Of a DNA stretch of 64,000 bases, positions 1 through 64,000 are shown piece by piece (position 1 is the first letter of the stretch; every line of letters begins with the position of its first letter). Source of the DNA: a virus. The notes under the pieces were generated by a model. The model was not told the origin of the DNA. It searched no databases and was given only the letters and a program-made list of their open reading frames with translations. The stretch covers positions 1 to 64,000 of the IMG/VR virus record IMGVR_UViG_3300025890_002165. The stretch is one strand, 5' to 3'. A program made the position numbers and the translations under genes.

Positions 1-870
1 CAACAAGCACCCCAGATACCAGAGCAACCGCAAAATCCACTTGCCAAACACTTTAGGCAACCAAAGATTCATTTAGCTTTGCCTAGCAAAGGACAATACT
101 GGAAACCAAATGCACTAGAACTTCCTGCTACAGGAGAAGTTCCAATTTTTGCAATGACTGCAAAAGATGAAGTTGCATTACGTACACCAGATGGATTAAT
201 GAATGGACAATCAATGGTTAGTGTAATCGAAAGTTGTTGTCCATCAGTAAGAGATGCTTGGGGAATGCCTAGTATTGATACCGACGCACTATTGATTGCT
301 ATTCGTATTGCAAGTTTTGGAGAAGATATGGATGTCAATTCAACTTGCCCAAAATGCGAGCACGAAAACACATATAGTCTTCCACTAGGACAACGTTTAG
401 CTGGAATTACAATGCCAGACTACAATACTCCAGTACAAATTGGTGATTTAGGTTTTAAATTAAAGCCACAGTACTATGATGCAATAACAAGATTAAGTCA
501 GTTACGCTTTCAAGAAGAACGTATTAATAATGTTGTGGTTGATATGGACATGCCAGAAGAAGAAAAGTCTAAACAGCTTACAGATGGTTTTAGTCGTATT
601 ATGGATATGGGATTTGATAACATTACTGCTAGTACTGAAGCTATTGTTATGCCAGACGGCACACAAGTAACCGACGGTAATTTTATTAAAGAGTTTTTCC
701 AAAATGCTGATGCAGGAGTAATGCGTGAATTACAAGACAAACTTGTTGAAATACAAAAAACATCTAGCGGTGCTGATCTAAAGTTAAAATGTACAAATTG
801 TAATCATGAATGGGAAGCTCCATTGGAGTTTGATTACTCATCTTTTTTCGCAGAAGCCTCCTCCAATTAA
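1..870 (+). CDS. 26: gp26-like baseplate hub assembly protein (5' partial)
   Basis: The reading frame is open from base 1, so the gene begins before the window. The TTG at 79 is not a convincing start because protein-like sequence (ending LAKHFRQPKIHLALPSKGQYW) runs into it. The visible product is about 289 residues and resembles the T4 baseplate protein gp26 family (PF12322 type), which helps build the baseplate hub. Two CxxC pairs are visible, CPKCEHEN near nt 348 and CTNCNHEW near nt 790, and probably form a zinc-ribbon-like site that T4 gp26 need not share. The 3' end carries T TTT TTC at 843-849, and a second frame continues without a start codon (see 843-1082). The family call is from motif memory and is fairly confident. 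Confidence 0.75.
   Translation, partial: QQAPQIPEQPQNPLAKHFRQPKIHLALPSKGQYWKPNALELPATGEVPIFAMTAKDEVALRTPDGLMNGQSMVSVIESCCPSVRDAWGMPSIDTDALLIAIRIASFGEDMDVNSTCPKCEHENTYSLPLGQRLAGITMPDYNTPVQIGDLGFKLKPQYYDAITRLSQLRFQEERINNVVVDMDMPEEEKSKQLTDGFSRIMDMGFDNITASTEAIVMPDGTQVTDGNFIKEFFQNADAGVMRELQDKLVEIQKTSSGADLKLKCTNCNHEWEAPLEFDYSSFFAEASSN
843..849 (+). promoter_or_regulatory. Candidate -1 ribosomal slippery site T TTT TTC
   Basis: In the gp26 frame the codons are TCT TTT TTC GCA. Slipping back one base gives TTT TTT CGC and enters the long downstream frame. The upstream frame still has seven sense codons before its TAA at 868-870, so both products would be made. Confidence 0.6.
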
Positions 871-1082
871 AAACTGAGCAAGACGTCATATCCTTTTTAA
901 AAGGGTTTGACAGAGAAGTCGAGGCAATAAAAGAAGAGCTCTTAAGAATGTGTTGGTACATGCGTGGTGGATTAACTTACACAGAAGCACACAATCTTGA
1001 TCAAGCTGAACGTAAACTAATTGGTAAAATTATAGATAGTAATTTAGAAATAACTAAGCAAAGTAAATTGCCATTCTATTAA
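843..1082 (+). CDS. -1 frame extension of gp26 (candidate frameshift product, gp51 position)
   Basis: This frame is open from 834 to the stop at 1080-1082 and reads as normal protein (for example KTEQDVISFLKGFDREVEAI, then MCWYMRGGLTYTEAHNLDQA). It has no ATG, GTG or TTG before the ATG at 948, which is too far inside. It lies exactly -1 to the gp26 frame and meets it at the heptamer T TTT TTC (843-849), a canonical X XXY YYZ slippery site. A GGAG at about 825-828 lies some 14 nt upstream and could act as a stimulatory Shine-Dalgarno element. The simplest reading is a gp26-extension fusion made by ribosomal frameshifting. Its position after gene 26 is that of T4 gene 51, a hub assembly factor, but homology to gp51 is not shown. 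A one-base assembly error is the main alternative. Confidence 0.6.
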   Translation, partial: FFRRSLLQLKTEQDVISFLKGFDREVEAIKEELLRMCWYMRGGLTYTEAHNLDQAERKLIGKIIDSNLEITKQSKLPFY

Positions 1083-1132
1083 GATCACTTACGTGATCTG
1101 TTTACTCACTGTCGTTTCGTAAACTTTTTTTT
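1083..1132 (+). terminator. Tandem-hairpin terminator after the gp26 region
   Basis: Two hairpins follow the stop directly. The first is GATCAC-TTAC-GTGATC at 1083-1098. The second pairs GTTTAC (1100-1105) with GTAAAC (1119-1124) and is followed by eight T (1125-1132). The second hairpin plus T-tract is a typical Rho-independent terminator for the rightward transcript. Confidence 0.65.
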
Positions 1133-1489
1133 AACATTTATTCTAGTATCATCCAGATGAAGTAGTCATAATTCACCCGTTGCCGGGTGAATGTTGTCTG
1201 TGATAGCATCATCCGAGTATCAGCAGTCAGTTGGTTCGAAGAGATTATAGTTTCCTATACAGAGGCGGTTAATCTGTACCCCTTACTCTAGCGTTCACGT
1301 ATCAACGGTATCTTCTACACACATCCAACCAGCATGTAGTCAATTGTGGTTGTATCTGTCTCACAGAGCCACATCATTTGAGCCTAAAGTTAGCATTATT
1401 CCTTGAGCAACGTCACACCCAACGGCGAATTTTTCACGCAGTATCTTGACGAGTCGAGCTACCTCGACTAAACAGAGCTCTTGTAAGCC
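1133..1489. other. Convergent non-coding gap with many hairpins; possible structured RNA
   Basis: No open frame of useful length exists here on either strand. The gap lies between rightward gp26 transcription and the leftward operon ending at 1490. Perfect inverted repeats are frequent: ATTCACCCG-TTGC-CGGGTGAAT near 1171-1192, TACAGA/TCTGTA around 1257-1277, a nested TGTGG..TCTGT-CTC-ACAGA..CCACA near 1346-1375, and AGTCGAG-CTAC-CTCGACT near 1451-1470. These could be terminators for the leftward operon or one folded non-coding RNA. I recognise no known RNA family. Confidence 0.4.
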
Positions 1490-1930
1490 TTAATCTTGAT
1501 TGTTTTCATTTATGACGTGTTGACTTCTGTTAACTCTAACACGGATAAGTCCGTTGTACCAGTTATCAGATTCCAATACTTTGTGCCTGAATTGTTCTCT
1601 TGCTTCAACGTAACTACACTCTGCCTTGCTGTAACAATAGTAAAGTATTTCACGTTTAAAGCAGTCTTTGCCGAGTGCTTCGATGTCTTTGTTTAGTTCG
1701 TTTGATGAGCCATAATATTCTTGCCAGTCGCTGTCTACTTTATCTCTGATCTTCTTGCGTTTTTTATTACCATTCTTCAGTTTAACAACACGGTATCTTG
1801 TTCTAGCAAACTTGGCTAGCTTTTTACCAATATACTTGCGTTCACTTTCAGTATTAGTAATTAAGTAAACAAAACCTACACAATCTTCCGGTAATTCTGT
1901 TACAAGTTGATCATTGTAAGTCCACGACAT
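1490..1930 (-). CDS. GIY-YIG endonuclease, SegE-like
   Basis: A 146-residue protein with the GIY-YIG nuclease signature: GFVYLI at residues 19-24, KYIGKK at 32-37, DWQEYYGSS at 68-76, a candidate catalytic Glu at 109 (SYVEAREQF) and the family WYNG at 124-127. T4-like phages carry related stand-alone GIY-YIG proteins (Seg family) that act as homing endonucleases or nicking enzymes. A lysine-rich stretch at 51-64 may contact DNA. It is the last gene of the leftward operon, next to the hairpin-rich gap, a typical insertion site for a mobile nuclease. It looks full length with the catalytic residues present; target and mobility are unknown. Confidence 0.75.
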   Translation of the reverse strand: MSWTYNDQLVTELPEDCVGFVYLITNTESERKYIGKKLAKFARTRYRVVKLKNGNKKRKKIRDKVDSDWQEYYGSSNELNKDIEALGKDCFKREILYYCYSKAECSYVEAREQFRHKVLESDNWYNGLIRVRVNRSQHVINENNQD

Positions 1931-1934
1931 ATTA

Positions 1935-2375
1935 CTATATAGTGTCTCCGTAGATCCACCCTAAATTTTCTAATTTATGAATCCAGGTGAAAACTGGAAA
2001 CTCCATTGGTAAAACCCAACGTTGATTCCAGCATACGTAGTTACCATATTTCTTCTTTTTTCTCTTATATTGATCCTTATACTCAATCAAGTGCATAAAG
2101 CTATCAAATTCAAACCCTTCGATTGAAACTGATTCAATTGAGACTGCTTTATCCTTGATAATTTCTTTGCCTTTAGTAACGGTATCGTTATCGTTTTTGT
2201 TAAGCAAAGTAAATCCTAACTCATGTTTTCCGGTCTTTCCTTCAACACGAAATGTAAATTCTTGTTCTTTTTCAATCTTATCATTGAATAGCCAATCACC
2301 GTCCCAATCAATACAAAACTCAGGAGGATCTATGTGCCAAATTGGCTTGAGCTTAATTTTAATTACTGTATCCAT
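1935..2375 (-). CDS. Hypothetical protein in gp55-gp46 operon
   Basis: A 146-residue protein I do not recognise. It is rich in Trp, Asp and Lys, with an acidic aromatic motif CIDWDGDWLFND near residue 21 and a basic run KRKKKKYG near residue 105. There is no signal peptide or membrane segment. The alternation of charged and aromatic residues (EFTFRVEGKTGKHELGFTLL) suggests a beta-rich fold. Its start overlaps the end of the upstream radical-SAM gene by 17 nt, implying translational coupling. It ends 4 nt before the GIY-YIG gene. Confidence 0.6.
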   Translation of the reverse strand: MDTVIKIKLKPIWHIDPPEFCIDWDGDWLFNDKIEKEQEFTFRVEGKTGKHELGFTLLNKNDNDTVTKGKEIIKDKAVSIESVSIEGFEFDSFMHLIEYKDQYKRKKKKYGNYVCWNQRWVLPMEFPVFTWIHKLENLGWIYGDTI

Positions 2376-3654
2376 GCTCTCTTAACCATCCAAAGTATTC
2401 TGGAATACTATCAAATATACTAATTCCGTGATACCTGTCTTGTGTAGCTATTCTACTTGCGGCCTCTGCTCTACGTCTAAATGCTTCGTCTTCGTCACCA
2501 ACTGGTCGTTGCAAGTGTTTTATTAATGCTTCAGCTTCACGTTTAAGAGATAGTTCAACGTTGTTAGCATTTTTAGTGTTATTAAATTTTTTACTGTCTA
2601 GTTTAATACTGTCTGCAAATTCTTGTAGATGTTTAATAGCGAGCTCTTTATGCCCGTCTGGCAGTAGTTCTGACATCATCCAACTTGGTCTATGTGGGTA
2701 ACTTGCATCAATTGGAATACGTCTTTTTAGACCCTCTTTTAGCAGAGTGTGGTAGCGTCCAACACTAAGCAAGTTTGGTACTGTTCTGAATGCAAAATCA
2801 ACAAATGGCATCTTCTTTTGCATGGAAGTAATGTTTTCTAATATTTCATCAATATTACTTCCAGTTCTTATATAGTTGTTGCTTTCATCTGCTGTTTCAA
2901 TACTAATACCAATTTCAACTCGTTTAAATTTTTTAAATTGTTTAGCATATTCATTATATGTATAAGTTCCGTTTGTTGTAAAACTTAGGTTTAAATGCTT
3001 CATATCGTGTTCACTGAATAAATCAATTAAATCAGCAAACTCATCAATTAATGCTGGCTCTCCACCTATTAGATGTACAACTTTAAGATGTTTGTAATTG
3101 TTATCAAACCAATCTCTAAAATTTTGATAAGCAACTGCATCTTTAATCCACGGTTCTAGTTTCCATGTTTCAGGAATCCATTTAGCTGATCTTTGAAAAC
3201 TAGCAATTCTTGAACTCGCTTCTGGAGCACAAAACTTACAGGCTAAGTTACATGTATTCCCAATGTTTAGATGCAAACTGTGAATGTTACTTTCAGTTAC
3301 TTCAGTAAAAAGTTCTTTATGCGGACTTTGCTCAAAACTACGATCAAATGCATCTTGGAAAATAACACTTTTTAAATTTTCTTTTTGTCTAGCACTGGTG
3401 TACCCAGCTTGGTCCTTCATTTGACACATCTTACACATTGGATCAACGGTGTCACCAAGTTTAATATTACGTTTCTCTTGCATACGAGTACTATTCCAAT
3501 ACTCGTCAATGGTCATCTTTTTGATATTCCATTCTTCACCTAACTCAGTGTTGATAATTTTATCATTTTGACAGCCACACAGATCAAAACTTCCATCATT
3601 ATTAATGTTCAGTTCAAACCACGGAATATTACAAAATATATTTTTATTAGGCAT
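2359..3654 (-). CDS. Radical SAM protein with N-terminal SPASM/twitch-like region
   Basis: A 431-residue protein with the radical-SAM [4Fe-4S] motif C135-NLA-C139-KF-C142 and a GGEP strand motif at 197-200 that helps bind S-adenosylmethionine. Ahead of the core lies an N-terminal cysteine region (C8, C26, C28, C74, C77) with the family pattern C-x2-PW...G...C...WNS...C-x2-C. In classical SPASM or twitch enzymes such an auxiliary-cluster region follows the core, so this order is reversed. Such proteins probably do radical chemistry on peptides, sugars or other metabolites; the substrate is unknown. It overlaps the upstream radical-SAM gene by 8 nt and the downstream hypothetical by 17 nt. The C-terminal ~100 residues are charged and helical. 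Confidence 0.85.
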   Translation of the reverse strand: MPNKNIFCNIPWFELNINNDGSFDLCGCQNDKIINTELGEEWNIKKMTIDEYWNSTRMQEKRNIKLGDTVDPMCKMCQMKDQAGYTSARQKENLKSVIFQDAFDRSFEQSPHKELFTEVTESNIHSLHLNIGNTCNLACKFCAPEASSRIASFQRSAKWIPETWKLEPWIKDAVAYQNFRDWFDNNYKHLKVVHLIGGEPALIDEFADLIDLFSEHDMKHLNLSFTTNGTYTYNEYAKQFKKFKRVEIGISIETADESNNYIRTGSNIDEILENITSMQKKMPFVDFAFRTVPNLLSVGRYHTLLKEGLKRRIPIDASYPHRPSWMMSELLPDGHKELAIKHLQEFADSIKLDSKKFNNTKNANNVELSLKREAEALIKHLQRPVGDEDEAFRRRAEAASRIATQDRYHGISIFDSIPEYFGWLREHGYSN

Positions 3655-4675
3655 TTTTATAACACTTCAATTTACAAATTTCTAACGGAGCCATTAACCA
3701 TTGAGTTTCTAACTCTTTCCAACACGAATTGTTTATCACTGATTCAAATCCGTTTTTACGTATGTTGATTTTGTTTGCATATTTCTCAACAAAAGCATTT
3801 GGTATGTAACCACTATTAAACCAAGCACAAGGATAAAACTTACCATCAACATCAATCATTGGTATTTGTTCTTTACGTAAACAACTTTGCCAAGGTCTGT
3901 CTTTACCATTTAGTTTGTTCTTTTCAGCTTCACGTATATAATTAACGTGTTCTTTTCTTTTTGACAAAGAATGTGAACGTTTTTTATATACTTTCAATGA
4001 ACTTGCTTCGTTAATATTTATAGGCTCAAGATGGTCGTACCCATTTTCATCTAAGTACTGTTGATCAATACTTCCAACTTTGGTGCTTTCAACCAGTTGC
4101 CATCTATCAAAGTTTAATTCTTTAGCTCGAAATACAAATTTATTTTTTTGTATATCGTCTTGATTAAACCTAAATCTTATAGTACTCCAAACCATAAACG
4201 GTCTTTTGTGTTCAGATATTTTGCTAATTGCAATCATTCCGTCAATAATAGACAGCATATCACTATTAACACGATACATGTTGTTTTTAGTTGAGTTAAG
4301 TCCGTCAACACTAAATGTAATAGTGTCAAGAGGCGATAAAGATTCTCCTAGTTCAGTCCACCAGGAACTTGATTTATAACTGCCGTTTGTTGTAATACTA
4401 ATTCTAAGATTTGGTTTGTACTCTTTGATATACTGCACAATTTGCAAGAAATCTTTTGCATATATTGGATCACCTTTGTCGCCACAAAACAAGATACGTT
4501 CTACTTTGTCTAACACAAGCGGAGTGAATATACGTTTGAAGTCAGTGAGTGAATAGTCAGTATTAAGAACGTCTTTTAGTTCTTTGCTGAGTTCAGTTCT
4601 AGGACATCGCGGGCATTTAAGCACACATCTACTGCTAATTTCAATATGTAATTCAGATATGTCAAACAATATCAA
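3647..4675 (-). CDS. Radical SAM protein with C-terminal twitch/SPASM-like region
   Basis: A 342-residue protein with canonical domain order. The radical-SAM motif C17-VLK-C21-PR-C24 is near the N-terminus and a cysteine-rich segment is at the C-terminus: CLRKEQIP, then YPCAWFNSGYIP, and finally C334 and C338. GDKGDP near residue 65 takes the place of the GGEP motif. It resembles SPASM/twitch enzymes such as anaerobic sulfatase-maturating and peptide-modifying enzymes, but I cannot assign a substrate. It overlaps gp46 upstream by 14 nt and the next radical-SAM gene by 8 nt, so the three are co-translated. It is the only one of the nine radical-SAM proteins here with the usual core-first layout. 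Confidence 0.85.
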   Translation of the reverse strand: MILFDISELHIEISSRCVLKCPRCPRTELSKELKDVLNTDYSLTDFKRIFTPLVLDKVERILFCGDKGDPIYAKDFLQIVQYIKEYKPNLRISITTNGSYKSSSWWTELGESLSPLDTITFSVDGLNSTKNNMYRVNSDMLSIIDGMIAISKISEHKRPFMVWSTIRFRFNQDDIQKNKFVFRAKELNFDRWQLVESTKVGSIDQQYLDENGYDHLEPININEASSLKVYKKRSHSLSKRKEHVNYIREAEKNKLNGKDRPWQSCLRKEQIPMIDVDGKFYPCAWFNSGYIPNAFVEKYANKINIRKNGFESVINNSCWKELETQWLMAPLEICKLKCYKNA

Positions 4676-6431
4676 CGTCCGTGTTATAACTGGTAAAGCC
4701 GTTTTCCTTTACAACATGTAACGTATTGTTAACACGACCAGCTAGTTCGTCTTTGTGTGACACTAGCCAAACACTTCTATTGCTTTCACGGCTCATTTTT
4801 TTAAGTATACCTAGTGCATTTTCTACACCTGAACTGTCCATTCCGCTATCTACAAGTTCATCAATGAACAGTAGGTTGATTGGATGATATAAACTTTCCC
4901 ACACATCACGGAAACTCCAGCTCATGCTTAGAATAAGCCTGTTGCGTTCCCCACGACTTAGGTTATCAAAATCTAAGTCACGGCCTAGTTCTGTAATTTC
5001 TACACTTAAATCGTTTAAGAATTTCACTTGATGCGGAAGCCCTATCTTGTCTAAGTAAACATTCAAACGTGAATTTAAAAAACTTAGATTTTGATCAATA
5101 ATTCTTTTTCGTATAAAGCTATCTTTGTTTGTTAACAACTTCATTAAGAACTCTTGATGTTCTTTTATATTTACTAATTCATTGAGGTTGTCATAATCAA
5201 TTTTTTCAATACCAGCAGTTTCCATTTCTTGTATCTGTTCAGCATACGGATCTTGTTCTGCTTCTTTGTTAGCTAGTTGTGTTTCAAGGTTGGCTAGATT
5301 GTTTTTATGCTCAATAGCATCATCGCGGCTTGGATAAAACGTTTCTGGTTTATCTCCTATATTTCTATGTTTAGACATTACTTTGGTATGTTCTTCTTCT
5401 TTTTGACTGTTAGCAATAATCGCATCATTTGCTGTTTTCTTATTTTTTTCTTTGCTCTTTAAAAGTGCGTCTTGCTTCTCATCATGAATGTCTTGTCCAC
5501 ACGAATGACACTTGTGTTCTTTGAGTAGTGCTATTTCTTTATCAATTCTATCTATTAGGTCTTGTTGTTTTTGCGTATCATTCCATGCACTTGCTACCCA
5601 ACGTTCGGCTTCGTTATACGTTTTTTCTTTTTCATTCCATTTGTCTAACTTGTTATGTATTACTAGTTCATTATCAATATCAATTTTAGATAACTGTTCT
5701 ATACCTTTAGTAAACTTTTCCATTGACTCGTCATGTTGAGCATACCACAATCGTTGACGTTTACGCAAGTTATCAATTTGCTGTTCAATTCTTTCGTTGG
5801 CATCTCCTACTGCTTTGATACGAAATTCTTCTTCCGTTACAGCATCTTTTGTGAGTTTTTGCAAGTCTTTGAGATTGTCTGCTTTATCACTCAATATAGT
5901 AATACCAAGCAGTTGTTCAATCAAAGCACGTTGATCATTTGCTCTTAAACTTAGAAATGGTTCAGTGTATGTGTTTAGTGCTACAACGTGTTTGAACATT
6001 TCGTGACTCATACGTAGCAAACGTTCAACTTCTAATTGAGTTTGTCTACTATCGCCTTGGCTTTCGTCGGTCATTTCCTGTTCTTGTGCATTTACATAGA
6101 ACTTAAAAAGATTAGGCTTTCGACCACGTTCAACACGATACTCGTTACCATCAACTTCAAAATCAAGTGTAACCAACATATTCTTGGTATTTGTTTTGTT
6201 GATAAGATTATCTTTACGTATTTTGGTAAGTGCTTCACCGTACAACGCATAACTTAACGCATTTAGTATAGTTGTTTTACCTGTTCCGTTTCTTGCACCG
6301 CTGTCGTCGCCACCAAGATCTAAGTTTTCGCCCAGCACTAACGTGAGGTCTTGGCGGTTAAAATTAACCGCTTGGGTACTATTACCTACACTCATAAAGT
6401 TTTTTACAGTTAAGTCTTTTATTTTAAACAT
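4662..6431 (-). CDS. 46: Recombination nuclease ATPase subunit gp46 (SbcC/Rad50-like)
   Basis: A 589-residue SMC-type ATPase. The Walker A motif GARNGTGKTT is at residues 45-54, long coiled coils run through the middle with a zinc hook CHSCGQ near residue 310, the ABC signature LSRGERN is near 490 and Walker B LLFIDELVDSGMD is near 517. In T4, gp46 works with gp47 as the Mre11-Rad50-type complex that resects double-strand ends for recombination-dependent replication and host DNA breakdown. Length fits T4 gp46 (560 residues). Unlike in T4, it is separated from gene 47 by a radical-SAM gene. A sigma70-like promoter lies just upstream (6438-6466). Confidence 0.95.
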   Translation of the reverse strand: MFKIKDLTVKNFMSVGNSTQAVNFNRQDLTLVLGENLDLGGDDSGARNGTGKTTILNALSYALYGEALTKIRKDNLINKTNTKNMLVTLDFEVDGNEYRVERGRKPNLFKFYVNAQEQEMTDESQGDSRQTQLEVERLLRMSHEMFKHVVALNTYTEPFLSLRANDQRALIEQLLGITILSDKADNLKDLQKLTKDAVTEEEFRIKAVGDANERIEQQIDNLRKRQRLWYAQHDESMEKFTKGIEQLSKIDIDNELVIHNKLDKWNEKEKTYNEAERWVASAWNDTQKQQDLIDRIDKEIALLKEHKCHSCGQDIHDEKQDALLKSKEKNKKTANDAIIANSQKEEEHTKVMSKHRNIGDKPETFYPSRDDAIEHKNNLANLETQLANKEAEQDPYAEQIQEMETAGIEKIDYDNLNELVNIKEHQEFLMKLLTNKDSFIRKRIIDQNLSFLNSRLNVYLDKIGLPHQVKFLNDLSVEITELGRDLDFDNLSRGERNRLILSMSWSFRDVWESLYHPINLLFIDELVDSGMDSSGVENALGILKKMSRESNRSVWLVSHKDELAGRVNNTLHVVKENGFTSYNTDVDIV

Positions 6432-6437
6432 TGTATA

Positions 6438-6466
6438 ATTATAGCATCCTTTTTAGTAAAAAGCAA
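6438..6466 (-). promoter_or_regulatory. Sigma70-like promoter before gp46
   Basis: On the minus strand TTGCTT (6466-6461), a 17-nt spacer and TATAAT (6443-6438) form a near-consensus promoter. Transcription would start close to the gp46 ATG at 6431, giving a very short leader or none. An AGGA further upstream would serve only read-through transcripts. Function is inferred from the match alone. Confidence 0.45.
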
Positions 6467-7961
6467 CCGATAATTCGGGTAGTACTTGCTCAAACGATTC
6501 ATTGCGAATCTTATCTAGATTTTTAATATAGTTAATAAATGGTTGGTTGGTTACAAGTTTTGCATTCTTTAACTCTTGTATAACGGGTTCTATGTAACGT
6601 TGATATCTTGTATTAAAACCAGATGTAGTTAATTTCTTTAATACTGTTTCAGCAACATTCTTAGGTATATTTGTTAAACTCAAATGCTTTGGATTATACA
6701 AAATAGAAAAATGCACATCGTCGAACTCAATTGAATCTATCCATTCAAATAGTTCCGGCAAGTAGTAAACGTTTAATATACTAACTGCACCATGCAAACT
6801 AAGTTGTACATTTGAACTTTTATTTTGTTTAATGTATTTTACATTTTTCTCAACCAAGTCCCAGTTCCATTTTTGTCCTAGGCCTGGACGTTGATAGTTA
6901 AAACGCTCACCAAGGTCGTCAATTGAAATAGCCAAGTCTACAGTTTTAAAGTGAGTCCAGATTTCAAGTAATTCGTCTGTGATAATACTACCGTTTGTAT
7001 TATAATGTAGTGTAATGGTATGTGCAATATTGGCATTCATCATATAACGTAATGCTTTTAGGTGATCCTTATCAAGCAACGGTTCGCCGCCTGCAAAGTC
7101 AAAGTAACGCAATTGAGGATTAGCAATGACTTGATCCCATAGATGTTTGGAACTGCGAATCCATTTACCTTTTTCTAATGCAATAGTATCTTGTGTTTCT
7201 ACTGCAATTTTCGATGAACTTTTACTTGAGCAAATACGACATTTAAAGTTGCATACATTACCAAACGAAACAGATAACATTTTTAAGTTACGTATATCGT
7301 CTTCGTCCCAATTGATTGCTTTACTGTCGTTGCCAAATCGACCTGCATACATTTGACGTTTACTTACAGTACCACTTTCTTCTTCTTTCCAACAACGAAA
7401 ACATCCTGAAGGTTTATCACCTCTTCTAAACTGACTCCGTAGTGTTTTCATATGTTTGCTATCATATACTTCTTTGAGTGTTGATGTATTTGGGTGATAC
7501 GCCTTGCCATTTTCATCTGCTATATGTCCTTGGTAAAAACAGCATGGGCTGATAGTGCCTAACGGATCAACGTCTAAGGAATTCCATGGCATTGGGCATA
7601 CAGTTTCTGGTAAATCAAATGTTGTATTGCTATTTTCTATTTTCAACCCATTGCTTAACAAAGTGTCAACGTGTATGTTAGGTTCAGAATCTGCTCCAAC
7701 AATGTTATATGCTTCTAAGATAGCGTTTTTTGTTTCTTTGTTTGGTACATAAATGTGTATAAAAAAATTTGGAATATCTAGTATACGAATATTTTTATAA
7801 AAGTCTTTGAAAAACTTTGTTAGTAAACTATGATTAACATCACTGTTTAATTCAAACACTAGCTTTTCGTTGGGTTCGTACACTTCTTTAGCCATCCCAG
7901 CCAACGTGGTAAAAAACTCACCCCACGGCATATCAAGCATATCTTCAACGTTATACTTCAT
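6453..7961 (-). CDS. Radical SAM protein inserted between gp46 and gp47
   Basis: A 502-residue protein. Residues 1-115 form an N-terminal domain without cysteine clusters that the other radical-SAM proteins here lack. Then comes the SPASM/twitch-like cysteine region (C122-PMPW, C140-C141, C187-FR-C190) and the radical-SAM core with C237-NFK-C241-RI-C244 and GGEP at 291-294. Its start overlaps the end of gene 47 by 4 nt and it ends 22 nt before gene 46, so it sits inside the recombination nuclease operon. It is most like the 407-residue protein at 50536-51759 (GNxCNxKCRIC, YNTNG, FxxVxxAISID). Substrate unknown; a DNA-metabolism link is suggested only by location. Confidence 0.85.
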   Translation of the reverse strand: MKYNVEDMLDMPWGEFFTTLAGMAKEVYEPNEKLVFELNSDVNHSLLTKFFKDFYKNIRILDIPNFFIHIYVPNKETKNAILEAYNIVGADSEPNIHVDTLLSNGLKIENSNTTFDLPETVCPMPWNSLDVDPLGTISPCCFYQGHIADENGKAYHPNTSTLKEVYDSKHMKTLRSQFRRGDKPSGCFRCWKEEESGTVSKRQMYAGRFGNDSKAINWDEDDIRNLKMLSVSFGNVCNFKCRICSSKSSSKIAVETQDTIALEKGKWIRSSKHLWDQVIANPQLRYFDFAGGEPLLDKDHLKALRYMMNANIAHTITLHYNTNGSIITDELLEIWTHFKTVDLAISIDDLGERFNYQRPGLGQKWNWDLVEKNVKYIKQNKSSNVQLSLHGAVSILNVYYLPELFEWIDSIEFDDVHFSILYNPKHLSLTNIPKNVAETVLKKLTTSGFNTRYQRYIEPVIQELKNAKLVTNQPFINYIKNLDKIRNESFEQVLPELSVAFY

Positions 7962-8974
7962 AGATTTCTATATATGTCCATAAGCAAGTTTCGATTGTAT
8001 TGTTCACTTGAAATAGTTTCAAGCTGGCTAGTTACAATCTGGTCAACACTTTCAAACTTAACTTGGCCTTGAAATGTATGATCGTTTAAGTCAAGATCTT
8101 TGTTTGGAATAAGTGTTAGTTCACGCAGATTATACTTTGGAATAAACTCTTCTTTGATAAAGTTTGCTTCTTCGTAACTGATATCAATATCCAAATTAAC
8201 TCTACAATGCATTCCAGGCTTTAAAAGAGTATCAGGGTGTTTAAGAATTTCGCCCAATTCATACACTCTATACGTAGGTTGGTCATCCCAAGTATAATAC
8301 TCTGGCTGTTTGCCCCATTCAAGTATCATCATTCCACGTTCGTCATCACCTGCATCTGCATAGTTGTGAGGAAATGCATTACCAATATAGTTAACATTTC
8401 CTTTGTGTTGACGTTTGTGAAAGTGTCCTGTGAACACAGATTCAAATCCAAGTAGATCTCTATCGGGGTTAATCTCTCCAAGATCTGGCATCTGAACCAT
8501 TGCATTCATAAAATAACCTGGTAGTTCAAAATGTCCAAAGCAATATTTGCCACCAAACTTAGGAAGCCTTTTGTGTTCGTCTCCTACCAGCCATGGAACA
8601 ATTAACACATCACCTTCAGAATGGAAATCGTTAATAAGCTCAACATTGGGTAAATGCTTTGCCCATTCAATTCCTTGCACGTCTCGTTTGTCTCTATAGT
8701 ATAAGTCGTGGTTTCCGGGAATAACTAAAACACGATCAAAGTTAGCACTCATTTCTTCAAGTGCTTCAATACTATACTTTAATGTAACCAAACTAATACT
8801 AGCACGATTGTTGTGCCAATCGCCCATCATAATACAAGTTTCGCATCCTTCGTTTTTGGCTTTGCGTACTGCCCATTTAACAAAGTTTAAACAATCTTCA
8901 TTATGAAGTGTGCTATTACTTTTTAAACCAAAATGAATGTCGGTAAACACCGCAGTCTTTTTAAATAGACTCAT
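7958..8974 (-). CDS. 47: Recombination nuclease subunit gp47 (SbcD/Mre11-like)
   Basis: A 338-residue calcineurin-like phosphoesterase. Metal-binding motifs appear in order: TDIHFG at residues 11-16, GDWHNN at 51-56, GNHD at 87-90, a GHFE at 147-150 and TGHFHKRQH at 182-190. This is the Mre11-type active site. With gp46 it makes the nuclease that processes DNA ends during T4-type recombination and replication. Length matches T4 gp47 (339 residues). It overlaps the gp55 gene by 4 nt upstream and the radical-SAM gene by 4 nt downstream, so the block is tightly coupled. Confidence 0.95.
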   Translation of the reverse strand: MSLFKKTAVFTDIHFGLKSNSTLHNEDCLNFVKWAVRKAKNEGCETCIMMGDWHNNRASISLVTLKYSIEALEEMSANFDRVLVIPGNHDLYYRDKRDVQGIEWAKHLPNVELINDFHSEGDVLIVPWLVGDEHKRLPKFGGKYCFGHFELPGYFMNAMVQMPDLGEINPDRDLLGFESVFTGHFHKRQHKGNVNYIGNAFPHNYADAGDDERGMMILEWGKQPEYYTWDDQPTYRVYELGEILKHPDTLLKPGMHCRVNLDIDISYEEANFIKEEFIPKYNLRELTLIPNKDLDLNDHTFQGQVKFESVDQIVTSQLETISSEQYNRNLLMDIYRNL

Positions 8975-9942
8975 TTTGTTTTTGCTTTTGGCTTAGCCGC
9001 TGGCTTCTTAACTTGTGGATTACGTTTCATTTTAGACAATGGAACCAATGGCTTTTCTCCTCTCGCTTCCATACTAGACGCACTTCCCCATTCGTTTGCC
9101 GCTTGTCTAGTATAACTTGGATTAAGACCGTTTGCTTCAAGGATATCATCTCTTAGATTCTGTCCTTTCTTTTCATTCAGCAGTACTCGAGTAAACGAAT
9201 TTGTAACCGCGGCTGTATAGTATGCAAACGGATTAGCACTTTTACTTTCGTCAAATTGTAAACCAATCTGTGATAACTGTAATAATGCCGTGCTACGCAT
9301 CTCGTCATTATACGTGTAACCACGCCAGTTTGATCTTGTAGCATAACGTTCAACTAGTTTCATAAACATTCTAGCAAGTGTATTGGTCATTTTGCCATGC
9401 TCTTGACTAAACCAACCATTATCTAAGCCACCTTCCCAATGGCTTTTGCCCACAATAAACGGTACACCGTTTTCATCGACTTTGTAATGATAAAATGGCG
9501 GAAACCTTAAACGCACATATTTTGTTGGTAAATCAGTTTCATCAGGATTAATTTGGAGCTCACCCTCGATGTTTTCCATTTTTAATCCAACTTCTTTGTT
9601 ATTCTTTGGCTTACGTTTAATTACTTCCTTTGGAACATGATCCCAAGTGGTTACACGAAAAACAACATCAGTTGCTGGAATATCTCTAACGTTAATAGCA
9701 AATTCAGCAAGTTTTACTTTGTTGCCGGCTTTAACTTGGATTTCATGTGCTTTTTTAGCCAAACGTTCAGCTCTGGCTCTACGCCCAGCCATAATATTAG
9801 TTTTATTGATCTTCTTTAGTTCTGGTAAAATAATATCGTATTCGTTATCAAGTTCTTCCAAATAGCTACAAAAGGTATTTTTACTTTTGGCTATCTCTTT
9901 TAGGATGTCTTTGTTATTTAAGTAGTTATGTCTCATATTCAT
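8971..9942 (-). CDS. 55: Late-transcription sigma factor gp55
   Basis: A 323-residue sigma70-related factor. The conserved gp55 core spans residues 185-270, with MFMKLVERYATRSNWRGY and then NPFAYYTAAVTNSF and the basic NEKKGQNLRDDI that follows. In T4, gp55 binds host RNA polymerase and recognises the TATAAATA late promoter, matching the NATAAATA elements ahead of the structural genes here. T4 gp55 has 185 residues; this one has an N-terminal extension of about 120 residues and a Lys/Pro-rich tail (KMKRNPQVKKPAAKPKAKTK). It is the first gene of the leftward operon. ATG at 9942 and a second at 9936 are both possible starts. Confidence 0.9.
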   Translation of the reverse strand: MNMRHNYLNNKDILKEIAKSKNTFCSYLEELDNEYDIILPELKKINKTNIMAGRRARAERLAKKAHEIQVKAGNKVKLAEFAINVRDIPATDVVFRVTTWDHVPKEVIKRKPKNNKEVGLKMENIEGELQINPDETDLPTKYVRLRFPPFYHYKVDENGVPFIVGKSHWEGGLDNGWFSQEHGKMTNTLARMFMKLVERYATRSNWRGYTYNDEMRSTALLQLSQIGLQFDESKSANPFAYYTAAVTNSFTRVLLNEKKGQNLRDDILEANGLNPSYTRQAANEWGSASSMEARGEKPLVPLSKMKRNPQVKKPAAKPKAKTK

Positions 9943-9965
9943 TCCCTATGATAATATATGCACTT

Positions 9966-9994
9966 ATTGTAAGCGATAAATACATATAAAGCAA
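9966..9994 (-). promoter_or_regulatory. Possible sigma70-like promoter for the gp55 operon
   Basis: On the minus strand TTGCTT (9994-9989), a 17-nt spacer and TACAAT (9971-9966) lie ahead of the gp55 start at 9942. The spacer contains the opposite-strand late promoter at 9975-9982, so the two could interfere. Supported only by sequence match and position. Confidence 0.35.
9974..9983 (+). promoter_or_regulatory. T4-type late promoter (GATAAATA)
   Basis: GATAAATA at 9975-9982 matches the T4-like late -10 element. It lies 29 nt before the first baseplate gene and ahead of a strong AGAGGAG ribosome site. It would be read by RNA polymerase carrying gp55. Confidence 0.7.
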
Positions 9995-10011
9995 GAGGAG
10001 ATTTAACCAAA

Positions 10012-10932
10012 ATGCCAACAGTCTTTAAAAATGGAATTATTTCATCTAACGGTGTCAATCTAGGCAAAACTGTAATTCCCGGTGCTGTAGCTGGAGCAAA
10101 TGATATTGGTCAAGCTGTTGGCTCAAATGAATCACCATTGGATGCATTTGGCGGTGCTGGTGAAGCATTAGCCGGGTCAATTTTTAATCCAATTCCGCCA
10201 GGTGTTGCAGATGTTCTAAAAAAGCAACTTGGTCTAGGAAGTGCTAGTGGTGGCGAAAATGCTGTTGTTCCTTCCAATCAAGAACTAGGACCAAACAAAG
10301 GTGGCGGTACTACTGGTCAAGATTGGAGAGTTAAAATTGCATTGTCAGACAAAGCTGGCTATTTTTACAATGATCCATCTAACGCTGGTATAATGGCTCC
10401 TCTCTATAAAAACCCTGAAGGATTTAAAGGAATTATTTTCCCTTATAACCCTAGTGTAACATTCAGTCACACAGCCAGGTATGGTAGTCAAAAACTTACA
10501 CATAGTAATTATGACGCTTACTTCTACGAGGGATCAGAAGTGTCTTCGATCCAACTCGATGGTGAATTTAGTTGTCAAACACAAGTAGAAGCCAAGTATT
10601 TGTTAGCTTCTGTTTATTTTTTACGCGGTGCTACTAAGATGTGGTTTGGTAAGAGTCAACGAGCAGGAACTCCTCCGCCAATGGTATTTTTAAATGGATA
10701 TGGAAAACACTATTTTCCAAATGTGCCTTGTGTGGTTACAAACTTTACACATACCATGCCCAATGATGTTGATTATATAGCTACAACAAATGACCCAGGA
10801 GGTACTCGTATGCCAACCAACAGTAACATTCAATGTTCCTTGCAACCAGTCTACTCCAGACGTACTTTGCATAACGATTTTAATTTAGACGATTTTGCCG
10901 CAGGTAAATTGGTTGGAAAAGGATTTGTCTAA
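10012..10932 (+). CDS. 48: Baseplate tail-tube cap/initiator protein (gp48-like)
   Basis: A 306-residue structural protein. An N-terminal Gly/Ala-rich third with few charges is followed by a conserved core (FPYNPSVTFSHTARYGS, LDGEFSCQTQVEAKYLL, TPPPMVFLNGYGKHYFPNVP, MPNDVDYIAT). That core matches the family I know from T4-like marine phages as the gp48/gp54 tail-tube cap or initiator, which sits on the hub and starts tube polymerisation. It heads the late baseplate operon and its TAA overlaps the ATG of gp53. Choosing gp48 over gp54 is uncertain; no separate second member is visible here. Confidence 0.6.
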   Translation: MPTVFKNGIISSNGVNLGKTVIPGAVAGANDIGQAVGSNESPLDAFGGAGEALAGSIFNPIPPGVADVLKKQLGLGSASGGENAVVPSNQELGPNKGGGTTGQDWRVKIALSDKAGYFYNDPSNAGIMAPLYKNPEGFKGIIFPYNPSVTFSHTARYGSQKLTHSNYDAYFYEGSEVSSIQLDGEFSCQTQVEAKYLLASVYFLRGATKMWFGKSQRAGTPPPMVFLNGYGKHYFPNVPCVVTNFTHTMPNDVDYIATTNDPGGTRMPTNSNIQCSLQPVYSRRTLHNDFNLDDFAAGKLVGKGFV

Positions 10933-11243
10933 TGGCCATACAGAAAAAAGAATATCATGAAACAAGTCCTTATTTTAATACAGAACTATATGGCAAGTAT
11001 CTTGATGTATTAGAAGCCAGGACATTTACGTTTCGTGCTGATGATGTTGATTATCAAATTGAATCTGGGTATGCATTTTCGCCACAAAAGTTAGCATATG
11101 CTTTGTATGGAGATACAAGACTGTGGTGGGTATTTTCTGTTCGCAATCCCAATACACTTGTTAATCCTTTGCTTGATTTTCAAGCCGGAGTTTGGATCAA
11201 AGTTCCATACAAACAAACGTTAATTGATGACTTAGGAATTTAA
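10932..11243 (+). CDS. 53: Baseplate wedge subunit gp53
   Basis: A 103-residue protein with the gp53 core: a LysM-like region (PQKLAYALYGDTRLWWVFSV), then RNPNTLVNPLLDFQAG and a C-terminal IKVPYKQTLIDDL. T4 gp53 (196 residues) is the wedge subunit that clamps neighbouring wedges around the hub; the version here is about half that length and keeps mainly the LysM-like part. It overlaps the upstream gene by one base and is followed after 1 nt by the next gene. Confidence 0.85.
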   Translation: MAIQKKEYHETSPYFNTELYGKYLDVLEARTFTFRADDVDYQIESGYAFSPQKLAYALYGDTRLWWVFSVRNPNTLVNPLLDFQAGVWIKVPYKQTLIDDLGI

Positions 11244-11244
11244 C

Positions 11245-11481
11245 ATGCCTGATACATTTGAAACTAGGCGCCAAAACAACGAACAAGCTCATAGAGATGT
11301 TGCCGGAGATAGTGTTAGACCAGGCTCATTGGATCCAGGATTATCAACTCCAGCTGATACAGCATTGGGTGATGTTGTGTGGTTAACAGAAGAAGAAATT
11401 AATTTTATTGAAAATAAAGGCCCAGATGGCAGTATTGACAATGATTTTGCACCTCCACTGGTTACGGATTCTGTAGAATAA
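11245..11481 (+). CDS. Small acidic hypothetical protein
   Basis: A 78-residue acidic protein I do not recognise. There is no cysteine, signal or membrane segment. Pro/Gly/Asp-rich stretches (PGSLDPGLSTPADT) flank one likely helix (LTEEEINFIEN). It lies between gp53 and the 878-residue protein with 1-nt spacing on both sides, so it is co-expressed late and is probably a minor virion or assembly protein. Confidence 0.6.
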   Translation: MPDTFETRRQNNEQAHRDVAGDSVRPGSLDPGLSTPADTALGDVVWLTEEEINFIENKGPDGSIDNDFAPPLVTDSVE

Positions 11482-14117
11482 TGGTAGATGTTTCAGAAAA
11501 TTCAGCTAACGTAGCAGAAGCCGCTTCTGCTAAACTAGTAGGGCTTGATAACGTATTACATGAATACGCCAGTTATACATACCGTTTGAGTTTGTATATG
11601 CTATCACGCGAGGACTATACAACCATAAGCGAAAAGCCATTCTCATGGAGACCAAAGAATTGCATTGTTGCAGGTGCAGGAAAACATGACCCTGTGCTAG
11701 ATAAAAGACATCCTGACTTTGGTGATGATTTTTATTTTGATGAATTACAAATCCTAACAATGGTAGGATTGAACAAACGTTCTAAAGCCAGTAACGTACT
11801 GGATATTGATTTCACTCTCATTGAGCCATATGGTTTAACATTCCTTGATAGACTGGTAGTTGGTAGTTCACGTGTTGGATCTAAGAATTACTTGGACATG
11901 CCATATTTGTTACAGATTGAATTTTTTGGTCACAACGACGAAGGTGTAACAGATTTTAAACCTATTCCGAGAACAAAGAAAGCATTTCCAATCCGTATAT
12001 TAGCAATGGAAATTGATGTTTCAACAAAAGGCTCAACATATAAAGTAAAAGCAAGTCCGTACAGTCATGGAGCATTTGATGATAAACTAGCAACAACTCC
12101 AGTCAATCTGCAGGTTACTGCAAGTACAGTACAAGAGTTTTTTGCTAGTAAACAAAGTAAAAAGTTATCACAATCAATTAACGCACAACGTGAATCGGCC
12201 GCAGTAGACGATGTGTTCGGCGAAGGCAAATCAGATTTCCAAATAGCTGGATTAAATATCAGTGTTGATACATATGCCAATGGGTTGAATCAATGGTTTG
12301 AATACCAAGTTGGAGAAAAAGCAAGAGATCATCCTGACAAAGTTATATTCAATTTTGATGCTGAAATTGCAAACTCACGAATAGTAAAACAACAACAAAC
12401 TGATCACAAGAAAACAAAATTACCAAAGCCTGGTACACAAGAAGCGGCCGCGTTAGCTCGTGCTGGAGGCAAAGGCCCTGACTTTAATAAAAAAGAATTT
12501 AGTATTAACGCAGGAACAACTGTTGAAAAAGTAATTGATATGGTTATGCGTAGCAGTACATATGTAACGGATCAGTTACTTGATGCTAAAGATCCTGCTA
12601 TTGCAAAATTAGGCCCAGAAGAAATTGCTAAAAAACTTGAAAAGAATTTTAATTGGTACAAGATTATACCATCAGTTAAACTAGGAGAATTTGACGAAAA
12701 AGCAAATCGTTTTGCTAAGATTGTTACATATAATGTTGTAAAGTATGAAGTTAGTGATACCAAGCACCCACACGGACCTAAAAAGACTCCTACAGTATAT
12801 CATAAATCTTACAACTATTTGTACACAGGACAAAATAAAGATGTACTTGATTTTAAAATTGAGTTTAACGCTCTTTATTATAACGTTGTTACTATTAACA
12901 GAGCGGCGGCCCAAACAAGTACAGTTACTCCCGGTGGAAGTCAAAGCAACAGTACTCCAGTGGTAAATCCAGACGGTGGAACAAATTCACCTTTTGCGGC
13001 ACAGTACGAAGTTATTGCCGGAAGTAAAACTGCCTCTGGACTTGACGCCGAAGCTGACGAAAGATCAGCAACTATCAACGACATTCAAAGTAATCTATAC
13101 CAAAACGCTAAAGCAGACATGCTTAATGTTTCACTTGATATAGTTGGAGATCCTGATTTTATTAAACAGGACGATGTATTTGTTAACCCAGGACAACCTG
13201 ATTATCTAAGCAATACAGCAGGTCCTTATATTTCACGAGCTGGAAGTTTAACAATGGACAAAGGTGAACTGTATGCACTTGTTAAATGGAGAACACCAAC
13301 TGATATTGAACCCGAGACAGGATTAATAAGAAGTGGTGCATATAGCGAAAGTACCTTCAGTGGTATGTATAGAATACTTGCAGTTAAAAACACATTCAGG
13401 CAAGGACAGTTCAAGCAAACTGTTGATCTAATCAGAGCTTATAAACTAGAAATAGCCGATACTCAAAACAGAACACGTGACGAAGAATTCTTAAGAGGAC
13501 GAGCCAAGCCCAAGACTTCTAAATTAGCAACTAAAGGATCAATTGAAGTTGATACAATTGGTGCAGATATTGTTAATGTTTCAGACGTTAGTCAAGGAAG
13601 TGTTGGTGCTGGAAACATTATATCTCCAGTAGATGATTTTGGAGATTTTGCTAGTGCGGCAGGAGTATCAAATACAACAATACCAAACGTCGGGGATATT
13701 GGTGCAGGAATTGGTGGACTAAGTGGAGCACTTGCTGATGCAAGTCAGTTTGTAAACTCAGCACTACCAATTGGTGGATTTACCAATGCTGTTACTGGTG
13801 CCATTGATGAATTAAGTGGTGCAGTTGGATTACAAAATGCTGTTAGTAGCATTGCTTCGTTAGGAGCAGGAACAGGCAGTGGAGATATATTACAACAAGG
13901 TGTAAACTTTGCAAACAAGTTTGCAAATGGTGTAGGAGTAACAGGCGCCAAAGCAGATCTAATGCAATTAGCAAGTTTTGTTGACGGTGTTGATTTTAAT
14001 ACTGTAGTTGCAAACGAAGCAGGATCACCTGAAACAAATAATGCACCGGTTATAACAGGCTTTGCTAAAGCATCAATTCCATCGTTTACAGATGATGATG
14101 ATTTAGGTATAGCATAG
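11481..14117 (+). CDS. Large virion structural protein, probable baseplate hub component
   Basis: An 878-residue protein lying between gp53 and gp5. The N-terminal ~250 residues read as a folded structural domain (YTYRLSLYMLSREDY, VLDIDFTLIEPYGLTFLDRL, YLLQIEFFGHNDEGV). The middle is mixed and contains WYKIIPSVKLGEFDEKA near residue 395. The last ~180 residues are low-complexity Gly/Ala/Ser (for example GAGIGGLSGALADASQFVN) with little charge. Position suggests the hub role that gp27 fills beneath gp5 in T4, but sequence similarity to gp27 cannot be claimed by eye. It starts one base inside the previous stop codon. Confidence 0.65.
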   Translation: MVDVSENSANVAEAASAKLVGLDNVLHEYASYTYRLSLYMLSREDYTTISEKPFSWRPKNCIVAGAGKHDPVLDKRHPDFGDDFYFDELQILTMVGLNKRSKASNVLDIDFTLIEPYGLTFLDRLVVGSSRVGSKNYLDMPYLLQIEFFGHNDEGVTDFKPIPRTKKAFPIRILAMEIDVSTKGSTYKVKASPYSHGAFDDKLATTPVNLQVTASTVQEFFASKQSKKLSQSINAQRESAAVDDVFGEGKSDFQIAGLNISVDTYANGLNQWFEYQVGEKARDHPDKVIFNFDAEIANSRIVKQQQTDHKKTKLPKPGTQEAAALARAGGKGPDFNKKEFSINAGTTVEKVIDMVMRSSTYVTDQLLDAKDPAIAKLGPEEIAKKLEKNFNWYKIIPSVKLGEFDEKANRFAKIVTYNVVKYEVSDTKHPHGPKKTPTVYHKSYNYLYTGQNKDVLDFKIEFNALYYNVVTINRAAAQTSTVTPGGSQSNSTPVVNPDGGTNSPFAAQYEVIAGSKTASGLDAEADERSATINDIQSNLYQNAKADMLNVSLDIVGDPDFIKQDDVFVNPGQPDYLSNTAGPYISRAGSLTMDKGELYALVKWRTPTDIEPETGLIRSGAYSESTFSGMYRILAVKNTFRQGQFKQTVDLIRAYKLEIADTQNRTRDEEFLRGRAKPKTSKLATKGSIEVDTIGADIVNVSDVSQGSVGAGNIISPVDDFGDFASAAGVSNTTIPNVGDIGAGIGGLSGALADASQFVNSALPIGGFTNAVTGAIDELSGAVGLQNAVSSIASLGAGTGSGDILQQGVNFANKFANGVGVTGAKADLMQLASFVDGVDFNTVVANEAGSPETNNAPVITGFAKASIPSFTDDDDLGIA

Positions 14118-14138
14118 TAAGGTCAGGTATATAATAGT

Positions 14139-16415
14139 ATGGCAGTAGGAAGAAGATTAGGTAATGATAGAGTTGCACCGTGGGCTGACGTTAGCAAGAC
14201 CGGCGGACAAGTCATTGAAAACGGACCGTACATTGGAGTTATTAAAAATAACCTAGATCCAACACGTAGTGGTAGATTGCAAGTTTATATCACAGACCTT
14301 GGCGGTAGTGAAGACGAAGTGCAGAACTGGAGAACAGTTTCTTATGCAAGTCCTTTCTTTGGCAGTACTTTTCAACCTGAAGCAACAGAAGTAACGGCAC
14401 ATGATACAGTACACCACAACTACGGAATGTGGATGGTACCGCCTGACATTGGCAATGAAGTATTGTGTATTTTTGTAAACGGCGATCCGGGTCGTGGATA
14501 TTGGTTTGCATGTGTTGATAAGCATCTTTCTCACAATGGGTTACCAGCCAATAACAGTCATTTTGGACCACAAGAACAAGGTACAGTAGTTAGTGCTCTT
14601 ACAAAAGCAAGTATAGGCCTAGGAAGAAAACAACCAAGCGGTGAGTTCAACGAAAACAAAGAAGGCAATATTGGTCCTAGTTACTTAACAAATCCAAAAA
14701 GTGTACACGAATACCAAGCAGAAGTTTTAATCAATCAAGGTCTTGACGGAGATTTAGGCAAAGGTCCTATTTCAAGCAGTAGCCAACGTGAAACTCCTAG
14801 TAACGTATTTGGTATTAGTACACCAGGAAGACCAACAGCAGATCCAACACTCGCACCAGATTATCTTAAACGTCTGAATGAAGGTAAGTTAACTGAAGAA
14901 GATTACGCAGTACGACAACGCCGAGGCGGTCATAGTTTTATTATGGACGATGGCGATCTCAGTGGAAACGATCAACTATTAAGATTACGTTCTAGTGCCG
15001 GCCATCAAATTCTAATGAGTGATGATGCAAAACTTATTAACATCATAAATGGTAATGGTAGTGTATGGTTAGAAATGACTGGCGATGGTCATTTGATGAT
15101 GTATTCATATGGTGGTATGCATATTAGAACAGAAGGTGAAATGAATTTTCACGCTGATAGTAATATCAATATGCACACCAAGAAAAACTTTAATGTGCAT
15201 GCCGACGGTGATATTGCACTGGATAGTCAAGCAAGTCTAACATTAAAATCCAATGTATCAATGACACAGTACAGTGGACAAATATCTGTTGGTAGCGGTG
15301 GTAATATTACTACAAGTGCCGCGGCAAAAGTTGATACAACTGCTGGTGGAAATATAAATCTATTCACTCCTAAAGAACTGCATCTAAATACTGCCTCTGG
15401 ACCAATTGTACCAGATCCAGGAAACTTAAAGAAGTTTTACCATGCAGACGTTAATAGAGATAGTTTGGCTACACCGTGGACAAGTGTTCCCAAAGGCAAT
15501 ATCAGTATAGCCAGTATAGTTCCTGCACATGAGCCATGGGCAAGACAGACCGGCGAAGCAATGACTGACACAGGTTTTGTGGTAGGACAAGTATTAACTG
15601 CCGCATCAGCAACAAGAGAAACAAATACAGCCACAACATTTGCTGAGGTTGGCGGAACGATCGCTGGAGGCAATGGACCAACTACAAGTGTAGCACAAAC
15701 CAATACAACCAGTGCCGCAAGTAGTGGAACAGCTAGTCCTGTTGGTGATTCTAACTCAAGTGGTAAACCTCCCACTGGTAAACCTCCTGCAACTGGAAAC
15801 AGTACAGATTCTGGACCAGCAACTGCTGAAAATCAAAGTATACAAGGTGGAATAACCGGTAGAGATTTAAGCAGTAAAGATGCTCCACCAACAACTATTG
15901 GTGTTGCAAATCTTAGTCCCGAACAAACACAAGCACTCAAAGCACAGATATCCAAAAGCGAAAGCGGTGGAAAATATGATGCTGTTAATCGGTTCAATTA
16001 TCTTGGAAGATATCAGGTTGGTGGAGCAGTGTTACAAGACCAAGGATTATTACGTCCTGAATACGTTAAAAAATATGGTAACAAAGCCGCATTGCATCCT
16101 GAAGCGTGGACTGCTAAAGCACACAGTTTAGGTATCAGAAGTCAAGGAGATTTCTTAGCCAATGGTGCAGTACAAGAACAAGTTATGGATAATTTACTAG
16201 TAAGCAATGCTAAAACATTAAAACGTATTGGTGGAAGTCAAAGTGGAGATAGCCCCGCTACAACTGGTGGTATGTTACAAACTGCTCATTTATTAGGTGC
16301 AGGTGGAGCAAAGAAATGGAGAAACGGTGGCGGAGGGTCTGACGCTAACGGAACAACTGGTATTGCATACTTTAACAAAGGTAGACATGCTGTTGAACAA
16401 GTAGCCACTGCTTAA
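14139..16415 (+). CDS. 5: gp5-like spike/hub protein with C-terminal muralytic domain
   Basis: A 758-residue protein. Residues 30-135 form the gp5 OB-fold (GRLQVYITDLGG, WMVPPDIGNEVLCIFVNGDP). Residues 270-420 are beta-helix-like repeats (MHIRTEGEMNFHADSNINMH, VHADGDIALDSQASLTLKS). A Thr/Ser/Pro linker at about 480-595 leads to a C-terminal lysozyme/transglycosylase-like domain beginning ISKSESGGKYDAVN, with E608 the likely catalytic acid and YLGRYQVGG following. In T4, gp5 places its lysozyme between the OB-fold and the beta-helix; here the enzyme is at the extreme C-terminus and of a different type. The protein should puncture the outer membrane and open the peptidoglycan. Confidence 0.8.
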   Translation: MAVGRRLGNDRVAPWADVSKTGGQVIENGPYIGVIKNNLDPTRSGRLQVYITDLGGSEDEVQNWRTVSYASPFFGSTFQPEATEVTAHDTVHHNYGMWMVPPDIGNEVLCIFVNGDPGRGYWFACVDKHLSHNGLPANNSHFGPQEQGTVVSALTKASIGLGRKQPSGEFNENKEGNIGPSYLTNPKSVHEYQAEVLINQGLDGDLGKGPISSSSQRETPSNVFGISTPGRPTADPTLAPDYLKRLNEGKLTEEDYAVRQRRGGHSFIMDDGDLSGNDQLLRLRSSAGHQILMSDDAKLINIINGNGSVWLEMTGDGHLMMYSYGGMHIRTEGEMNFHADSNINMHTKKNFNVHADGDIALDSQASLTLKSNVSMTQYSGQISVGSGGNITTSAAAKVDTTAGGNINLFTPKELHLNTASGPIVPDPGNLKKFYHADVNRDSLATPWTSVPKGNISIASIVPAHEPWARQTGEAMTDTGFVVGQVLTAASATRETNTATTFAEVGGTIAGGNGPTTSVAQTNTTSAASSGTASPVGDSNSSGKPPTGKPPATGNSTDSGPATAENQSIQGGITGRDLSSKDAPPTTIGVANLSPEQTQALKAQISKSESGGKYDAVNRFNYLGRYQVGGAVLQDQGLLRPEYVKKYGNKAALHPEAWTAKAHSLGIRSQGDFLANGAVQEQVMDNLLVSNAKTLKRIGGSQSGDSPATTGGMLQTAHLLGAGGAKKWRNGGGGSDANGTTGIAYFNKGRHAVEQVATA

Positions 16416-16432
16416 AATAGGTAAATATTGAT

Positions 16433-16807
16433 ATGGCAAGATATAAAGGTTTTAGTACAGTAGGACGCTACAAAAAGTTTAGAGCAGTTGATGTTGATTT
16501 AGTTAAACAGGACTTGCTCAATCACTTTAATATACGTAAAGGTGAAAAGCTAATGAACCCTGAGTTTGGTTCAATAGTTTGGAATTGCCTTTATGAGCCA
16601 ATTACCGATGAAATCAGAGGCCTAATCATCGAAGACGTAACAAAAATTGTTAGTTACGACCCACGTACAGCGGTTAGGAACATTATTGTTGATCAATACG
16701 ATACCGGAATTCAAATTGAAGTTGAAATAGACTTTATAACAACAAATCAGCAAGAAATTCTAACTGTTAACTTTGACCGCGATAGAGGTCTAGCCACCCA
16801 AACTTAA
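16433..16807 (+). CDS. 25: Baseplate wedge subunit gp25
   Basis: A 124-residue protein with the gp25 signature: LLNHFNIRKGEKLMNPEFGSI followed by VWNCLYEPITDEIRGLI and the C-terminal beta-strand part (IQIEVEIDFITTNQQEI). gp25 is the conserved core-bundle subunit that with gp6 and gp53 organises wedges and nucleates the sheath. Length fits T4 gp25 (132 residues). It precedes gp6, as is usual in contractile systems. Confidence 0.9.
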   Translation: MARYKGFSTVGRYKKFRAVDVDLVKQDLLNHFNIRKGEKLMNPEFGSIVWNCLYEPITDEIRGLIIEDVTKIVSYDPRTAVRNIIVDQYDTGIQIEVEIDFITTNQQEILTVNFDRDRGLATQT

Positions 16808-16827
16808 TATACGCACTTTTTAAATCA

Positions 16828-16835
16828 CATAAATA
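16828..16835 (+). promoter_or_regulatory. T4-type late promoter (CATAAATA) before gp6
   Basis: CATAAATA lies in the 65-nt gap after gp25 and 38 nt before the gp6 ATG. It gives the gp6-giant protein pair its own late start. Confidence 0.65.
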
Positions 16836-16872
16836 ATAGCATAAAGAGATATTATTTAAGGTGTGACTCAAC

Positions 16873-19800
16873 ATGGCGTTAAACGACAGACAAACCAGTT
16901 TACTAGTACAGCAAGACTGGACCAAAGTTTACGAGACTTTCAAAGAAGCAGACTTCCAGAGTTATGACTTTGAAACTCTACGCAAGACTATGATTGATTA
17001 CTTGCGTACATATTACCCAGAAGATTTTAACGATTTTACAGAATCAAGTGAATATATTGCTCTAATAGACTTAATTGCATTCTTAGGACAAACACTTGCA
17101 TTTCGTACTGATCTAAATGCACGTGAAAACTTTATTGATACTGCTGAACGCCGAGACAGTGTACTTAAACTTGCACGTTTAATTAACTACAATCCAAAAC
17201 GTAATATTGCTAGTAGTGGGCTACTAAAAGTTGAAAGTGTAACAACCACAGAACAAGTTTTTGATAGCAACGGATCAGACTTATCCAATCTAATCATCAA
17301 CTGGGACGATCCTAGTAATGATAACTGGCAAGAACAATTTAATACTATTCTTAATGCCGCATTGATTGATTCTCAAACTGTTGGCAAAAGTGGTAATTCA
17401 CAAATAGTCAATGGCGTTAGTACACAAGAATACACACTTAGAATTCTTGATCAAATTTTACCAACTTTCCGTTTTTCAACAGAAGTTGAAGGTAACCAAT
17501 TGAACTTTGAAACAATTAGTGCTACATCAGTTAACAGAACATTTGTTTATGAAATACCTCCAAAGCCTTTAGGACAGTTTAATATTTTGTATAGAACTGA
17601 CAATCTTGGTAACAGTTCTAATAACACAGGATTCTTTGTTTATTTTAAACAAGGTACAATGAACAGTGTTGACTTTAACATCACTGATGCATTGCCTAAT
17701 AGAGGTGTCAACATTGATTTTAGTAACATTAACAACAATGACGTTTGGTTATACAAATTAAATACAGATGGCTCTATTGGAGATAAGTGGACTCAAGTTC
17801 CAGCAATCAACGGAATCAATATCACTTACAATAACGAATCTGAGCGTAACTTGTATCAAGTGGTTACTAGAAATGATGATCAAATAACACTGAGCTTTGG
17901 TGACGGATCGTTTGCTAATATTCCGCAAGGAGGATTTAGATTATTTTATAGACAAAGTATTGGAACACGCTATAAAATTACTCCTGACGAAATTCAAAAT
18001 GTTGATATTCCTATTTCGTATGTTGATCGTAATGGAAGAAATGCTGTATTAACAGCAAAAGTAAGTTTGAAATATACAGTAGCTAATTCCAGTCCACGTG
18101 AAACACTTACTGAAATTAGACGTAAAGCACCCCAGCAATATTACACTCAAAATAGAATGATTACAGGAGAAGATTATAATATCTTTCCGTATACAGCATT
18201 TAATAACATTCAGAAAGTTAAGAGTACCAATCGTAGCTCAAGTGGTGTAAGTCGTTTCCTTGATGTTGTTGACGTAACAGGAAAGTATTCCAGTACTAAT
18301 ATTTTTAGTGCTGACGGATTACTGTACAAAGATGAATATGTTAAAACAACAAACTTCACTTACCAAACAGTAAATGAAATTTTTAATGTAGTCTTTAATA
18401 CTATTGCTCCTATACTTAGAGACAAGCCAGTATCGCACTTGCATTATAATAAAACTGATCGTTTTCCACTTTCACAACTTACATGGCCAATTGGTAGTAG
18501 CGGCACACTTGTAACGGATTTAAGTTGGAGTTTTGAAAGTGCTAGTACAAACAAAAGTATTGGATATATTAAAGGTCCTGACAGCAACGATGCTGACGGA
18601 TTGCCTTTTATAACAATGCCAATTGGTGCTGGTATTTCTAGTGTCTTAAAACATGTTGTTCCAGGTGCTATTATTAAGTTTGGTGCCGGCGACGGAAATT
18701 ACTTTGATGCACGTAACAAAATTAAAACAGGAAGTATCAGCAAAGATAAAGATCGTACATATATCTATGCAAGTGTAAGCAGTATTAACCAAACAACAAA
18801 CGCTATTACTATCAGCGAAACAGTTCCAACAAACGCTATTCCGTTAGAGATTATTCCAGTGTTTAAGAGTGTACTAAGTGACAGTCTTATTAACCAGATG
18901 GTTACATTTATTAAGATTTATAAAAACTTTGCACTACGTTATGACACAACAATTAACGGTTGGGCACTAATTGATAGTGCTGACATCGGGGGCAATGTAT
19001 ACAGCAATGACAATGCTGGCTCAACAGCAGGTACTGGATTAGATTCAAGTTGGATTATTAAACTAATTTATACTGGATCAGAATACGTGATCAGTTATAG
19101 AGGTCTTGATTATTACTTTGAAAGTGCGGCAGAAACTAAATTCTACTTTGACGATAATGCAAAAGTGTTTGACAGTAAAACTGGTAAAACACAAAACGAC
19201 GAAGTAACAGTTCTCAAGTTTAACAGTCAAGCCGATAGTGCTTTGCCATTGGCGCAGAACTTAACTTGGAATGTATATGGAAGCATTGTTGCCAGTGATG
19301 GATATAGAGACAATAGAAAAGTATTAGTTACCTTTCCTGACTTTGATAGCGACGGCGTTCCAGATAATCCAGACTTGTTTGACTTAATTGTTGCAAGTAA
19401 CGTTAACGTAAGTGAAAAGTTTGTGTTCTTCACTAAAGAACAATCAGCAACCAGTTTTATTCAGTATACTCCGGTTCCATACAATGATGTTGTAATTGAT
19501 GCTACACTTGAAACTATTAAATTATCGCTAGACAATTATACAGACAAACAAATTTTTTATGCTTCTGATGAAGATAAGTTTTATAGATTAGATATTGATA
19601 CTGTTGGATTACGAAATGCAACAGATGTTAGTTCTGAATATTTGGCTCGTGTTGGTAGAGATTCATTGAACTTCCAGTATATCCATACAAGTCCTAACAA
19701 CAGACGAGTTGATCCAAGTCCTAACAACTTAATGGATATGTTCATACTAACCAAGCAATATGCAACAGATTATACCGCTTTTATTACAGACACTAGTAAT

Positions 19801-20295
19801 ACTTTAACGTTACCAGTAGCACCTTCACAAGAAGAACTTAAATCAGAATTTGCAAGTCTTGAAAACTTTAAAGCAATGAGTGATGCAATAATCTATAACA
19901 GTGCTAGATTTAAACCAATATTTGGTGAACTAGCAGACACAGCATTAAAGGCCAAGTTTAAAGTTGTTAAAAATTCTAATATGATTATTTCAGACAGTGA
20001 TGTTAAGACTAGTGTTATTAACGCTATTAACGCATACTTTGATATTAATAACTGGGACTTTGGCGAAACATTTTATTTTAGTGAACTAAGTGCTTACTTG
20101 CATTCAGAACTAACACCTGAGTTAGCAAGTATTATTATTGTTCCAAATAACAGTGCGGCACAATTTGGTAACTTGTATCAAATTAATGCTGAACCAGATG
20201 AAATTCTTATTAGCTCTGCTACAGTTGATGATGTTGAAGTTATCGCATCAATTACAGCAAGTCAACTGAACCAATCCACGTCAGTGGTAACATAA
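16873..20295 (+). CDS. 6: Baseplate wedge subunit gp6
   Basis: A 1140-residue protein. The N-terminal ~120 residues carry the gp6/gpJ signature (LRKTMIDYLRTYYPEDFNDF, YIALIDLIAFLGQTLAFRTD, LNARENFIDTAERRDSVLKL, ARLINYNPKR). gp6 forms the dimeric inner ring that joins neighbouring wedges. T4 gp6 has 660 residues, so this homologue is almost twice as long, with the extra length in the centre (roughly 450-950), a beta-rich region of unknown role. The C-terminal part (KSEFASLENFKAMSDAII) again looks like the wedge-ring domain. Confidence 0.85.
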   Translation: MALNDRQTSLLVQQDWTKVYETFKEADFQSYDFETLRKTMIDYLRTYYPEDFNDFTESSEYIALIDLIAFLGQTLAFRTDLNARENFIDTAERRDSVLKLARLINYNPKRNIASSGLLKVESVTTTEQVFDSNGSDLSNLIINWDDPSNDNWQEQFNTILNAALIDSQTVGKSGNSQIVNGVSTQEYTLRILDQILPTFRFSTEVEGNQLNFETISATSVNRTFVYEIPPKPLGQFNILYRTDNLGNSSNNTGFFVYFKQGTMNSVDFNITDALPNRGVNIDFSNINNNDVWLYKLNTDGSIGDKWTQVPAINGINITYNNESERNLYQVVTRNDDQITLSFGDGSFANIPQGGFRLFYRQSIGTRYKITPDEIQNVDIPISYVDRNGRNAVLTAKVSLKYTVANSSPRETLTEIRRKAPQQYYTQNRMITGEDYNIFPYTAFNNIQKVKSTNRSSSGVSRFLDVVDVTGKYSSTNIFSADGLLYKDEYVKTTNFTYQTVNEIFNVVFNTIAPILRDKPVSHLHYNKTDRFPLSQLTWPIGSSGTLVTDLSWSFESASTNKSIGYIKGPDSNDADGLPFITMPIGAGISSVLKHVVPGAIIKFGAGDGNYFDARNKIKTGSISKDKDRTYIYASVSSINQTTNAITISETVPTNAIPLEIIPVFKSVLSDSLINQMVTFIKIYKNFALRYDTTINGWALIDSADIGGNVYSNDNAGSTAGTGLDSSWIIKLIYTGSEYVISYRGLDYYFESAAETKFYFDDNAKVFDSKTGKTQNDEVTVLKFNSQADSALPLAQNLTWNVYGSIVASDGYRDNRKVLVTFPDFDSDGVPDNPDLFDLIVASNVNVSEKFVFFTKEQSATSFIQYTPVPYNDVVIDATLETIKLSLDNYTDKQIFYASDEDKFYRLDIDTVGLRNATDVSSEYLARVGRDSLNFQYIHTSPNNRRVDPSPNNLMDMFILTKQYATDYTAFITDTSNTLTLPVAPSQEELKSEFASLENFKAMSDAIIYNSARFKPIFGELADTALKAKFKVVKNSNMIISDSDVKTSVINAINAYFDINNWDFGETFYFSELSAYLHSELTPELASIIIVPNNSAAQFGNLYQINAEPDEILISSATVDDVEVIASITASQLNQSTSVVT

Positions 20296-20311
20296 GGTAA
20301 AGTACAGTAAC

Positions 20312-23300
20312 ATGGCAATCGTTAAAACAGTTAACTTTCTTCCAGAAGTATTTAGAACAGAGACTAACAAGAAGTTCTTAAATGCTACACTCGATCAATT
20401 AGTATCTGAACCAAACTTTACAAAAGTAAATGGCTACATTGGCCGTAAGTTTAGTCCTACATATAAAACAAACGACAACTATGTCGCTGAACCAAGTATT
20501 ACAAGACAGAACTATCAATTAGAACCAGCTGTTGTTGTTAAAGACAAAGACACTGACACCATTGATTTCTTTAGCTCGTATGTTGACCTATTGCAACAGA
20601 TTCAATACAACGGCGGCATCATTGACAATCATAATAGATTGTTTTCCAATGAAAGTTATAGTTTTGATGGATTGTTTGATTATGACAAGTTTACAAACTT
20701 TAAGAATTACTACTGGGTTCCAGACGGACCAGCAAGTGTAGATGTATTTGCAGGCAACGTTGAAACCAGCGAAGACTACAGCGTAACACGTAACCTTAGT
20801 GTTAGTGGTTTTAACTTCAGTGAAAAAGGAATTGAAAGTAATCCTGTGCTAGTTCTAGCACGTGGTGGAACTTATACTTTTAAAATTGATGATCCAGAAC
20901 ATCAATTTTGGATTCAAACTGAGCCCGGCACAAGCGGGGTTCGTACAAACCAAAGCAACATTAGTACACGTGAAGTATTTGGTGTAGAAAACAACGGAAC
21001 AGATGATGGTACAGTTACTTTCAAAGTTCCACTAGCTGATGCACAAAATAGATTTACTCTTATGGACACTATTGAGCAGGTTGATATTGCAAGTGGTATT
21101 CATTATGATGAGATACAAGGTGTTTTACTAAGTCAGTTCTTAAAGACACACCAAAACGGAATTGACGGAGCTCAAACATATGCTAACTTGCACAATAAAA
21201 GCATGGTGTTTGTTACCAATGACGATGTTGTAACAGACATTGAATGGACAAACAATGAATTTTTTGATATGTTACGATATGGAATTGCTACAGATGATCA
21301 AGTTGTTCCGTTTAACATTAGAAGAAATATTTGGAGAGTAACACTTATTGCGACCAGTGATATAGATTTAGACACAGGATTAGCCGATGATTATATTATT
21401 ACGCTTGTGCCTTCAACTGCCGTGGCATTTGATGAGAAAGTTTATGTAAAGAACGGAATTGCTAGTGGAACTAAAGAGTACTATTTAGACTTTGATAATA
21501 CATACCACGAAGTACCAGTTATTACCAGTATACTTGATAGATTGTATTACCAAGACTCAACATCAGATGTATTCTTTGGAGAGATTCGTGTTGTTGATGC
21601 TGATAACTTTACCATTGATGTTGCCCAAGACATTATTGGACAAATTAGTTATGCAAGTCCAAACGGCGTTGAGTTTACAAATGGATTAAAGATTTTATTT
21701 AATGATAGTGTAACTCCAGCAAGGTGGGCAAATAAAGAATATTATGTTGAAGGTGTTGGTAGAAGTATTAGATTGATTTCAGTTGCTGACTTAACACCAA
21801 ACGAAACATATGCTATAGGTGGGTTAAACACACCTGACTATATTACTATTAATAGAGGAAGTTATGATTTAAACGGTTGGTCAAGAAGTAATCGTTGGTT
21901 CCATATTGATGTCTTAACTAAGACTGCTGAACTTAATAAAGAAGTACTAATATATACTTTCACATTTGATCCAAACTTAAACAATGAATTTGTTCCTATA
22001 CCAGATGATGTGCAGGTAGTAACTACACTACGAAGTAAAGTAGCAATACAAAATTTAGCATACGAATATAATCCAGACCAGATATTTTATGCATACGGCG
22101 AAGATAACTTTTTTCAACTTCAGTCTGATGGAGTAACACTAGTTGAACTTCCTAATTACCGAGCTAAGAATACTAGTTTGCCAGATCAAGAGTTTAGAGC
22201 TAAACGCCCAGTCATTGAGTTTGAACATTCATTAAGATTACTTAATTTTGGTATTCAAGCCATTGAACCAGTTGACTATTTAGATTTTACTGTTAAAGAT
22301 GCCTTTAGTGACATTGAACGCTCAGGAAGTATATATTCAAATATTTCTCATTATCTTAAAGGATCAGTTGTTATATCAGGAACGAGTGTTTATGGTGCTA
22401 TTAAGAATACACAAACATTGCCCACTGATACTGTTGTTTGGAAAGAACATTTTCCACTAATACCTTTTGATGATTCACGTACATATCAAAAAGGCGAGCG
22501 TATGGCTTATAATAATAAAGCATACGAAGCACTTCAAAACGTTGGCATAAATGTTGTTCCTGCTGTTGAGAATATTGGAACTACTTGGTTTGAATTATTT
22601 GCATACTCAGTGTATGATACATCAACAGCAAATACAATACTTGCTGAAGAGTATGTTATTTACAATGGTATTGCATATGAAGCAAAAGAGAACATTGCAC
22701 AGGATCCCACAACAAGTTCTAGTTGGGAATTGCTGTTCTCTTTACAAGATAACAAAAGTATTATCTTTGCAAACGAAGAAGATCCTGAAATTCGAAAGCG
22801 TGTTTACACAATTAGTTTGGTGACTATTGCTGGTTCCCCTACAATTCACTTAGAAGAAAAAGCAGGATCAAGATTACTTGAAGACGGCGACGTGGTTATT
22901 GTGTTATCTGGTAAGAACAGTAAAAAGAACTATCATTATGACGGCAACCTTTGGTACGAAGGGCAACTAAAAACAAAAGTAAACGAAAGTCCTTTGTTTG
23001 ATGTTTTTGACAGCAACGACATTAGTTTTTCTAATACAACAACCTATCCTAACACTACTTTTACAGGAACAACGCTATTCCAATACAAGCAAGGAACAGG
23101 CACTGTCAATGATAACGTACTAGGATTTCCTGTCAGTTATAGAAACTTTAACAGCATCAGTGATTTAGAATTTGAAGCAACGTATAACAGCGATACGTTT
23201 ACTAGTAGTATTGCATTGGACACAGTATCCAAAAGTATCAATACAGGATTTTTAATTAAAAATTATACCAAGACAAACAAAGAGTATCGTAATACTTGGG

Positions 23301-26300
23301 TTAAGAACAAAGAAGAAAGTAAACAGTTTCAAATATTAACATTTGAATTTGATGGGCTTACCAATTACTTTGAGATTGATATTATCAGTGACGAAGTTGT
23401 AACAATGCCTAACATCAAAGTTTGGGTTAAAAATACACTGTTGAGTAGAGGTAATTTTACACTAGAGTTAATTGGTGAAAAGTTATGTGTGGTAATTAAT
23501 CCAACTTTCTTGACACAAGAGTTTGACAAAGTTGACATTCTGTTGTATAGTAGAAAGAGTATTAGTCAACAGGGATATTACGAAGTTCCAAGTAACTTGG
23601 ACTTTAACAGTAAAAATTCTGACTTTAGTAGTTTAACACTTGGTCAACTCAAGGATCATATTTCTAAATTAGAAGAAAACACAAATGTTATATATGAAGC
23701 AACTGGAGCATTTAGTAGTCAACGAGACATTTATTACAAGGATAGTTCAGGAACTATATTACAGCATGGTTTTCCATTGTTGTACAGCAACCTATTCCTA
23801 ACACAAGATAATACAAACTTTATTGAAAGTATTGAATTTTCCAGTAGAGAATATACAAAATTTAAAAACAAGTTTCTTGAACTTTCTGGACAGATTGCAT
23901 CAATTGATTCTAAGACAACTGAACAACATGTTGATGCTATAATTGATGCTATCAACTTAACAAAAGACAGTTCGTTTCCTTTCTACCACACAGACATGTT
24001 GCCGTATGGTAACAATAGAACAATATATGCCGACACTGTTATCAATCCAAATCTTAAACAATTTGATTTACCATCAGTATTCAATGATGATCAATTAGGA
24101 AATACTGCAATACTTGTTTATGTAAATGATGTACAATTAGTAAAAGGTAAAGACTATTATTTCCCTCAGGATAGATCAGCAGTTATTATTAACGAAAACT
24201 ATACATTGGTTGTTGATGATAAAATTAGGATTGCAGTTTATCATAATACAGATGGATGTTACTTACCTGCAACTCCAAGTAAATTAGGATTGTTTCCAGC
24301 GTTTAGACCTCTCAAGTTTAAAGATGATAACTATCAAACTCCAATTTTTGTTATACAAGGACATGACGGAAGTATTATTCCAGCGTTCAATGATTTTAGA
24401 GATGACTTGCTATTAGAATTTGAGCGTAGAATTTATAACAATATTAAAATAGATTATTCAACTAACATCTTTGATATTAACACTTATATTCCAGGAAATT
24501 TCAGAGATACTGATTACACAGAAGTTGAATGGGAACGTATTATTAGTCGTAGTTTCTTGAAGTGGGCAGGAGCCAACCAAGTTGATTACTCAACCAACAG
24601 TTTCTTCCAATCAAACGATCCGTGGTCATGGAACTACAAAGATCAGTTAAACAAGTTAGACGATACTAAATTACCAGGCAGTGCTAGAGCAGTTTATCTA
24701 AGTGTATTTGATACAGTTCGCCCACATACGCATCCATGGGAAATGCTTGGGTTCAGTATTATTCCAAGTTGGTGGGAAGACCGTTACGGCAAAGCACCAT
24801 ATACTGGCGGCAACTTATTGTTGTGGGAAGACCTTGAAAAAGGATACATTTATGCTGGTAACAGAGCAGGATACGATGACAATTATAAACGTCCAGGATT
24901 AACCAGTATTATCCCTGTTGATGAGTATGGTGTATTAAAGAGCCCAGATCAGTTTATAGTTAGAGCACTAAATCCGCCAAAGTTAAATCAAAGTTTTTCA
25001 GTTGGTTCTGTTGGACCTGCTGAGTTCTCCTGGAGAAGATCAAGTGATTATCCATTTGCAGTACAGCGTGGACTAAGTTTACTTAAACCAGCGTTCTACT
25101 TTGGTAGTTTGTTAAACATCAAACGCTATTACAGAGATAGTAAATTAAAGCAACTTGTAAATGTTAGCACTCTGAAACGTATCAGTCCAGATACAGTGGT
25201 CGTTCCGGACAGCGTTATTCCGGCTACTGCAAACACAGAAGAATCACGCAATTTCGTTGCTGGTTATTTGAACTGGATTGTTGATTATATGAAGTACAGA
25301 GGGATTGATCCTCAAACAACTTTAACTAAACAATTTAAAAATATTGATGTTCAACTAGGTTATAAAACTGCAAGTTTCACAGGTAAAAATTATATCAATG
25401 TATTGGCTGAACAAAGTAGTCCAACCAGTAACAACGAAAGTATTATTGTACCTGACGAGAACTATAAAATTATTCTAAACAAAAGTACACCAGTTAGGAA
25501 ACTAGTATACAGTGGAGTTGTTGTTGAGCGTAGCGGAAACGGGTTTACAATTTCTGGGTACGATTTAACTAATCCGTACTTTCCAATTATTCCAAGTATT
25601 GCTGACAACGAAAATCATACATTGGTTGTACTAGATAGACGAGCAGTAGTGTATCACAATTATCAACGTAAGAAAATACTTGTACCATACGGACATGAAT
25701 TTGCTAACGTACAGCAAGTATGCGACTTTCTAATCAGTTATGGGCGTTATCTAGTAGGTCAAGGATTTACATTTAACGTAAATGATCCAGCACTAAACGA
25801 GCAACGCAACTGGGAATTAAGTTGTAAAGAATTTTTATCCTGGGAACAGCAAGAATGGGCACCAGGTAGTATATTAATATTAAGTCCAACGTTTGATCGT
25901 ATTGAAGTTAACACAACTGGCGGAACTATTGATCATATCACAAACGAAAGCAATGGTAATAAAGTATTAAATCAAAACTTTGGAGTTATTAAAAACACTG
26001 AATTTACAATTAATAGACAGCCGGGCGAATTTAGTTTAGAGACACTAAACAACAATACTATTTGCTTGTTTGAAGGTAGAATTGTACAATTTGAACATGC
26101 ACTGGTATTTGATAATACTACAGTGTTCAATGACATTATCTATTTGCCAGAATTAGGAAATAGACAGTTCCGATTAAAAGTTGTTGGTAATAAAACAGCA
26201 GACTGGACAGGCGAATTAGCACCTGCAGGATTTGTTTATAACGATCCTAAAATTGATGTTTGGGTAACAAATACTGATTACAAAAAAGGATCATTGGTTA

Positions 26301-29300
26301 CATTCAAAGGAAACTACTATGTAGCTCTTAACAATGTTATTGGAAGCGATGAGTTTGATTTAAACAATTGGCAACAAGTTGATCGCTTTGCAATTAAAAC
26401 TGGATTACTTCCAAACTTTGCATTCAATGCACAGAAGTTTGTTAACCTATACAATATTGAAGACATGCCAGTCGATGAATCATTACAGCAATTTTCAACT
26501 GGACTGATTGGATTACGCAATAGAAAATACCTAGCAGATTTAAACTTAGACTTCCAAAGTCAAACAAAGTTCTATCAAGGATTTATCAAAGAAAAAGGAT
26601 CTAACAATAGTATTACAGCATTAACAAGTGCCAGCTTTAATAATATATCAAGTAAAATTGATACTTACGAAGAATGGGCGGTACGTGTTGGAGAATACGG
26701 ATCACTAGAAAGTGATGCACAAATTGAAATAGAACTAGATGATAGTAAACTAACTGACAATCCAAGTTCGCTTCAGTTGTTAGATAATTTAGATCCAGAC
26801 ATACCGGATATTATTAGTGTTAAGTCAGCTGGCCTGTATAAGAAAACTGGAGCAAAGTTTGAAAAGAATATCTTCCATTCACGCAGTGATGATAGTGACT
26901 ATTCAAAAGATATTGCTAAAGCAGGTTTTGTAAACAGTGCCGATATTGATGCAACATTATACGATATTACAAACTTTAATGCACTTAACACTCATCTAAA
27001 GAAACTTGGTGATGGATTTAAAATTTGGGTAGCTAAAGATTTTGACCTAGACTGGAACGTATATAGATTAACCGCAAGCGATGCCGCACCAGAGACTATT
27101 AGTTTTGAAATTGATGGAGTAATGAGCATTGACTTCACTGAACCACACAACTTAAAAGTTAACGAAGTATTTTGCATAAAAGGCTTTGATGCTAGTTATG
27201 ATGGTTTTTATAGAGTAAAATCTGTAGAAGGACAACAAACAGTATTGGTTGCAATGTATCAAGGAGAGGACTTCCTCAAAGAAGCTCGTTCGATATCCAA
27301 TGACACAGGAATACTATTTGAAATGGATAGTATGAGAATTGAAAATCCAATGTTGCTTGATACTGTTGCTCCTAAACGTGGATGGAAAAATGGCGATAGA
27401 GTTTGGGTTGAAAACTTTGATGATACTGAAAAATGGGGTGTCTACGAAAAACAAAACAATTGGACACAAAGTCAAGAACTAAACAGTGAAGGCAGTGATT
27501 ACGTAGGAAATGATGGATACGGTGGTGCAACTAAAATTAATATTCACGGAGACCTAATAGCAGTTGGCGCCGGAAACGGACAAAACGGTCGTGTTAATAT
27601 ATTCTCATTGTTACCGGAAGGCAAGTTTGCACAAACAGCTAAACTTATTCCTTATCAGCACACCGGAACATTTACTGGTTATGGAGATGCTGTAGACCTA
27701 AGTGGATATGTTTGTGTTGTTGGAGCACCAAGAACTGATCCAGGAATAGCGTTTGTACACAACTTTAGAGTTAGTGAAAAAGAACACGGAGTACAAATAT
27801 TACCTGCACCAGCCGGTTCATCGAGTACCGAAGGGTTTGGTAAGGCTGTCAGAATCAGTGAAGACAGTAATTGGATTTTTGTTGGTGCACCAGATGCTAA
27901 CAAAGTGTATGTTTATCACAAAAAGAATAATGTTGAATTCAATCAAATAACATTGACTTCAAGTACAACTCCGGCGTTGGTACACGACGGTGTTAGTGCT
28001 GGCGAAACATATGACATAGGATGGACACCAACTAATATTAATTCAGTTGTTGTTAAAGCAAGTGCTACTAATATACTAACACCAGGTATTGATTATACTA
28101 TTACTGGTAGTGTAATTACTATTATACCTGCAATTGATACTAATATAACGTCACTTGAAATAACACAAGCACCATACTATGCAGAGCAAAATACAATAAA
28201 TGGAGCAGATCCATCGTTAGGAACACCTGGTATTAATGCAGATGCAGAGTTTGGCAAGTTTCTTTATTGCAACAAAGATGGGTCAGAGTTATTTGTTGGA
28301 GCACCAAGCGAAACAGTTGGTGGTTTAGCAGACGCAGGTAAAGTATATTGCTATCAACGAAGAGTTGAATTCCAAAAATCTAATTCACTCACAACTTCAT
28401 ATACTCCAACACCTGATATTACTAGCATGGCAAATGTTTATGTTGGTGAACAAGAACTACTTGATGGCACAAGCTATACAGATGCATTATCAAGTACGTC
28501 AGAAATTATTTTAACCGAAACAGTTGAATCAGGACAAAAGATTAAATTTAGTTCTACACATTGGGACAAAGTACAAGAACTTACTGCTCCAAGCGAAGAT
28601 AATATTGCTAATACATTGTTTGGATCGCAGATTGCAGTTGACTCTAGTGGTGCAGGTGTTTATGTTACTGCACCAGGATATAAAACAAGTTTTTATGATA
28701 GTGGTAAGGTTTACAGATACACAAAGAAAAATAGATATCTTGGTAAAGCAACAGCTAAGGTTGCAAACCCATCACTCACTGCTGGTGACAACTTGTACGT
28801 TAATGGATTTAGAATTACACTAAACGACACTTCAATTGAAACATTGAGTGAACAGATTAATGCCAGCGGCATTCCAGGAATTAGCAGTTCAATTGCCAAT
28901 GGTTTGTTAACTATTGAAAGCACTAGTAAACTAAAAAGAAACAAACTATTTGTTACTGGTATGGATCATACAATATGTGATGATTTAGATATTGGTAAAT
29001 TTGAATACGAACAAACTATTGCAGTGCCAGGCGGAGCACGTAGTGAGAGCTTTGGATTAAGTATCAGCGTTGGCGACTCAGATGAAACGCTACTAATTGG
29101 AAGCGGAAATAGTAAAACATTACAAGCATTAATAATTGACAAAGCAGAAGATACTACAGAATCAACTACTACATTTGATGGAAACAGTACTGCATTTATT
29201 GATCAAATCTTTGGAAGTAATGCATACATTTACGAACTATTTGAAAACAAAGAAACTCACGTATCCAATACAGGATTACAAATATTTGCACAGAAATTTG

Positions 29301-32300
29301 ACTTAATAAAGAATCGTAGATTTGATTTCTTTGGTCTGGGACTTGATCTTAAAAACCAATATATTATTGTAGGCGATCCAGGTGATGACAATATTGTGCC
29401 CAATGGTGGTACTGCTTGGTTATACAAAACTAATAACACCAGAATCTGGTCACGTACAAGGCAAGAAGGTACACATGTTGATATTGATACACTAAGTCGT
29501 ATGTTGATATATAGCAAAGAATCAAATTCAATTATTTCAAACTTTGATTATATTGATCCTGCTAAAGGAAAGGTACTAGGACAAGCTGAAATAAACCTTG
29601 ATTACAAAACAGCAACTGATCCTGCTTTTTATACAACTAACCCAAGTAGCAGAGTTGACGTACAGGTTGACGAAAACATGCACTGGGGTGAAGATCAAGT
29701 TGGAACAACTTGGTGGGATTTAAGTTTGGTTAGGTACGTAGACTACGAACAAGATTCCTTAACTTATCGTATTAAGAACTGGGGTAAATTATTCCCAGGA
29801 AGTGTAGTAAGTGTTAGCGAATGGATTGAAAGTACTGTTAAGCCAAGTGAATATACTTCATTAACTGATGCAGACGGAGTGCCAAAATATACTGGCGAAG
29901 GAACATTTGTTACTACTACTGCCGTTGACGAAAGCACAGGAATTGTTAAAGAAAAATACTATTATTGGGTAACAAATAAAAATAGTGCTATTAACAAAAC
30001 TAGAAGTATTGTTGGTATTGCAGAAATGATTGAGCAACCTGAATTACAAGGTATTCCGTATGCCGCATTGGTTGCAGAAAACGCAATAAGTTTATACAAT
30101 GTAAATGATAAACTAAGTGGTACAGACACAGTCTTACAAATTCGTTACGATAAGATACGCAACTCTAATACTGTACACACTGAATATGAATTGATACAAG
30201 AAGGCAATCCTGATAGTAATATTCCAGAAAGTATTATTAGTAAATTAATTGATAGTTTAGCAGGTGAAGATTCATCAGGTTTTGTTGTTCCAGACTCTGG
30301 ATTACTTGAGCAGGATCGTTACGGCATCAATGTTAGACCTCGACAGACAATGATTATTAATAGACAAGAAGCACTAAAAAACTTTGTTGGTTCAGCCAAT
30401 GCTGTATTAATAAAACATCCTATTAGACAACAAAAGATTTTAACTAGACTACTTAGTTCTGAGCCTGTACCAGGAGTAACTGAATTTGATTCAGTGGTTG
30501 ACATTTATGATGAATTAGCATATCTTGATTTAACAGCATTATCTGCAGGACATAGAGTATATGTTAAGGTTGATAGTACGATTGAAAACCGTTGGTCAAT
30601 ATATACATTGAACAGTGCAAATGATTTTGTTTTAACTAGAGTACAATCATATGATACAAATTTCTTTTGGGATTATGTTGATTGGTACGCTGAAGGTTGG
30701 TCAGTAACAAATAGGCCAGACTATACTGTTGATTACGAAGCAGATGTTAAAAAACTAAGTCTAGTTCCAGCAGGAAGTGTTATTAAAGTTAGATACAACC
30801 AAATTGGGACATTTACACTATACAGGACTATAAATTACAACGACGTTAATAATCTAACATTAATTGGTCTTGGTAACGGAACAGTTCAAATAACAGATAA
30901 ACTTTATGATAGTTCAAAGTATACATTAGGATTTGCTACTGAAAACTTTGACAGTGAAAGATTTGATATTAATCCTAGTGTTGAAATACGCAATATCTTT
31001 AATGCACTTAGATTTGATATCTACATTGGTGAACTACGTGAAGAGTTTAACAAGTTATTCTTTACATTGGTTTACTATATTCTTTACACACAAAGAAATA
31101 CTGACTGGATATTTAAAACCAGTTTCATAACTGTTTTCCATCAGTTACGTGAATTAACTCAGTATCCAAGTTATGTTAAAGACAATCAAAATTATTACAT
31201 TGATTATATCAATGAGGTTAAACCGTATAGAAGTAAGATACGTGAATATTTAATTAGTTATGCTGGTAACGATACTTTCTTTGGCAACGTGTCAGACTTT
31301 GATTTACCTTCATACTACGAGGAAACTATTGATGCTTTCCGTAGTCCGTCAGGAGAAGGTATCAATGATAATACATTACTTGAGCAAACACAATACCAGG
31401 ATTGGGTATCAAATAAAGCATTGACACTTGAAAGTATTCAAGTTGCACAAGGTGGAGAAGGCTATACAGTTCCTCCGGTTGTTACAGTTAACGATGGTGT
31501 AACTGGAGCATTGTCTAGTGTTAAACCAATTGCTAAGATTAATCCATCAACAGGAAAAGTTACAAGTATTACATTCAGTGGAACATACACATTTAATTCT
31601 AGTCCAATCATTAACATTAACGGTAACGGAACAGGTGGCAAAGCATATCCTGTTATGGTTAATAACAAAGTTAGAGGACTAAACACTACAATTAAATTTG
31701 ATAGAACAACATATAGAAGTAACTTGGTTAAATGGACATCTACATTAGATGTTGTGTCTGGTGATTATGTTTATTACCAAAACGAAATTTACCAAGCCAC
31801 GCAAGATGTACCAGCAAGTACAATATTTGATTTTAGATTTTTTACACAACTAAGTCATGAATATGGAAACGCACTTGATAGAATTGTTGCGTACTATGTC
31901 AATGAAGATGGAGTAGCTGGTGAAGATTTACTTACAAACTTGATCATTGGTATCAACTACCCAGGTGTAATAGTCACAGGGTTAAAATTTAGTGATGAAA
32001 ATGTTGCAGGAGACTTTATTGACTCATACATTCAAAGTACGTATCTTGATACTGCTTTGGGTACTCGTGCTGAAGATATCAGCATTGACGGTGGAGCATT
32101 TGTTGACAAGTATAGCTCGCATGCCCCAGAAGAATTAGTTCCAGGAATTAATTTTGATACATTAATTTTAAGTGTGTTTACAAGAGTAACAGATAACACA
32201 GGTGCAATAGTTAGTGGACCTCCACTAGGATATAGAGTTGTGCATGATTTAACTGGAAGTCAAGAGTTATGTCCAACCGATTGGACTTCGTCTATAACAT

Positions 32301-33553
32301 ACAACAAAGGCGATTATGTAAAATACAACGGAATTTATTATGTTGCTATTGCAGATGTTAAAAATAAACTTACATTAACACCAGATACTAATGCACGTTG
32401 GAGATTTGTTTGGAAGCCTCCGGTTGCATGGAATAGTGATGCTGATTATGACAAAACGGCATACGCTACCTATAATGGACATACATATGTAACCAGGCAT
32501 AAAATAGATCATAAAGGCACAGTAGCACAAACAGCAGACTTACCGGTGTCAGCATCAAATATAGATTTTGATCTGTACTACGTAACAGCAGAATCAACAC
32601 ACTATTACTGGAAAGATACTGACAATGCATGGCTAGTTGCAAGTGCTGACACTTGGGTACCCAAGTCTGTCTATAGAAAAGGTGATAGCATTGTATACAA
32701 TGGAACACTTTATAAATCACGACGTGGATTTAATTACAAAACAGAAGTTGCTGATATAGCTTCATTGCCATCAACTGACCAACTTGAAAGTGATGTACAT
32801 TTTGTTACAGATCAATCAAACTATTATTACTGGAATGGCTTTAATTGGGCAGTAGCTGGATCAACTCCAGCCAACCAACCAGCTTTTTGGTTAGGATTAA
32901 CACAGATTTCAGAAACGTTAGGTAGTACACCATTAAGTATGCCAATTATATGGCAACAGGTCAATGTTGAAAGTAATACAGGAACATGTCCGGTTAAATT
33001 TGCTCCAGAAACTTCACGTAAGTATTATAGAATTGCAGAAGCACGTTCAACAGTATTAACACAACCCTTTGATTGGTCGGATACTACACTACATCTACAA
33101 GATGTTAGTAAAATTCCAGACCCAGACCCAGGACTTGGAAAACCAGGAGTACTGTATTGTCAGGGAGAAATCATATACTACTATGAAAAAGATACTGTTA
33201 ATAATACCGTTGGTAGAATACGCAGAGGTGTACTAGGAACTAGTGTACCGGCTACTATCGCAGTCGGTACTAGAGCAGACGATCTAGGATACTTACAATC
33301 ATTACCAGACAATTCAGATCACACAGACTGGATGAATGGTTTGAATGAATTTGGATTTATTGAAGTTGGCGATTTTGACTACATTGGTCCAGGATTTGGT
33401 TATGCATTCAACCAAAGTTTCCCAGATAGTCCAAACGATGCAGACAGTGATCCAGGTGATGCACCATTCGATTACAGTATTAGTATTTCGTCGGGTGGAG
33501 GTGCATCTGAGCAAGCCACTTTCTTATCCAAAGCAACGGCTTATAACCCATGA
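20312..33553 (+). CDS. Giant 4413-residue baseplate protein (gp7 position) with FG-GAP propeller
   Basis: One uninterrupted 13.2-kb frame. The N-terminus (VNFLPEVFRTETNKKFLNAT, LDQLVSEPNFTKVNGYIGRK) is a family I know as a large virion protein after gp6 in T4-like marine phages, in the place of wedge protein gp7 (T4 gp7: 1032 residues). Residues ~2400-3040 hold seven FG-GAP/integrin-type repeats (FGKAVRISEDSNWIFVGAPD, FGKFLYCNKDGSELFVGAPS, FFGLGLDLKNQYIIVGDPGD), which should fold as a seven-bladed beta-propeller. Short carbohydrate-binding-like modules of the type W-x-Y-x-KGDxVxYNGxxY occur near 720-810, 1985-2010 and 3990-4125. Several parts could touch host glycans. The end overlaps the next late promoter. 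Equivalence to gp7 is positional only. Confidence 0.75.
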   Translation: MAIVKTVNFLPEVFRTETNKKFLNATLDQLVSEPNFTKVNGYIGRKFSPTYKTNDNYVAEPSITRQNYQLEPAVVVKDKDTDTIDFFSSYVDLLQQIQYNGGIIDNHNRLFSNESYSFDGLFDYDKFTNFKNYYWVPDGPASVDVFAGNVETSEDYSVTRNLSVSGFNFSEKGIESNPVLVLARGGTYTFKIDDPEHQFWIQTEPGTSGVRTNQSNISTREVFGVENNGTDDGTVTFKVPLADAQNRFTLMDTIEQVDIASGIHYDEIQGVLLSQFLKTHQNGIDGAQTYANLHNKSMVFVTNDDVVTDIEWTNNEFFDMLRYGIATDDQVVPFNIRRNIWRVTLIATSDIDLDTGLADDYIITLVPSTAVAFDEKVYVKNGIASGTKEYYLDFDNTYHEVPVITSILDRLYYQDSTSDVFFGEIRVVDADNFTIDVAQDIIGQISYASPNGVEFTNGLKILFNDSVTPARWANKEYYVEGVGRSIRLISVADLTPNETYAIGGLNTPDYITINRGSYDLNGWSRSNRWFHIDVLTKTAELNKEVLIYTFTFDPNLNNEFVPIPDDVQVVTTLRSKVAIQNLAYEYNPDQIFYAYGEDNFFQLQSDGVTLVELPNYRAKNTSLPDQEFRAKRPVIEFEHSLRLLNFGIQAIEPVDYLDFTVKDAFSDIERSGSIYSNISHYLKGSVVISGTSVYGAIKNTQTLPTDTVVWKEHFPLIPFDDSRTYQKGERMAYNNKAYEALQNVGINVVPAVENIGTTWFELFAYSVYDTSTANTILAEEYVIYNGIAYEAKENIAQDPTTSSSWELLFSLQDNKSIIFANEEDPEIRKRVYTISLVTIAGSPTIHLEEKAGSRLLEDGDVVIVLSGKNSKKNYHYDGNLWYEGQLKTKVNESPLFDVFDSNDISFSNTTTYPNTTFTGTTLFQYKQGTGTVNDNVLGFPVSYRNFNSISDLEFEATYNSDTFTSSIALDTVSKSINTGFLIKNYTKTNKEYRNTWVKNKEESKQFQILTFEFDGLTNYFEIDIISDEVVTMPNIKVWVKNTLLSRGNFTLELIGEKLCVVINPTFLTQEFDKVDILLYSRKSISQQGYYEVPSNLDFNSKNSDFSSLTLGQLKDHISKLEENTNVIYEATGAFSSQRDIYYKDSSGTILQHGFPLLYSNLFLTQDNTNFIESIEFSSREYTKFKNKFLELSGQIASIDSKTTEQHVDAIIDAINLTKDSSFPFYHTDMLPYGNNRTIYADTVINPNLKQFDLPSVFNDDQLGNTAILVYVNDVQLVKGKDYYFPQDRSAVIINENYTLVVDDKIRIAVYHNTDGCYLPATPSKLGLFPAFRPLKFKDDNYQTPIFVIQGHDGSIIPAFNDFRDDLLLEFERRIYNNIKIDYSTNIFDINTYIPGNFRDTDYTEVEWERIISRSFLKWAGANQVDYSTNSFFQSNDPWSWNYKDQLNKLDDTKLPGSARAVYLSVFDTVRPHTHPWEMLGFSIIPSWWEDRYGKAPYTGGNLLLWEDLEKGYIYAGNRAGYDDNYKRPGLTSIIPVDEYGVLKSPDQFIVRALNPPKLNQSFSVGSVGPAEFSWRRSSDYPFAVQRGLSLLKPAFYFGSLLNIKRYYRDSKLKQLVNVSTLKRISPDTVVVPDSVIPATANTEESRNFVAGYLNWIVDYMKYRGIDPQTTLTKQFKNIDVQLGYKTASFTGKNYINVLAEQSSPTSNNESIIVPDENYKIILNKSTPVRKLVYSGVVVERSGNGFTISGYDLTNPYFPIIPSIADNENHTLVVLDRRAVVYHNYQRKKILVPYGHEFANVQQVCDFLISYGRYLVGQGFTFNVNDPALNEQRNWELSCKEFLSWEQQEWAPGSILILSPTFDRIEVNTTGGTIDHITNESNGNKVLNQNFGVIKNTEFTINRQPGEFSLETLNNNTICLFEGRIVQFEHALVFDNTTVFNDIIYLPELGNRQFRLKVVGNKTADWTGELAPAGFVYNDPKIDVWVTNTDYKKGSLVTFKGNYYVALNNVIGSDEFDLNNWQQVDRFAIKTGLLPNFAFNAQKFVNLYNIEDMPVDESLQQFSTGLIGLRNRKYLADLNLDFQSQTKFYQGFIKEKGSNNSITALTSASFNNISSKIDTYEEWAVRVGEYGSLESDAQIEIELDDSKLTDNPSSLQLLDNLDPDIPDIISVKSAGLYKKTGAKFEKNIFHSRSDDSDYSKDIAKAGFVNSADIDATLYDITNFNALNTHLKKLGDGFKIWVAKDFDLDWNVYRLTASDAAPETISFEIDGVMSIDFTEPHNLKVNEVFCIKGFDASYDGFYRVKSVEGQQTVLVAMYQGEDFLKEARSISNDTGILFEMDSMRIENPMLLDTVAPKRGWKNGDRVWVENFDDTEKWGVYEKQNNWTQSQELNSEGSDYVGNDGYGGATKINIHGDLIAVGAGNGQNGRVNIFSLLPEGKFAQTAKLIPYQHTGTFTGYGDAVDLSGYVCVVGAPRTDPGIAFVHNFRVSEKEHGVQILPAPAGSSSTEGFGKAVRISEDSNWIFVGAPDANKVYVYHKKNNVEFNQITLTSSTTPALVHDGVSAGETYDIGWTPTNINSVVVKASATNILTPGIDYTITGSVITIIPAIDTNITSLEITQAPYYAEQNTINGADPSLGTPGINADAEFGKFLYCNKDGSELFVGAPSETVGGLADAGKVYCYQRRVEFQKSNSLTTSYTPTPDITSMANVYVGEQELLDGTSYTDALSSTSEIILTETVESGQKIKFSSTHWDKVQELTAPSEDNIANTLFGSQIAVDSSGAGVYVTAPGYKTSFYDSGKVYRYTKKNRYLGKATAKVANPSLTAGDNLYVNGFRITLNDTSIETLSEQINASGIPGISSSIANGLLTIESTSKLKRNKLFVTGMDHTICDDLDIGKFEYEQTIAVPGGARSESFGLSISVGDSDETLLIGSGNSKTLQALIIDKAEDTTESTTTFDGNSTAFIDQIFGSNAYIYELFENKETHVSNTGLQIFAQKFDLIKNRRFDFFGLGLDLKNQYIIVGDPGDDNIVPNGGTAWLYKTNNTRIWSRTRQEGTHVDIDTLSRMLIYSKESNSIISNFDYIDPAKGKVLGQAEINLDYKTATDPAFYTTNPSSRVDVQVDENMHWGEDQVGTTWWDLSLVRYVDYEQDSLTYRIKNWGKLFPGSVVSVSEWIESTVKPSEYTSLTDADGVPKYTGEGTFVTTTAVDESTGIVKEKYYYWVTNKNSAINKTRSIVGIAEMIEQPELQGIPYAALVAENAISLYNVNDKLSGTDTVLQIRYDKIRNSNTVHTEYELIQEGNPDSNIPESIISKLIDSLAGEDSSGFVVPDSGLLEQDRYGINVRPRQTMIINRQEALKNFVGSANAVLIKHPIRQQKILTRLLSSEPVPGVTEFDSVVDIYDELAYLDLTALSAGHRVYVKVDSTIENRWSIYTLNSANDFVLTRVQSYDTNFFWDYVDWYAEGWSVTNRPDYTVDYEADVKKLSLVPAGSVIKVRYNQIGTFTLYRTINYNDVNNLTLIGLGNGTVQITDKLYDSSKYTLGFATENFDSERFDINPSVEIRNIFNALRFDIYIGELREEFNKLFFTLVYYILYTQRNTDWIFKTSFITVFHQLRELTQYPSYVKDNQNYYIDYINEVKPYRSKIREYLISYAGNDTFFGNVSDFDLPSYYEETIDAFRSPSGEGINDNTLLEQTQYQDWVSNKALTLESIQVAQGGEGYTVPPVVTVNDGVTGALSSVKPIAKINPSTGKVTSITFSGTYTFNSSPIININGNGTGGKAYPVMVNNKVRGLNTTIKFDRTTYRSNLVKWTSTLDVVSGDYVYYQNEIYQATQDVPASTIFDFRFFTQLSHEYGNALDRIVAYYVNEDGVAGEDLLTNLIIGINYPGVIVTGLKFSDENVAGDFIDSYIQSTYLDTALGTRAEDISIDGGAFVDKYSSHAPEELVPGINFDTLILSVFTRVTDNTGAIVSGPPLGYRVVHDLTGSQELCPTDWTSSITYNKGDYVKYNGIYYVAIADVKNKLTLTPDTNARWRFVWKPPVAWNSDADYDKTAYATYNGHTYVTRHKIDHKGTVAQTADLPVSASNIDFDLYYVTAESTHYYWKDTDNAWLVASADTWVPKSVYRKGDSIVYNGTLYKSRRGFNYKTEVADIASLPSTDQLESDVHFVTDQSNYYYWNGFNWAVAGSTPANQPAFWLGLTQISETLGSTPLSMPIIWQQVNVESNTGTCPVKFAPETSRKYYRIAEARSTVLTQPFDWSDTTLHLQDVSKIPDPDPGLGKPGVLYCQGEIIYYYEKDTVNNTVGRIRRGVLGTSVPATIAVGTRADDLGYLQSLPDNSDHTDWMNGLNEFGFIEVGDFDYIGPGFGYAFNQSFPDSPNDADSDPGDAPFDYSISISSGGGASEQATFLSKATAYNP

Positions 33554-33559
33554 TAAATA
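33552..33559 (+). promoter_or_regulatory. T4-type late promoter (GATAAATA) overlapping a candidate start
   Basis: GATAAATA overlaps the TGA of the giant gene and the first in-frame ATG (33550) of the next gene. Transcripts from it would begin near 33565 and lack that ATG, which points to the ATG at 33595. Confidence 0.6.
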
Positions 33560-33594
33560 ATGATAATACAACAGTAGAGCAGGATACTGATAAT

Positions 33595-34248
33595 ATGAAA
33601 AATGATACAAAAACAACTAGAGTGCCCGACGAACAAGGTGGTTTCCATCTTCAAGGGCATATCAAAATACACGATCCAGATTCTGGTGAAGTATTTGTTA
33701 ATAAACGTAATGCAATTCATTATGAAAACATAAGTGAAGCACTAGCGTTCAATTTAGCAAATAAAAATAGTAATTACGTTTACGAAATGCATTTTGGAAA
33801 TGGTGGCACAACTGTTAATGCTACTGGTGTTATTACATACAACCCTGCAAACACCAATGCACAGAACAGTAGTTTATACAATCCAACATACAGTAAAATT
33901 GTAGACGATACAGACAGTAACAACCTTGATGCAACAAGGAATAAAATGGAAATTAGACACACACCAGGTCAGCCATATACAGATATATTAGTAACATGCT
34001 TACTTGATTATGGTGAACCAAGTGATCAAAGTGCATTTGATAACGTACAAGATTTAAACGGAGATTATGTGTTTGATGAATTAGGTCTAAGAGCCAGGAG
34101 TACAGATGGTACAAGCGGATTAACAACAACAGGCAAACTACTTACTCACGTTGTGTTTCACCCCGTGCAAAAGTCATTGAATAGACTTATCCAAATCGAT
34201 TATACTGTTAGAATTCAAACATTAACAAATCTAAGTAGTATTAGTTGA
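33595..34248 (+). CDS. Virion structural protein (baseplate/tail)
   Basis: A 217-residue protein starting at the ATG at 33595, after a GAGCAGG ribosome site. An earlier in-frame ATG at 33550 would add 15 residues but overlaps the late promoter. The sequence reads as a beta-rich structural protein (GGFHLQGHIKIHDPDSGEVF, YEMHFGNGGTTVNATGVI, YVFDELGLRARS, HVVFHPVQKSLNRLIQIDYT). I know similar proteins from T4-like marine phages next to fibre genes, with no assigned role. Position fits the gp8-gp10 zone of T4, where wedge and fibre-connecting proteins are made. Confidence 0.65.
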   Translation: MKNDTKTTRVPDEQGGFHLQGHIKIHDPDSGEVFVNKRNAIHYENISEALAFNLANKNSNYVYEMHFGNGGTTVNATGVITYNPANTNAQNSSLYNPTYSKIVDDTDSNNLDATRNKMEIRHTPGQPYTDILVTCLLDYGEPSDQSAFDNVQDLNGDYVFDELGLRARSTDGTSGLTTTGKLLTHVVFHPVQKSLNRLIQIDYTVRIQTLTNLSSIS

Positions 34249-34261
34249 GGAATAGAATAAA

Positions 34262-36070
34262 ATGTCATACGTTATAAACAGAACCAATGGTGATATATTA
34301 ATTAACTTACCCGATGGTGCATTGGATAATAGTACAGGATTGTCGCTGGTTGGTCGAAATTATATCGGCTATGGCGAAATCCAACAAGAAAACTTTATTA
34401 AGTTGTTAGAGAACTTTGCAAATTCAACAAGACCTAGTCAAGCAATGACAGGGCAACTTTGGTATGATACAGCAACTGGTTCTTTGAAATATTACAACGG
34501 TAGTGTTTTTAAACCAATTAGTAACTTGACAGTGGCAGGTGAATTAGGCAGGCCTTTAAATACTAATATTGGCGACCAATGGTTCAACACTGATCAAAAC
34601 GAATTTTATATGTGGAATGGTACAAGTTGGACATTAATTGGTCCAACTGATTTATCTAGATTAGCAAGTGTCTTTATTAAAGGAACACTAACCAATGTAG
34701 CCCAGCTACCTACATCAGGACAAGTTGCAGGCGATGCATACTTAATTGACGGTGACTTACATATTTGGGACACTGAGCGTTGGACTAATGTTGGTGAAGT
34801 ACAAGGACCTACAGGCCCAGCTGGACCGCAAGGCTCTACTGGAGACCAAGGACCACAAGGAGTTGCAGGCCCAGCAGGATCAGCTGGTGTACAAGGACTT
34901 AGAGGTATTCAAGGAATACAAGGCGAACAAGGAATACAAGGTGCTACTGGACCACAAGGTGCAACTGGTGCTGAAGGTACTGATGGTACTAGTATTACTA
35001 TTCTTGGAAGCGTAGCGGCTGAGGTTGATTTACCCGCATTAGGTACACTTGGAGATGGATATTTAATCAGTGGTAGTTTATATGTATGGAATGGAACAGC
35101 TTGGGAGAATGTTGGTAGTATTCAAGGACCAACTGGACCCACAGGACCGCAAGGAATTGCAGGACCAACCGGACCACAAGGACCAGCAGGACCCACTGGC
35201 TCTCAAGGAGATGCTGGACCAACAGGTAGTCAAGGAGTTGCAGGACCCACAGGAGCAACTGGACCACAAGGACCGGCAGGACCACAAGGACCAACTGGAC
35301 TTACTGGATCACAAGGAGCCACAGGAGCTCAGGGAGCAACTGGACCACAAGGAGTTCAAGGAGTTGAAGGACCAGTTGGACCTGAAGGACCAGCAGGATC
35401 AAATGCATGGACAGAAATTACTGGAAAACCATCTTTCGCTACTGTGGCTACCACAGGAGATTATGGAGATTTAATCAATCAGCCAGCCTTTGCTACGGTA
35501 GCCACAACTGGTGCTTACGCAGACTTAACTGGAAACACGTCTATTCCACTAGCTGGAACGGCCGCACTAACTGGTAACATAGTTCCTATTGCTGATGGTA
35601 CACTGGATCTTGGATCGTCATCTAAGACTTTTAGTACAGTCTATGCTGGCACATTCAACGGAACTTCCACTACTGCACAATACGCTGACGTTGCAGAACG
35701 TTTTCATGCAGATGGTTTATATGATGCAGGCACAGTGGTTGCGTTAGGCGGTGTAAATGAAATTACAGCGGCAGTTGAAGAAGCCAGTGAAGAAGTATTT
35801 GGAGTTATTAGTACTAAACCAGCACATTTAATGAATGCCGGTGCAGGTACAAACGGAACACACCCGGCTGTAGCTGTTAGCGGAAGAGTTCCTGTTAAAG
35901 TAGTAGGCAAAGTTAAAAAAGGTCAAAGACTTATAAGTGCCGGCAATGGCATTGCAAAAGGAGCGACTAAAGAAGAAATAACAAACTTGAATGTTATTGG
36001 TCGCAGTTTAGAAAATAAAGATGATGAGGCCTTTGGAACAATTGAAGCTATTGTTCGACTAAATTCGTAA
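34262..36070 (+). CDS. Collagen-like tail fibre protein
   Basis: A 602-residue fibre. Residues 1-75 are an attachment domain shared with the genes at 37476 and 39067 (INRTNGDILINLPDG, GRNYIGYGEIQQENFIKLLE, MTGQLWYD). Two collagen-like Gly-X-Y tracts lie at about 181-243 and 288-380, split by a small folded insert (SVAAEVDLPALGTLGDGYLI). The C-terminal ~145 residues (YADVAERFHADGLYDAGTVV, then HPAVAVSGRVPVKVVGKVKK) recur in the 39067 gene and resemble C-terminal chaperone/peptidase-type tips of phage fibres. The protein should form a trimeric fibre on the baseplate. Length-variable collagen tracts are typical of phage fibres. Confidence 0.75.
   Translation: MSYVINRTNGDILINLPDGALDNSTGLSLVGRNYIGYGEIQQENFIKLLENFANSTRPSQAMTGQLWYDTATGSLKYYNGSVFKPISNLTVAGELGRPLNTNIGDQWFNTDQNEFYMWNGTSWTLIGPTDLSRLASVFIKGTLTNVAQLPTSGQVAGDAYLIDGDLHIWDTERWTNVGEVQGPTGPAGPQGSTGDQGPQGVAGPAGSAGVQGLRGIQGIQGEQGIQGATGPQGATGAEGTDGTSITILGSVAAEVDLPALGTLGDGYLISGSLYVWNGTAWENVGSIQGPTGPTGPQGIAGPTGPQGPAGPTGSQGDAGPTGSQGVAGPTGATGPQGPAGPQGPTGLTGSQGATGAQGATGPQGVQGVEGPVGPEGPAGSNAWTEITGKPSFATVATTGDYGDLINQPAFATVATTGAYADLTGNTSIPLAGTAALTGNIVPIADGTLDLGSSSKTFSTVYAGTFNGTSTTAQYADVAERFHADGLYDAGTVVALGGVNEITAAVEEASEEVFGVISTKPAHLMNAGAGTNGTHPAVAVSGRVPVKVVGKVKKGQRLISAGNGIAKGATKEEITNLNVIGRSLENKDDEAFGTIEAIVRLNS
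34802..34990 (+). repeat. Collagen-like Gly-X-Y tract 1
   Basis: Codes for about 21 Gly-X-Y triplets (GPTGPAGPQGSTGDQG and on). DNA repeats of the form GGACCACAAGG recur and make this prone to length change. Confidence 0.8.
35122..35400 (+). repeat. Collagen-like Gly-X-Y tract 2
   Basis: Codes for about 30 Gly-X-Y triplets (QGPTGPTGPQGIAGPTGPQG and on). It is separated from tract 1 by a folded insert of about 45 residues. Confidence 0.8.
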
Positions 36071-36084
36071 ATAGGATCAACTAA

Positions 36085-37200
36085 GTGTCTAGAAAATTAA
36101 TTACTTTTCCGCATCCAGGTGTTTACACTATTACTCTTCCTGAAGGAATAGAAGCATATGCAAAAGTACGATTATGGGGAGGCGGCGGCGGGGCCGGTGC
36201 CAATAGTACTGGTCAAGCAGGTGGAAGTGGTGCGGCTGGAGTTCATATAAGAACCAATTTATTTTATCTAAAAAAACATATAACTATGACAGTTGCTGTA
36301 GGTGCAGGCGGCGGACAATCTGGCTCCCATCCTGGAAGTAACTTAGCACTAGGTGGTAAGTCCTTATACGAAGAAAACGGTTTTAAAACATCTGGAGGTG
36401 CTGGCGGCTGGCACGGGCACAAAAACTCTAATAATTCTATGGGTAGAGGTGGCGCCGGCGGAGGTGCAAGTTTAGTATTAGTTAATAACCTAGTTCTTGC
36501 CGCCGCAGGAGGCGGCGGTGGTGGTGGAGGTGCAAGTGTTGGACACGCAGGCGGCCATGGAACCACAACACCTGGTGATTACGCATTTGGCCCCGGTCAA
36601 CAAGGACAGGAAATGATTGGCAATGGCGCCGGAGGCGGAGGCGGTGGTGGCGGCCCAAACTCTGGACGCGGCGGACACTTTGGTGCAGATAATGTCTCTG
36701 GTGGAGGCGGTGGAAGTTCCGGCGGATACATATTAAGTGCCACCGGTGGAGGGTTCGCTGAACTTGGAATTGGTCGTACACCAGTCAAATTTGATGATGG
36801 AACATTTAGATACGGTCAAGGTGGACTTACTAATTACGAACTTGGTGCCAACGGTTATGCTGAAATAGAATTTACAATTGGAAAGATTGGACACGTCAAA
36901 AGATCAGGTGAGTGGCAAGAAATTGTTACTGCACATCAAAAAATTAATGGAGATTGGAAAAAGATACAATCAGCTTATTTAAAAACACAAGGCGATCATT
37001 TTGCCACTGGATCTTGGAATATAGTTAACAACTACGGTGAAGAACCAGATTTAACTTTTGTACCCAACGATGGTATTTTTGGCCATGCTCCTGCAAGTGC
37101 TCAATATGTTGATCCACCCCCACCACCCCCACCGCCGCCAGTACGTGAACCAAACAATCCAGACACTGGTGATAGTGACTTCGGCGGCTTGGATTTTTGA
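36085..37200 (+). CDS. Glycine-rich adhesin-like tail fibre protein
   Basis: A 371-residue protein starting at GTG after AGGATCAA. After a short beta domain (FPHPGVYTITLPEGIEAYAK) come repeated polyglycine blocks (VRLWGGGGGAGAN, GAGGGASLVLVNN, LAAAGGGGGGGGASV, GGGGGGGGPNSGRGG) separated by short strands, up to about residue 245. This resembles the polyglycine-sandwich lattice of T4-like fibre-tip adhesins, in which exposed loops contact the receptor. A C-terminal part (GEWQEIVTAHQKINGDWKKI) precedes a run of nine prolines and an acidic Gly-rich end. It lies between two fibre genes, so receptor binding is likely but not proven. Confidence 0.65.
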   Translation: MSRKLITFPHPGVYTITLPEGIEAYAKVRLWGGGGGAGANSTGQAGGSGAAGVHIRTNLFYLKKHITMTVAVGAGGGQSGSHPGSNLALGGKSLYEENGFKTSGGAGGWHGHKNSNNSMGRGGAGGGASLVLVNNLVLAAAGGGGGGGGASVGHAGGHGTTTPGDYAFGPGQQGQEMIGNGAGGGGGGGGPNSGRGGHFGADNVSGGGGGSSGGYILSATGGGFAELGIGRTPVKFDDGTFRYGQGGLTNYELGANGYAEIEFTIGKIGHVKRSGEWQEIVTAHQKINGDWKKIQSAYLKTQGDHFATGSWNIVNNYGEEPDLTFVPNDGIFGHAPASAQYVDPPPPPPPPPVREPNNPDTGDSDFGGLDF

Positions 37201-37212
37201 TGAATAAAAGAC

Positions 37213-37220
37213 CATAAATA
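37213..37220 (+). promoter_or_regulatory. T4-type late promoter (CATAAATA)
   Basis: CATAAATA lies 13 nt after the stop of the glycine-rich gene and 45 nt before the ATG at 37266. Confidence 0.65.
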
Positions 37221-37265
37221 GTTTATATTAAGAGAACTGTGTACAATCACATAGGAGATCAATCA

Positions 37266-37451
37266 ATGACATTCGACGAATATAAAATAGCTGTTAAAAG
37301 TAGGTATGATGCACTATCAGAAGTAGAAAAAGAACATATCAGAGAAGCAGTACGCGAAGAACATGCAACTACATTAATTAAAATTCTTGGTCCTGAATTA
37401 TTTGAAGGCATGCCTAGGCTTGCACAAGCAAAGTCTCATAAGATAACATAA
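37266..37451 (+). CDS. Small hypothetical protein with its own late promoter
   Basis: A 61-residue protein starting at ATG 37266 because AGGAG is ideally spaced before it; a GTG at 37239 would add nine residues but has no ribosome site. It is mostly helical and charged (MTFDEYKIAVKSRYDALSEV, EKEHIREAVREEHATTLIKI) with no cysteine or membrane segment. It has a late promoter on each side (37213 and 37447), so it is expressed separately from the fibre genes. It could be a fibre assembly helper, but I do not recognise it. Confidence 0.65.
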   Translation: MTFDEYKIAVKSRYDALSEVEKEHIREAVREEHATTLIKILGPELFEGMPRLAQAKSHKIT

Positions 37452-37454
37452 ATA
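37447..37454 (+). promoter_or_regulatory. T4-type late promoter (CATAAATA)
   Basis: CATAAATA overlaps the TAA of the 61-residue gene and lies 21 nt before the next fibre gene's ATG at 37476. Confidence 0.65.
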
Positions 37455-37475
37455 CTACAAAGATAGAGAGCATCA

Positions 37476-39005
37476 ATGGATATTTACAAGAGTAACGGAG
37501 ACTTATTTACTACACTAGCTGATGGTACAACTACCACAGTTAATGACGCACCTGTTATTCTTGCAGGGCGTAACTTTGCAGGTTATGGTAAAGTCTTAAA
37601 CGAAAATACATACAAATTAGCTGAAAACTTTGCTTCCCCTAGTGCTCCAGTTGGACCAGTTACTGGGCAAGTTTGGTATAATACCGCACACAAGATACTT
37701 TATGTATTTAAAGGATCATCTGCAGGTTGGAAGCCATTGGCATCTGAAAGTATATCACTTGAAACACCAGCAAACCCAGCAGTTGGTGATTTTTGGTGGG
37801 ACACAGGTAAAGATCAATTAAAAGTATACAGCGGATCAGGCTTTAAAGTTATTGGTCCAGATTATGAAAAGAACTGGGGCGAGTCAGGATGTATACCTTT
37901 TATTGTACCTGACAACAATACTATTCCACACGTTGTTCTTAAAATAGTTACAGGCGGCACTATTGCCGCAATTATTAACCAAGATGCTGAATTTGTTCCT
38001 CAACCAGCACTAGTTGGATTTGATACTATTAAAAACGGAATTAATATTAACAAATCAACACCAAACTTTCATTTCCACGGCATAAGCGAAGATTCAACCA
38101 AATTGGGAAATCAACTAGCAACTGAATATGTTAGAAAGAATCAAGATAGCACAATCAATGCCAATGTAACAATCAATGGATCTCAAGGATTAAAGATTGC
38201 ATCTGGTGGAACTACACACGGTAGAATATACACTGATCAAAATATTAAAAGCATAAGTTTTGATAACGAACAATTAAATGCTGATTTTGAATTCTTTATT
38301 AATTTTAATGGAACACGAACTAGAGCAATGACTATTCAAGGAAACACAGGAGAAATCCAAGTGGGTCCAAGTTTTGCTGGTACACAACCTTCAACTGAGC
38401 AAGGAGTTGCTCATAGAGGATATGTTACAAGTGTTAGAAGTGATATTACAGCAGATTATACAACAGCAATTAACACTGCTAAAGATGAATTAAACAATAC
38501 TATTAGTAGAATTAATACTCGATTGATTTCAGCTGAAACTACTATATCAGGTCATACAGCAGATATATCAACAATCAATACAGTATTGAATACTAAAGCA
38601 CCATTGAATGCCCCAGTGTTCATTGGGACACCACAAGCCGCAACACCAAACCTAACTGATAACAGTCAAAAGTTAGCAACAACGGCTTATGTTCAAGCAA
38701 TCAAAGCTCAAGTTATAGCAGAAATACAAAACTGGGCACAAAATAGAGACAACGAAGTAAGATCTGAGGTAATAGCTCAAATCACACCAAAAGCACCTCT
38801 TGCATCACCTCAACTTGCAGGTCAACCATTAACGCCTACTGCAACAGCAAACCAAAGCGATCAGCAGATTGCAAATACAGAGTTTGTTACGCAGGCAATT
38901 ATCAATGATGAAAAATGGCATGGATCTAAGAAATTTGTTTCCACAGAAACGCCAGATAGTGCTACTGGAGTTGATGGAGATTTTTGGTTTGTCGTTGATC
39001 AGTAA
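37476..39005 (+). CDS. Tail fibre paralogue with coiled-coil shaft
   Basis: A 509-residue protein. The first ~75 residues share the attachment domain (KSNGDLFTTLADG, GRNFAGYGKVLNENTYKLAE, VTGQVWYNTAHKILYVFKG). A second Trp/Gly segment (PAVGDFWWDTGKDQLKVYSG) is also found in the 39067 gene. Residues ~325-375 look like a coiled coil (YTTAINTAKDELNNTISRIN). The end carries two NLTDNSQKLATTAYVQ-type repeats (also NQSDQQIANTEFVTQA), common in phage fibre shafts. It lacks the C-terminal domain shared by its two paralogues. It probably forms part of a short or side fibre. Confidence 0.7.
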   Translation: MDIYKSNGDLFTTLADGTTTTVNDAPVILAGRNFAGYGKVLNENTYKLAENFASPSAPVGPVTGQVWYNTAHKILYVFKGSSAGWKPLASESISLETPANPAVGDFWWDTGKDQLKVYSGSGFKVIGPDYEKNWGESGCIPFIVPDNNTIPHVVLKIVTGGTIAAIINQDAEFVPQPALVGFDTIKNGININKSTPNFHFHGISEDSTKLGNQLATEYVRKNQDSTINANVTINGSQGLKIASGGTTHGRIYTDQNIKSISFDNEQLNADFEFFINFNGTRTRAMTIQGNTGEIQVGPSFAGTQPSTEQGVAHRGYVTSVRSDITADYTTAINTAKDELNNTISRINTRLISAETTISGHTADISTINTVLNTKAPLNAPVFIGTPQAATPNLTDNSQKLATTAYVQAIKAQVIAEIQNWAQNRDNEVRSEVIAQITPKAPLASPQLAGQPLTPTATANQSDQQIANTEFVTQAIINDEKWHGSKKFVSTETPDSATGVDGDFWFVVDQ

Positions 39006-39017
39006 GACTACGATGTT

Positions 39018-39025
39018 GATAAATA
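39018..39025 (+). promoter_or_regulatory. T4-type late promoter (GATAAATA)
   Basis: GATAAATA lies 12 nt after the stop of the previous fibre and 41 nt before the ATG at 39067, with GGAG in between as the ribosome site. Confidence 0.65.
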
Positions 39026-39066
39026 AAACATATAAAGTGAAATATACTTGTACGGAGAACATGTAA

Positions 39067-40611
39067 ATGCCATATACAATTACCAAAACAGATGGTACTA
39101 CGCTAATTAACTTAGCAGACGGGTTGACTGACGAAACAACCACAAGTCTTGTACTAATCGGAAAAAACTATTCAGGTTACGGTGCTTTCCTTAACCAGAA
39201 CTTTGTCAAAATATTAGAGAACTTTTCAAACTCTGCCGCCCCAGATGATCCACTTACTGGACAACTTTGGTATGATAGTGCTAACAAACTACTTAAAGTG
39301 TTCACAGGAAGTGCTTGGAAAGTTATTTCGAGTTCAATTAGTAGTTCATCCGCCCCAGCTGATCCAGTTGTTGGCGATTTATGGTGGGATACCACAAATA
39401 CTCAGCTTAAAGTTTACTCCGGAACTAGCTTTGTAACAATTGGCCCAGCATTTACAGCAACATCAGGACAAACAGGTGCAGTAGCAGATATTATTGCTGA
39501 TAACACAGTTAGTAACGCTACTCACGTTGTTGTTAAGTTCTTCGTTAATAACCAATTAACTAGTATACTAAGTAGAGATGCAGAGTTTACTCCATTAACA
39601 GCAGGTTCTGCTCCAGGTTTCACTACAATCAAACCAGGCTTTAATTTAAGTACAGCAATTTCAGGACTTAAATATTGGGGCGATGCAGATAACGCTACTT
39701 CACTTAACGGTGTTGCGGCAACAGCATATGCTACACTAGCAGGAACCACAGCATTTACAGCCGCACAATCAATTCAGAATAACAGCGGACTAAACATTGG
39801 TTCAAGTAACGATATGAGTTTAACTGTTACATCGGGTGCTAGTAACGTTACTAGTGTAACAAACGGAAATGATCTTGATTTTTATGTTAAATCAAGCAAC
39901 GTTAACACCAAAGTACTTTCATTAACAGGCGCAGGCCGTGCAGAAGTTCCAGTTGGTGTTCCAACAACTACAAATGGTATTGCGACTAAAGGTTATGTTG
40001 ATGGTGAAATTACTACATTAACAAACGCTATTGCTGGTTCAGGTAGTAGCATTTCAGATATTCAAACACAGTTAGCGTCATTACTAAAACATGACGGTAC
40101 AAATGAAATTACAGGTAGTATTAGAGTTTCAACAGGAAACTCATTTAGTTTAGGTAATGCTACACACAAATTTAACACAATTTATGCTTCCACATTTAAT
40201 GGAACTTCAACCCAAGCACAATACGCTGACTTGGCGGAGCGTTTTGCCAGTGATGGCAGTTATGCTCCTGGAACAGTTGTTGCACTAGGTGGAGCAGAAG
40301 AAATTACCAAAGTGGCCAATGATTTATCAGACGATGTCTTTGGCGTGGTAAGTAGTAGAGCGGCATACTTAATGAATAGTGGTGCCGGAGACGATGAAAC
40401 GCATCCAGCGATTGCAGTTAGTGGAAGAGTTCCGGTAACAGTAGTTGGAACAGTCAATAAGGGTGACAGATTAGTGAGTGCAGGTGATGGCCGTGCTAGA
40501 TCCGCTACTAAAGATGAAATTACCCCTTGGAACGTCATCGGACGTTCTTTAGAAGATAAATGGACAGACGAGGAAGGCCAAGTCGAAGCCATTGTTAAAT
40601 TAACATCATAA
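39067..40611 (+). CDS. Tail fibre paralogue with shared C-terminal domain
   Basis: A 514-residue fibre. The N-terminal attachment domain (KTDGTTLINLADG, GKNYSGYGAFLNQNFVKILE, LTGQLWYDSANKLLKVFTG) and the Trp/Gly repeat (PVVGDLWWDTTNTQLKVYSG) match the neighbours. A shaft follows (SIQNNSGLNIGSSNDMSLTV). The last ~145 residues closely match the collagen-like fibre: YADLAERFASDGSYAPGTVV, VFGVVSSRAAYLMNSGAGDD and HPAIAVSGRVPVTVVGTVNK. The shared tip suggests a common maturation or trimerisation domain moved between fibres by recombination. No collagen tract is present here. Confidence 0.75.
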   Translation: MPYTITKTDGTTLINLADGLTDETTTSLVLIGKNYSGYGAFLNQNFVKILENFSNSAAPDDPLTGQLWYDSANKLLKVFTGSAWKVISSSISSSSAPADPVVGDLWWDTTNTQLKVYSGTSFVTIGPAFTATSGQTGAVADIIADNTVSNATHVVVKFFVNNQLTSILSRDAEFTPLTAGSAPGFTTIKPGFNLSTAISGLKYWGDADNATSLNGVAATAYATLAGTTAFTAAQSIQNNSGLNIGSSNDMSLTVTSGASNVTSVTNGNDLDFYVKSSNVNTKVLSLTGAGRAEVPVGVPTTTNGIATKGYVDGEITTLTNAIAGSGSSISDIQTQLASLLKHDGTNEITGSIRVSTGNSFSLGNATHKFNTIYASTFNGTSTQAQYADLAERFASDGSYAPGTVVALGGAEEITKVANDLSDDVFGVVSSRAAYLMNSGAGDDETHPAIAVSGRVPVTVVGTVNKGDRLVSAGDGRARSATKDEITPWNVIGRSLEDKWTDEEGQVEAIVKLTS

Positions 40612-40629
40612 TTATAGGGTAAAAACAAA

Positions 40630-41553
40630 ATGACATATAGCCAAGGTGGATTAATCCAAGCGGTTGATTACAATACATTCGCACAAGGTGGTGCGTCTGT
40701 AACGCATACAACTGCGAACATTAACACAGTTTGGGGTGTCGGAACAGGAAACAAAGGATACGGCCAAACATCAACACTATCAACAGTTGGAGTTGAAACC
40801 GTAACAGCAACGCAATGGGCTACATTGATTGCTAGACTTGATTCTATCCTAACACACCAAGCAGGATCTGGATCAGGAATTAGTGCTCCGACAGCAGGAA
40901 GTAACATTGCTTTCCTAAGCACACTAAGTTCTAAGATTACAGACGGAATGAACAATCGTTTAGATGCAAATTCAAACGGATCTGATGCAACTGCAACAGG
41001 CAGTTCAACATACAACTATACAACTAATACTGGAACACAAAGTTTTACACGTACAGCAACATTCGCTAGTGCGGACCAAGCACGTTATTTCTTTAACGCA
41101 GGTGGTAAACTAATTTGGAACTTTTCATCAACTAATCAAAACAGTACATCAAAAAGTGGTGACTGGGTTACATTACTAGGCCACATTGGAACTATTGTCA
41201 TTGGCGGTCAAACTAACAGTCGTACAGGAACAGGTGGTACATTAAACTCATCTAATACAGCATTAGGATATTGGAATGCAGGCACAAGCGCCGCATCAAT
41301 TCTAAGACTATTCGGTGCCACAGGTACAGCAGACTATAACAACAACGATGTACAAGTTAAAATCCATACAAATGGTGTACAAGGTTCTAACGCAGACGTT
41401 GGTCAGATTGTAACATTGACTGTAGAATTAACTGATACAGCCGCTGATGGATTTGATGATGCGGTTAGTGTAAATGTTGTTACTTCTCTTACTGTTCGCC
41501 CACCAGAAACAACTAATTTAGCAAATACATGGGGATCCATTACTCCAGGTTAA
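40630..41553 (+). CDS. Virion structural protein (Ser/Thr/Gly/Asn-rich)
   Basis: A 307-residue protein with no cysteine, low charge and many Ser, Thr, Gly and Asn residues, typical of exposed virion proteins. Segments YSQGGLIQAVDYNTFAQGG near the start and ALGYWNAGTSAASILRLFGA later match a family I know from T4-like marine phages at the end of the fibre module, without a known role. There is no signal or membrane segment. It is the last gene before the terminator at 41583-41611 and has no obvious late promoter of its own. Confidence 0.65.
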   Translation: MTYSQGGLIQAVDYNTFAQGGASVTHTTANINTVWGVGTGNKGYGQTSTLSTVGVETVTATQWATLIARLDSILTHQAGSGSGISAPTAGSNIAFLSTLSSKITDGMNNRLDANSNGSDATATGSSTYNYTTNTGTQSFTRTATFASADQARYFFNAGGKLIWNFSSTNQNSTSKSGDWVTLLGHIGTIVIGGQTNSRTGTGGTLNSSNTALGYWNAGTSAASILRLFGATGTADYNNNDVQVKIHTNGVQGSNADVGQIVTLTVELTDTAADGFDDAVSVNVVTSLTVRPPETTNLANTWGSITPG

Positions 41554-41582
41554 TAAATTTCCACTAATTAAACCAAAAAAAG

Positions 41583-41611
41583 AAAAACCCACTTGACAGA
41601 GTGGGTTTTTT
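41583..41611. terminator. Strong terminator closing the structural module
   Basis: An 11-bp perfect stem, AAAAACCCACT (41583-41593) with AGTGGGTTTTT (41600-41610), has loop TGACAG and ends in six T. The A-run on the other side makes it potentially bidirectional. The loop supplies most of the -35 element of the next promoter. Confidence 0.85.
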
Positions 41612-41621
41612 GTTATATACT
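41593..41621 (+). promoter_or_regulatory. Sigma70-type promoter embedded in the terminator
   Basis: TTGACA (41593-41598), a 17-nt spacer and TATACT (41616-41621) form a near-perfect housekeeping promoter. It would start the accessory operon near 41628, ahead of AGGAG at 41639-41643 and the ACP ATG at 41650. Host-sigma control implies early expression, unlike the gp55-dependent module just before it. Confidence 0.75.
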
Positions 41622-41649
41622 ACTAGCAACTTTCGTTTAGGAGTATTAC

Positions 41650-41904
41650 ATGGTTTACGAAGACACTTTACCTAGAATAATCAATATCTTAGAAGAACAC
41701 CTAGGTGTTGAAGAACAAAATATATATTTAAATTCAGACTTTGTTGATGATCTGGGGGCCGATAGCCTGGATACCATTGAGTTGGCTATGGCATTTGAAG
41801 AAGAATTTCAGATTGAAATAGATGATAGCGATGCTGAAAATTTTCATACCGTAGAGGATGCAATTACCTTTATAGAGAATGTAAGAAAAGTTCAAGGAAA
41901 ATAA
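41650..41904 (+). CDS. acpP: Acyl carrier protein
   Basis: An 84-residue acidic protein with the complete ACP fold signature: DFVDDLGADSLDTIELAMAF, where S39 of the DSL motif takes 4'-phosphopantetheine, followed by helices EEEFQIEIDDSDAENFHTVE and DAITFIENVRKVQG. ACPs carry acyl chains for fatty acid, lipid A or secondary-metabolite synthesis. It is the first gene behind a strong host-type promoter and precedes sugar-transfer and radical-SAM genes, so it may feed acyl groups to this pathway or alter host lipid synthesis. Spacing to the next ATG is 1 nt. The family call is secure; the partner is unknown. Confidence 0.95.
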   Translation: MVYEDTLPRIINILEEHLGVEEQNIYLNSDFVDDLGADSLDTIELAMAFEEEFQIEIDDSDAENFHTVEDAITFIENVRKVQGK

Positions 41905-41905
41905 T

Positions 41906-42211
41906 ATGACTGATATAGTAGAACGTGTTAAGTCAGCTACTAAATTCCAAACAAATAAAAAAGCACTTAGAGAAAAAATGGTTACAGAGTTACATGTAAC
42001 CTATAATGGTGGACTGTTTTATATCACACCTGAACTAATTTCTTTTTTGTCAACCTGGAACGACGAAGACATGTTCCTCGAAGATACGTATAATAATCCT
42101 ATTGCTATTAAACGTTATGAATTATTAGAGTTAGCCAATCAACGTTACCAAGCAGTAATGAATGATTGGCATACTCAACACCAGGAACTAAAACGTGTCA
42201 GAAAAGTCTAA
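41906..42211 (+). CDS. Hypothetical protein after ACP
   Basis: A 101-residue soluble protein with no cysteine, signal or membrane segment. It shows helix-rich ends (KFQTNKKALREKMVTELHVT, RYELLELANQRYQAVMNDWH) around a short strand region (YNGGLFYITPELISFL). I do not recognise it. It starts 1 nt after the ACP stop and its end overlaps the next gene's GTG by 17 nt, so it is part of the same operon. Confidence 0.65.
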   Translation: MTDIVERVKSATKFQTNKKALREKMVTELHVTYNGGLFYITPELISFLSTWNDEDMFLEDTYNNPIAIKRYELLELANQRYQAVMNDWHTQHQELKRVRKV

Positions 42212-42941
42212 AGGTGTATTAATATTTGCAACTAATACAAAAGAAATTGATTATATAAAGATTGCAAAAATTAATGCTAAACTAATTAAAAAGTATCTTG
42301 GATTGCCAACAACTATTGTAAGTGGTACAAAGTCAAGTAATAAAAGAAGAGTGGACAATGAAATAGTCGAATGGCAAAATACCGGAAGGTGTGAAGCATA
42401 CGACTTATCTCCATATGATCAAACTATATTAGTTGACGGCGATTATCTAATATTTGATAGTAATTTACTCAAAGTACTTGACACTGTACAAGATTATGCT
42501 ATAGTAGACAAGAACACTTATGTTAACAAAGAAAACTTGGTTGATACTCTTGGACAGTTATCGATTGGTCCTATGTTATGGGCTACAGTAATTGTATTTA
42601 ATAAGACACAGAAGTCAAAGGATTTATTTGAGTTTGCTAAAATGATACAAAACAACTATCCTTATTATCGTGCATTGTATAAATTACAGACAAGTAATTT
42701 TCGCAATGATGCCGCTTTTACTATTGCAGATAGGTTAGTAAATGGTTATGTTGAAGATACTTCTACTAAAATACCGTGGAGTATACAAACTATTCAAGGC
42801 AAAGTTAACCAAATTATTATAGACGATTGGATCAAAGTTATTACAGACGACGGAGCATATGTTTTACCATACATATCTTTGCATTTCCACGACAAACAAT
42901 ATCTACAAAGTATAGAGTTTGAAGAGGTATTAAATGCGTAA
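42195..42941 (+). CDS. GT-A glycosyltransferase-like protein
   Basis: A 248-residue protein starting with GTG after a CAGGAA ribosome site. The N-terminal part has a nucleotide-sugar-transferase-like layout (GVLIFATNTKEIDYIKIAKI) and a DGD triad in the segment YDQTILVDGDYLIF near residue 78. That triad is the likely DxD metal and nucleotide-sugar site of GT-A enzymes. The C-terminus ends with LPYISLHFHDKQYLQ. The next gene has the same layout (ending QPVHYHDKKFKV) and is a diverged paralogue. Likely role: transfer of a sugar to a glycan or protein in the host cytoplasm. Donor and acceptor unknown. Confidence 0.55.
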   Translation: MSEKSKGVLIFATNTKEIDYIKIAKINAKLIKKYLGLPTTIVSGTKSSNKRRVDNEIVEWQNTGRCEAYDLSPYDQTILVDGDYLIFDSNLLKVLDTVQDYAIVDKNTYVNKENLVDTLGQLSIGPMLWATVIVFNKTQKSKDLFEFAKMIQNNYPYYRALYKLQTSNFRNDAAFTIADRLVNGYVEDTSTKIPWSIQTIQGKVNQIIIDDWIKVITDDGAYVLPYISLHFHDKQYLQSIEFEEVLNA

Positions 42942-43788
42942 ACAACCACATTGTGCTCAAAGAGGATTTCTAACTATTGCACAGAACACAAATGATGTGG
43001 ATTATTTAGAGCTGGCCTACCTTCAGGCGCTAAATATAAAGGTAACTCAGCCCGACAGTCTATATGCTGTCATAGTTGACGAGTTTACTAAGTCTCAAAT
43101 AACAGACACTCAACGCCGTGCGTTCGACTACGTTATTACCCTAGAAATTGATGAAGCTGAAAATGATGAATGGAAGTTGGCCAACGAATGGCAATCATTC
43201 TGGTTAACGCCGTTTAAAGAGACCATCAAACTTGAATCTGATTTGCTGTTTCCAAGGAATATCTCCCATTGGTGGCCAGCACTTAGATTAAGAAATGTAG
43301 TTTTAAGTCATGGAGTAGTAGATCTGCAACAACGTTTATACACAGGCAATCGCTATCGTAAGTTATTCAGTGATAATAATTTACCTGATGTATATAATGG
43401 TATGATGTATTTCCGGTACAGTCGCGAAGCAACAGAGTTTTTTACCCTAGCTCGTGACGTATATCGTAACTGGACTGAAGTGCGTGATTTTGCACTTACT
43501 AATATACGTGATGAAAATCCTACAACTGATGTTGTTTACAGTATTGTATCAGCAATGTTAGAAATTGAGCCTTATGTTCCTAGCTTAGATTTCTTTACAT
43601 TTGCACATATGAAACCGGGTATACAAGGTTGGGCTGAGAGTACACAAATATTTGATAGTGTGCTGGTTGAAAATGAATTAAATGAATTGCGTATTAATAA
43701 CGTACAACAACTTCAACCAGTACATTATCATGATAAAAAATTTAAAGTTAAGGAGTTAATACAAGACTATGAAAAACATATGGGATGA
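42934..43788 (+). CDS. GT-A glycosyltransferase-like protein, paralogue of previous gene
   Basis: A 284-residue protein with the same layout as its neighbour: GFLTIAQNTNDVDYLELAYL at the start, TIKLESDLLFPRNI near residue 108, where ESD stands in place of the DxD, NGMMYFRYSREATEFF, and a final VHYHDKKFKV. The pair probably arose by duplication and may act in sequence on one product. The Asp-to-Glu change leaves activity less certain than for the first copy. It overlaps its upstream neighbour by 8 nt and the next small gene by 20 nt. Confidence 0.5.
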   Translation: MRKQPHCAQRGFLTIAQNTNDVDYLELAYLQALNIKVTQPDSLYAVIVDEFTKSQITDTQRRAFDYVITLEIDEAENDEWKLANEWQSFWLTPFKETIKLESDLLFPRNISHWWPALRLRNVVLSHGVVDLQQRLYTGNRYRKLFSDNNLPDVYNGMMYFRYSREATEFFTLARDVYRNWTEVRDFALTNIRDENPTTDVVYSIVSAMLEIEPYVPSLDFFTFAHMKPGIQGWAESTQIFDSVLVENELNELRINNVQQLQPVHYHDKKFKVKELIQDYEKHMG

Positions 43789-43894
43789 TTTACAAGACGA
43801 AAACAAAGGCCACGTTGTGTATCCTAAACTTAAGATATGGCATTTACTTGCATTCCTTACAGTGGGATTAACTCTGCTATGGATTTTAAAATAA
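43769..43894 (+). CDS. Small single-span membrane protein
   Basis: A 41-residue frame starting at ATG 43769, with AGGAG at 43751 upstream. It has an acidic N-terminus (MKNIWDDLQDENKG), a short basic patch and one hydrophobic helix (WHLLAFLTVGLTLLWIL) ending in Lys. It overlaps the upstream gene by 20 nt, and its TAA shares a base with the next ATG (TAATG), the coupling seen throughout this operon. The layout suggests an inner-membrane anchor or small regulator. I recognise no family, but the neat fit between genes argues that it is real. Confidence 0.65.
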   Translation: MKNIWDDLQDENKGHVVYPKLKIWHLLAFLTVGLTLLWILK

Positions 43895-44181
43895 TGGATT
43901 TTATCTACAGGTTATACTATGATGAGGCAGGAATGCCTATTAGGATAACAGTCAATGAAGAGGTTCCTGGTAGATTTATTCGTATCAATAAAGCAATGTA
44001 CGATAGACCTGAGTATACACGCCTAAGAGTAGTCAATGGAAAACTTACTCGTGCAACAGATAATCCTGATCAAATGTTATTACAAAAATGTAAAATCAGT
44101 TCGTATAAGTCTGCTAAGAATCATGCTGGTATATTAATTAACTCCGGAGAAGGGCAATACTATGGATTTGAAAATCACTGA
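43894..44181 (+). CDS. Hypothetical 95-residue protein
   Basis: The start is taken at ATG 43894, which overlaps the stop of the membrane protein (TAATG). An in-frame ATG at 43837 would run through the membrane-protein gene and is unlikely. The product is basic and beta-rich (MDFIYRLYYDEAGMPIRITV, PGRFIRINKAMYDRPEYTRL, GKLTRATDNPDQMLL) with one Cys at about residue 66. I do not recognise it. The next gene starts 20 nt before its stop. Confidence 0.6.
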   Translation: MDFIYRLYYDEAGMPIRITVNEEVPGRFIRINKAMYDRPEYTRLRVVNGKLTRATDNPDQMLLQKCKISSYKSAKNHAGILINSGEGQYYGFENH

Positions 44182-45094
44182 TGTTGCAGATTTAGACTGC
44201 ATCTATTTAAGTTATGACGAACCTCAGAAAGAAGAATTCTGGCTACAAATACAGAATATTGTTCCATGGGCAAAACGAGTAGATAACGTTAAAGGATCAG
44301 ATGCGGCTCATAAGGCGTGTGCTGATGCAAGTGACACTAACTTTTTTGTTTTAATTGATGGCGATAATATTCCAGATCCAGAGTTTTTTAATTTACAAAT
44401 TGAAACGCCTGGCGAAGACTCTGCTTTTAGATGGAAAGCACGTAACCACATTAATGGATTAATGTATGGTAATGGTGGCATGAGTGTCTGGAGCAAAGGC
44501 TTTGTTAACAATATGCGAACCCACGAAGCAAGTGACGGGAGTCACGAAACGGCTGTAGAGTTTTGTTTCGAGGAAACTTACTACCCTATGCACAACTGCT
44601 ATAGCACTACATATCCTAACGGAAGTCAATATCATGCCTGGAGGGCTGGTTTTCGCGAAGGTGTTAAAATGTGCTTAGATCGTGGACGCAAGCCAAGTCT
44701 GCAAGAGTTCGATGATAACGCAAAGAAACGTAATCTAGATCACTTGCAGATTTGGCAAACAATTGGTCGTGATGTTGAACACGGAGAAGAAGCAATCAAC
44801 GGAGCTCGGTACGGCACATACAAAACAATGTTGTCGGATTGGGATTTTACTCAAGTACAAGACTTTGATAAACTTGCATACTTACATGAAGAATACCTCG
44901 AAGTTACTGCAATAGGAAATCATAATGACATGGAAACTATTACAGAATTACTTAATAATAGATTAGCATTAAATATTGTTGAACTTGATGCAGAACAAAG
45001 TGCTTTCTTTAAATATCACTATGCAACTGGTCATAAAAACTTAGAGCTAATGACAAAAGAAATTGATGTTATTCGCAGAATAGAGGGTTGGTAA
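44162..45094 (+). CDS. Glycosyltransferase-like protein, homologue of the 883-residue protein's C-terminus
   Basis: A 310-residue protein with a GT-A look: LDCIYLSYDEPQKEEFW, a central AAHKACADASDTNFFVLIDG then DN (DGDN near residue 65, the likely DxD site), and RNHINGLMYGNGGMSVWSKG. A later SQYHAWRAGFREGVKMCLD and IGRDVEHGEEAINGARYGTY are repeated in weaker form at the end of the 883-residue protein (59575-62226). It probably transfers a sugar in the pathway of this operon. The DGD site is intact here but not in the large protein, so this may be the active copy. Confidence 0.55.
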   Translation: MDLKITDVADLDCIYLSYDEPQKEEFWLQIQNIVPWAKRVDNVKGSDAAHKACADASDTNFFVLIDGDNIPDPEFFNLQIETPGEDSAFRWKARNHINGLMYGNGGMSVWSKGFVNNMRTHEASDGSHETAVEFCFEETYYPMHNCYSTTYPNGSQYHAWRAGFREGVKMCLDRGRKPSLQEFDDNAKKRNLDHLQIWQTIGRDVEHGEEAINGARYGTYKTMLSDWDFTQVQDFDKLAYLHEEYLEVTAIGNHNDMETITELLNNRLALNIVELDAEQSAFFKYHYATGHKNLELMTKEIDVIRRIEGW

Positions 45095-45095
45095 A

Positions 45096-45398
45096 ATGGC
45101 AATAGATAAAGATATTGTTATTGAAAACTTACGTAAAGTTTTTGATCCAGAAATAAGTTGTAATGTATATGATTTAGGATTGATATACGATATTGCGATA
45201 GATCAAAGCGAATACGAAGTTACAATCACGCACACATTAACAAGTGCATTCTGTCCGTTTGCAGATCAAATTGTTAGTGATATACAACAAGCAGGGTATG
45301 CACCAGAAGTGTTGAGTGTTATTGTTAACACAACATTTGATCCACCGTTTACAATAGAAATGGTACCTGAAGAAACTCGATTTATGATGGGATGGTAA
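45096..45398 (+). CDS. DUF59/MIP18 (SufT/PaaD-like) Fe-S assembly factor
   Basis: A 100-residue protein with the DUF59 pattern FDPEISCNVYDLGLIYDIAI and TSAFCPFADQIVSDI, where the Cys corresponds to the conserved reactive one. Members such as SufT, PaaD and the MIP18 family help build or deliver Fe-S clusters. It lies directly ahead of six radical-SAM genes, each needing one or more [4Fe-4S] clusters, which makes a role as their maturation factor likely. It starts 1 nt after the upstream gene and its stop abuts the next ATG. Confidence 0.85.
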   Translation: MAIDKDIVIENLRKVFDPEISCNVYDLGLIYDIAIDQSEYEVTITHTLTSAFCPFADQIVSDIQQAGYAPEVLSVIVNTTFDPPFTIEMVPEETRFMMGW

Positions 45399-46805
45399 AT
45401 GAACAAGGGTGACGAATCCGTAGGTAATAAAAGTAAGTTTATGGCTAGTGCCGAGTTTATGAAAGATAATCTTGGCCACGGCTTGTGTTTAGCAAAATGG
45501 AAACAAGTAAGTTTTCATTTACCAACAGGGCTGAATAATAGTTGCTATCATCCTCCGTTGCATCAAATGGATCGCGAGAAAGTAAAACTCGATCCTAATG
45601 CATTGCACAATACAGAACACAAAAAAGAACAGCGTAAAATGATGCTCAAAGGTGAACGTCCTCCAGAGTGTCAGTATTGCTGGAACATTGAGGATTCAGG
45701 TAACCTAAGCGATAGACATTATCGCAGTGGAGAACCTTGGGCGGCCAGTGATTACGAAGCAATTAAAAACAGTACTGGTGACGAAGACTGGAAACCTAGT
45801 TACGTTGAAGTTAATTTTAATAATGCATGTAACTTGGCCTGTTCGTATTGCAGTCCACAATTTAGTAGCACATGGATGAAGGAAACTAAAAAAGTAGGAG
45901 CATATCCTACTAGTGTTCCGCATAATGCACCTGAACATTTTGTTGGGCGTAATAGACCAATTCCACACAGAGAAGAAAATCCATATGTTGATGCGTTTTG
46001 GGAATGGTGGCCCTCGTTATACCCACACCTAAAACATTTCCGTATGACTGGTGGTGAACCGTTGATGGATAACAATACATATCGTGTGTTTGATTATGTA
46101 CTAGCATTACCAAATCCAGAGTTACATCTAAATGTAACAAGCAACTTCAGTGTTGAAGATAAACTGTTTGAAAAGTATATTGGTTACGTAAAAAAGTTAT
46201 GTAAAACACAAATAGAACATTTTATGCAATATGTTAGCCTTGACACTGGTGTGCCAGAACAAGCAGAATATATTAGGCACGGACTTCAATGGACTCGTAT
46301 GCATCATAATGTATATAGGTATTTAGGAGAGGTGCCCGAGCGTAATAGTTTAACATTTATTATTACAATGAATAACTTGAGTGTGAGTGGAATTAAAAAG
46401 CAGTTAGAATGGATACTTGATTTACGTAAAGCGTTTAGTTCAACTTATCAGCGTATATGGTTTGATACACCATTGTTGCGTCAACCAACTTGGCAAAGTC
46501 TACAGATATTGCCATGGCCTTATGCTGAAAAATTAGAAGAAGTTGCAAATTGGATGGAACGAAACTTAGAAACCAAAGACGATCCATTCCACGGATTTAA
46601 AGATTATGAAGTACAGCGTATGCGTAGAGATATAGCGTGGATGCGTAAAGGAGATGAATTACCTGAACAATATTTGCAAAACAATCGTGCAGACTTTTAT
46701 AGGTTCTTTACTGAACACGATAAACGCAGAGACACAAACTTTTTAGCAACATTTCCTGAGATGGAAGAGTTTTGGAAACAGTGTAGATATTATGCTCAAA
46801 GATAA
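45399..46805 (+). CDS. Radical SAM protein, subfamily A (N-terminal Cys/His region)
   Basis: A 468-residue protein. The core motif is C144-NLA-C148-SY-C151 with GGEP at 218-221. The N-terminal region has C30, NSCYHPPLHQ around C49, the ALHNTEHKKEQR helix and C91-QY-C94. This NSCYHPP-type region replaces the PCC pattern of the other members and is shared with the 47876 gene, so these two form a subfamily. Substrate unknown. Its 3' end overlaps the next gene by 14 nt. It is the first of a run of five radical-SAM genes with overlapping ends. Confidence 0.85.
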   Translation: MNKGDESVGNKSKFMASAEFMKDNLGHGLCLAKWKQVSFHLPTGLNNSCYHPPLHQMDREKVKLDPNALHNTEHKKEQRKMMLKGERPPECQYCWNIEDSGNLSDRHYRSGEPWAASDYEAIKNSTGDEDWKPSYVEVNFNNACNLACSYCSPQFSSTWMKETKKVGAYPTSVPHNAPEHFVGRNRPIPHREENPYVDAFWEWWPSLYPHLKHFRMTGGEPLMDNNTYRVFDYVLALPNPELHLNVTSNFSVEDKLFEKYIGYVKKLCKTQIEHFMQYVSLDTGVPEQAEYIRHGLQWTRMHHNVYRYLGEVPERNSLTFIITMNNLSVSGIKKQLEWILDLRKAFSSTYQRIWFDTPLLRQPTWQSLQILPWPYAEKLEEVANWMERNLETKDDPFHGFKDYEVQRMRRDIAWMRKGDELPEQYLQNNRADFYRFFTEHDKRRDTNFLATFPEMEEFWKQCRYYAQR

Positions 46806-47883
46806 CGATAAATTTTGTGTGCGTCCGTTTATGCATAGTCTAGTAGACACCCAAGGACGTTTTATGCCTTGTTGTCGTAGTTTTGTTACAACAGATTTTA
46901 ATATGAAAACACACTCTGTTGACGAGTGGTGGAATAGCGATTATCTCAATGATCTAAGAAAGCGTATAAAGAACAATGAACACAGTGATGAATGTGTTCG
47001 TTGTTATAAACAAGAGGAGCAAGGATCAAAAAGTTTTCGACAGTACAGCAATGAACGTTGGAGTGACATAACAGAACAAACAGAACAGCCACTGGATTGG
47101 GAAATACAGTTATCAAATTTATGTAACTTGAAATGCTTGATGTGTAATCCGCAATCTAGTAGTCAATTTTTAGTTGAAGAAAACAAACTGTTTGACAAGG
47201 TATGGGATCAGAAGAAATACGATTGGAATGAAAAAGACAATTACAAGATACTTGAAATAATGGAACACTGTGATAGTTTTATTCTAAGAGGAGGCGAACC
47301 GTTTATGTTGCCTTGGGTTCGCGATATTCTTTCATCATTGACACAACGTAAAGAAATAATGATTGCAACAAATGGAACTAAATTTGATCAAAGTTGGGTT
47401 GATGTATTGTCAGCACACGACATTAAGATGTGTTTAAGTATTGACGGATATGCAGAACTTAATCATTACATAAGATATCCAAGTAAATGGAATGTTATAA
47501 CTAATAATATAGAGTTGATGCGTCAAATACCCGATGCTAATATTTTTGTAAACACAGTCGTACAAAATTTAAATGTATTATATATTGATAGATTATTAGA
47601 GTGGGCTGAACAGGAAGAGCTTTTTGTACAGTTTGATATATTAACAAAGCCTCATTATCTGGCACCTGTATGTTTGCCAAAAGAATTAGCTCAACTTGCA
47701 CAAGATAGACTTCGTGCTGTTGACTACGAAGCACAAAATGGTTTAGAAGGAATTATCAATACATTGGATAACTCCAATGAAGAAAACTGGAAAGAATTTT
47801 TAGATATGATTACTATTAGAGATAGACATCGTGGCACAAAGATAGTAAACTATATATCCGAAATGGAGGAACACTTTGCCTAA
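46792..47883 (+). CDS. Radical SAM protein, subfamily B
   Basis: At 363 residues this is the shortest subfamily B member. The N-terminal auxiliary region has C9-VRPF, MPCC (C27-C28), DEWWNSD and C68-VR-C71. The radical-SAM motif is C111-NLK-C115-LM-C118, followed by FILRGGEPFML and the strand motif KMCLSIDGY. Compared with its longer relatives it has shorter linkers but every core motif. It overlaps both neighbours (14 and 8 nt). Substrate unknown. Confidence 0.85.
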   Translation: MLKDNDKFCVRPFMHSLVDTQGRFMPCCRSFVTTDFNMKTHSVDEWWNSDYLNDLRKRIKNNEHSDECVRCYKQEEQGSKSFRQYSNERWSDITEQTEQPLDWEIQLSNLCNLKCLMCNPQSSSQFLVEENKLFDKVWDQKKYDWNEKDNYKILEIMEHCDSFILRGGEPFMLPWVRDILSSLTQRKEIMIATNGTKFDQSWVDVLSAHDIKMCLSIDGYAELNHYIRYPSKWNVITNNIELMRQIPDANIFVNTVVQNLNVLYIDRLLEWAEQEELFVQFDILTKPHYLAPVCLPKELAQLAQDRLRAVDYEAQNGLEGIINTLDNSNEENWKEFLDMITIRDRHRGTKIVNYISEMEEHFA

Positions 47884-49231
47884 GTTAGTTAATGAAACAG
47901 ATTTAGAATTTAGAAAAAGAATTCTTGATCCAAAGAGTGCAAGTTTTTGTGGAGCCAAATGGTATAATGCTACTATATGGTTAGGCAGTGGTATGACTAC
48001 AAGTTGTCATCATCCACCAGCACACAAAGTTGATGTTGATGAAGTTAAATTTAATCCAAGAGCATTGCACAACAGTTCACAAAAGAAACAAGATCGTGCT
48101 GATATGCTCACAGGTGTAAGGCCCAAAGGTTGCGAATACTGCTGGAAGATTGAAGATATTAAACGAGATAATATCAGTGATAGAGTTTACAAAAGTGTAA
48201 TCTACAGTGACAAATTATTACAAGATGCATACAATACACCTCCGGAAGATGATGTTAACTTGCGTACACTTGAAATTGCTTTTGATAGAACTTGTCAGTT
48301 TGCATGTAGTTATTGTAACCCAGCGTTCAGTACTACATGGGTTAAAGATATTAAAAAGAATGGAGCATATGCCGGTCTAGAAAGCGATGGTCGTAATCAC
48401 TTTACACATGAACACAACGAAGCAAGTTTGTACAAGTATTCCGAAACCAACCCATACGTTGAAGCATTTTTCAAATGGTGGGAAAGTGACTTGCACGAAA
48501 CATTACAAGAATTACGTATCACTGGCGGAGAGCCGTTGATGAGCGGTCACACATGGGACCTGTTTGATTGGTTTAAAGAAAACAAAGGTAAGTCAAAAAC
48601 TCGAATTGCTATTAACAGCAACTTGGGATTTGAAAGCGAAAAAGTTGAGAAATTGCTTGATGCGGCAGAACATCTTGAATTAGACTTATATACCAGCAAC
48701 GAGAGTATGGGTCTACAAGCCGAATATATACGTGATGGATTAGAATGGAAACAATGGACAGCAAACGTAGAGCTACTGATACGAAGTGGTAAACTACGAG
48801 GATTGCATGTAATGAATACCATTAATGCATTATGCTTAGAAAGTTTACCTGAGTTCTTAACGTGGATGCTAGAATGGAAATCAAAGTTTGGCAGAGACTT
48901 TCCAAACTTTACACTCAATATTTTACGCTTTCCAAGTTTCCAATCACCTCTTGTGTTACCTGACGAGATTAGGGAACATCACAAGCAAAGATTACAAGAT
49001 TGGTTATCTAATTTTCGTAACCATGCAATGTTACATGAACACGAAATTAATCATGTACAGCGTTTAATTGATTACTTAGATGTTGTTAAAACTCCACATA
49101 GAGAAACATTTGAAATGCCTAAACTTCACAACGATTTTAAACAATTTTATTCACAATACGACCAACGCAGAGGTAAAGACTTTACCGCTACGTTTCCAAC
49201 CTTAGCGGAGTGGTACAATGGACTCAAGTAA
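47876..49231 (+). CDS. Radical SAM protein, subfamily A
   Basis: A 451-residue protein starting at TTG 47876 behind a strong GGAGG ribosome site inside the previous gene. The N-terminal region has C25, TTSCHHPPAHK (C44), the RALHNSSQKKQDR helix and C86-EY-C89. The core motif is C140-QFA-C144-SY-C147, with TGGEPLMSG further on. It closely parallels the 45399 protein (SDRxYxS, NPYVxAFxxWW, LxELRITGGEPLM), so the A-B-A order suggests duplication of a gene pair. Confidence 0.85.
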   Translation: MPKLVNETDLEFRKRILDPKSASFCGAKWYNATIWLGSGMTTSCHHPPAHKVDVDEVKFNPRALHNSSQKKQDRADMLTGVRPKGCEYCWKIEDIKRDNISDRVYKSVIYSDKLLQDAYNTPPEDDVNLRTLEIAFDRTCQFACSYCNPAFSTTWVKDIKKNGAYAGLESDGRNHFTHEHNEASLYKYSETNPYVEAFFKWWESDLHETLQELRITGGEPLMSGHTWDLFDWFKENKGKSKTRIAINSNLGFESEKVEKLLDAAEHLELDLYTSNESMGLQAEYIRDGLEWKQWTANVELLIRSGKLRGLHVMNTINALCLESLPEFLTWMLEWKSKFGRDFPNFTLNILRFPSFQSPLVLPDEIREHHKQRLQDWLSNFRNHAMLHEHEINHVQRLIDYLDVVKTPHRETFEMPKLHNDFKQFYSQYDQRRGKDFTATFPTLAEWYNGLK

Positions 49232-50543
49232 AAAAGACTTTTATGAAAAATATGATTATAACGAAAGAACTCCGCACTTTGTCAAGCCTGAAGATTTAAC
49301 AGACAAGCAACTTAGCAGACTTGTCAAAGAGGATAACTTTTGTATGTTGCCTTGGGTTCACATGCATGCCTTTCCAGATGGTAGAGTGTATCCTTGTTGT
49401 TTAGGTGATTACTGGCATCCAATTGGAGACTTACGCAAAGACACAATGCGTGAAGTATGGAATCAAGATGCGTATAAAACAATGCGTAAAAACATGCTTG
49501 AAGACAAGCCATGTAAAGAATGTACTAAATGCTATGAACAAGAACAAAACGGTTTCTTTAGTATGCGAAATGATGCTAATAGAAACTACGGACATTTGAT
49601 CGAAGAAGTAAATCAAACAACAGAAGATGGCGAACATCCTGAGTTTAAGTTGCGTTATTGGGATATACGCTTCAGTAACCTATGTAACTTTAAATGCCGT
49701 TCTTGTGGTCCTATTTTTAGCAGTAACTGGTTCAACGATCATGTAAAACTGTACGGAAGAGTACCTGATGTGCTTAAAAGAGACATGGCCAGAGTAGAGT
49801 ACACAACTGGCGATGAAGACGGAATGCTGAATCAAATGGAAGAACATATTCCGTATTTAGAACAAGTATATTTTGCAGGTGGTGAACCTTTGATTATGAA
49901 GGAGCATTATTACTTGCTTGAGCGTTTAATTGAACTAGGCAAGACTGATGTGCGTTTGGTATACAATACAAACTTTAGTGAAATGCGTTACAAGAAAAAG
50001 CATGTATTTGATTATTGGAAACAGTTTAAAACAGTAAATGTTGGTGCTAGTCTTGATGGCATGGGTCCACAAGCAGAGCTAATACGCAAAGGTGCAGATT
50101 GGAAACAGACTGAAGAAAACAGAGTACGTATGATGGCTGAAGTGCCACATGTTGACTTTTATGTTAGTGCTACAGTCACTAGTCAAAACGTTTTACATGT
50201 ACTAGACTTTCACAAAGACTGGGTTGAAAAAGGGTTTATTCAACCACAGGATTTTAATGTTAATATTTGTCAAAGTCCTGAATGGTATCGTATTGATATT
50301 TTTCCAGAGAAGTTTAAAAAAGAAGTTATTGAACCTGCATATCGCAAACACATTGAATGGTTAGATCCACAAGATAAGTTACGTAGAGCAACAACAGGAT
50401 TTGAAAGTGCTATTAACTTTATGATGAGCAACGATGGATCAAAAGAATGGCCAAGGTTTGAAGAAGAAATTACAAAGTTAGATCGCATACGCAACGAAGA
50501 TTTTTGGAAAACATTTCCGGAGTTGGAGTCGGCACGTGGATAA
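49218..50543 (+). CDS. Radical SAM protein, subfamily B
   Basis: A 441-residue protein. An N-terminal 40-residue leader precedes C42-MLPWVHMH, YPCC (C60-C61), REVWNQ and C99/C102/C105. The core is C156-NFK-C160-RS-C163, then FAGGEPLIMKEHY and the strand VNVGASLDGMG. It resembles the 52260 protein most (RFSNLCNFKCR in both). It overlaps the upstream and downstream genes by 14 and 8 nt. Substrate unknown. Confidence 0.85.
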   Translation: MDSSKKDFYEKYDYNERTPHFVKPEDLTDKQLSRLVKEDNFCMLPWVHMHAFPDGRVYPCCLGDYWHPIGDLRKDTMREVWNQDAYKTMRKNMLEDKPCKECTKCYEQEQNGFFSMRNDANRNYGHLIEEVNQTTEDGEHPEFKLRYWDIRFSNLCNFKCRSCGPIFSSNWFNDHVKLYGRVPDVLKRDMARVEYTTGDEDGMLNQMEEHIPYLEQVYFAGGEPLIMKEHYYLLERLIELGKTDVRLVYNTNFSEMRYKKKHVFDYWKQFKTVNVGASLDGMGPQAELIRKGADWKQTEENRVRMMAEVPHVDFYVSATVTSQNVLHVLDFHKDWVEKGFIQPQDFNVNICQSPEWYRIDIFPEKFKKEVIEPAYRKHIEWLDPQDKLRRATTGFESAINFMMSNDGSKEWPRFEEEITKLDRIRNEDFWKTFPELESARG

Positions 50544-51759
50544 TAATTCCAAGACAATATGTATGTTACCTTGGGTTAGTATGGAAACAACACCAATGGG
50601 TACCAGTCGACCTTGTTGTTTAGCAATGGACGAAATTACAAAACCAGATGGTACAAAGTATGCACTACGAGAAAATACACTTGAAGAAATATATAAAAGC
50701 GAATACATGGTTGATTTACGTGAACAGTTTTTGCGTGGAGAAAAACCTAAAACATGTAGTCGCTGTTGGGATGAAGAAGATGCAGGACGCACAAGCAAAC
50801 GCATGAACACAGATGTGCGTTTCAAACATGAACGCCCGTTGATAGATTTTTCTGACACCAATCCTGACAGTTTATGGTTTATTGATCTAAAACTTGGAAA
50901 CATTTGTAATCTTAAATGTCGTATATGTGGAAGTTGGTCAAGCAGTAAATGGGCAAGAGAAGAAATTGATTATATACGCAAATACAAAAATAGAAATGCC
51001 AAGGATCATATTGCATACAAGTGGCTTAAAGATGGCAAGTGGCCTCGTGAGTCTGAAGTATTTTGGGAGAACATGATTGACTTACTGCCTAACATAAAAT
51101 ACTTTGAGTTTACAGGTGGTGAACCTTTTATGATCAAAGAACACTTTCAATTGCTACAACAAGCAGTTGACGGCGGCTTTGCAAAAGATATTGAAATACA
51201 TTACAATACCAACGGCACACAATATCCAGAAGAGTTTGTACATTTATGGAAAGAGTTTAAGTATGTTGAGATTGCATTTAGTATTGATAACGTAGGCAAA
51301 CGATTTGAGTACGAACGTTTTGGAGCTCGCTGGGACGAAGTATGCGAAAATATAAAACGTTTTAGAGACTTGCGTGATCAGAATAACAATATTAAGTTAC
51401 AGATTTGTTTAACTGTAAATATTCAGAATGTCTACTACTTGAAAGATTTATGTGACTGGATGCGTACACAGGACTTTGATTATCATCACTTTAATATGTT
51501 ACATGATCCGCGCCACCAAAACATTGGTGAAATGACAATAGAAGCAAAACAAATAGTAACCAATCGTTTAAAACAAGATCAATTTCATCCACACGATAAA
51601 AATGAAATTGATAAACTAATAAAGTTTATTGACAATGGACCTAGCAGTAATGGTAAAGACTTTGTTAGATTAATGAAACAAACAGATACATATCGTAAAG
51701 AAAACTTTTTAGAAACACATACACAAATAGCAAAGGCAATGGGTTACAGTGATACGTGA
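50536..51759 (+). CDS. Radical SAM protein, subfamily B
   Basis: A 407-residue protein starting with GTG at 50536. The auxiliary region has C9-MLPWVSM, RPCC (C27-C28), LEEIYKSEYM and C74-SR-C77. The core motif is C124-NLK-C128-RI-C131 and the strand motif is FTGGEPFMIKEHF. It is most like the 502-residue protein between gp46 and gp47 (IHYNTNG, VEIAFSIDNVGKRFEYERFG). It overlaps the oxygenase-like gene by 11 nt. Substrate unknown. Confidence 0.85.
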   Translation: MDNNSKTICMLPWVSMETTPMGTSRPCCLAMDEITKPDGTKYALRENTLEEIYKSEYMVDLREQFLRGEKPKTCSRCWDEEDAGRTSKRMNTDVRFKHERPLIDFSDTNPDSLWFIDLKLGNICNLKCRICGSWSSSKWAREEIDYIRKYKNRNAKDHIAYKWLKDGKWPRESEVFWENMIDLLPNIKYFEFTGGEPFMIKEHFQLLQQAVDGGFAKDIEIHYNTNGTQYPEEFVHLWKEFKYVEIAFSIDNVGKRFEYERFGARWDEVCENIKRFRDLRDQNNNIKLQICLTVNIQNVYYLKDLCDWMRTQDFDYHHFNMLHDPRHQNIGEMTIEAKQIVTNRLKQDQFHPHDKNEIDKLIKFIDNGPSSNGKDFVRLMKQTDTYRKENFLETHTQIAKAMGYSDT

Positions 51760-52258
51760 GGTACAACAAATATCCACAAACGGATACAAGTTAAAACACA
51801 ATATCCCCAATGGTGTTAAAAATAAGTTGTTTAATCATACAACGCAATTTGACCCTATTACTGAAACATGGCATCTTGGAGGCTACAGAGAGTTGTGGTG
51901 GTTAGATATTGATCGTGATAGTATTGTACGCAATGAAATAGCAGGTAGATTTTCTAGCCTTGATATTGACAAGCAAAAGGTGCGTGGTGTTGAAATATGG
52001 TTTGATCATGCTGGCTATGAAAACGCAATGCATACTGATGATCCTAATAGTGTTTGTAATATTATTATGTTGTACTTAGGAGAAGAAAGTAACAGTGAAT
52101 CAATGGGTACTTACTGGTATGAAAATGATATCAAGTACGAAGTTGACTATGAAGTAAATACTGGACTAATGTTATTAAATTCGCACACAATACAACACGG
52201 CATGAAAGGTAAAGTTCCTAACAATGTTATTCGAAAATCTTTATATGTAAATTTTTAA
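51749..52258 (+). CDS. 2-oxoglutarate/Fe(II) oxygenase-like protein
   Basis: A 169-residue protein from GTG 51749. The facial-triad pattern is H95-T-D97 (ENAMHTDDPN) and H150 (HTIQHGMKG), with R162 (VIRKSLYVNF) placed to bind 2-oxoglutarate. This fits the prolyl-4-hydroxylase-like branch of the cupin-fold oxygenases. It sits between two radical-SAM genes with overlapping or 1-nt spacing, so it probably hydroxylates the same substrate. Its need for oxygen contrasts with oxygen-sensitive radical-SAM enzymes in one operon. Confidence 0.7.
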   Translation: MIREVQQISTNGYKLKHNIPNGVKNKLFNHTTQFDPITETWHLGGYRELWWLDIDRDSIVRNEIAGRFSSLDIDKQKVRGVEIWFDHAGYENAMHTDDPNSVCNIIMLYLGEESNSESMGTYWYENDIKYEVDYEVNTGLMLLNSHTIQHGMKGKVPNNVIRKSLYVNF

Positions 52259-52259
52259 T

Positions 52260-53558
52260 ATGATAAAACCAGACAAAAAACCTGAAAATTTGTGTATGGC
52301 TCCGTGGACACATACCTACCTAAGTCCGCAAACAGAACGCAGACTTTGTTGTGCTAGTAGAGAACCAGCACAGAACTTTGAGCAGTATATTGATACAGAC
52401 TCAGGAACAGGTGAATATAAACCTACCACACTAGACGAACACTGGAACAGCGAACACATGAAAAGTGTTAGGCGTAGAATGATGTCTGGTGAAGAACTTA
52501 GTGAATGTGAAGTTTGTACTAACAAGTTATTAAACACAGATGTTTACAGAAGTTATTTTAATAACCTATTTGGACATAAATATGATAGTATATGGGATCA
52601 CACCGATCCTGATGGTACGACCCGTTTAAAGCCAGTTAGTTGGGATTATAGGTTTTCAAACCTATGCAACTTCAAATGTCGTATGTGTGGTGATATGCTC
52701 AGTTCAAGTTGGGAAGCCGAGCAACGTAAGCATAATATGATAAATTGGGAAGATCCTAAGAACAACTGGATGCGACCTAATCTCAAAAAACAAATAGAAA
52801 AATTTCAGTCAACTCAGATAGAACAGGAGTTTGCTGAAGCAGTTGAAAGTCACCGCGTAGAAGAAGTCTACTGGGTAGGTGGCGAACCTTTAATGTATGA
52901 ACAGCATTGGAGGTATATGAAGAGAATTATAGAGCTAGGAGATGGACCAAATGTTTATGCAAGATATAACACTAACTTATCTAGGATTAGTTATTCTGGC
53001 ACTAATCTTTATACTGATATTTTGGCTAGGCTACGTGATTGGCAAATATGTGCAAGCCTCGATGGCACGGGACGAATTGGAGAGTATATTCGAACAGGTC
53101 TCAATTTTGACCAGTGGCTTGAAAACTTCAATAAAGGAGTTGAGGTCAGCAACCACTCGCGCCAAATTCGTATTGACTTCACTCTTACCTTACCAGGACT
53201 CTTTGAAGTCCAAAAAATACAAGAACTCGCAAAAAGATTAGGTGTAGGAATACTTGCTAAAGTAATCTTTAGTTTTAGTCCTGACATTGTAATGTCGCCA
53301 TTGGCATTGCCTCGTAACCTGTTGGATAAATGGTTAGATGAACTTATTCCTTCAGTTGATGGTGCGTTAAAAGATGTGCTAGTACAACTAAAGAATAGAC
53401 CAACATTTGCAGAACAATGGCCAGATCAGTATGAAGCAGGACTACAAAAAGGCAAAGCACGTATATTAAAATTAGAACAAATTAGAACACAAGATCTGAC
53501 GATGACAGATATTCTATCTTCACGGCATGATATATTAGATTGGTGGTTAGAAATATGA
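52260..53558 (+). CDS. Radical SAM protein, subfamily B (contains an overlapping frame)
   Basis: A 432-residue protein. The auxiliary region has C12-MAPWTHTY, LCC (C30-C31), DEHWNSEHM and C83-EV-C86. The core motif is C136-NFK-C140-RM-C143, followed by WVGGEPLMYEQHW and QICASLDGTG. Between about 52942 and 53241 its codon choice differs from the rest of the gene: CTC, TCG, ACG, CGC and GTC codons, rare elsewhere in this AT-rich phage, become frequent. A second frame of 99 residues lies exactly there (see 52942-53241). Its TGA overlaps the next ATG (ATGA). Confidence 0.85.
   Translation: MIKPDKKPENLCMAPWTHTYLSPQTERRLCCASREPAQNFEQYIDTDSGTGEYKPTTLDEHWNSEHMKSVRRRMMSGEELSECEVCTNKLLNTDVYRSYFNNLFGHKYDSIWDHTDPDGTTRLKPVSWDYRFSNLCNFKCRMCGDMLSSSWEAEQRKHNMINWEDPKNNWMRPNLKKQIEKFQSTQIEQEFAEAVESHRVEEVYWVGGEPLMYEQHWRYMKRIIELGDGPNVYARYNTNLSRISYSGTNLYTDILARLRDWQICASLDGTGRIGEYIRTGLNFDQWLENFNKGVEVSNHSRQIRIDFTLTLPGLFEVQKIQELAKRLGVGILAKVIFSFSPDIVMSPLALPRNLLDKWLDELIPSVDGALKDVLVQLKNRPTFAEQWPDQYEAGLQKGKARILKLEQIRTQDLTMTDILSSRHDILDWWLEI
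52942..53241 (+). CDS. Candidate overprinted gene: small membrane protein inside a radical-SAM gene
   Basis: A 99-residue frame, +1 to the radical-SAM gene. The likely start is the ATG at 52951 (or 52942), because AGGAG (52936-52942 region) is about 8 nt ahead of it. The product has one clear membrane helix (LTYLGLVILALIFILIFWLG, then YVIGKYV) followed by a charged, probably helical tail (ARDELESIFEQVSILTSGLK) and a Lys-rich end. Host-gene codons here have unusual C at third positions, which are second positions in this frame, as expected under double coding. The layout is of a type-II or N-anchored inner-membrane protein such as a lysis or superinfection protein, but I recognise no family. 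Confidence 0.45.
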   Translation: MDQMFMQDITLTYLGLVILALIFILIFWLGYVIGKYVQASMARDELESIFEQVSILTSGLKTSIKELRSATTRAKFVLTSLLPYQDSLKSKKYKNSQKD

Positions 53559-54628
53559 CACGAGAAGTTAAAGTAGTATTAAGAAATCCAGTTAACAAAA
53601 GTAAAACAGTTGATTTTCATATTGACGTTGAGCAAACTATAATGGGACGTAACTGGCTAGGTGCATTAAATGGATTATTAATAAATGATTCCTACTTAGA
53701 AAAGAACTTTTTATTCTTGGGTTTTCCTAATACTGCTAGAGATATTAACTTCATATGTAAAGAGTTACAGTGGGTCAAAAATACTATCAATGATTTTTTT
53801 AACAAGGAGTATATAATAAGAGAAATATTTACACCAAAAACATTGAGAGATGGCATGAACCCAAATCAGGATATTATGAACAGATTGCATAATCATTTTG
53901 AAGTACTACAAGGTAGTGCATGGGGATTGAGTGACTGGTATAAAAAAGCAAATCACGAAACTAAGTTTGCTATTAGACAGTTAAACAATTTGTGTCACGA
54001 AGCAGAATCATTAATGCTGAGCCAGAAGAAACAAATTGAGGCACCGCAGTGGATGCGTCCGTCTCAGATCACAACATTTTTAAATGCTCCTAGATTTGAT
54101 TATCCCGACGAGCATAAGCGGACATTCAACAAGGAAAGATATGATCGTACCTTTGGTACTGTTTACCAACACTGGACTCAAGTAGGAAAAACATTATATG
54201 AAGTGTTCGTTGATGAAGGCGCACCTGATTTAACAGACGCAATGTGTGAAGAGATTACTCATTTGCGTTACTACAGTGGCGAGTTTGACATTGAATGGTC
54301 ACGTGATATTACCTATGCTGGTGAATATCCGTGGCACAAGCAACGAATGGATGAATATGCAGATTGGTTAGAGCGTAATGGTTTTAATCACAATGACACA
54401 CAATACAACTATGGATATCATTCAGTTGGACAAGTTGATCTAGTAGGTAGTTTTGGTACAGACAATCCTGAAACAGTGTGGGAGATCATTGGCGAACACT
54501 TAGACATTGTAAAAATTGAAACACTTGAGGCTTCATGTGATTTTGATTATTGCTGGACAGACAAGGATTATTATGACGTACAAATTGAAAGGTTAAAACC
54601 AGGTTATGATTATAGTAGCCGGGGGTGA
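53555..54628 (+). CDS. Hypothetical His/Asp/Trp-rich protein
   Basis: A 357-residue protein starting at ATG 53555, which overlaps the previous TGA; an in-frame start at 53540 would lengthen the overlap without a better ribosome site. I do not recognise it. It begins with a beta segment (EVKVVLRNPVNKSKTVDFHI), continues with helical stretches (RLHNHFEVLQGSAWGLSDWY, FAIRQLNNLCHEAESLMLSQ) and has an aromatic, His/Asp-rich second half (WSRDITYAGEYPWHKQRMDE, FDYCWTDKDYYD). The His and Asp content could mean metal binding, but no clear motif is visible. It overlaps the next gene by 23 nt. Confidence 0.65.
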   Translation: MTREVKVVLRNPVNKSKTVDFHIDVEQTIMGRNWLGALNGLLINDSYLEKNFLFLGFPNTARDINFICKELQWVKNTINDFFNKEYIIREIFTPKTLRDGMNPNQDIMNRLHNHFEVLQGSAWGLSDWYKKANHETKFAIRQLNNLCHEAESLMLSQKKQIEAPQWMRPSQITTFLNAPRFDYPDEHKRTFNKERYDRTFGTVYQHWTQVGKTLYEVFVDEGAPDLTDAMCEEITHLRYYSGEFDIEWSRDITYAGEYPWHKQRMDEYADWLERNGFNHNDTQYNYGYHSVGQVDLVGSFGTDNPETVWEIIGEHLDIVKIETLEASCDFDYCWTDKDYYDVQIERLKPGYDYSSRG

Positions 54629-55388
54629 TAGTTTTGTTGCAGGAAGTGAACTAGAACACTCTGATAATAATTTTACAAAGTTGGTTAGTCAACAATATAC
54701 CAATTATATAAATGTAGCAACACCTGGCAATAGCAACGAAGCAATCGCTAGACAAACAATTAATGCATTAGAGTCATTAACAAAAGATAAGTTTGCTATA
54801 GTTAGTTGGACATTTCCAGGACGCTATGAGTTTCGTTTCAATTACGATACCAAACAACGTACAGGGCATTGGTATTCAATTAACTCGTGGACAATTGAAA
54901 GTGACTTATCTTCAATTGAAAAAGAGTTCCATACCCAAGATGATGGTATTCTAACGGCTCAACAAGATACTATTAAAAGAGCAAACGAGACAGGTGTTGC
55001 TGGCTTTGCTCAAACATTCTATAAACATGTTGGTAGCAGTGAATACTGGGAAATATATAGCACACTAAAAGAAATAGTGTACTTACAAAACTACTTAAAA
55101 TCTAATAGTATTCCCTACATGTTTACCTGTGCTGACAACTGTATATTATACAATTATACAATAGAAAATGCCGATGTGTCAATCAAAACTTTGTACAATC
55201 TAATAGATATGAACAAATGGTTTTGGTTTCCAGAAGGAACAAAGAATGGTGAAACTCAGAACCCTAGAGGTTTTTACCAGTGGGCACTAGAGAATAAATA
55301 CAAGGTAGGCACTACACACCCCTTAGAAGATGCACATAAATCAGCCGCAAACCTAATGCAGGAGTTTTTCAATGATCAAATGGTTTAA
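54606..55388 (+). CDS. SGNH/GDSL hydrolase-like protein
   Basis: A 260-residue protein with an N-terminal GGDSFVAGSE, block I of SGNH hydrolases with Ser about residue 9. A VATPGNSNEAIARQ segment carries the Gly and Asn of blocks II and III, and a late THPLEDAH holds the catalytic His (DxxH is replaced by HPLEDAH). Such enzymes act as esterases or acetyltransferases on lipids and glycans. It overlaps the upstream gene and the next small gene. It differs from the 55473 and 62218 hydrolases, so three SGNH proteins lie in this region. The block assignment is by eye. Confidence 0.65.
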   Translation: MIIVAGGDSFVAGSELEHSDNNFTKLVSQQYTNYINVATPGNSNEAIARQTINALESLTKDKFAIVSWTFPGRYEFRFNYDTKQRTGHWYSINSWTIESDLSSIEKEFHTQDDGILTAQQDTIKRANETGVAGFAQTFYKHVGSSEYWEIYSTLKEIVYLQNYLKSNSIPYMFTCADNCILYNYTIENADVSIKTLYNLIDMNKWFWFPEGTKNGETQNPRGFYQWALENKYKVGTTHPLEDAHKSAANLMQEFFNDQMV

Positions 55389-55476
55389 GAGTTTAATTAA
55401 CCGTGTGAAATTAGAGATTGCATATCGCAAAAAACTTAAAGAATTACGCAAACGGGATCCGTTTATCTATAAATGA
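55372..55476 (+). CDS. Small basic protein, 34 residues
   Basis: Starts at ATG 55372 inside the end of the previous gene, with GGAG at 55361-55364 as ribosome site. The product is strongly basic and helical (MIKWFKSLINRVKLEIAYRK, then KELRKRDPFIYK), like an amphipathic membrane-surface helix. Its TGA overlaps the ATG of the next gene (ATGA). Position, ribosome site and coupling argue that it is real. It has no cysteine, which makes it a poor candidate for thioether-forming radical-SAM chemistry. Confidence 0.65.
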   Translation: MIKWFKSLINRVKLEIAYRKKLKELRKRDPFIYK

Positions 55477-56129
55477 GTAAACGTAGATTATTAACCGTTG
55501 GTGATAGTTTTACATATGGAGATGAACTTCCTAATAGAGAAGTTGATGCCTACCCATATCTAATGAAAAACTTATTGGGCTTTGACGAAGTAGTTAATCT
55601 AGGACTTTGCGGTGCTAGTTCTGATTATGTTTTTAGAACAACAATTGAAACTTTAATCAACGAAACATTTGATTTAGTATTAATAAGTTGGCCGGAACAA
55701 AGTCGTTTTGAAGCACTTGATTTACCAAATACAGAACCTTCGCAGTTCATGTCAATTCGTGCTCGAACACAAAAAGAACCAGACTGGATAACAGACTATT
55801 ATAAGTATAGTTATGATATCGCTTGGGGATTTCGAAAACAGTTTAATCAGATAATTGCATTGCAAGGATTTTTACTAAATCGTAATCAACGTTATCTAAT
55901 GTATAATGTAGCTGGTTTACAAGGTTACTATGACGAATACTATCAACTTCTTGAAGCTCAGTTTAGAGAAATTGATAAAAGATTCTTTGTTGGTTGGCCT
56001 AAAGACGGCATACTAGAATGGCAAGGAAATTGTGTTAAAGGTCCTGGAGGTCATCCTTTAGAACTTGGACACAAAAGAATAGCAAAGGTTATTGATGAGT
56101 ATATTAGGAATATCAGCTGGATTTCATGA
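55473..56129 (+). CDS. SGNH/GDSL hydrolase-like protein
   Basis: A 218-residue protein with clear SGNH blocks: VGDSFTYGDELP with Ser near residue 11, LGLCGASSDYVFRT with the block II Gly, and GGHPLELGHKRIAKVI near residue 200 with the catalytic His. Family members de-esterify or transfer acetyl groups on sugars and peptidoglycan. It is translated from an ATG inside the small basic gene's stop and ends within the start region of the carbamoyltransferase. Together with NodU-like carbamoylation this points to decoration of a glycan. Confidence 0.75.
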   Translation: MSKRRLLTVGDSFTYGDELPNREVDAYPYLMKNLLGFDEVVNLGLCGASSDYVFRTTIETLINETFDLVLISWPEQSRFEALDLPNTEPSQFMSIRARTQKEPDWITDYYKYSYDIAWGFRKQFNQIIALQGFLLNRNQRYLMYNVAGLQGYYDEYYQLLEAQFREIDKRFFVGWPKDGILEWQGNCVKGPGGHPLELGHKRIAKVIDEYIRNISWIS

Positions 56130-57576
56130 TGCGGCAGTAAGCGTTGTAGACGAACAAGGAAATATTTCATTTGCAAGTCATAGCGAAAGATATAGTAGAA
56201 ATAAAAATGATAAAGACTTATGTCGTGAGCTGTTGAGCGAAGTTGATTTTGACGATATTGATACTATTGCATACTACGAAGATCCAATTAAGAAACAAGT
56301 AAGACAGTGTTATGCAGGCCAAAAAATTGATTGGTCAAACATTACAGTAAGGCATGTATTAAAGAATCAAGGCGTTCCTTTTCAGTGTAACACTAAAATT
56401 CATAAGTATGATCATCACTTATCACATGCGGCCGCAGGGTTTCAAACATCACCATATGATGTTGCTACAGTAGTTGTAATAGATGCCATTGGCGAATTTA
56501 CAACCGCTAGTATATGGCGAGCAATGTATGATAACCAAGGCATTGCACGATACCGTCAAATATGGAAGCAAGGTTATCCTCATAGTTTGGGATTATTCTA
56601 TAGTGCAATGACAAAACATGTTGGTTTAAAGCCAATGGACGAAGAGTATATTTTTATGGGCATGGCCGCTTGGGGTGAGAATAAACATTTTGATACAATA
56701 TACAACGACTTTATTCTAAACTCACGAGACTTTACATTTAGACAAAATTGTCATGCTGGTATTGACGAAGATTATTTGCCAGGAGCATTGGATATTGATC
56801 TTGCGGCTAGTGTACAAGCTATAACTGAACACTTGGTAACTCGTTTATGCAATAGAGCAAGGCATAGTTTTTACAGCAACAACTTGGTATTAATGGGTGG
56901 TGTTGCTCTCAATTGTGTCGCTAATAGTAAAATTGATAGTTTTGATAATATTTGGATTATGCCTAACCCAGGTGATGCAGGTAGCAGTTTAGGTGCGGCG
57001 GCATTGAGTTATAAAAAGAAACTTAACTGGCAAGGTCCGTTTTTGGGCTGTGATATCCCGGGTGAATATCCAGTGGACCAATTACTTGATCTATTATTAG
57101 AAAAACAAATTGTAGGTGTAGCAAGTGGTCGTGCAGAGTTTGGACCACGAGCATTAGGCAATAGAAGTTTACTAGCAGATCCAAGAGGAGATGATATTAA
57201 AGATAGAGTAAACGAAATTAAACGTAGACAAAAGTTTAGGCCGTTTGCTCCAATGATATTAGAAGAACAAGCACAAGCATATTTTGATTTGCCCAAGGCT
57301 TGGGTTCATAGTCCGTATATGCAAAGTGTTGGAATATGTAAATCTCCAAAAAAGTTTCCTGCTATATGTCATGTTGACAATTCAAGCAGAGTACAAACTG
57401 TAGGTAAAGAGCCAGAGTTTAAACATATTAGAGAGATGTTAGAAAAATGGTTTATACTAACTGGATGCCCAATGTTACTAAACACCAGTTTAAATATCAG
57501 AGGTGAACCAATAGTAAACACTAGAGCTGATGCTGATCGTTTTGAAGATCAATACGGCATAGATGTTTGCAGTTAA
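56095..57576 (+). CDS. NodU/CmcH-family O-carbamoyltransferase
   Basis: A 493-residue protein from ATG 56095 (a TTG at 56092 precedes it). The N-terminal YrdC/ASKHA-like fold shows ILGISAGFHDAAVSVVDEQG, HHLSHAAAGF and VVVIDAIGEFT. The C-terminal part has AEFGPRALGNRSLLADPR and MLLNTSLNIRGEPIV, both hallmarks of NodU/CmcH/TobZ. These enzymes move carbamoyl from carbamoyl phosphate, through carbamoyl-AMP, onto a hydroxyl of a sugar or antibiotic. Catalytic motifs appear intact. It probably carbamoylates the product of the neighbouring sugar pathway. It is slightly shorter than typical members (about 550-600 residues). Confidence 0.9.
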   Translation: MSILGISAGFHDAAVSVVDEQGNISFASHSERYSRNKNDKDLCRELLSEVDFDDIDTIAYYEDPIKKQVRQCYAGQKIDWSNITVRHVLKNQGVPFQCNTKIHKYDHHLSHAAAGFQTSPYDVATVVVIDAIGEFTTASIWRAMYDNQGIARYRQIWKQGYPHSLGLFYSAMTKHVGLKPMDEEYIFMGMAAWGENKHFDTIYNDFILNSRDFTFRQNCHAGIDEDYLPGALDIDLAASVQAITEHLVTRLCNRARHSFYSNNLVLMGGVALNCVANSKIDSFDNIWIMPNPGDAGSSLGAAALSYKKKLNWQGPFLGCDIPGEYPVDQLLDLLLEKQIVGVASGRAEFGPRALGNRSLLADPRGDDIKDRVNEIKRRQKFRPFAPMILEEQAQAYFDLPKAWVHSPYMQSVGICKSPKKFPAICHVDNSSRVQTVGKEPEFKHIREMLEKWFILTGCPMLLNTSLNIRGEPIVNTRADADRFEDQYGIDVCS

Positions 57577-57588
57577 GAGGACAATAAA

Positions 57589-58008
57589 ATGAGTATTGAA
57601 GATTGGAGTAGACCCACTGCTCAATTCTTAGGAAGATTTCAACCTTGGGATCCAGGACATCGTGCTATACTTGATTCTATGATCTATAAAGGTAGAATCG
57701 AAACTCCAGAAATGTATAGAACAAGCAAAGCTCAACAAGTTGTTATAATGGTGCGAGCACCACACAAGAAAGATCCTTACACATTTGAACAAATTAAAAA
57801 AACAATCGAAGATGATCTCAAAGTTGATTATCCTAAAATGATTGAAATAATTCAAGTTCCAAATATTACTAATGTTTTCTACGGACGTACAATTGGTTAT
57901 GATGTTGAACGTATACATATTGATAAAGATCTTGAACCACTTGAAACTAAAACAACGATTGCTGAAAAGCAACATTTTAACAGAGACTTTTGGGCAGGAA
58001 GGCAATAA
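57589..58008 (+). CDS. Cytidylyl/adenylyl-transferase-like protein
   Basis: A 139-residue protein with the nucleotidyltransferase signature QFLGRFQPWDPGHRAILDSM near the N-terminus. In most members the motif is GRFQPxHxGH; here the first His is replaced (WDPGH). Further segments VVIMVRAPHKKDPYTFEQIK and GYDVERIHID are compatible with the fold. Members make NAD, CDP-alcohols or FAD precursors by joining a nucleotide to a phosphate. It could activate a precursor for the sugar or acyl pathway. The altered motif leaves activity open. It overlaps the peptide deformylase ATG (TAATG). Confidence 0.65.
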   Translation: MSIEDWSRPTAQFLGRFQPWDPGHRAILDSMIYKGRIETPEMYRTSKAQQVVIMVRAPHKKDPYTFEQIKKTIEDDLKVDYPKMIEIIQVPNITNVFYGRTIGYDVERIHIDKDLEPLETKTTIAEKQHFNRDFWAGRQ

Positions 58009-58505
58009 TGGAATTAATACTAGCACCAGATCCTTGGTTAGCGAAAGCAGTAACCGCAGTGGATATTGATAACCCAGGATTTGATCCTGGGCAAATGAAA
58101 AACGAAATGGTAGACTTGATGGTACAACATGAAGGCATGGGTTTAAGTGCTAATCAAGTTGGAATTGATCACCGTTTGTTTGTTATTGGCGACAGCAAAG
58201 AAAATAGTACATTGTGTATCAATCCAACAATACGTATTGACGAAACAACTGATGATGAGGTTGTAGTAGACTATGAAGGTTGTTTAAGTTTTCCAATGGT
58301 GTTTGTTAAGATTGCCAGACCTAAAACTGTTATTGCTGAGTTTTATAATGAAAAACTTGAGTTGCAAACAGAAACATTAACTGGTTATACTGCCAGGTGC
58401 TACTTGCATGAGTTTGATCATTTAATGGGTATTACATTCAAAGATCGATGTAGTAAACTAAAATGGGATATGGCTACAAAGAAAGCAAAGAAGTTACTTA
58501 AATAG
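58008..58505 (+). CDS. def: Peptide deformylase
   Basis: A 165-residue protein from ATG 58008, coupled to the previous stop (an earlier in-frame start at 57990 is less likely). All three motifs are present: GMGLSANQ at 43-50, EGCLSF with metal ligand C92, and HEFDH at 134-138. Peptide deformylase removes the formyl group from new proteins. Phage versions are known from marine cyanophages and others, where they are thought to speed maturation of host or phage proteins. It is the last gene of the rightward accessory operon and overlaps the convergent gene by 12 nt. Confidence 0.95.
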   Translation: MELILAPDPWLAKAVTAVDIDNPGFDPGQMKNEMVDLMVQHEGMGLSANQVGIDHRLFVIGDSKENSTLCINPTIRIDETTDDEVVVDYEGCLSFPMVFVKIARPKTVIAEFYNEKLELQTETLTGYTARCYLHEFDHLMGITFKDRCSKLKWDMATKKAKKLLK

Positions 58506-59576
58506 ATTGTGTTTTAATTCGTCCCACATAGAATTAAGAAAACATTGACTTTCAAACTTTTGTCTATTAGACTTTAGTGCAGGAGCCATATCTTTAAGCA
58601 TAGATTCTAATTCACTATGTGGCATTGCACAGATATCTTTAATAACTTTATTAACAGCCAACAAACGATCAACAGGGTCAACTATATTATCGTAACTTTC
58701 GTCCCACCAGTCATTGAACGTTTTAAATCCGTGACTTCTAAAGTATAACAAGTTACCCGGAGGACCAAGTAATACAAATGGCATTTCGCTGATTATAGGT
58801 TTGAATATCTTTTCTGTTAAGTGACATTTGTTAGTCCAAAATTCAGTCTCTGTAACAACAAACAAGAAACTTTCCATGCATTGTTTAACTGCACTAAGTA
58901 CCATACTTCCGTTTGGTATATGACTCAATGATTCTGTATCAATACGTAACTCTTCTAAATCTTTTAGTTCGTTTTTAGCCCAGGTAAAATCATACTTGTA
59001 AGTATCTTCTGCCCAATCAAGTTGTTTAATGTTGTTTCCGTGTTCTGGACAATCAACACTATAACTGATATTTCCGTGTTGTAATAGATTGTTGCGTTTT
59101 AAATCAGCAACGTGCAAACTACGATAACTTCTAGCATTACCTGTAATTCGGTTAAATGTAATAAATTTCTTCTTGACTTTTCGATCAACTGGTGCTATAA
59201 TATCTGGACAGTATTGATAACCGCGGAACCAATCATGTGCGGCAAATACATGATAAAAGTAATAGCAATCTTCAAAGCCGTACTTGTCGTTGAAATAGTT
59301 TTTTGACTCACTGTGGTATTCAGTGTTAAGTAATATTATACGTCTATTAGGCCATGAGTCTCTAACGTAATCAAATAACGGATCATTGTAACCTGGAATA
59401 AGAGGTTCTTGATCATAGCAAAACAATACAGGGCCATCGTCGCCACTGTTTAACCATTCGAGGCTTTCAACAGTGCTAGAACCAAAAGGAAACGGATATA
59501 CTAACACAACACCTTCGGGCCAATGTTGGTTTGCTAACGCGAAGATGTTTTCATAATGAGAGTGAATATTATACAT
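58494..59576 (-). CDS. Glycosyltransferase-like protein (GT10/exostosin-type look)
   Basis: A 360-residue protein. The C-terminal half has a segment typical of phage and bacterial glycosyltransferases: FVVTETEFWTNKCHLTEKIF, then KPIISEMPFVLLGPPGNLLY and HGFKTFNDWWDESYDNI. The HLTEKIFKP part is like the nucleotide-sugar site of GT10 fucosyltransferases. The N-terminal half (DDGPVLFCYDQEPLIPGYND) may bind the acceptor. It is divergent from the 883-residue gene, and the two start codons share CATG at 59574-59577. A TATAAATA on its strand lies about 107 nt upstream. Exact donor unknown. Confidence 0.6.
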   Translation of the reverse strand: MYNIHSHYENIFALANQHWPEGVVLVYPFPFGSSTVESLEWLNSGDDGPVLFCYDQEPLIPGYNDPLFDYVRDSWPNRRIILLNTEYHSESKNYFNDKYGFEDCYYFYHVFAAHDWFRGYQYCPDIIAPVDRKVKKKFITFNRITGNARSYRSLHVADLKRNNLLQHGNISYSVDCPEHGNNIKQLDWAEDTYKYDFTWAKNELKDLEELRIDTESLSHIPNGSMVLSAVKQCMESFLFVVTETEFWTNKCHLTEKIFKPIISEMPFVLLGPPGNLLYFRSHGFKTFNDWWDESYDNIVDPVDRLLAVNKVIKDICAMPHSELESMLKDMAPALKSNRQKFESQCFLNSMWDELKHNLFK

Positions 59577-62226
59577 GTTTGATGTTTTTTACTTTGGCCC
59601 TAAGCCTGGTTTATTTGAGTTTGAGAAGCCTGCTTCAAGTTTAACTGAAGCTATCAAACTAAGTCGTACTAGGTATTGTTTCTATTTATATGGCGGTAAT
59701 GACTACTCAAACTTTAACTTTCATGTGGTTCCAGAGCCTTGGATGGAAAAGTATGTACATTGTTGGGCCAGCCAATGGCAACGTGATGGCGAAGTATATC
59801 TTGTGAGTAAACGTATACAAGAAATGCAATACCATTTCTGCACAGATCAAACTGTAACACGTTTGTCAGACAAATCAAAATTTATTAATACTGAATATAC
59901 AGAAAATTTTGATTATAGTTGGCATCCTGATCCACATGAACCTGACTACAGTTATTACTTTCCTACACAACACCAAAGTGCAGGAGGTCCTGTGTATTCT
60001 GGCACTGCTGGAGTTAAGTTAGTTGATGCACAAATAGCAACAGCATTTCCAGTATTAGATAATTGGCATATTCCCAATGACATGTCAATTGATACCAGTT
60101 GGCATCCTAACATATTAGATCCAGAATACACATACCATTTTCCTACTAAGTGGCAAAGTGCAGGTGGCATTACATACGGAATGGGTGAACAAATTAAAAT
60201 TGCAGACTTTATAAGTACGCAAGACGAAAGCAAAGAATGTTGGACAATACCCGACGATGTTGATGAATCAACAGTTGACTTTACATGGAAACCCAATGTA
60301 CTTGATCCTCCGTACATATACCATTTTCCAATTGGTGATATACAATCAAGCGGATTGATGTACACTGTTGAAGGTGCTACAGAAGTTAAATTGATGGATT
60401 ATTTTCCAGGACACGACATTGGCACCTTCAAAGAAATAGATGTATTTTACGTAGATAAAAACAATAGTTTAGCTAAGGCAAGGTACGAAAAACTACTAGA
60501 AAAGTACCCTGGAATGCAAAAGATTCGCTACGCCAACTCAATGTTGGAAACAGTACGCAGATGTGTTAGTCGTAGTAGTACCAATAGATTTTGGATTATT
60601 AGTAGCGAAAATGTATATGATGAATTTGATTTTGATTGGCGTCCTGAGAGTTGGCAAAGTTATATGACTCATGTGTTTGGTAGCCAATGGCAAAAATGGA
60701 GTGATACTTTTTTAATTAACAAGTTTGAATTTCAACGATCAAGTCAATGGGCCAACTCCATAACGGAGTTTCCAAATTTAAATTTTGTTAAAGAACAATC
60801 TGTTACTGTACCTGATGATCTACATGCTATTGTATATGTTGATTGGGGTAATGAACAAAGTCAAGTTCAACTTGACAAACTGCAAAGTCAACACAATAAT
60901 ATAACTGTTACACGTTTTGTTGACAACTATCTGGATACATTCAAAAGAATTATTAACAACCACGAAGGACATGAATACATTTGGATCATCAACAGTATTT
61001 GTGACTATGCTCGTTTTGATTTTAGTTGGCAACCTGAGCCTTGGCAAAACGAAATGATACACGTATTTCCTAGTAACGGACAAAAACGAGGAGATACTTT
61101 TTATATACACGTTGAGAGTTTTAAAACTCAGATGTATGATTTAGAAATACTGGATTGGTTCAACGTTATTAATTATACATTAGAACAAGAACTAAAAAGA
61201 TGGCCAATGCCTGTTGTTGAATACACCACTGATAACATGGTTGATACAATTAACAATTATGTTTGGTCCAATTTTCCATATGCCGTTTTTCAGAAACAAG
61301 ATAATCTATTACCTAACATGGGGGCATCAATACGTTACACTTCCGAAGTATATGGTGCTATATGTTTGTGGAGGCAAAAAGACCGTGAGGTTGTAAGTTT
61401 AACCAGCGACAATAGCTTGGCTGTTATACCTCGTGATATTAGTAAACGTCAAATTGAACAGGTATATGACTTTCCTTATATTAATAAAAAGTCTCCGGGA
61501 CGTTCTGATTTTATACCACGACCATTGGATATATGTTTTATCAGTAACGGCGAGACTGAAGCAAATCGTTGGTACACACATCTAATAGATGTAGCAATTA
61601 CAAAAGATCCAGCAGGAGCATTAGAACATAAGAATACAATACATCACATTGAAGGTATTGATGGTCGTGTAAAAGCATACCAAGCCGCGGCCCATGCATC
61701 AAACACTGAATGGTTCTTTGCAGTGTTTGCTAAAATTGAAGTAGAACGAGACTTTGATTTTACTTGGCAACCAGACTATTTCCAACAAGCAAAGCACTAT
61801 ATTTTTAATGCACGTAATCCAGTAAACGGATTAGAATACGGACACATGGGGGTTATAGCTTATAATAAGCGTCTTACACTAGCCACAAACCAACCAGGAC
61901 TGGACTTTACACTGAGTGCTCCACATGAAGTTGTACCAGTTCTTAGCGGCACTGCTCATTACAATACAGACCCGTGGATGACTTGGCGTACAGCATTTCG
62001 TGAAGTATTGAAACTGAAACAGTTTGATGACATAAACCCTAGTATTGAAAATGAAGCTAGACTTACTTCTTGGCTAACAAAAGGTCGAGATAGTTTGAAT
62101 GGTGTTTATAGTATACAAGGTGCAAGTGATGCACTTAGATATTATGAAGAAGTAGATGGTGATCCTATAGAGCTACAAAAGAGTTTTGATTGGGCGTGGC
62201 TCAAAGAAAAGTTTGAGTCAAGTTAG
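59575..62226 (+). CDS. Large repeat protein with degenerate glycosyltransferase-like modules
   Basis: An 883-residue protein built from about seven copies of one module. Each has an FDFxWxPEPWQ core followed by a HVFPSxxQxxGDTFYI strand. Copies start near residues 46, 112, 173, 235, 350, 481 and 727 (FDFDWRPESWQ, FDFSWQPEPWQ, FDFTWQPDYFQ). The C-terminal ~230 residues match the 310-residue protein at 44162 (WMTWRTAFREVLKL with HAWRAGFREGVKM; GRDSLNGVY with GRDVEHGEEAINGARY) but lack its DGD site. It may be a scaffold, lectin-like or inactive transferase partner for sugar transfer. There is no signal peptide. It overlaps the convergent SGNH gene by 9 nt. Confidence 0.65.
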   Translation: MFDVFYFGPKPGLFEFEKPASSLTEAIKLSRTRYCFYLYGGNDYSNFNFHVVPEPWMEKYVHCWASQWQRDGEVYLVSKRIQEMQYHFCTDQTVTRLSDKSKFINTEYTENFDYSWHPDPHEPDYSYYFPTQHQSAGGPVYSGTAGVKLVDAQIATAFPVLDNWHIPNDMSIDTSWHPNILDPEYTYHFPTKWQSAGGITYGMGEQIKIADFISTQDESKECWTIPDDVDESTVDFTWKPNVLDPPYIYHFPIGDIQSSGLMYTVEGATEVKLMDYFPGHDIGTFKEIDVFYVDKNNSLAKARYEKLLEKYPGMQKIRYANSMLETVRRCVSRSSTNRFWIISSENVYDEFDFDWRPESWQSYMTHVFGSQWQKWSDTFLINKFEFQRSSQWANSITEFPNLNFVKEQSVTVPDDLHAIVYVDWGNEQSQVQLDKLQSQHNNITVTRFVDNYLDTFKRIINNHEGHEYIWIINSICDYARFDFSWQPEPWQNEMIHVFPSNGQKRGDTFYIHVESFKTQMYDLEILDWFNVINYTLEQELKRWPMPVVEYTTDNMVDTINNYVWSNFPYAVFQKQDNLLPNMGASIRYTSEVYGAICLWRQKDREVVSLTSDNSLAVIPRDISKRQIEQVYDFPYINKKSPGRSDFIPRPLDICFISNGETEANRWYTHLIDVAITKDPAGALEHKNTIHHIEGIDGRVKAYQAAAHASNTEWFFAVFAKIEVERDFDFTWQPDYFQQAKHYIFNARNPVNGLEYGHMGVIAYNKRLTLATNQPGLDFTLSAPHEVVPVLSGTAHYNTDPWMTWRTAFREVLKLKQFDDINPSIENEARLTSWLTKGRDSLNGVYSIQGASDALRYYEEVDGDPIELQKSFDWAWLKEKFESS
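59683..59690 (-). promoter_or_regulatory. Possible T4-type late promoter (TATAAATA, minus strand)
   Basis: A perfect T4 late-promoter octamer on the minus strand lies inside the 883-residue gene, about 107 nt before the start of the leftward glycosyltransferase-like gene. There is no intergenic space for a promoter, so an internal one is needed. It could still be a chance match in AT-rich coding DNA. Confidence 0.35.
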
Positions 62227-63009
62227 TTTTGCTTCTACTAGGTTTGCCATAAGTTGAGATAGTCCGTTGTGTGATACAGGACCAGGATGCATCATGTCTC
62301 TTGCAAGATCTCCCTTGGGGTGTTGCCGGTGCAGGAGTTGATTACTGTTTAAGTGTATAATTGGAATATTTAAACTTTCTAGTAGAAAGTAAATTGCCAT
62401 AATATTTCTTTCATCAAACAGTGTGCTATTCTCATCATTAAGCCACCAATGTTTACCTATTAATGTAGCACTATCTGACGCAGTGTTCACTTGTTGAACA
62501 TCATGATGATTTGTACGTATTTCAAGTCTTCCAATTGGTGGCACAAGCATTGCAACAAATTTAGGTTTTACTATCTTTGATAATATCATTGACTTAACAA
62601 TATTATATATACTGTCTGTACCAATTCCGCCAACTCCTAAATTGGTTACAGTCATATTTAATTTTTGACCAAGTTGGTAGCACCATATCTTATCCTCGGG
62701 TAACCCAATGCCCATAGTGTTACTACATCCTAGTGCTACTATATCTGGCTCAGTATAGAACTCTCCACGAAACCCGTGTGCATTGATATGATATGTAATA
62801 TTTCCTGGTTGTGTCCATTCCTTGTCTGCAAAAAACTCAGGAAACTTTTTAATATTTGTTAGGTATAGCTTTTCGGTATCCGTTGGAAGCCAGTCAAGGG
62901 TTTGGCCTCTAAAGTCACGGATATCTCCGTTCAAGCCTTTTTCAAATGCTGAAGCATGTACTTTGTTACTGTAAAGAAACTTATCAAGTTTTCTAGTACT
63001 TGGATGCAT
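62218..63009 (-). CDS. SGNH hydrolase-like protein
   Basis: A 263-residue protein using ATG 63009, which overlaps the end of the upstream aminotransferase by 17 nt; an in-frame start at 63048 lies deeper in that gene. Block I is VALGCSNTMGIGLP (Ser replaces GDS context, GCSNT), block II LGVGGIGTDSIYNI, and the C-terminal MMHPGPVSHNGLSQ carries the catalytic His region. The N-terminal ~85 residues (YHINAHGFRGEFY) are typical of phage and glycan-cluster SGNH proteins. It likely removes or adds acyl groups on a sugar made with the adjacent aminotransferase. Confidence 0.7.
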   Translation of the reverse strand: MHPSTRKLDKFLYSNKVHASAFEKGLNGDIRDFRGQTLDWLPTDTEKLYLTNIKKFPEFFADKEWTQPGNITYHINAHGFRGEFYTEPDIVALGCSNTMGIGLPEDKIWCYQLGQKLNMTVTNLGVGGIGTDSIYNIVKSMILSKIVKPKFVAMLVPPIGRLEIRTNHHDVQQVNTASDSATLIGKHWWLNDENSTLFDERNIMAIYFLLESLNIPIIHLNSNQLLHRQHPKGDLARDMMHPGPVSHNGLSQLMANLVEAKLT

Positions 63010-64000
63010 TATCTTTAACTTGTTCTGCAATAAATTCAACTTCAGCATCAGTTAGTTCAGGATATATAGGTAAACTCAATTGGTTATTTGCTATAGTTAC
63101 AGCCATGTTGGTTTGTGTGGCTTGGTGTTCTATTCCGGCTCTAAGGTCGGCATCGTAAATACTATAAGCACATTCAATAAAGGATTGATAGTTGCCAAGA
63201 GCTTTATCGTAGTGTACTTTTGTTGCAATTCCTAACTCTTGTAGGTTATACTTTAATCTATTTCTACTGGTTACATTTGGATTAACAAATATTGGATATT
63301 TGTGATAACTTGATTCAACATCATCATGTACAACAAGTGTTCTAATATGATTGTTAAATTCATCATTCCAGTAAGTTGCAATCTTCTTTCGGCGTGCTTG
63401 CCATTTATCAAAGTGGCCCAACTTCACTAACATACAAGCACAATCCAGTTCGCTCATACGACTGTTGGTTCCACTGTGAGAATAGTTATTTTCTTTGCCA
63501 TTGGTAGCAAGGTCTCTAACACTTGATGCAATAGCCATGTCATCAGTTAATACCATTCCGCCACTGCCATAACTGTTAAAGTTTTTCATTGGATCAAAAC
63601 TTAATATACTAATGTCTCCAAAGCTACCACTTGGTTTACCTTGAAACGTGGATCCAAAACTCTGAGCGGCATCTTCAATAACAGGTAACTTTGTAATTTG
63701 TCCAAAAAATTCTGTAATTAATTTAATTTTACTATAATCAACCATGTTACCATATAGGTTAACATATACCAAAGCATCATAGGTTTTTTCAATATCTTCA
63801 TCGGTTGTCAGATCTATTAGACCATCTTTGTCAACATCAATTAAATGTGGGATATAACCAGTTTCAATTATACTGTTAAGAGTTGCAACAAAACTTAAAC
63901 CTGGTATTGCTATCTTGCTACGAAAGGGTAGCTTGAGAGATCTAATAGCGAATATCAACGCCTGTGTTCCGCTGTTAACAGCAATAGCATATTTGCGATT
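62993..64000 (-). CDS. DegT/DnrJ/EryC1-family sugar aminotransferase (5' partial)
   Basis: The frame is open to the window edge (NRKYAIAVNSGTQALIFAIR), so the start lies beyond 64000; the TTG at 63958 is internal. Visible PLP-fold features are AVNSGTQALIF, the aspartate of VIEDAAQSFGS, and SFDPMKNFNSYGSGGM with the likely Schiff-base Lys. Members add an amino group to a nucleotide-linked keto sugar during O-antigen, capsule or antibiotic sugar synthesis. Followed by an SGNH hydrolase, it suggests acylated amino sugars. The C-terminal ~80 residues (LSLPIYPELTDAEVEFIAEQ) match the family end. Confidence 0.9.
   Translation of the reverse strand, partial: NRKYAIAVNSGTQALIFAIRSLKLPFRSKIAIPGLSFVATLNSIIETGYIPHLIDVDKDGLIDLTTDEDIEKTYDALVYVNLYGNMVDYSKIKLITEFFGQITKLPVIEDAAQSFGSTFQGKPSGSFGDISILSFDPMKNFNSYGSGGMVLTDDMAIASSVRDLATNGKENNYSHSGTNSRMSELDCACMLVKLGHFDKWQARRKKIATYWNDEFNNHIRTLVVHDDVESSYHKYPIFVNPNVTSRNRLKYNLQELGIATKVHYDKALGNYQSFIECAYSIYDADLRAGIEHQATQTNMAVTIANNQLSLPIYPELTDAEVEFIAEQVKDNASKY

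Follow-up and report, generated by a model that had tools for sequence, protein, structure and literature searches.

The lysis gene E of phiX174, which lies inside gene D, and the lysis gene of MS2 encode overprinted proteins with a single transmembrane (TM) segment and start within another gene. Overprinting is best known in small genomes under packing pressure. Gene finders usually discard same-strand embedded frames and, as a result, such genes remain unannotated in viral contigs. In lambda and T7, the o-spanin gene Rz1 is embedded in the i-spanin gene Rz, in the +1 frame in tested cases (PMC6139136), and Pseudomonas phage Fc02 has the overlapping exclusion genes olg1 and olg2, for which exclusion activity was tested (PMC9936078). 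Overlap between phage genes is itself a known phenomenon, and the family described here seems undescribed; literature searches, whose coverage of subscription papers and preprints is thin, returned no description of it. The evidence below points with high confidence to a selected overlapping gene in the +1 frame of a phage radical-SAM/SPASM gene and to its predicted membrane-anchored product.

The window (the whole stretch of DNA analyzed, 64,000 nt) is part of IMGVR_UViG_3300025890_002165, a 71.9-kb virus record that is a fragment. With genes for baseplate wedge proteins at 16433 and 16873, the source phage is T4-like. The features of the locus are as follows.

52260..53558, + strand: carrier (host) gene, encoding a radical-SAM/SPASM protein of 432 aa (Pfam domains, viral homologues)
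52936..52938, + strand: TAG, a stop codon of the alternative frame, a short way 5' of the start (sequence)
52937..52941, + strand: AGGAG, Shine-Dalgarno-like (sequence)
52942..53241, + strand: maximal +1 ORF of 99 aa (ORF listing; +1 frame of the carrier gene)
52951..53241, + strand: overlapping gene of 96 aa, with the likeliest start at ATG 52951 and a TGA stop at 53239-53241
52978..53043, + strand: predicted transmembrane helix, residues ~10-31 (hydrophobicity versus synonymous shuffles)
53068..53163, + strand: predicted coiled-coil tail, residues ~40-71 (hydrophobic heptad pattern)

In a Pfam search, the carrier protein exceeds the cut-offs for both Radical_SAM (8e-9) and SPASM (1.6e-5). 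Viruses supply >100 unique homologues, most of them 65-80% identical, and the protein is of the same kind as phage radical-SAM/SPASM proteins (PHROG 14086). Among INPHARED phages, carrier homologues are only 23% identical and occur in two Vibrio phages, and the alternative protein has no match. Radical-SAM cassettes are reported for pelagimyophages, and the passages of that report consulted, like a literature search, describe no overlapping gene in phage radical-SAM/SPASM genes (PMC7029224). In the window, positions 45399-57576 hold a conserved cassette. It comprises several radical-SAM/SPASM genes together with a NodU-like carbamoyltransferase gene (56092), a gene at 53540 for an unknown protein of 362 aa, and others for GDSL-like and unknown proteins. 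Of 80 relatives, every one has the 53540 gene beside the carrier gene, and 75 have the carbamoyltransferase there.

The +1 ORF at 52942-53241 (+, 99 aa) is present in the carrier gene as the sequence-only reading had claimed. When codons are shuffled among synonymous sites within each gene, leaving protein and codon usage unchanged, none of 3,000 shuffles of the window's carrier gene keeps 99 codons open, and among the 210 gene-frames of the window none is more surprising than this ORF, which shares the top rank (P 0.0033, the floor for 300 shuffles). The frame tied with it as least expected, at the same floor of P 0.0033, is a 147-codon stop-free antisense frame in an 883-aa gene at 59575-62226. 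An earlier observation that the interval is enriched in the rare codons CTC, TCG, ACG, CGC, and GTC also holds (9 of 100 codons inside versus 8 of 332 outside; Fisher P = 0.006), and we infer that these codons are largely the expected product of avoiding +1 stops (NTA or NTG before A or G).

Across homologues, the frame is open far more often than the carrier protein would dictate. We gathered 143 unique homologues, nearly all via the carrier protein, and analyzed the 137 with >60% identity. At carrier codons 228-270, 16 +1 stops are observed versus 260 expected from synonymous shuffles (ratio of 0.06), and 126 of 137 homologues are free of +1 stops versus 13.8 expected, although the shuffle and binomial figures take no account of shared ancestry. 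Observed and expected stops are 73 versus 228 at codons 271-300 and 180 versus 340 at codons 301-327, with ratios of 0.89-1.18 in the upstream and downstream flanks. An earlier proposed check, whether relatives keep the second frame open, has a favorable outcome in this wider set and in the close relatives L004, L087, L093, and L089. In 60 of the 137 homologues the frame ends before codon 320, with 14 of these ending by codon 273, so the overlapping gene is dispensable in some lineages. Stops are also partly depleted in the antisense -0 frame at codons 228-327 (0.52-0.58), which probably follows from the +1 gene through avoidance of TTA, CTA, and TCA, and they are depleted in the antisense -2 frame at codons 301-380.

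Synonymous change in the carrier frame was compared in phylogenetically independent pairs, within classes set by the position of the +1 stop. In the long class (77 sequences, 36 independent pairs), the observed/expected ratio is 0.72-0.77 at codons 228-270 and 0.46, 0.47, and 0.53 at codons 271-286, 288-302, and 303-326, respectively (z of about -9 to -11). Reduced synonymous change had been proposed as a check on the second frame; among lineages whose open frame is long, it is found (0.46-0.77) over exactly the interval in question. In the short class (stop at codons 281-288), ratios are 0.66-0.85 up to codon 286, then 1.18 and 1.00. In the very short class (stop by codon 273), ratios are 0.86-1.09 throughout, with no clear constraint. 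The mid class (stop at codons 294-309) has a ratio of 0.72 at codons 303-326, i.e., 3' of its own stop. In each clade, constraint ends about where its own +1 stop falls, and the more distant relatives, in which stops are present and constraint is gone downstream or throughout, support the overlapping-gene reading. Local recombination is rejected as a cause of the similarity because amino acid divergence is not reduced in the interval. Within the short class, the alternative protein of 19 homologues stops at carrier codon 287, and the group is scattered over several tree branches; in six members of the class (L022, L027, L048, L231, L289, and L317) the last residue of the alternative protein is Phe (WPGPYF, FPIHYF, and similar).

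Synonymous constraint by itself cannot separate RNA from protein, and a conserved structure or regulatory element in the radical-SAM mRNA could suppress synonymous change and leave the open frame as a by-product. However, stop depletion is strongest in the +1 frame (0.06), whereas over the same interval stops are enriched in the +2 frame (1.34) and in one antisense frame, -1 (1.69). Constraint also tracks the +1 stop of each clade, and the +1 product has the hydrophobicity and heptad pattern described below. With a fold z of -0.83 and frame-specific stop depletion, RNA structure is largely refuted as the cause, and we reject this extremely improbable alternative in favor of an overlapping gene.

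Two further scans with the carrier protein provided a hold-out of 38 unseen main-family genes, each <97% identical to the first set. In the hold-out, 30 +1 stops are found at codons 228-270 versus 76.5 expected, and the long class has synonymous ratios of 0.51 and 0.59 at codons 288-302 and 303-326. A sister clade of 17 sequences (including L318; ~56% identity) has +1 stops by codon 245 in all 17, and synonymous ratios at the same codons (1.05, 0.98, 1.10, and 1.07) reveal no constraint. The earlier reading of an overlapping gene is supported by stops, synonymous change, and the contrast with the sister clade.

Differences were also classed by their effect in both frames, following the idea of OLGenie, in which NN/NS below 1 indicates purifying selection in the second frame (PMC7531306). 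In this simplified count, made without bootstrap intervals, NN/NS is 0.69 and SN/SS is 0.35 for the long class at codons 230-326, versus 1.01 and 0.87 in the upstream flank and 0.97 and 0.83 in the downstream flank. Purifying selection on the second frame is evident at the level of sequence. For the mid class 3' of its stop, NN/NS and SN/SS are flank-like (0.83 and 0.82), and several mid lineages nest among long ones in the tree; the residual synonymous constraint of this class is likely due to recent truncation.

A chance ORF, generated by codon bias and the amino acid composition of the carrier, would be in keeping with an AT-rich genome, with the further long spurious frames in the window, and with NNT codons that yield hydrophobic +1 residues. 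Nevertheless, the shuffles hold carrier protein and codon usage fixed and still predict 13.8 stop-free homologues rather than 126, none of the 3,000 leaves the frame of the window gene open, and the counts of selection in the second frame are at odds with chance. The hold-out and the sister-clade control refute this explanation, which we regard as vanishingly unlikely.

The +1 frame is broken in bacterial-MAG homologues as well as in the sister clade, and for this reason the simplest history is probably one of overprinting: the gene would have been born on an older enzyme gene and then several times shortened or lost while the enzyme was retained. Basal branches of the tree are poorly supported. 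The intact, shortened, and absent frames, together with a sister clade lacking the gene, form a natural series on the birth and loss of a protein.

The start of the gene is likely ATG 52951 rather than ATG 52942, the start of the ORF first noted; ATG 52942 and ATG 52957 may be alternatives. Read in the +1 frame from 52936, the sequence is TAG GAG ATG GAC CAA ATG TTT ATG. The AGGAG, described earlier as well placed, is so for ATG 52951 (9-nt spacer) and not for ATG 52942, which it abuts (0-nt spacer). Two of the closest relatives (L004 and L089) have lost the first ATG and retained the second. Where carrier codon 231 is Asn, homologues use AAT 73 times and AAC once (background of 0.57 and 0.43), a choice that keeps ATG 52951. 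The spacer, the retained AAT, and the relatives missing the first ATG are the reasons for preferring this start. Where codon 231 is Arg, it is CGT, giving a GTG start, in 16 of 31 cases. Carrier Gly227 is encoded by GGA in 89 of 131 homologues (background of 0.26). We dropped codon choice at the Shine-Dalgarno-like motif as proof because the sister clade, which lacks the overlapping gene, makes the same choice (GGA in 15 of 17 at codon 227, with AGA/AGG preferred at codon 235), and it is not diagnostic alone.

In an alternative reading, ribosomes would frameshift into +1 and produce a truncated enzyme fused to a membrane segment, without internal initiation; the overlap is same-strand and +1, and the stop just upstream might conceivably be the sign of a shift site. 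But codons 201-226, just upstream, show no synonymous constraint (observed/expected ratio of 1.02), and the position of the start codon is conserved (AAT 73:1). Every homologue has a +1 stop at most ~32 codons 5', and in 86 of 137 the nearest one is at carrier codon 226, making fusion with upstream sequence in the alternative frame unlikely. Frameshifting is accordingly very unlikely, and internal initiation is the favored reading. Under the latter, ribosomes would initiate at ATG 52951 via the AGGAG at 52937-52941, independently of the enzyme, as the anatomy suggests, and a 96-aa protein would be translated.

A short N-terminus, a single helix spanning the membrane, and an alpha-helical tail are predicted for the product; the tail may self-associate as a coiled coil. 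Both the strong membrane helix and the charged helical tail of the sequence-only reading are recovered: the best 19-residue KD mean is 2.86, the charge of the tail is above the null, and an AlphaFold2 model is one long helix (pLDDT of 74, pTM of 0.31). TM hydrophobicity exceeds the synonymous-shuffle mean in all 77 of 77 long-class homologues (mean of 2.12 versus 0.77), and relative to the null the membrane segment is poorer in polar residues and the tail richer in charge. In the tail, hydrophobic residues recur with a period of 3.51, with a/d positions at 43, 47, 50, 54, 57, 61, 64, and 68. Mean KD is 2.91 at a/d positions versus -1.01 elsewhere (null of 0.30 and -0.05), a contrast whose size is partly circular because the positions were chosen on the same alignment, the period being less so. 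The TM helix and heptad tail exceed what the carrier protein forces, and we have good confidence in the product as a membrane-anchored coiled coil. All 61 aligned members share Gly56. Searches of Pfam, PHROGs, PDB, and BFVD gave no usable match for the alternative protein, only a few weak ones, mostly to helical or coiled-coil families. No stand-alone copy of the gene was found, as 80 of 80 matches to the alternative protein sit with the carrier gene.

Flanking charges (K/R of 0.13 in the N-flank and 2.03 in the C-flank) hint, by the positive-inside rule, at an N-out/C-in topology in which the tail would face the cytoplasm. This would be the opposite of the N-in/C-out topology of i-spanins, which otherwise share the predicted architecture of an N-terminal TM segment followed by a (periplasmic) coiled coil. 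Single members of the 61 aligned weakly match two Rz-like spanin PHROGs (E of 0.003 and 0.009), but other coiled-coil families match equally weakly, the window protein itself has no match to a spanin family, and in one class the tail is only ~27 aa. No o-spanin or lysis cassette was recognized nearby, and no o-spanin lipoprotein gene was noticed on inspection of the neighboring ORFs. An i-spanin-like lysis component is therefore unlikely, and the earlier suggestion of a role in lysis is without direct support. The 71.9-kb record, itself a fragment, has no Phage_lysozyme (endolysin) match. In the phage record, outside the window, a gene at L334 4429-5298 (-) encodes a protein of 289 aa whose N-terminus is lipobox-like and whose sequence, read by eye, is apparently that of an alpha/beta-hydrolase.

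The location of the gene inside a conserved cassette and the predicted cytoplasmic coiled coil are compatible with a product that tethers the cassette's radical-SAM and carbamoyltransferase enzymes to the membrane. We consider this doubtful, given that the gene is lost or truncated in lineages that retain the cassette. Somewhat ahead of it, and still tentative, we suggest an accessory inner-membrane protein that would alter the host envelope during infection, through lysis timing or superinfection exclusion; any assignment as an envelope protein in lysis control, exclusion, or a spanin-like role is a guess. The locus offers a concrete small membrane protein for testing effects on the host envelope.

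Taken together, the findings probably define an undescribed family of membrane-anchored coiled-coil proteins, overprinted on a radical-SAM gene, selected across a large group of uncultured T4-like phages, and missed by annotation, with clade-specific shortening and loss that make birth and decay traceable. Like olg1 and olg2 of Fc02, the gene belongs to a dsDNA phage and would encode a small protein from an alternative frame, but phage, context, and sequence differ. As with Rz/Rz1, a small, predicted membrane-associated protein is encoded wholly within another phage gene; there the carrier is a lysis gene, and in the present case it encodes a radical-SAM enzyme, with no lipobox, no recognized lysis cassette, and no sequence relation. 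The predicted product resembles phiX174 E and the MS2 lysis protein in being a single-TM protein overprinted with its start inside another gene, and differs in its longer coiled-coil tail. In contrast to the tiny genomes of phiX174 and MS2, which are under packing pressure, the phages here are T4-like dsDNA phages with contigs of up to ~370 kb, and the overprinting lies in a nonstructural enzyme gene.
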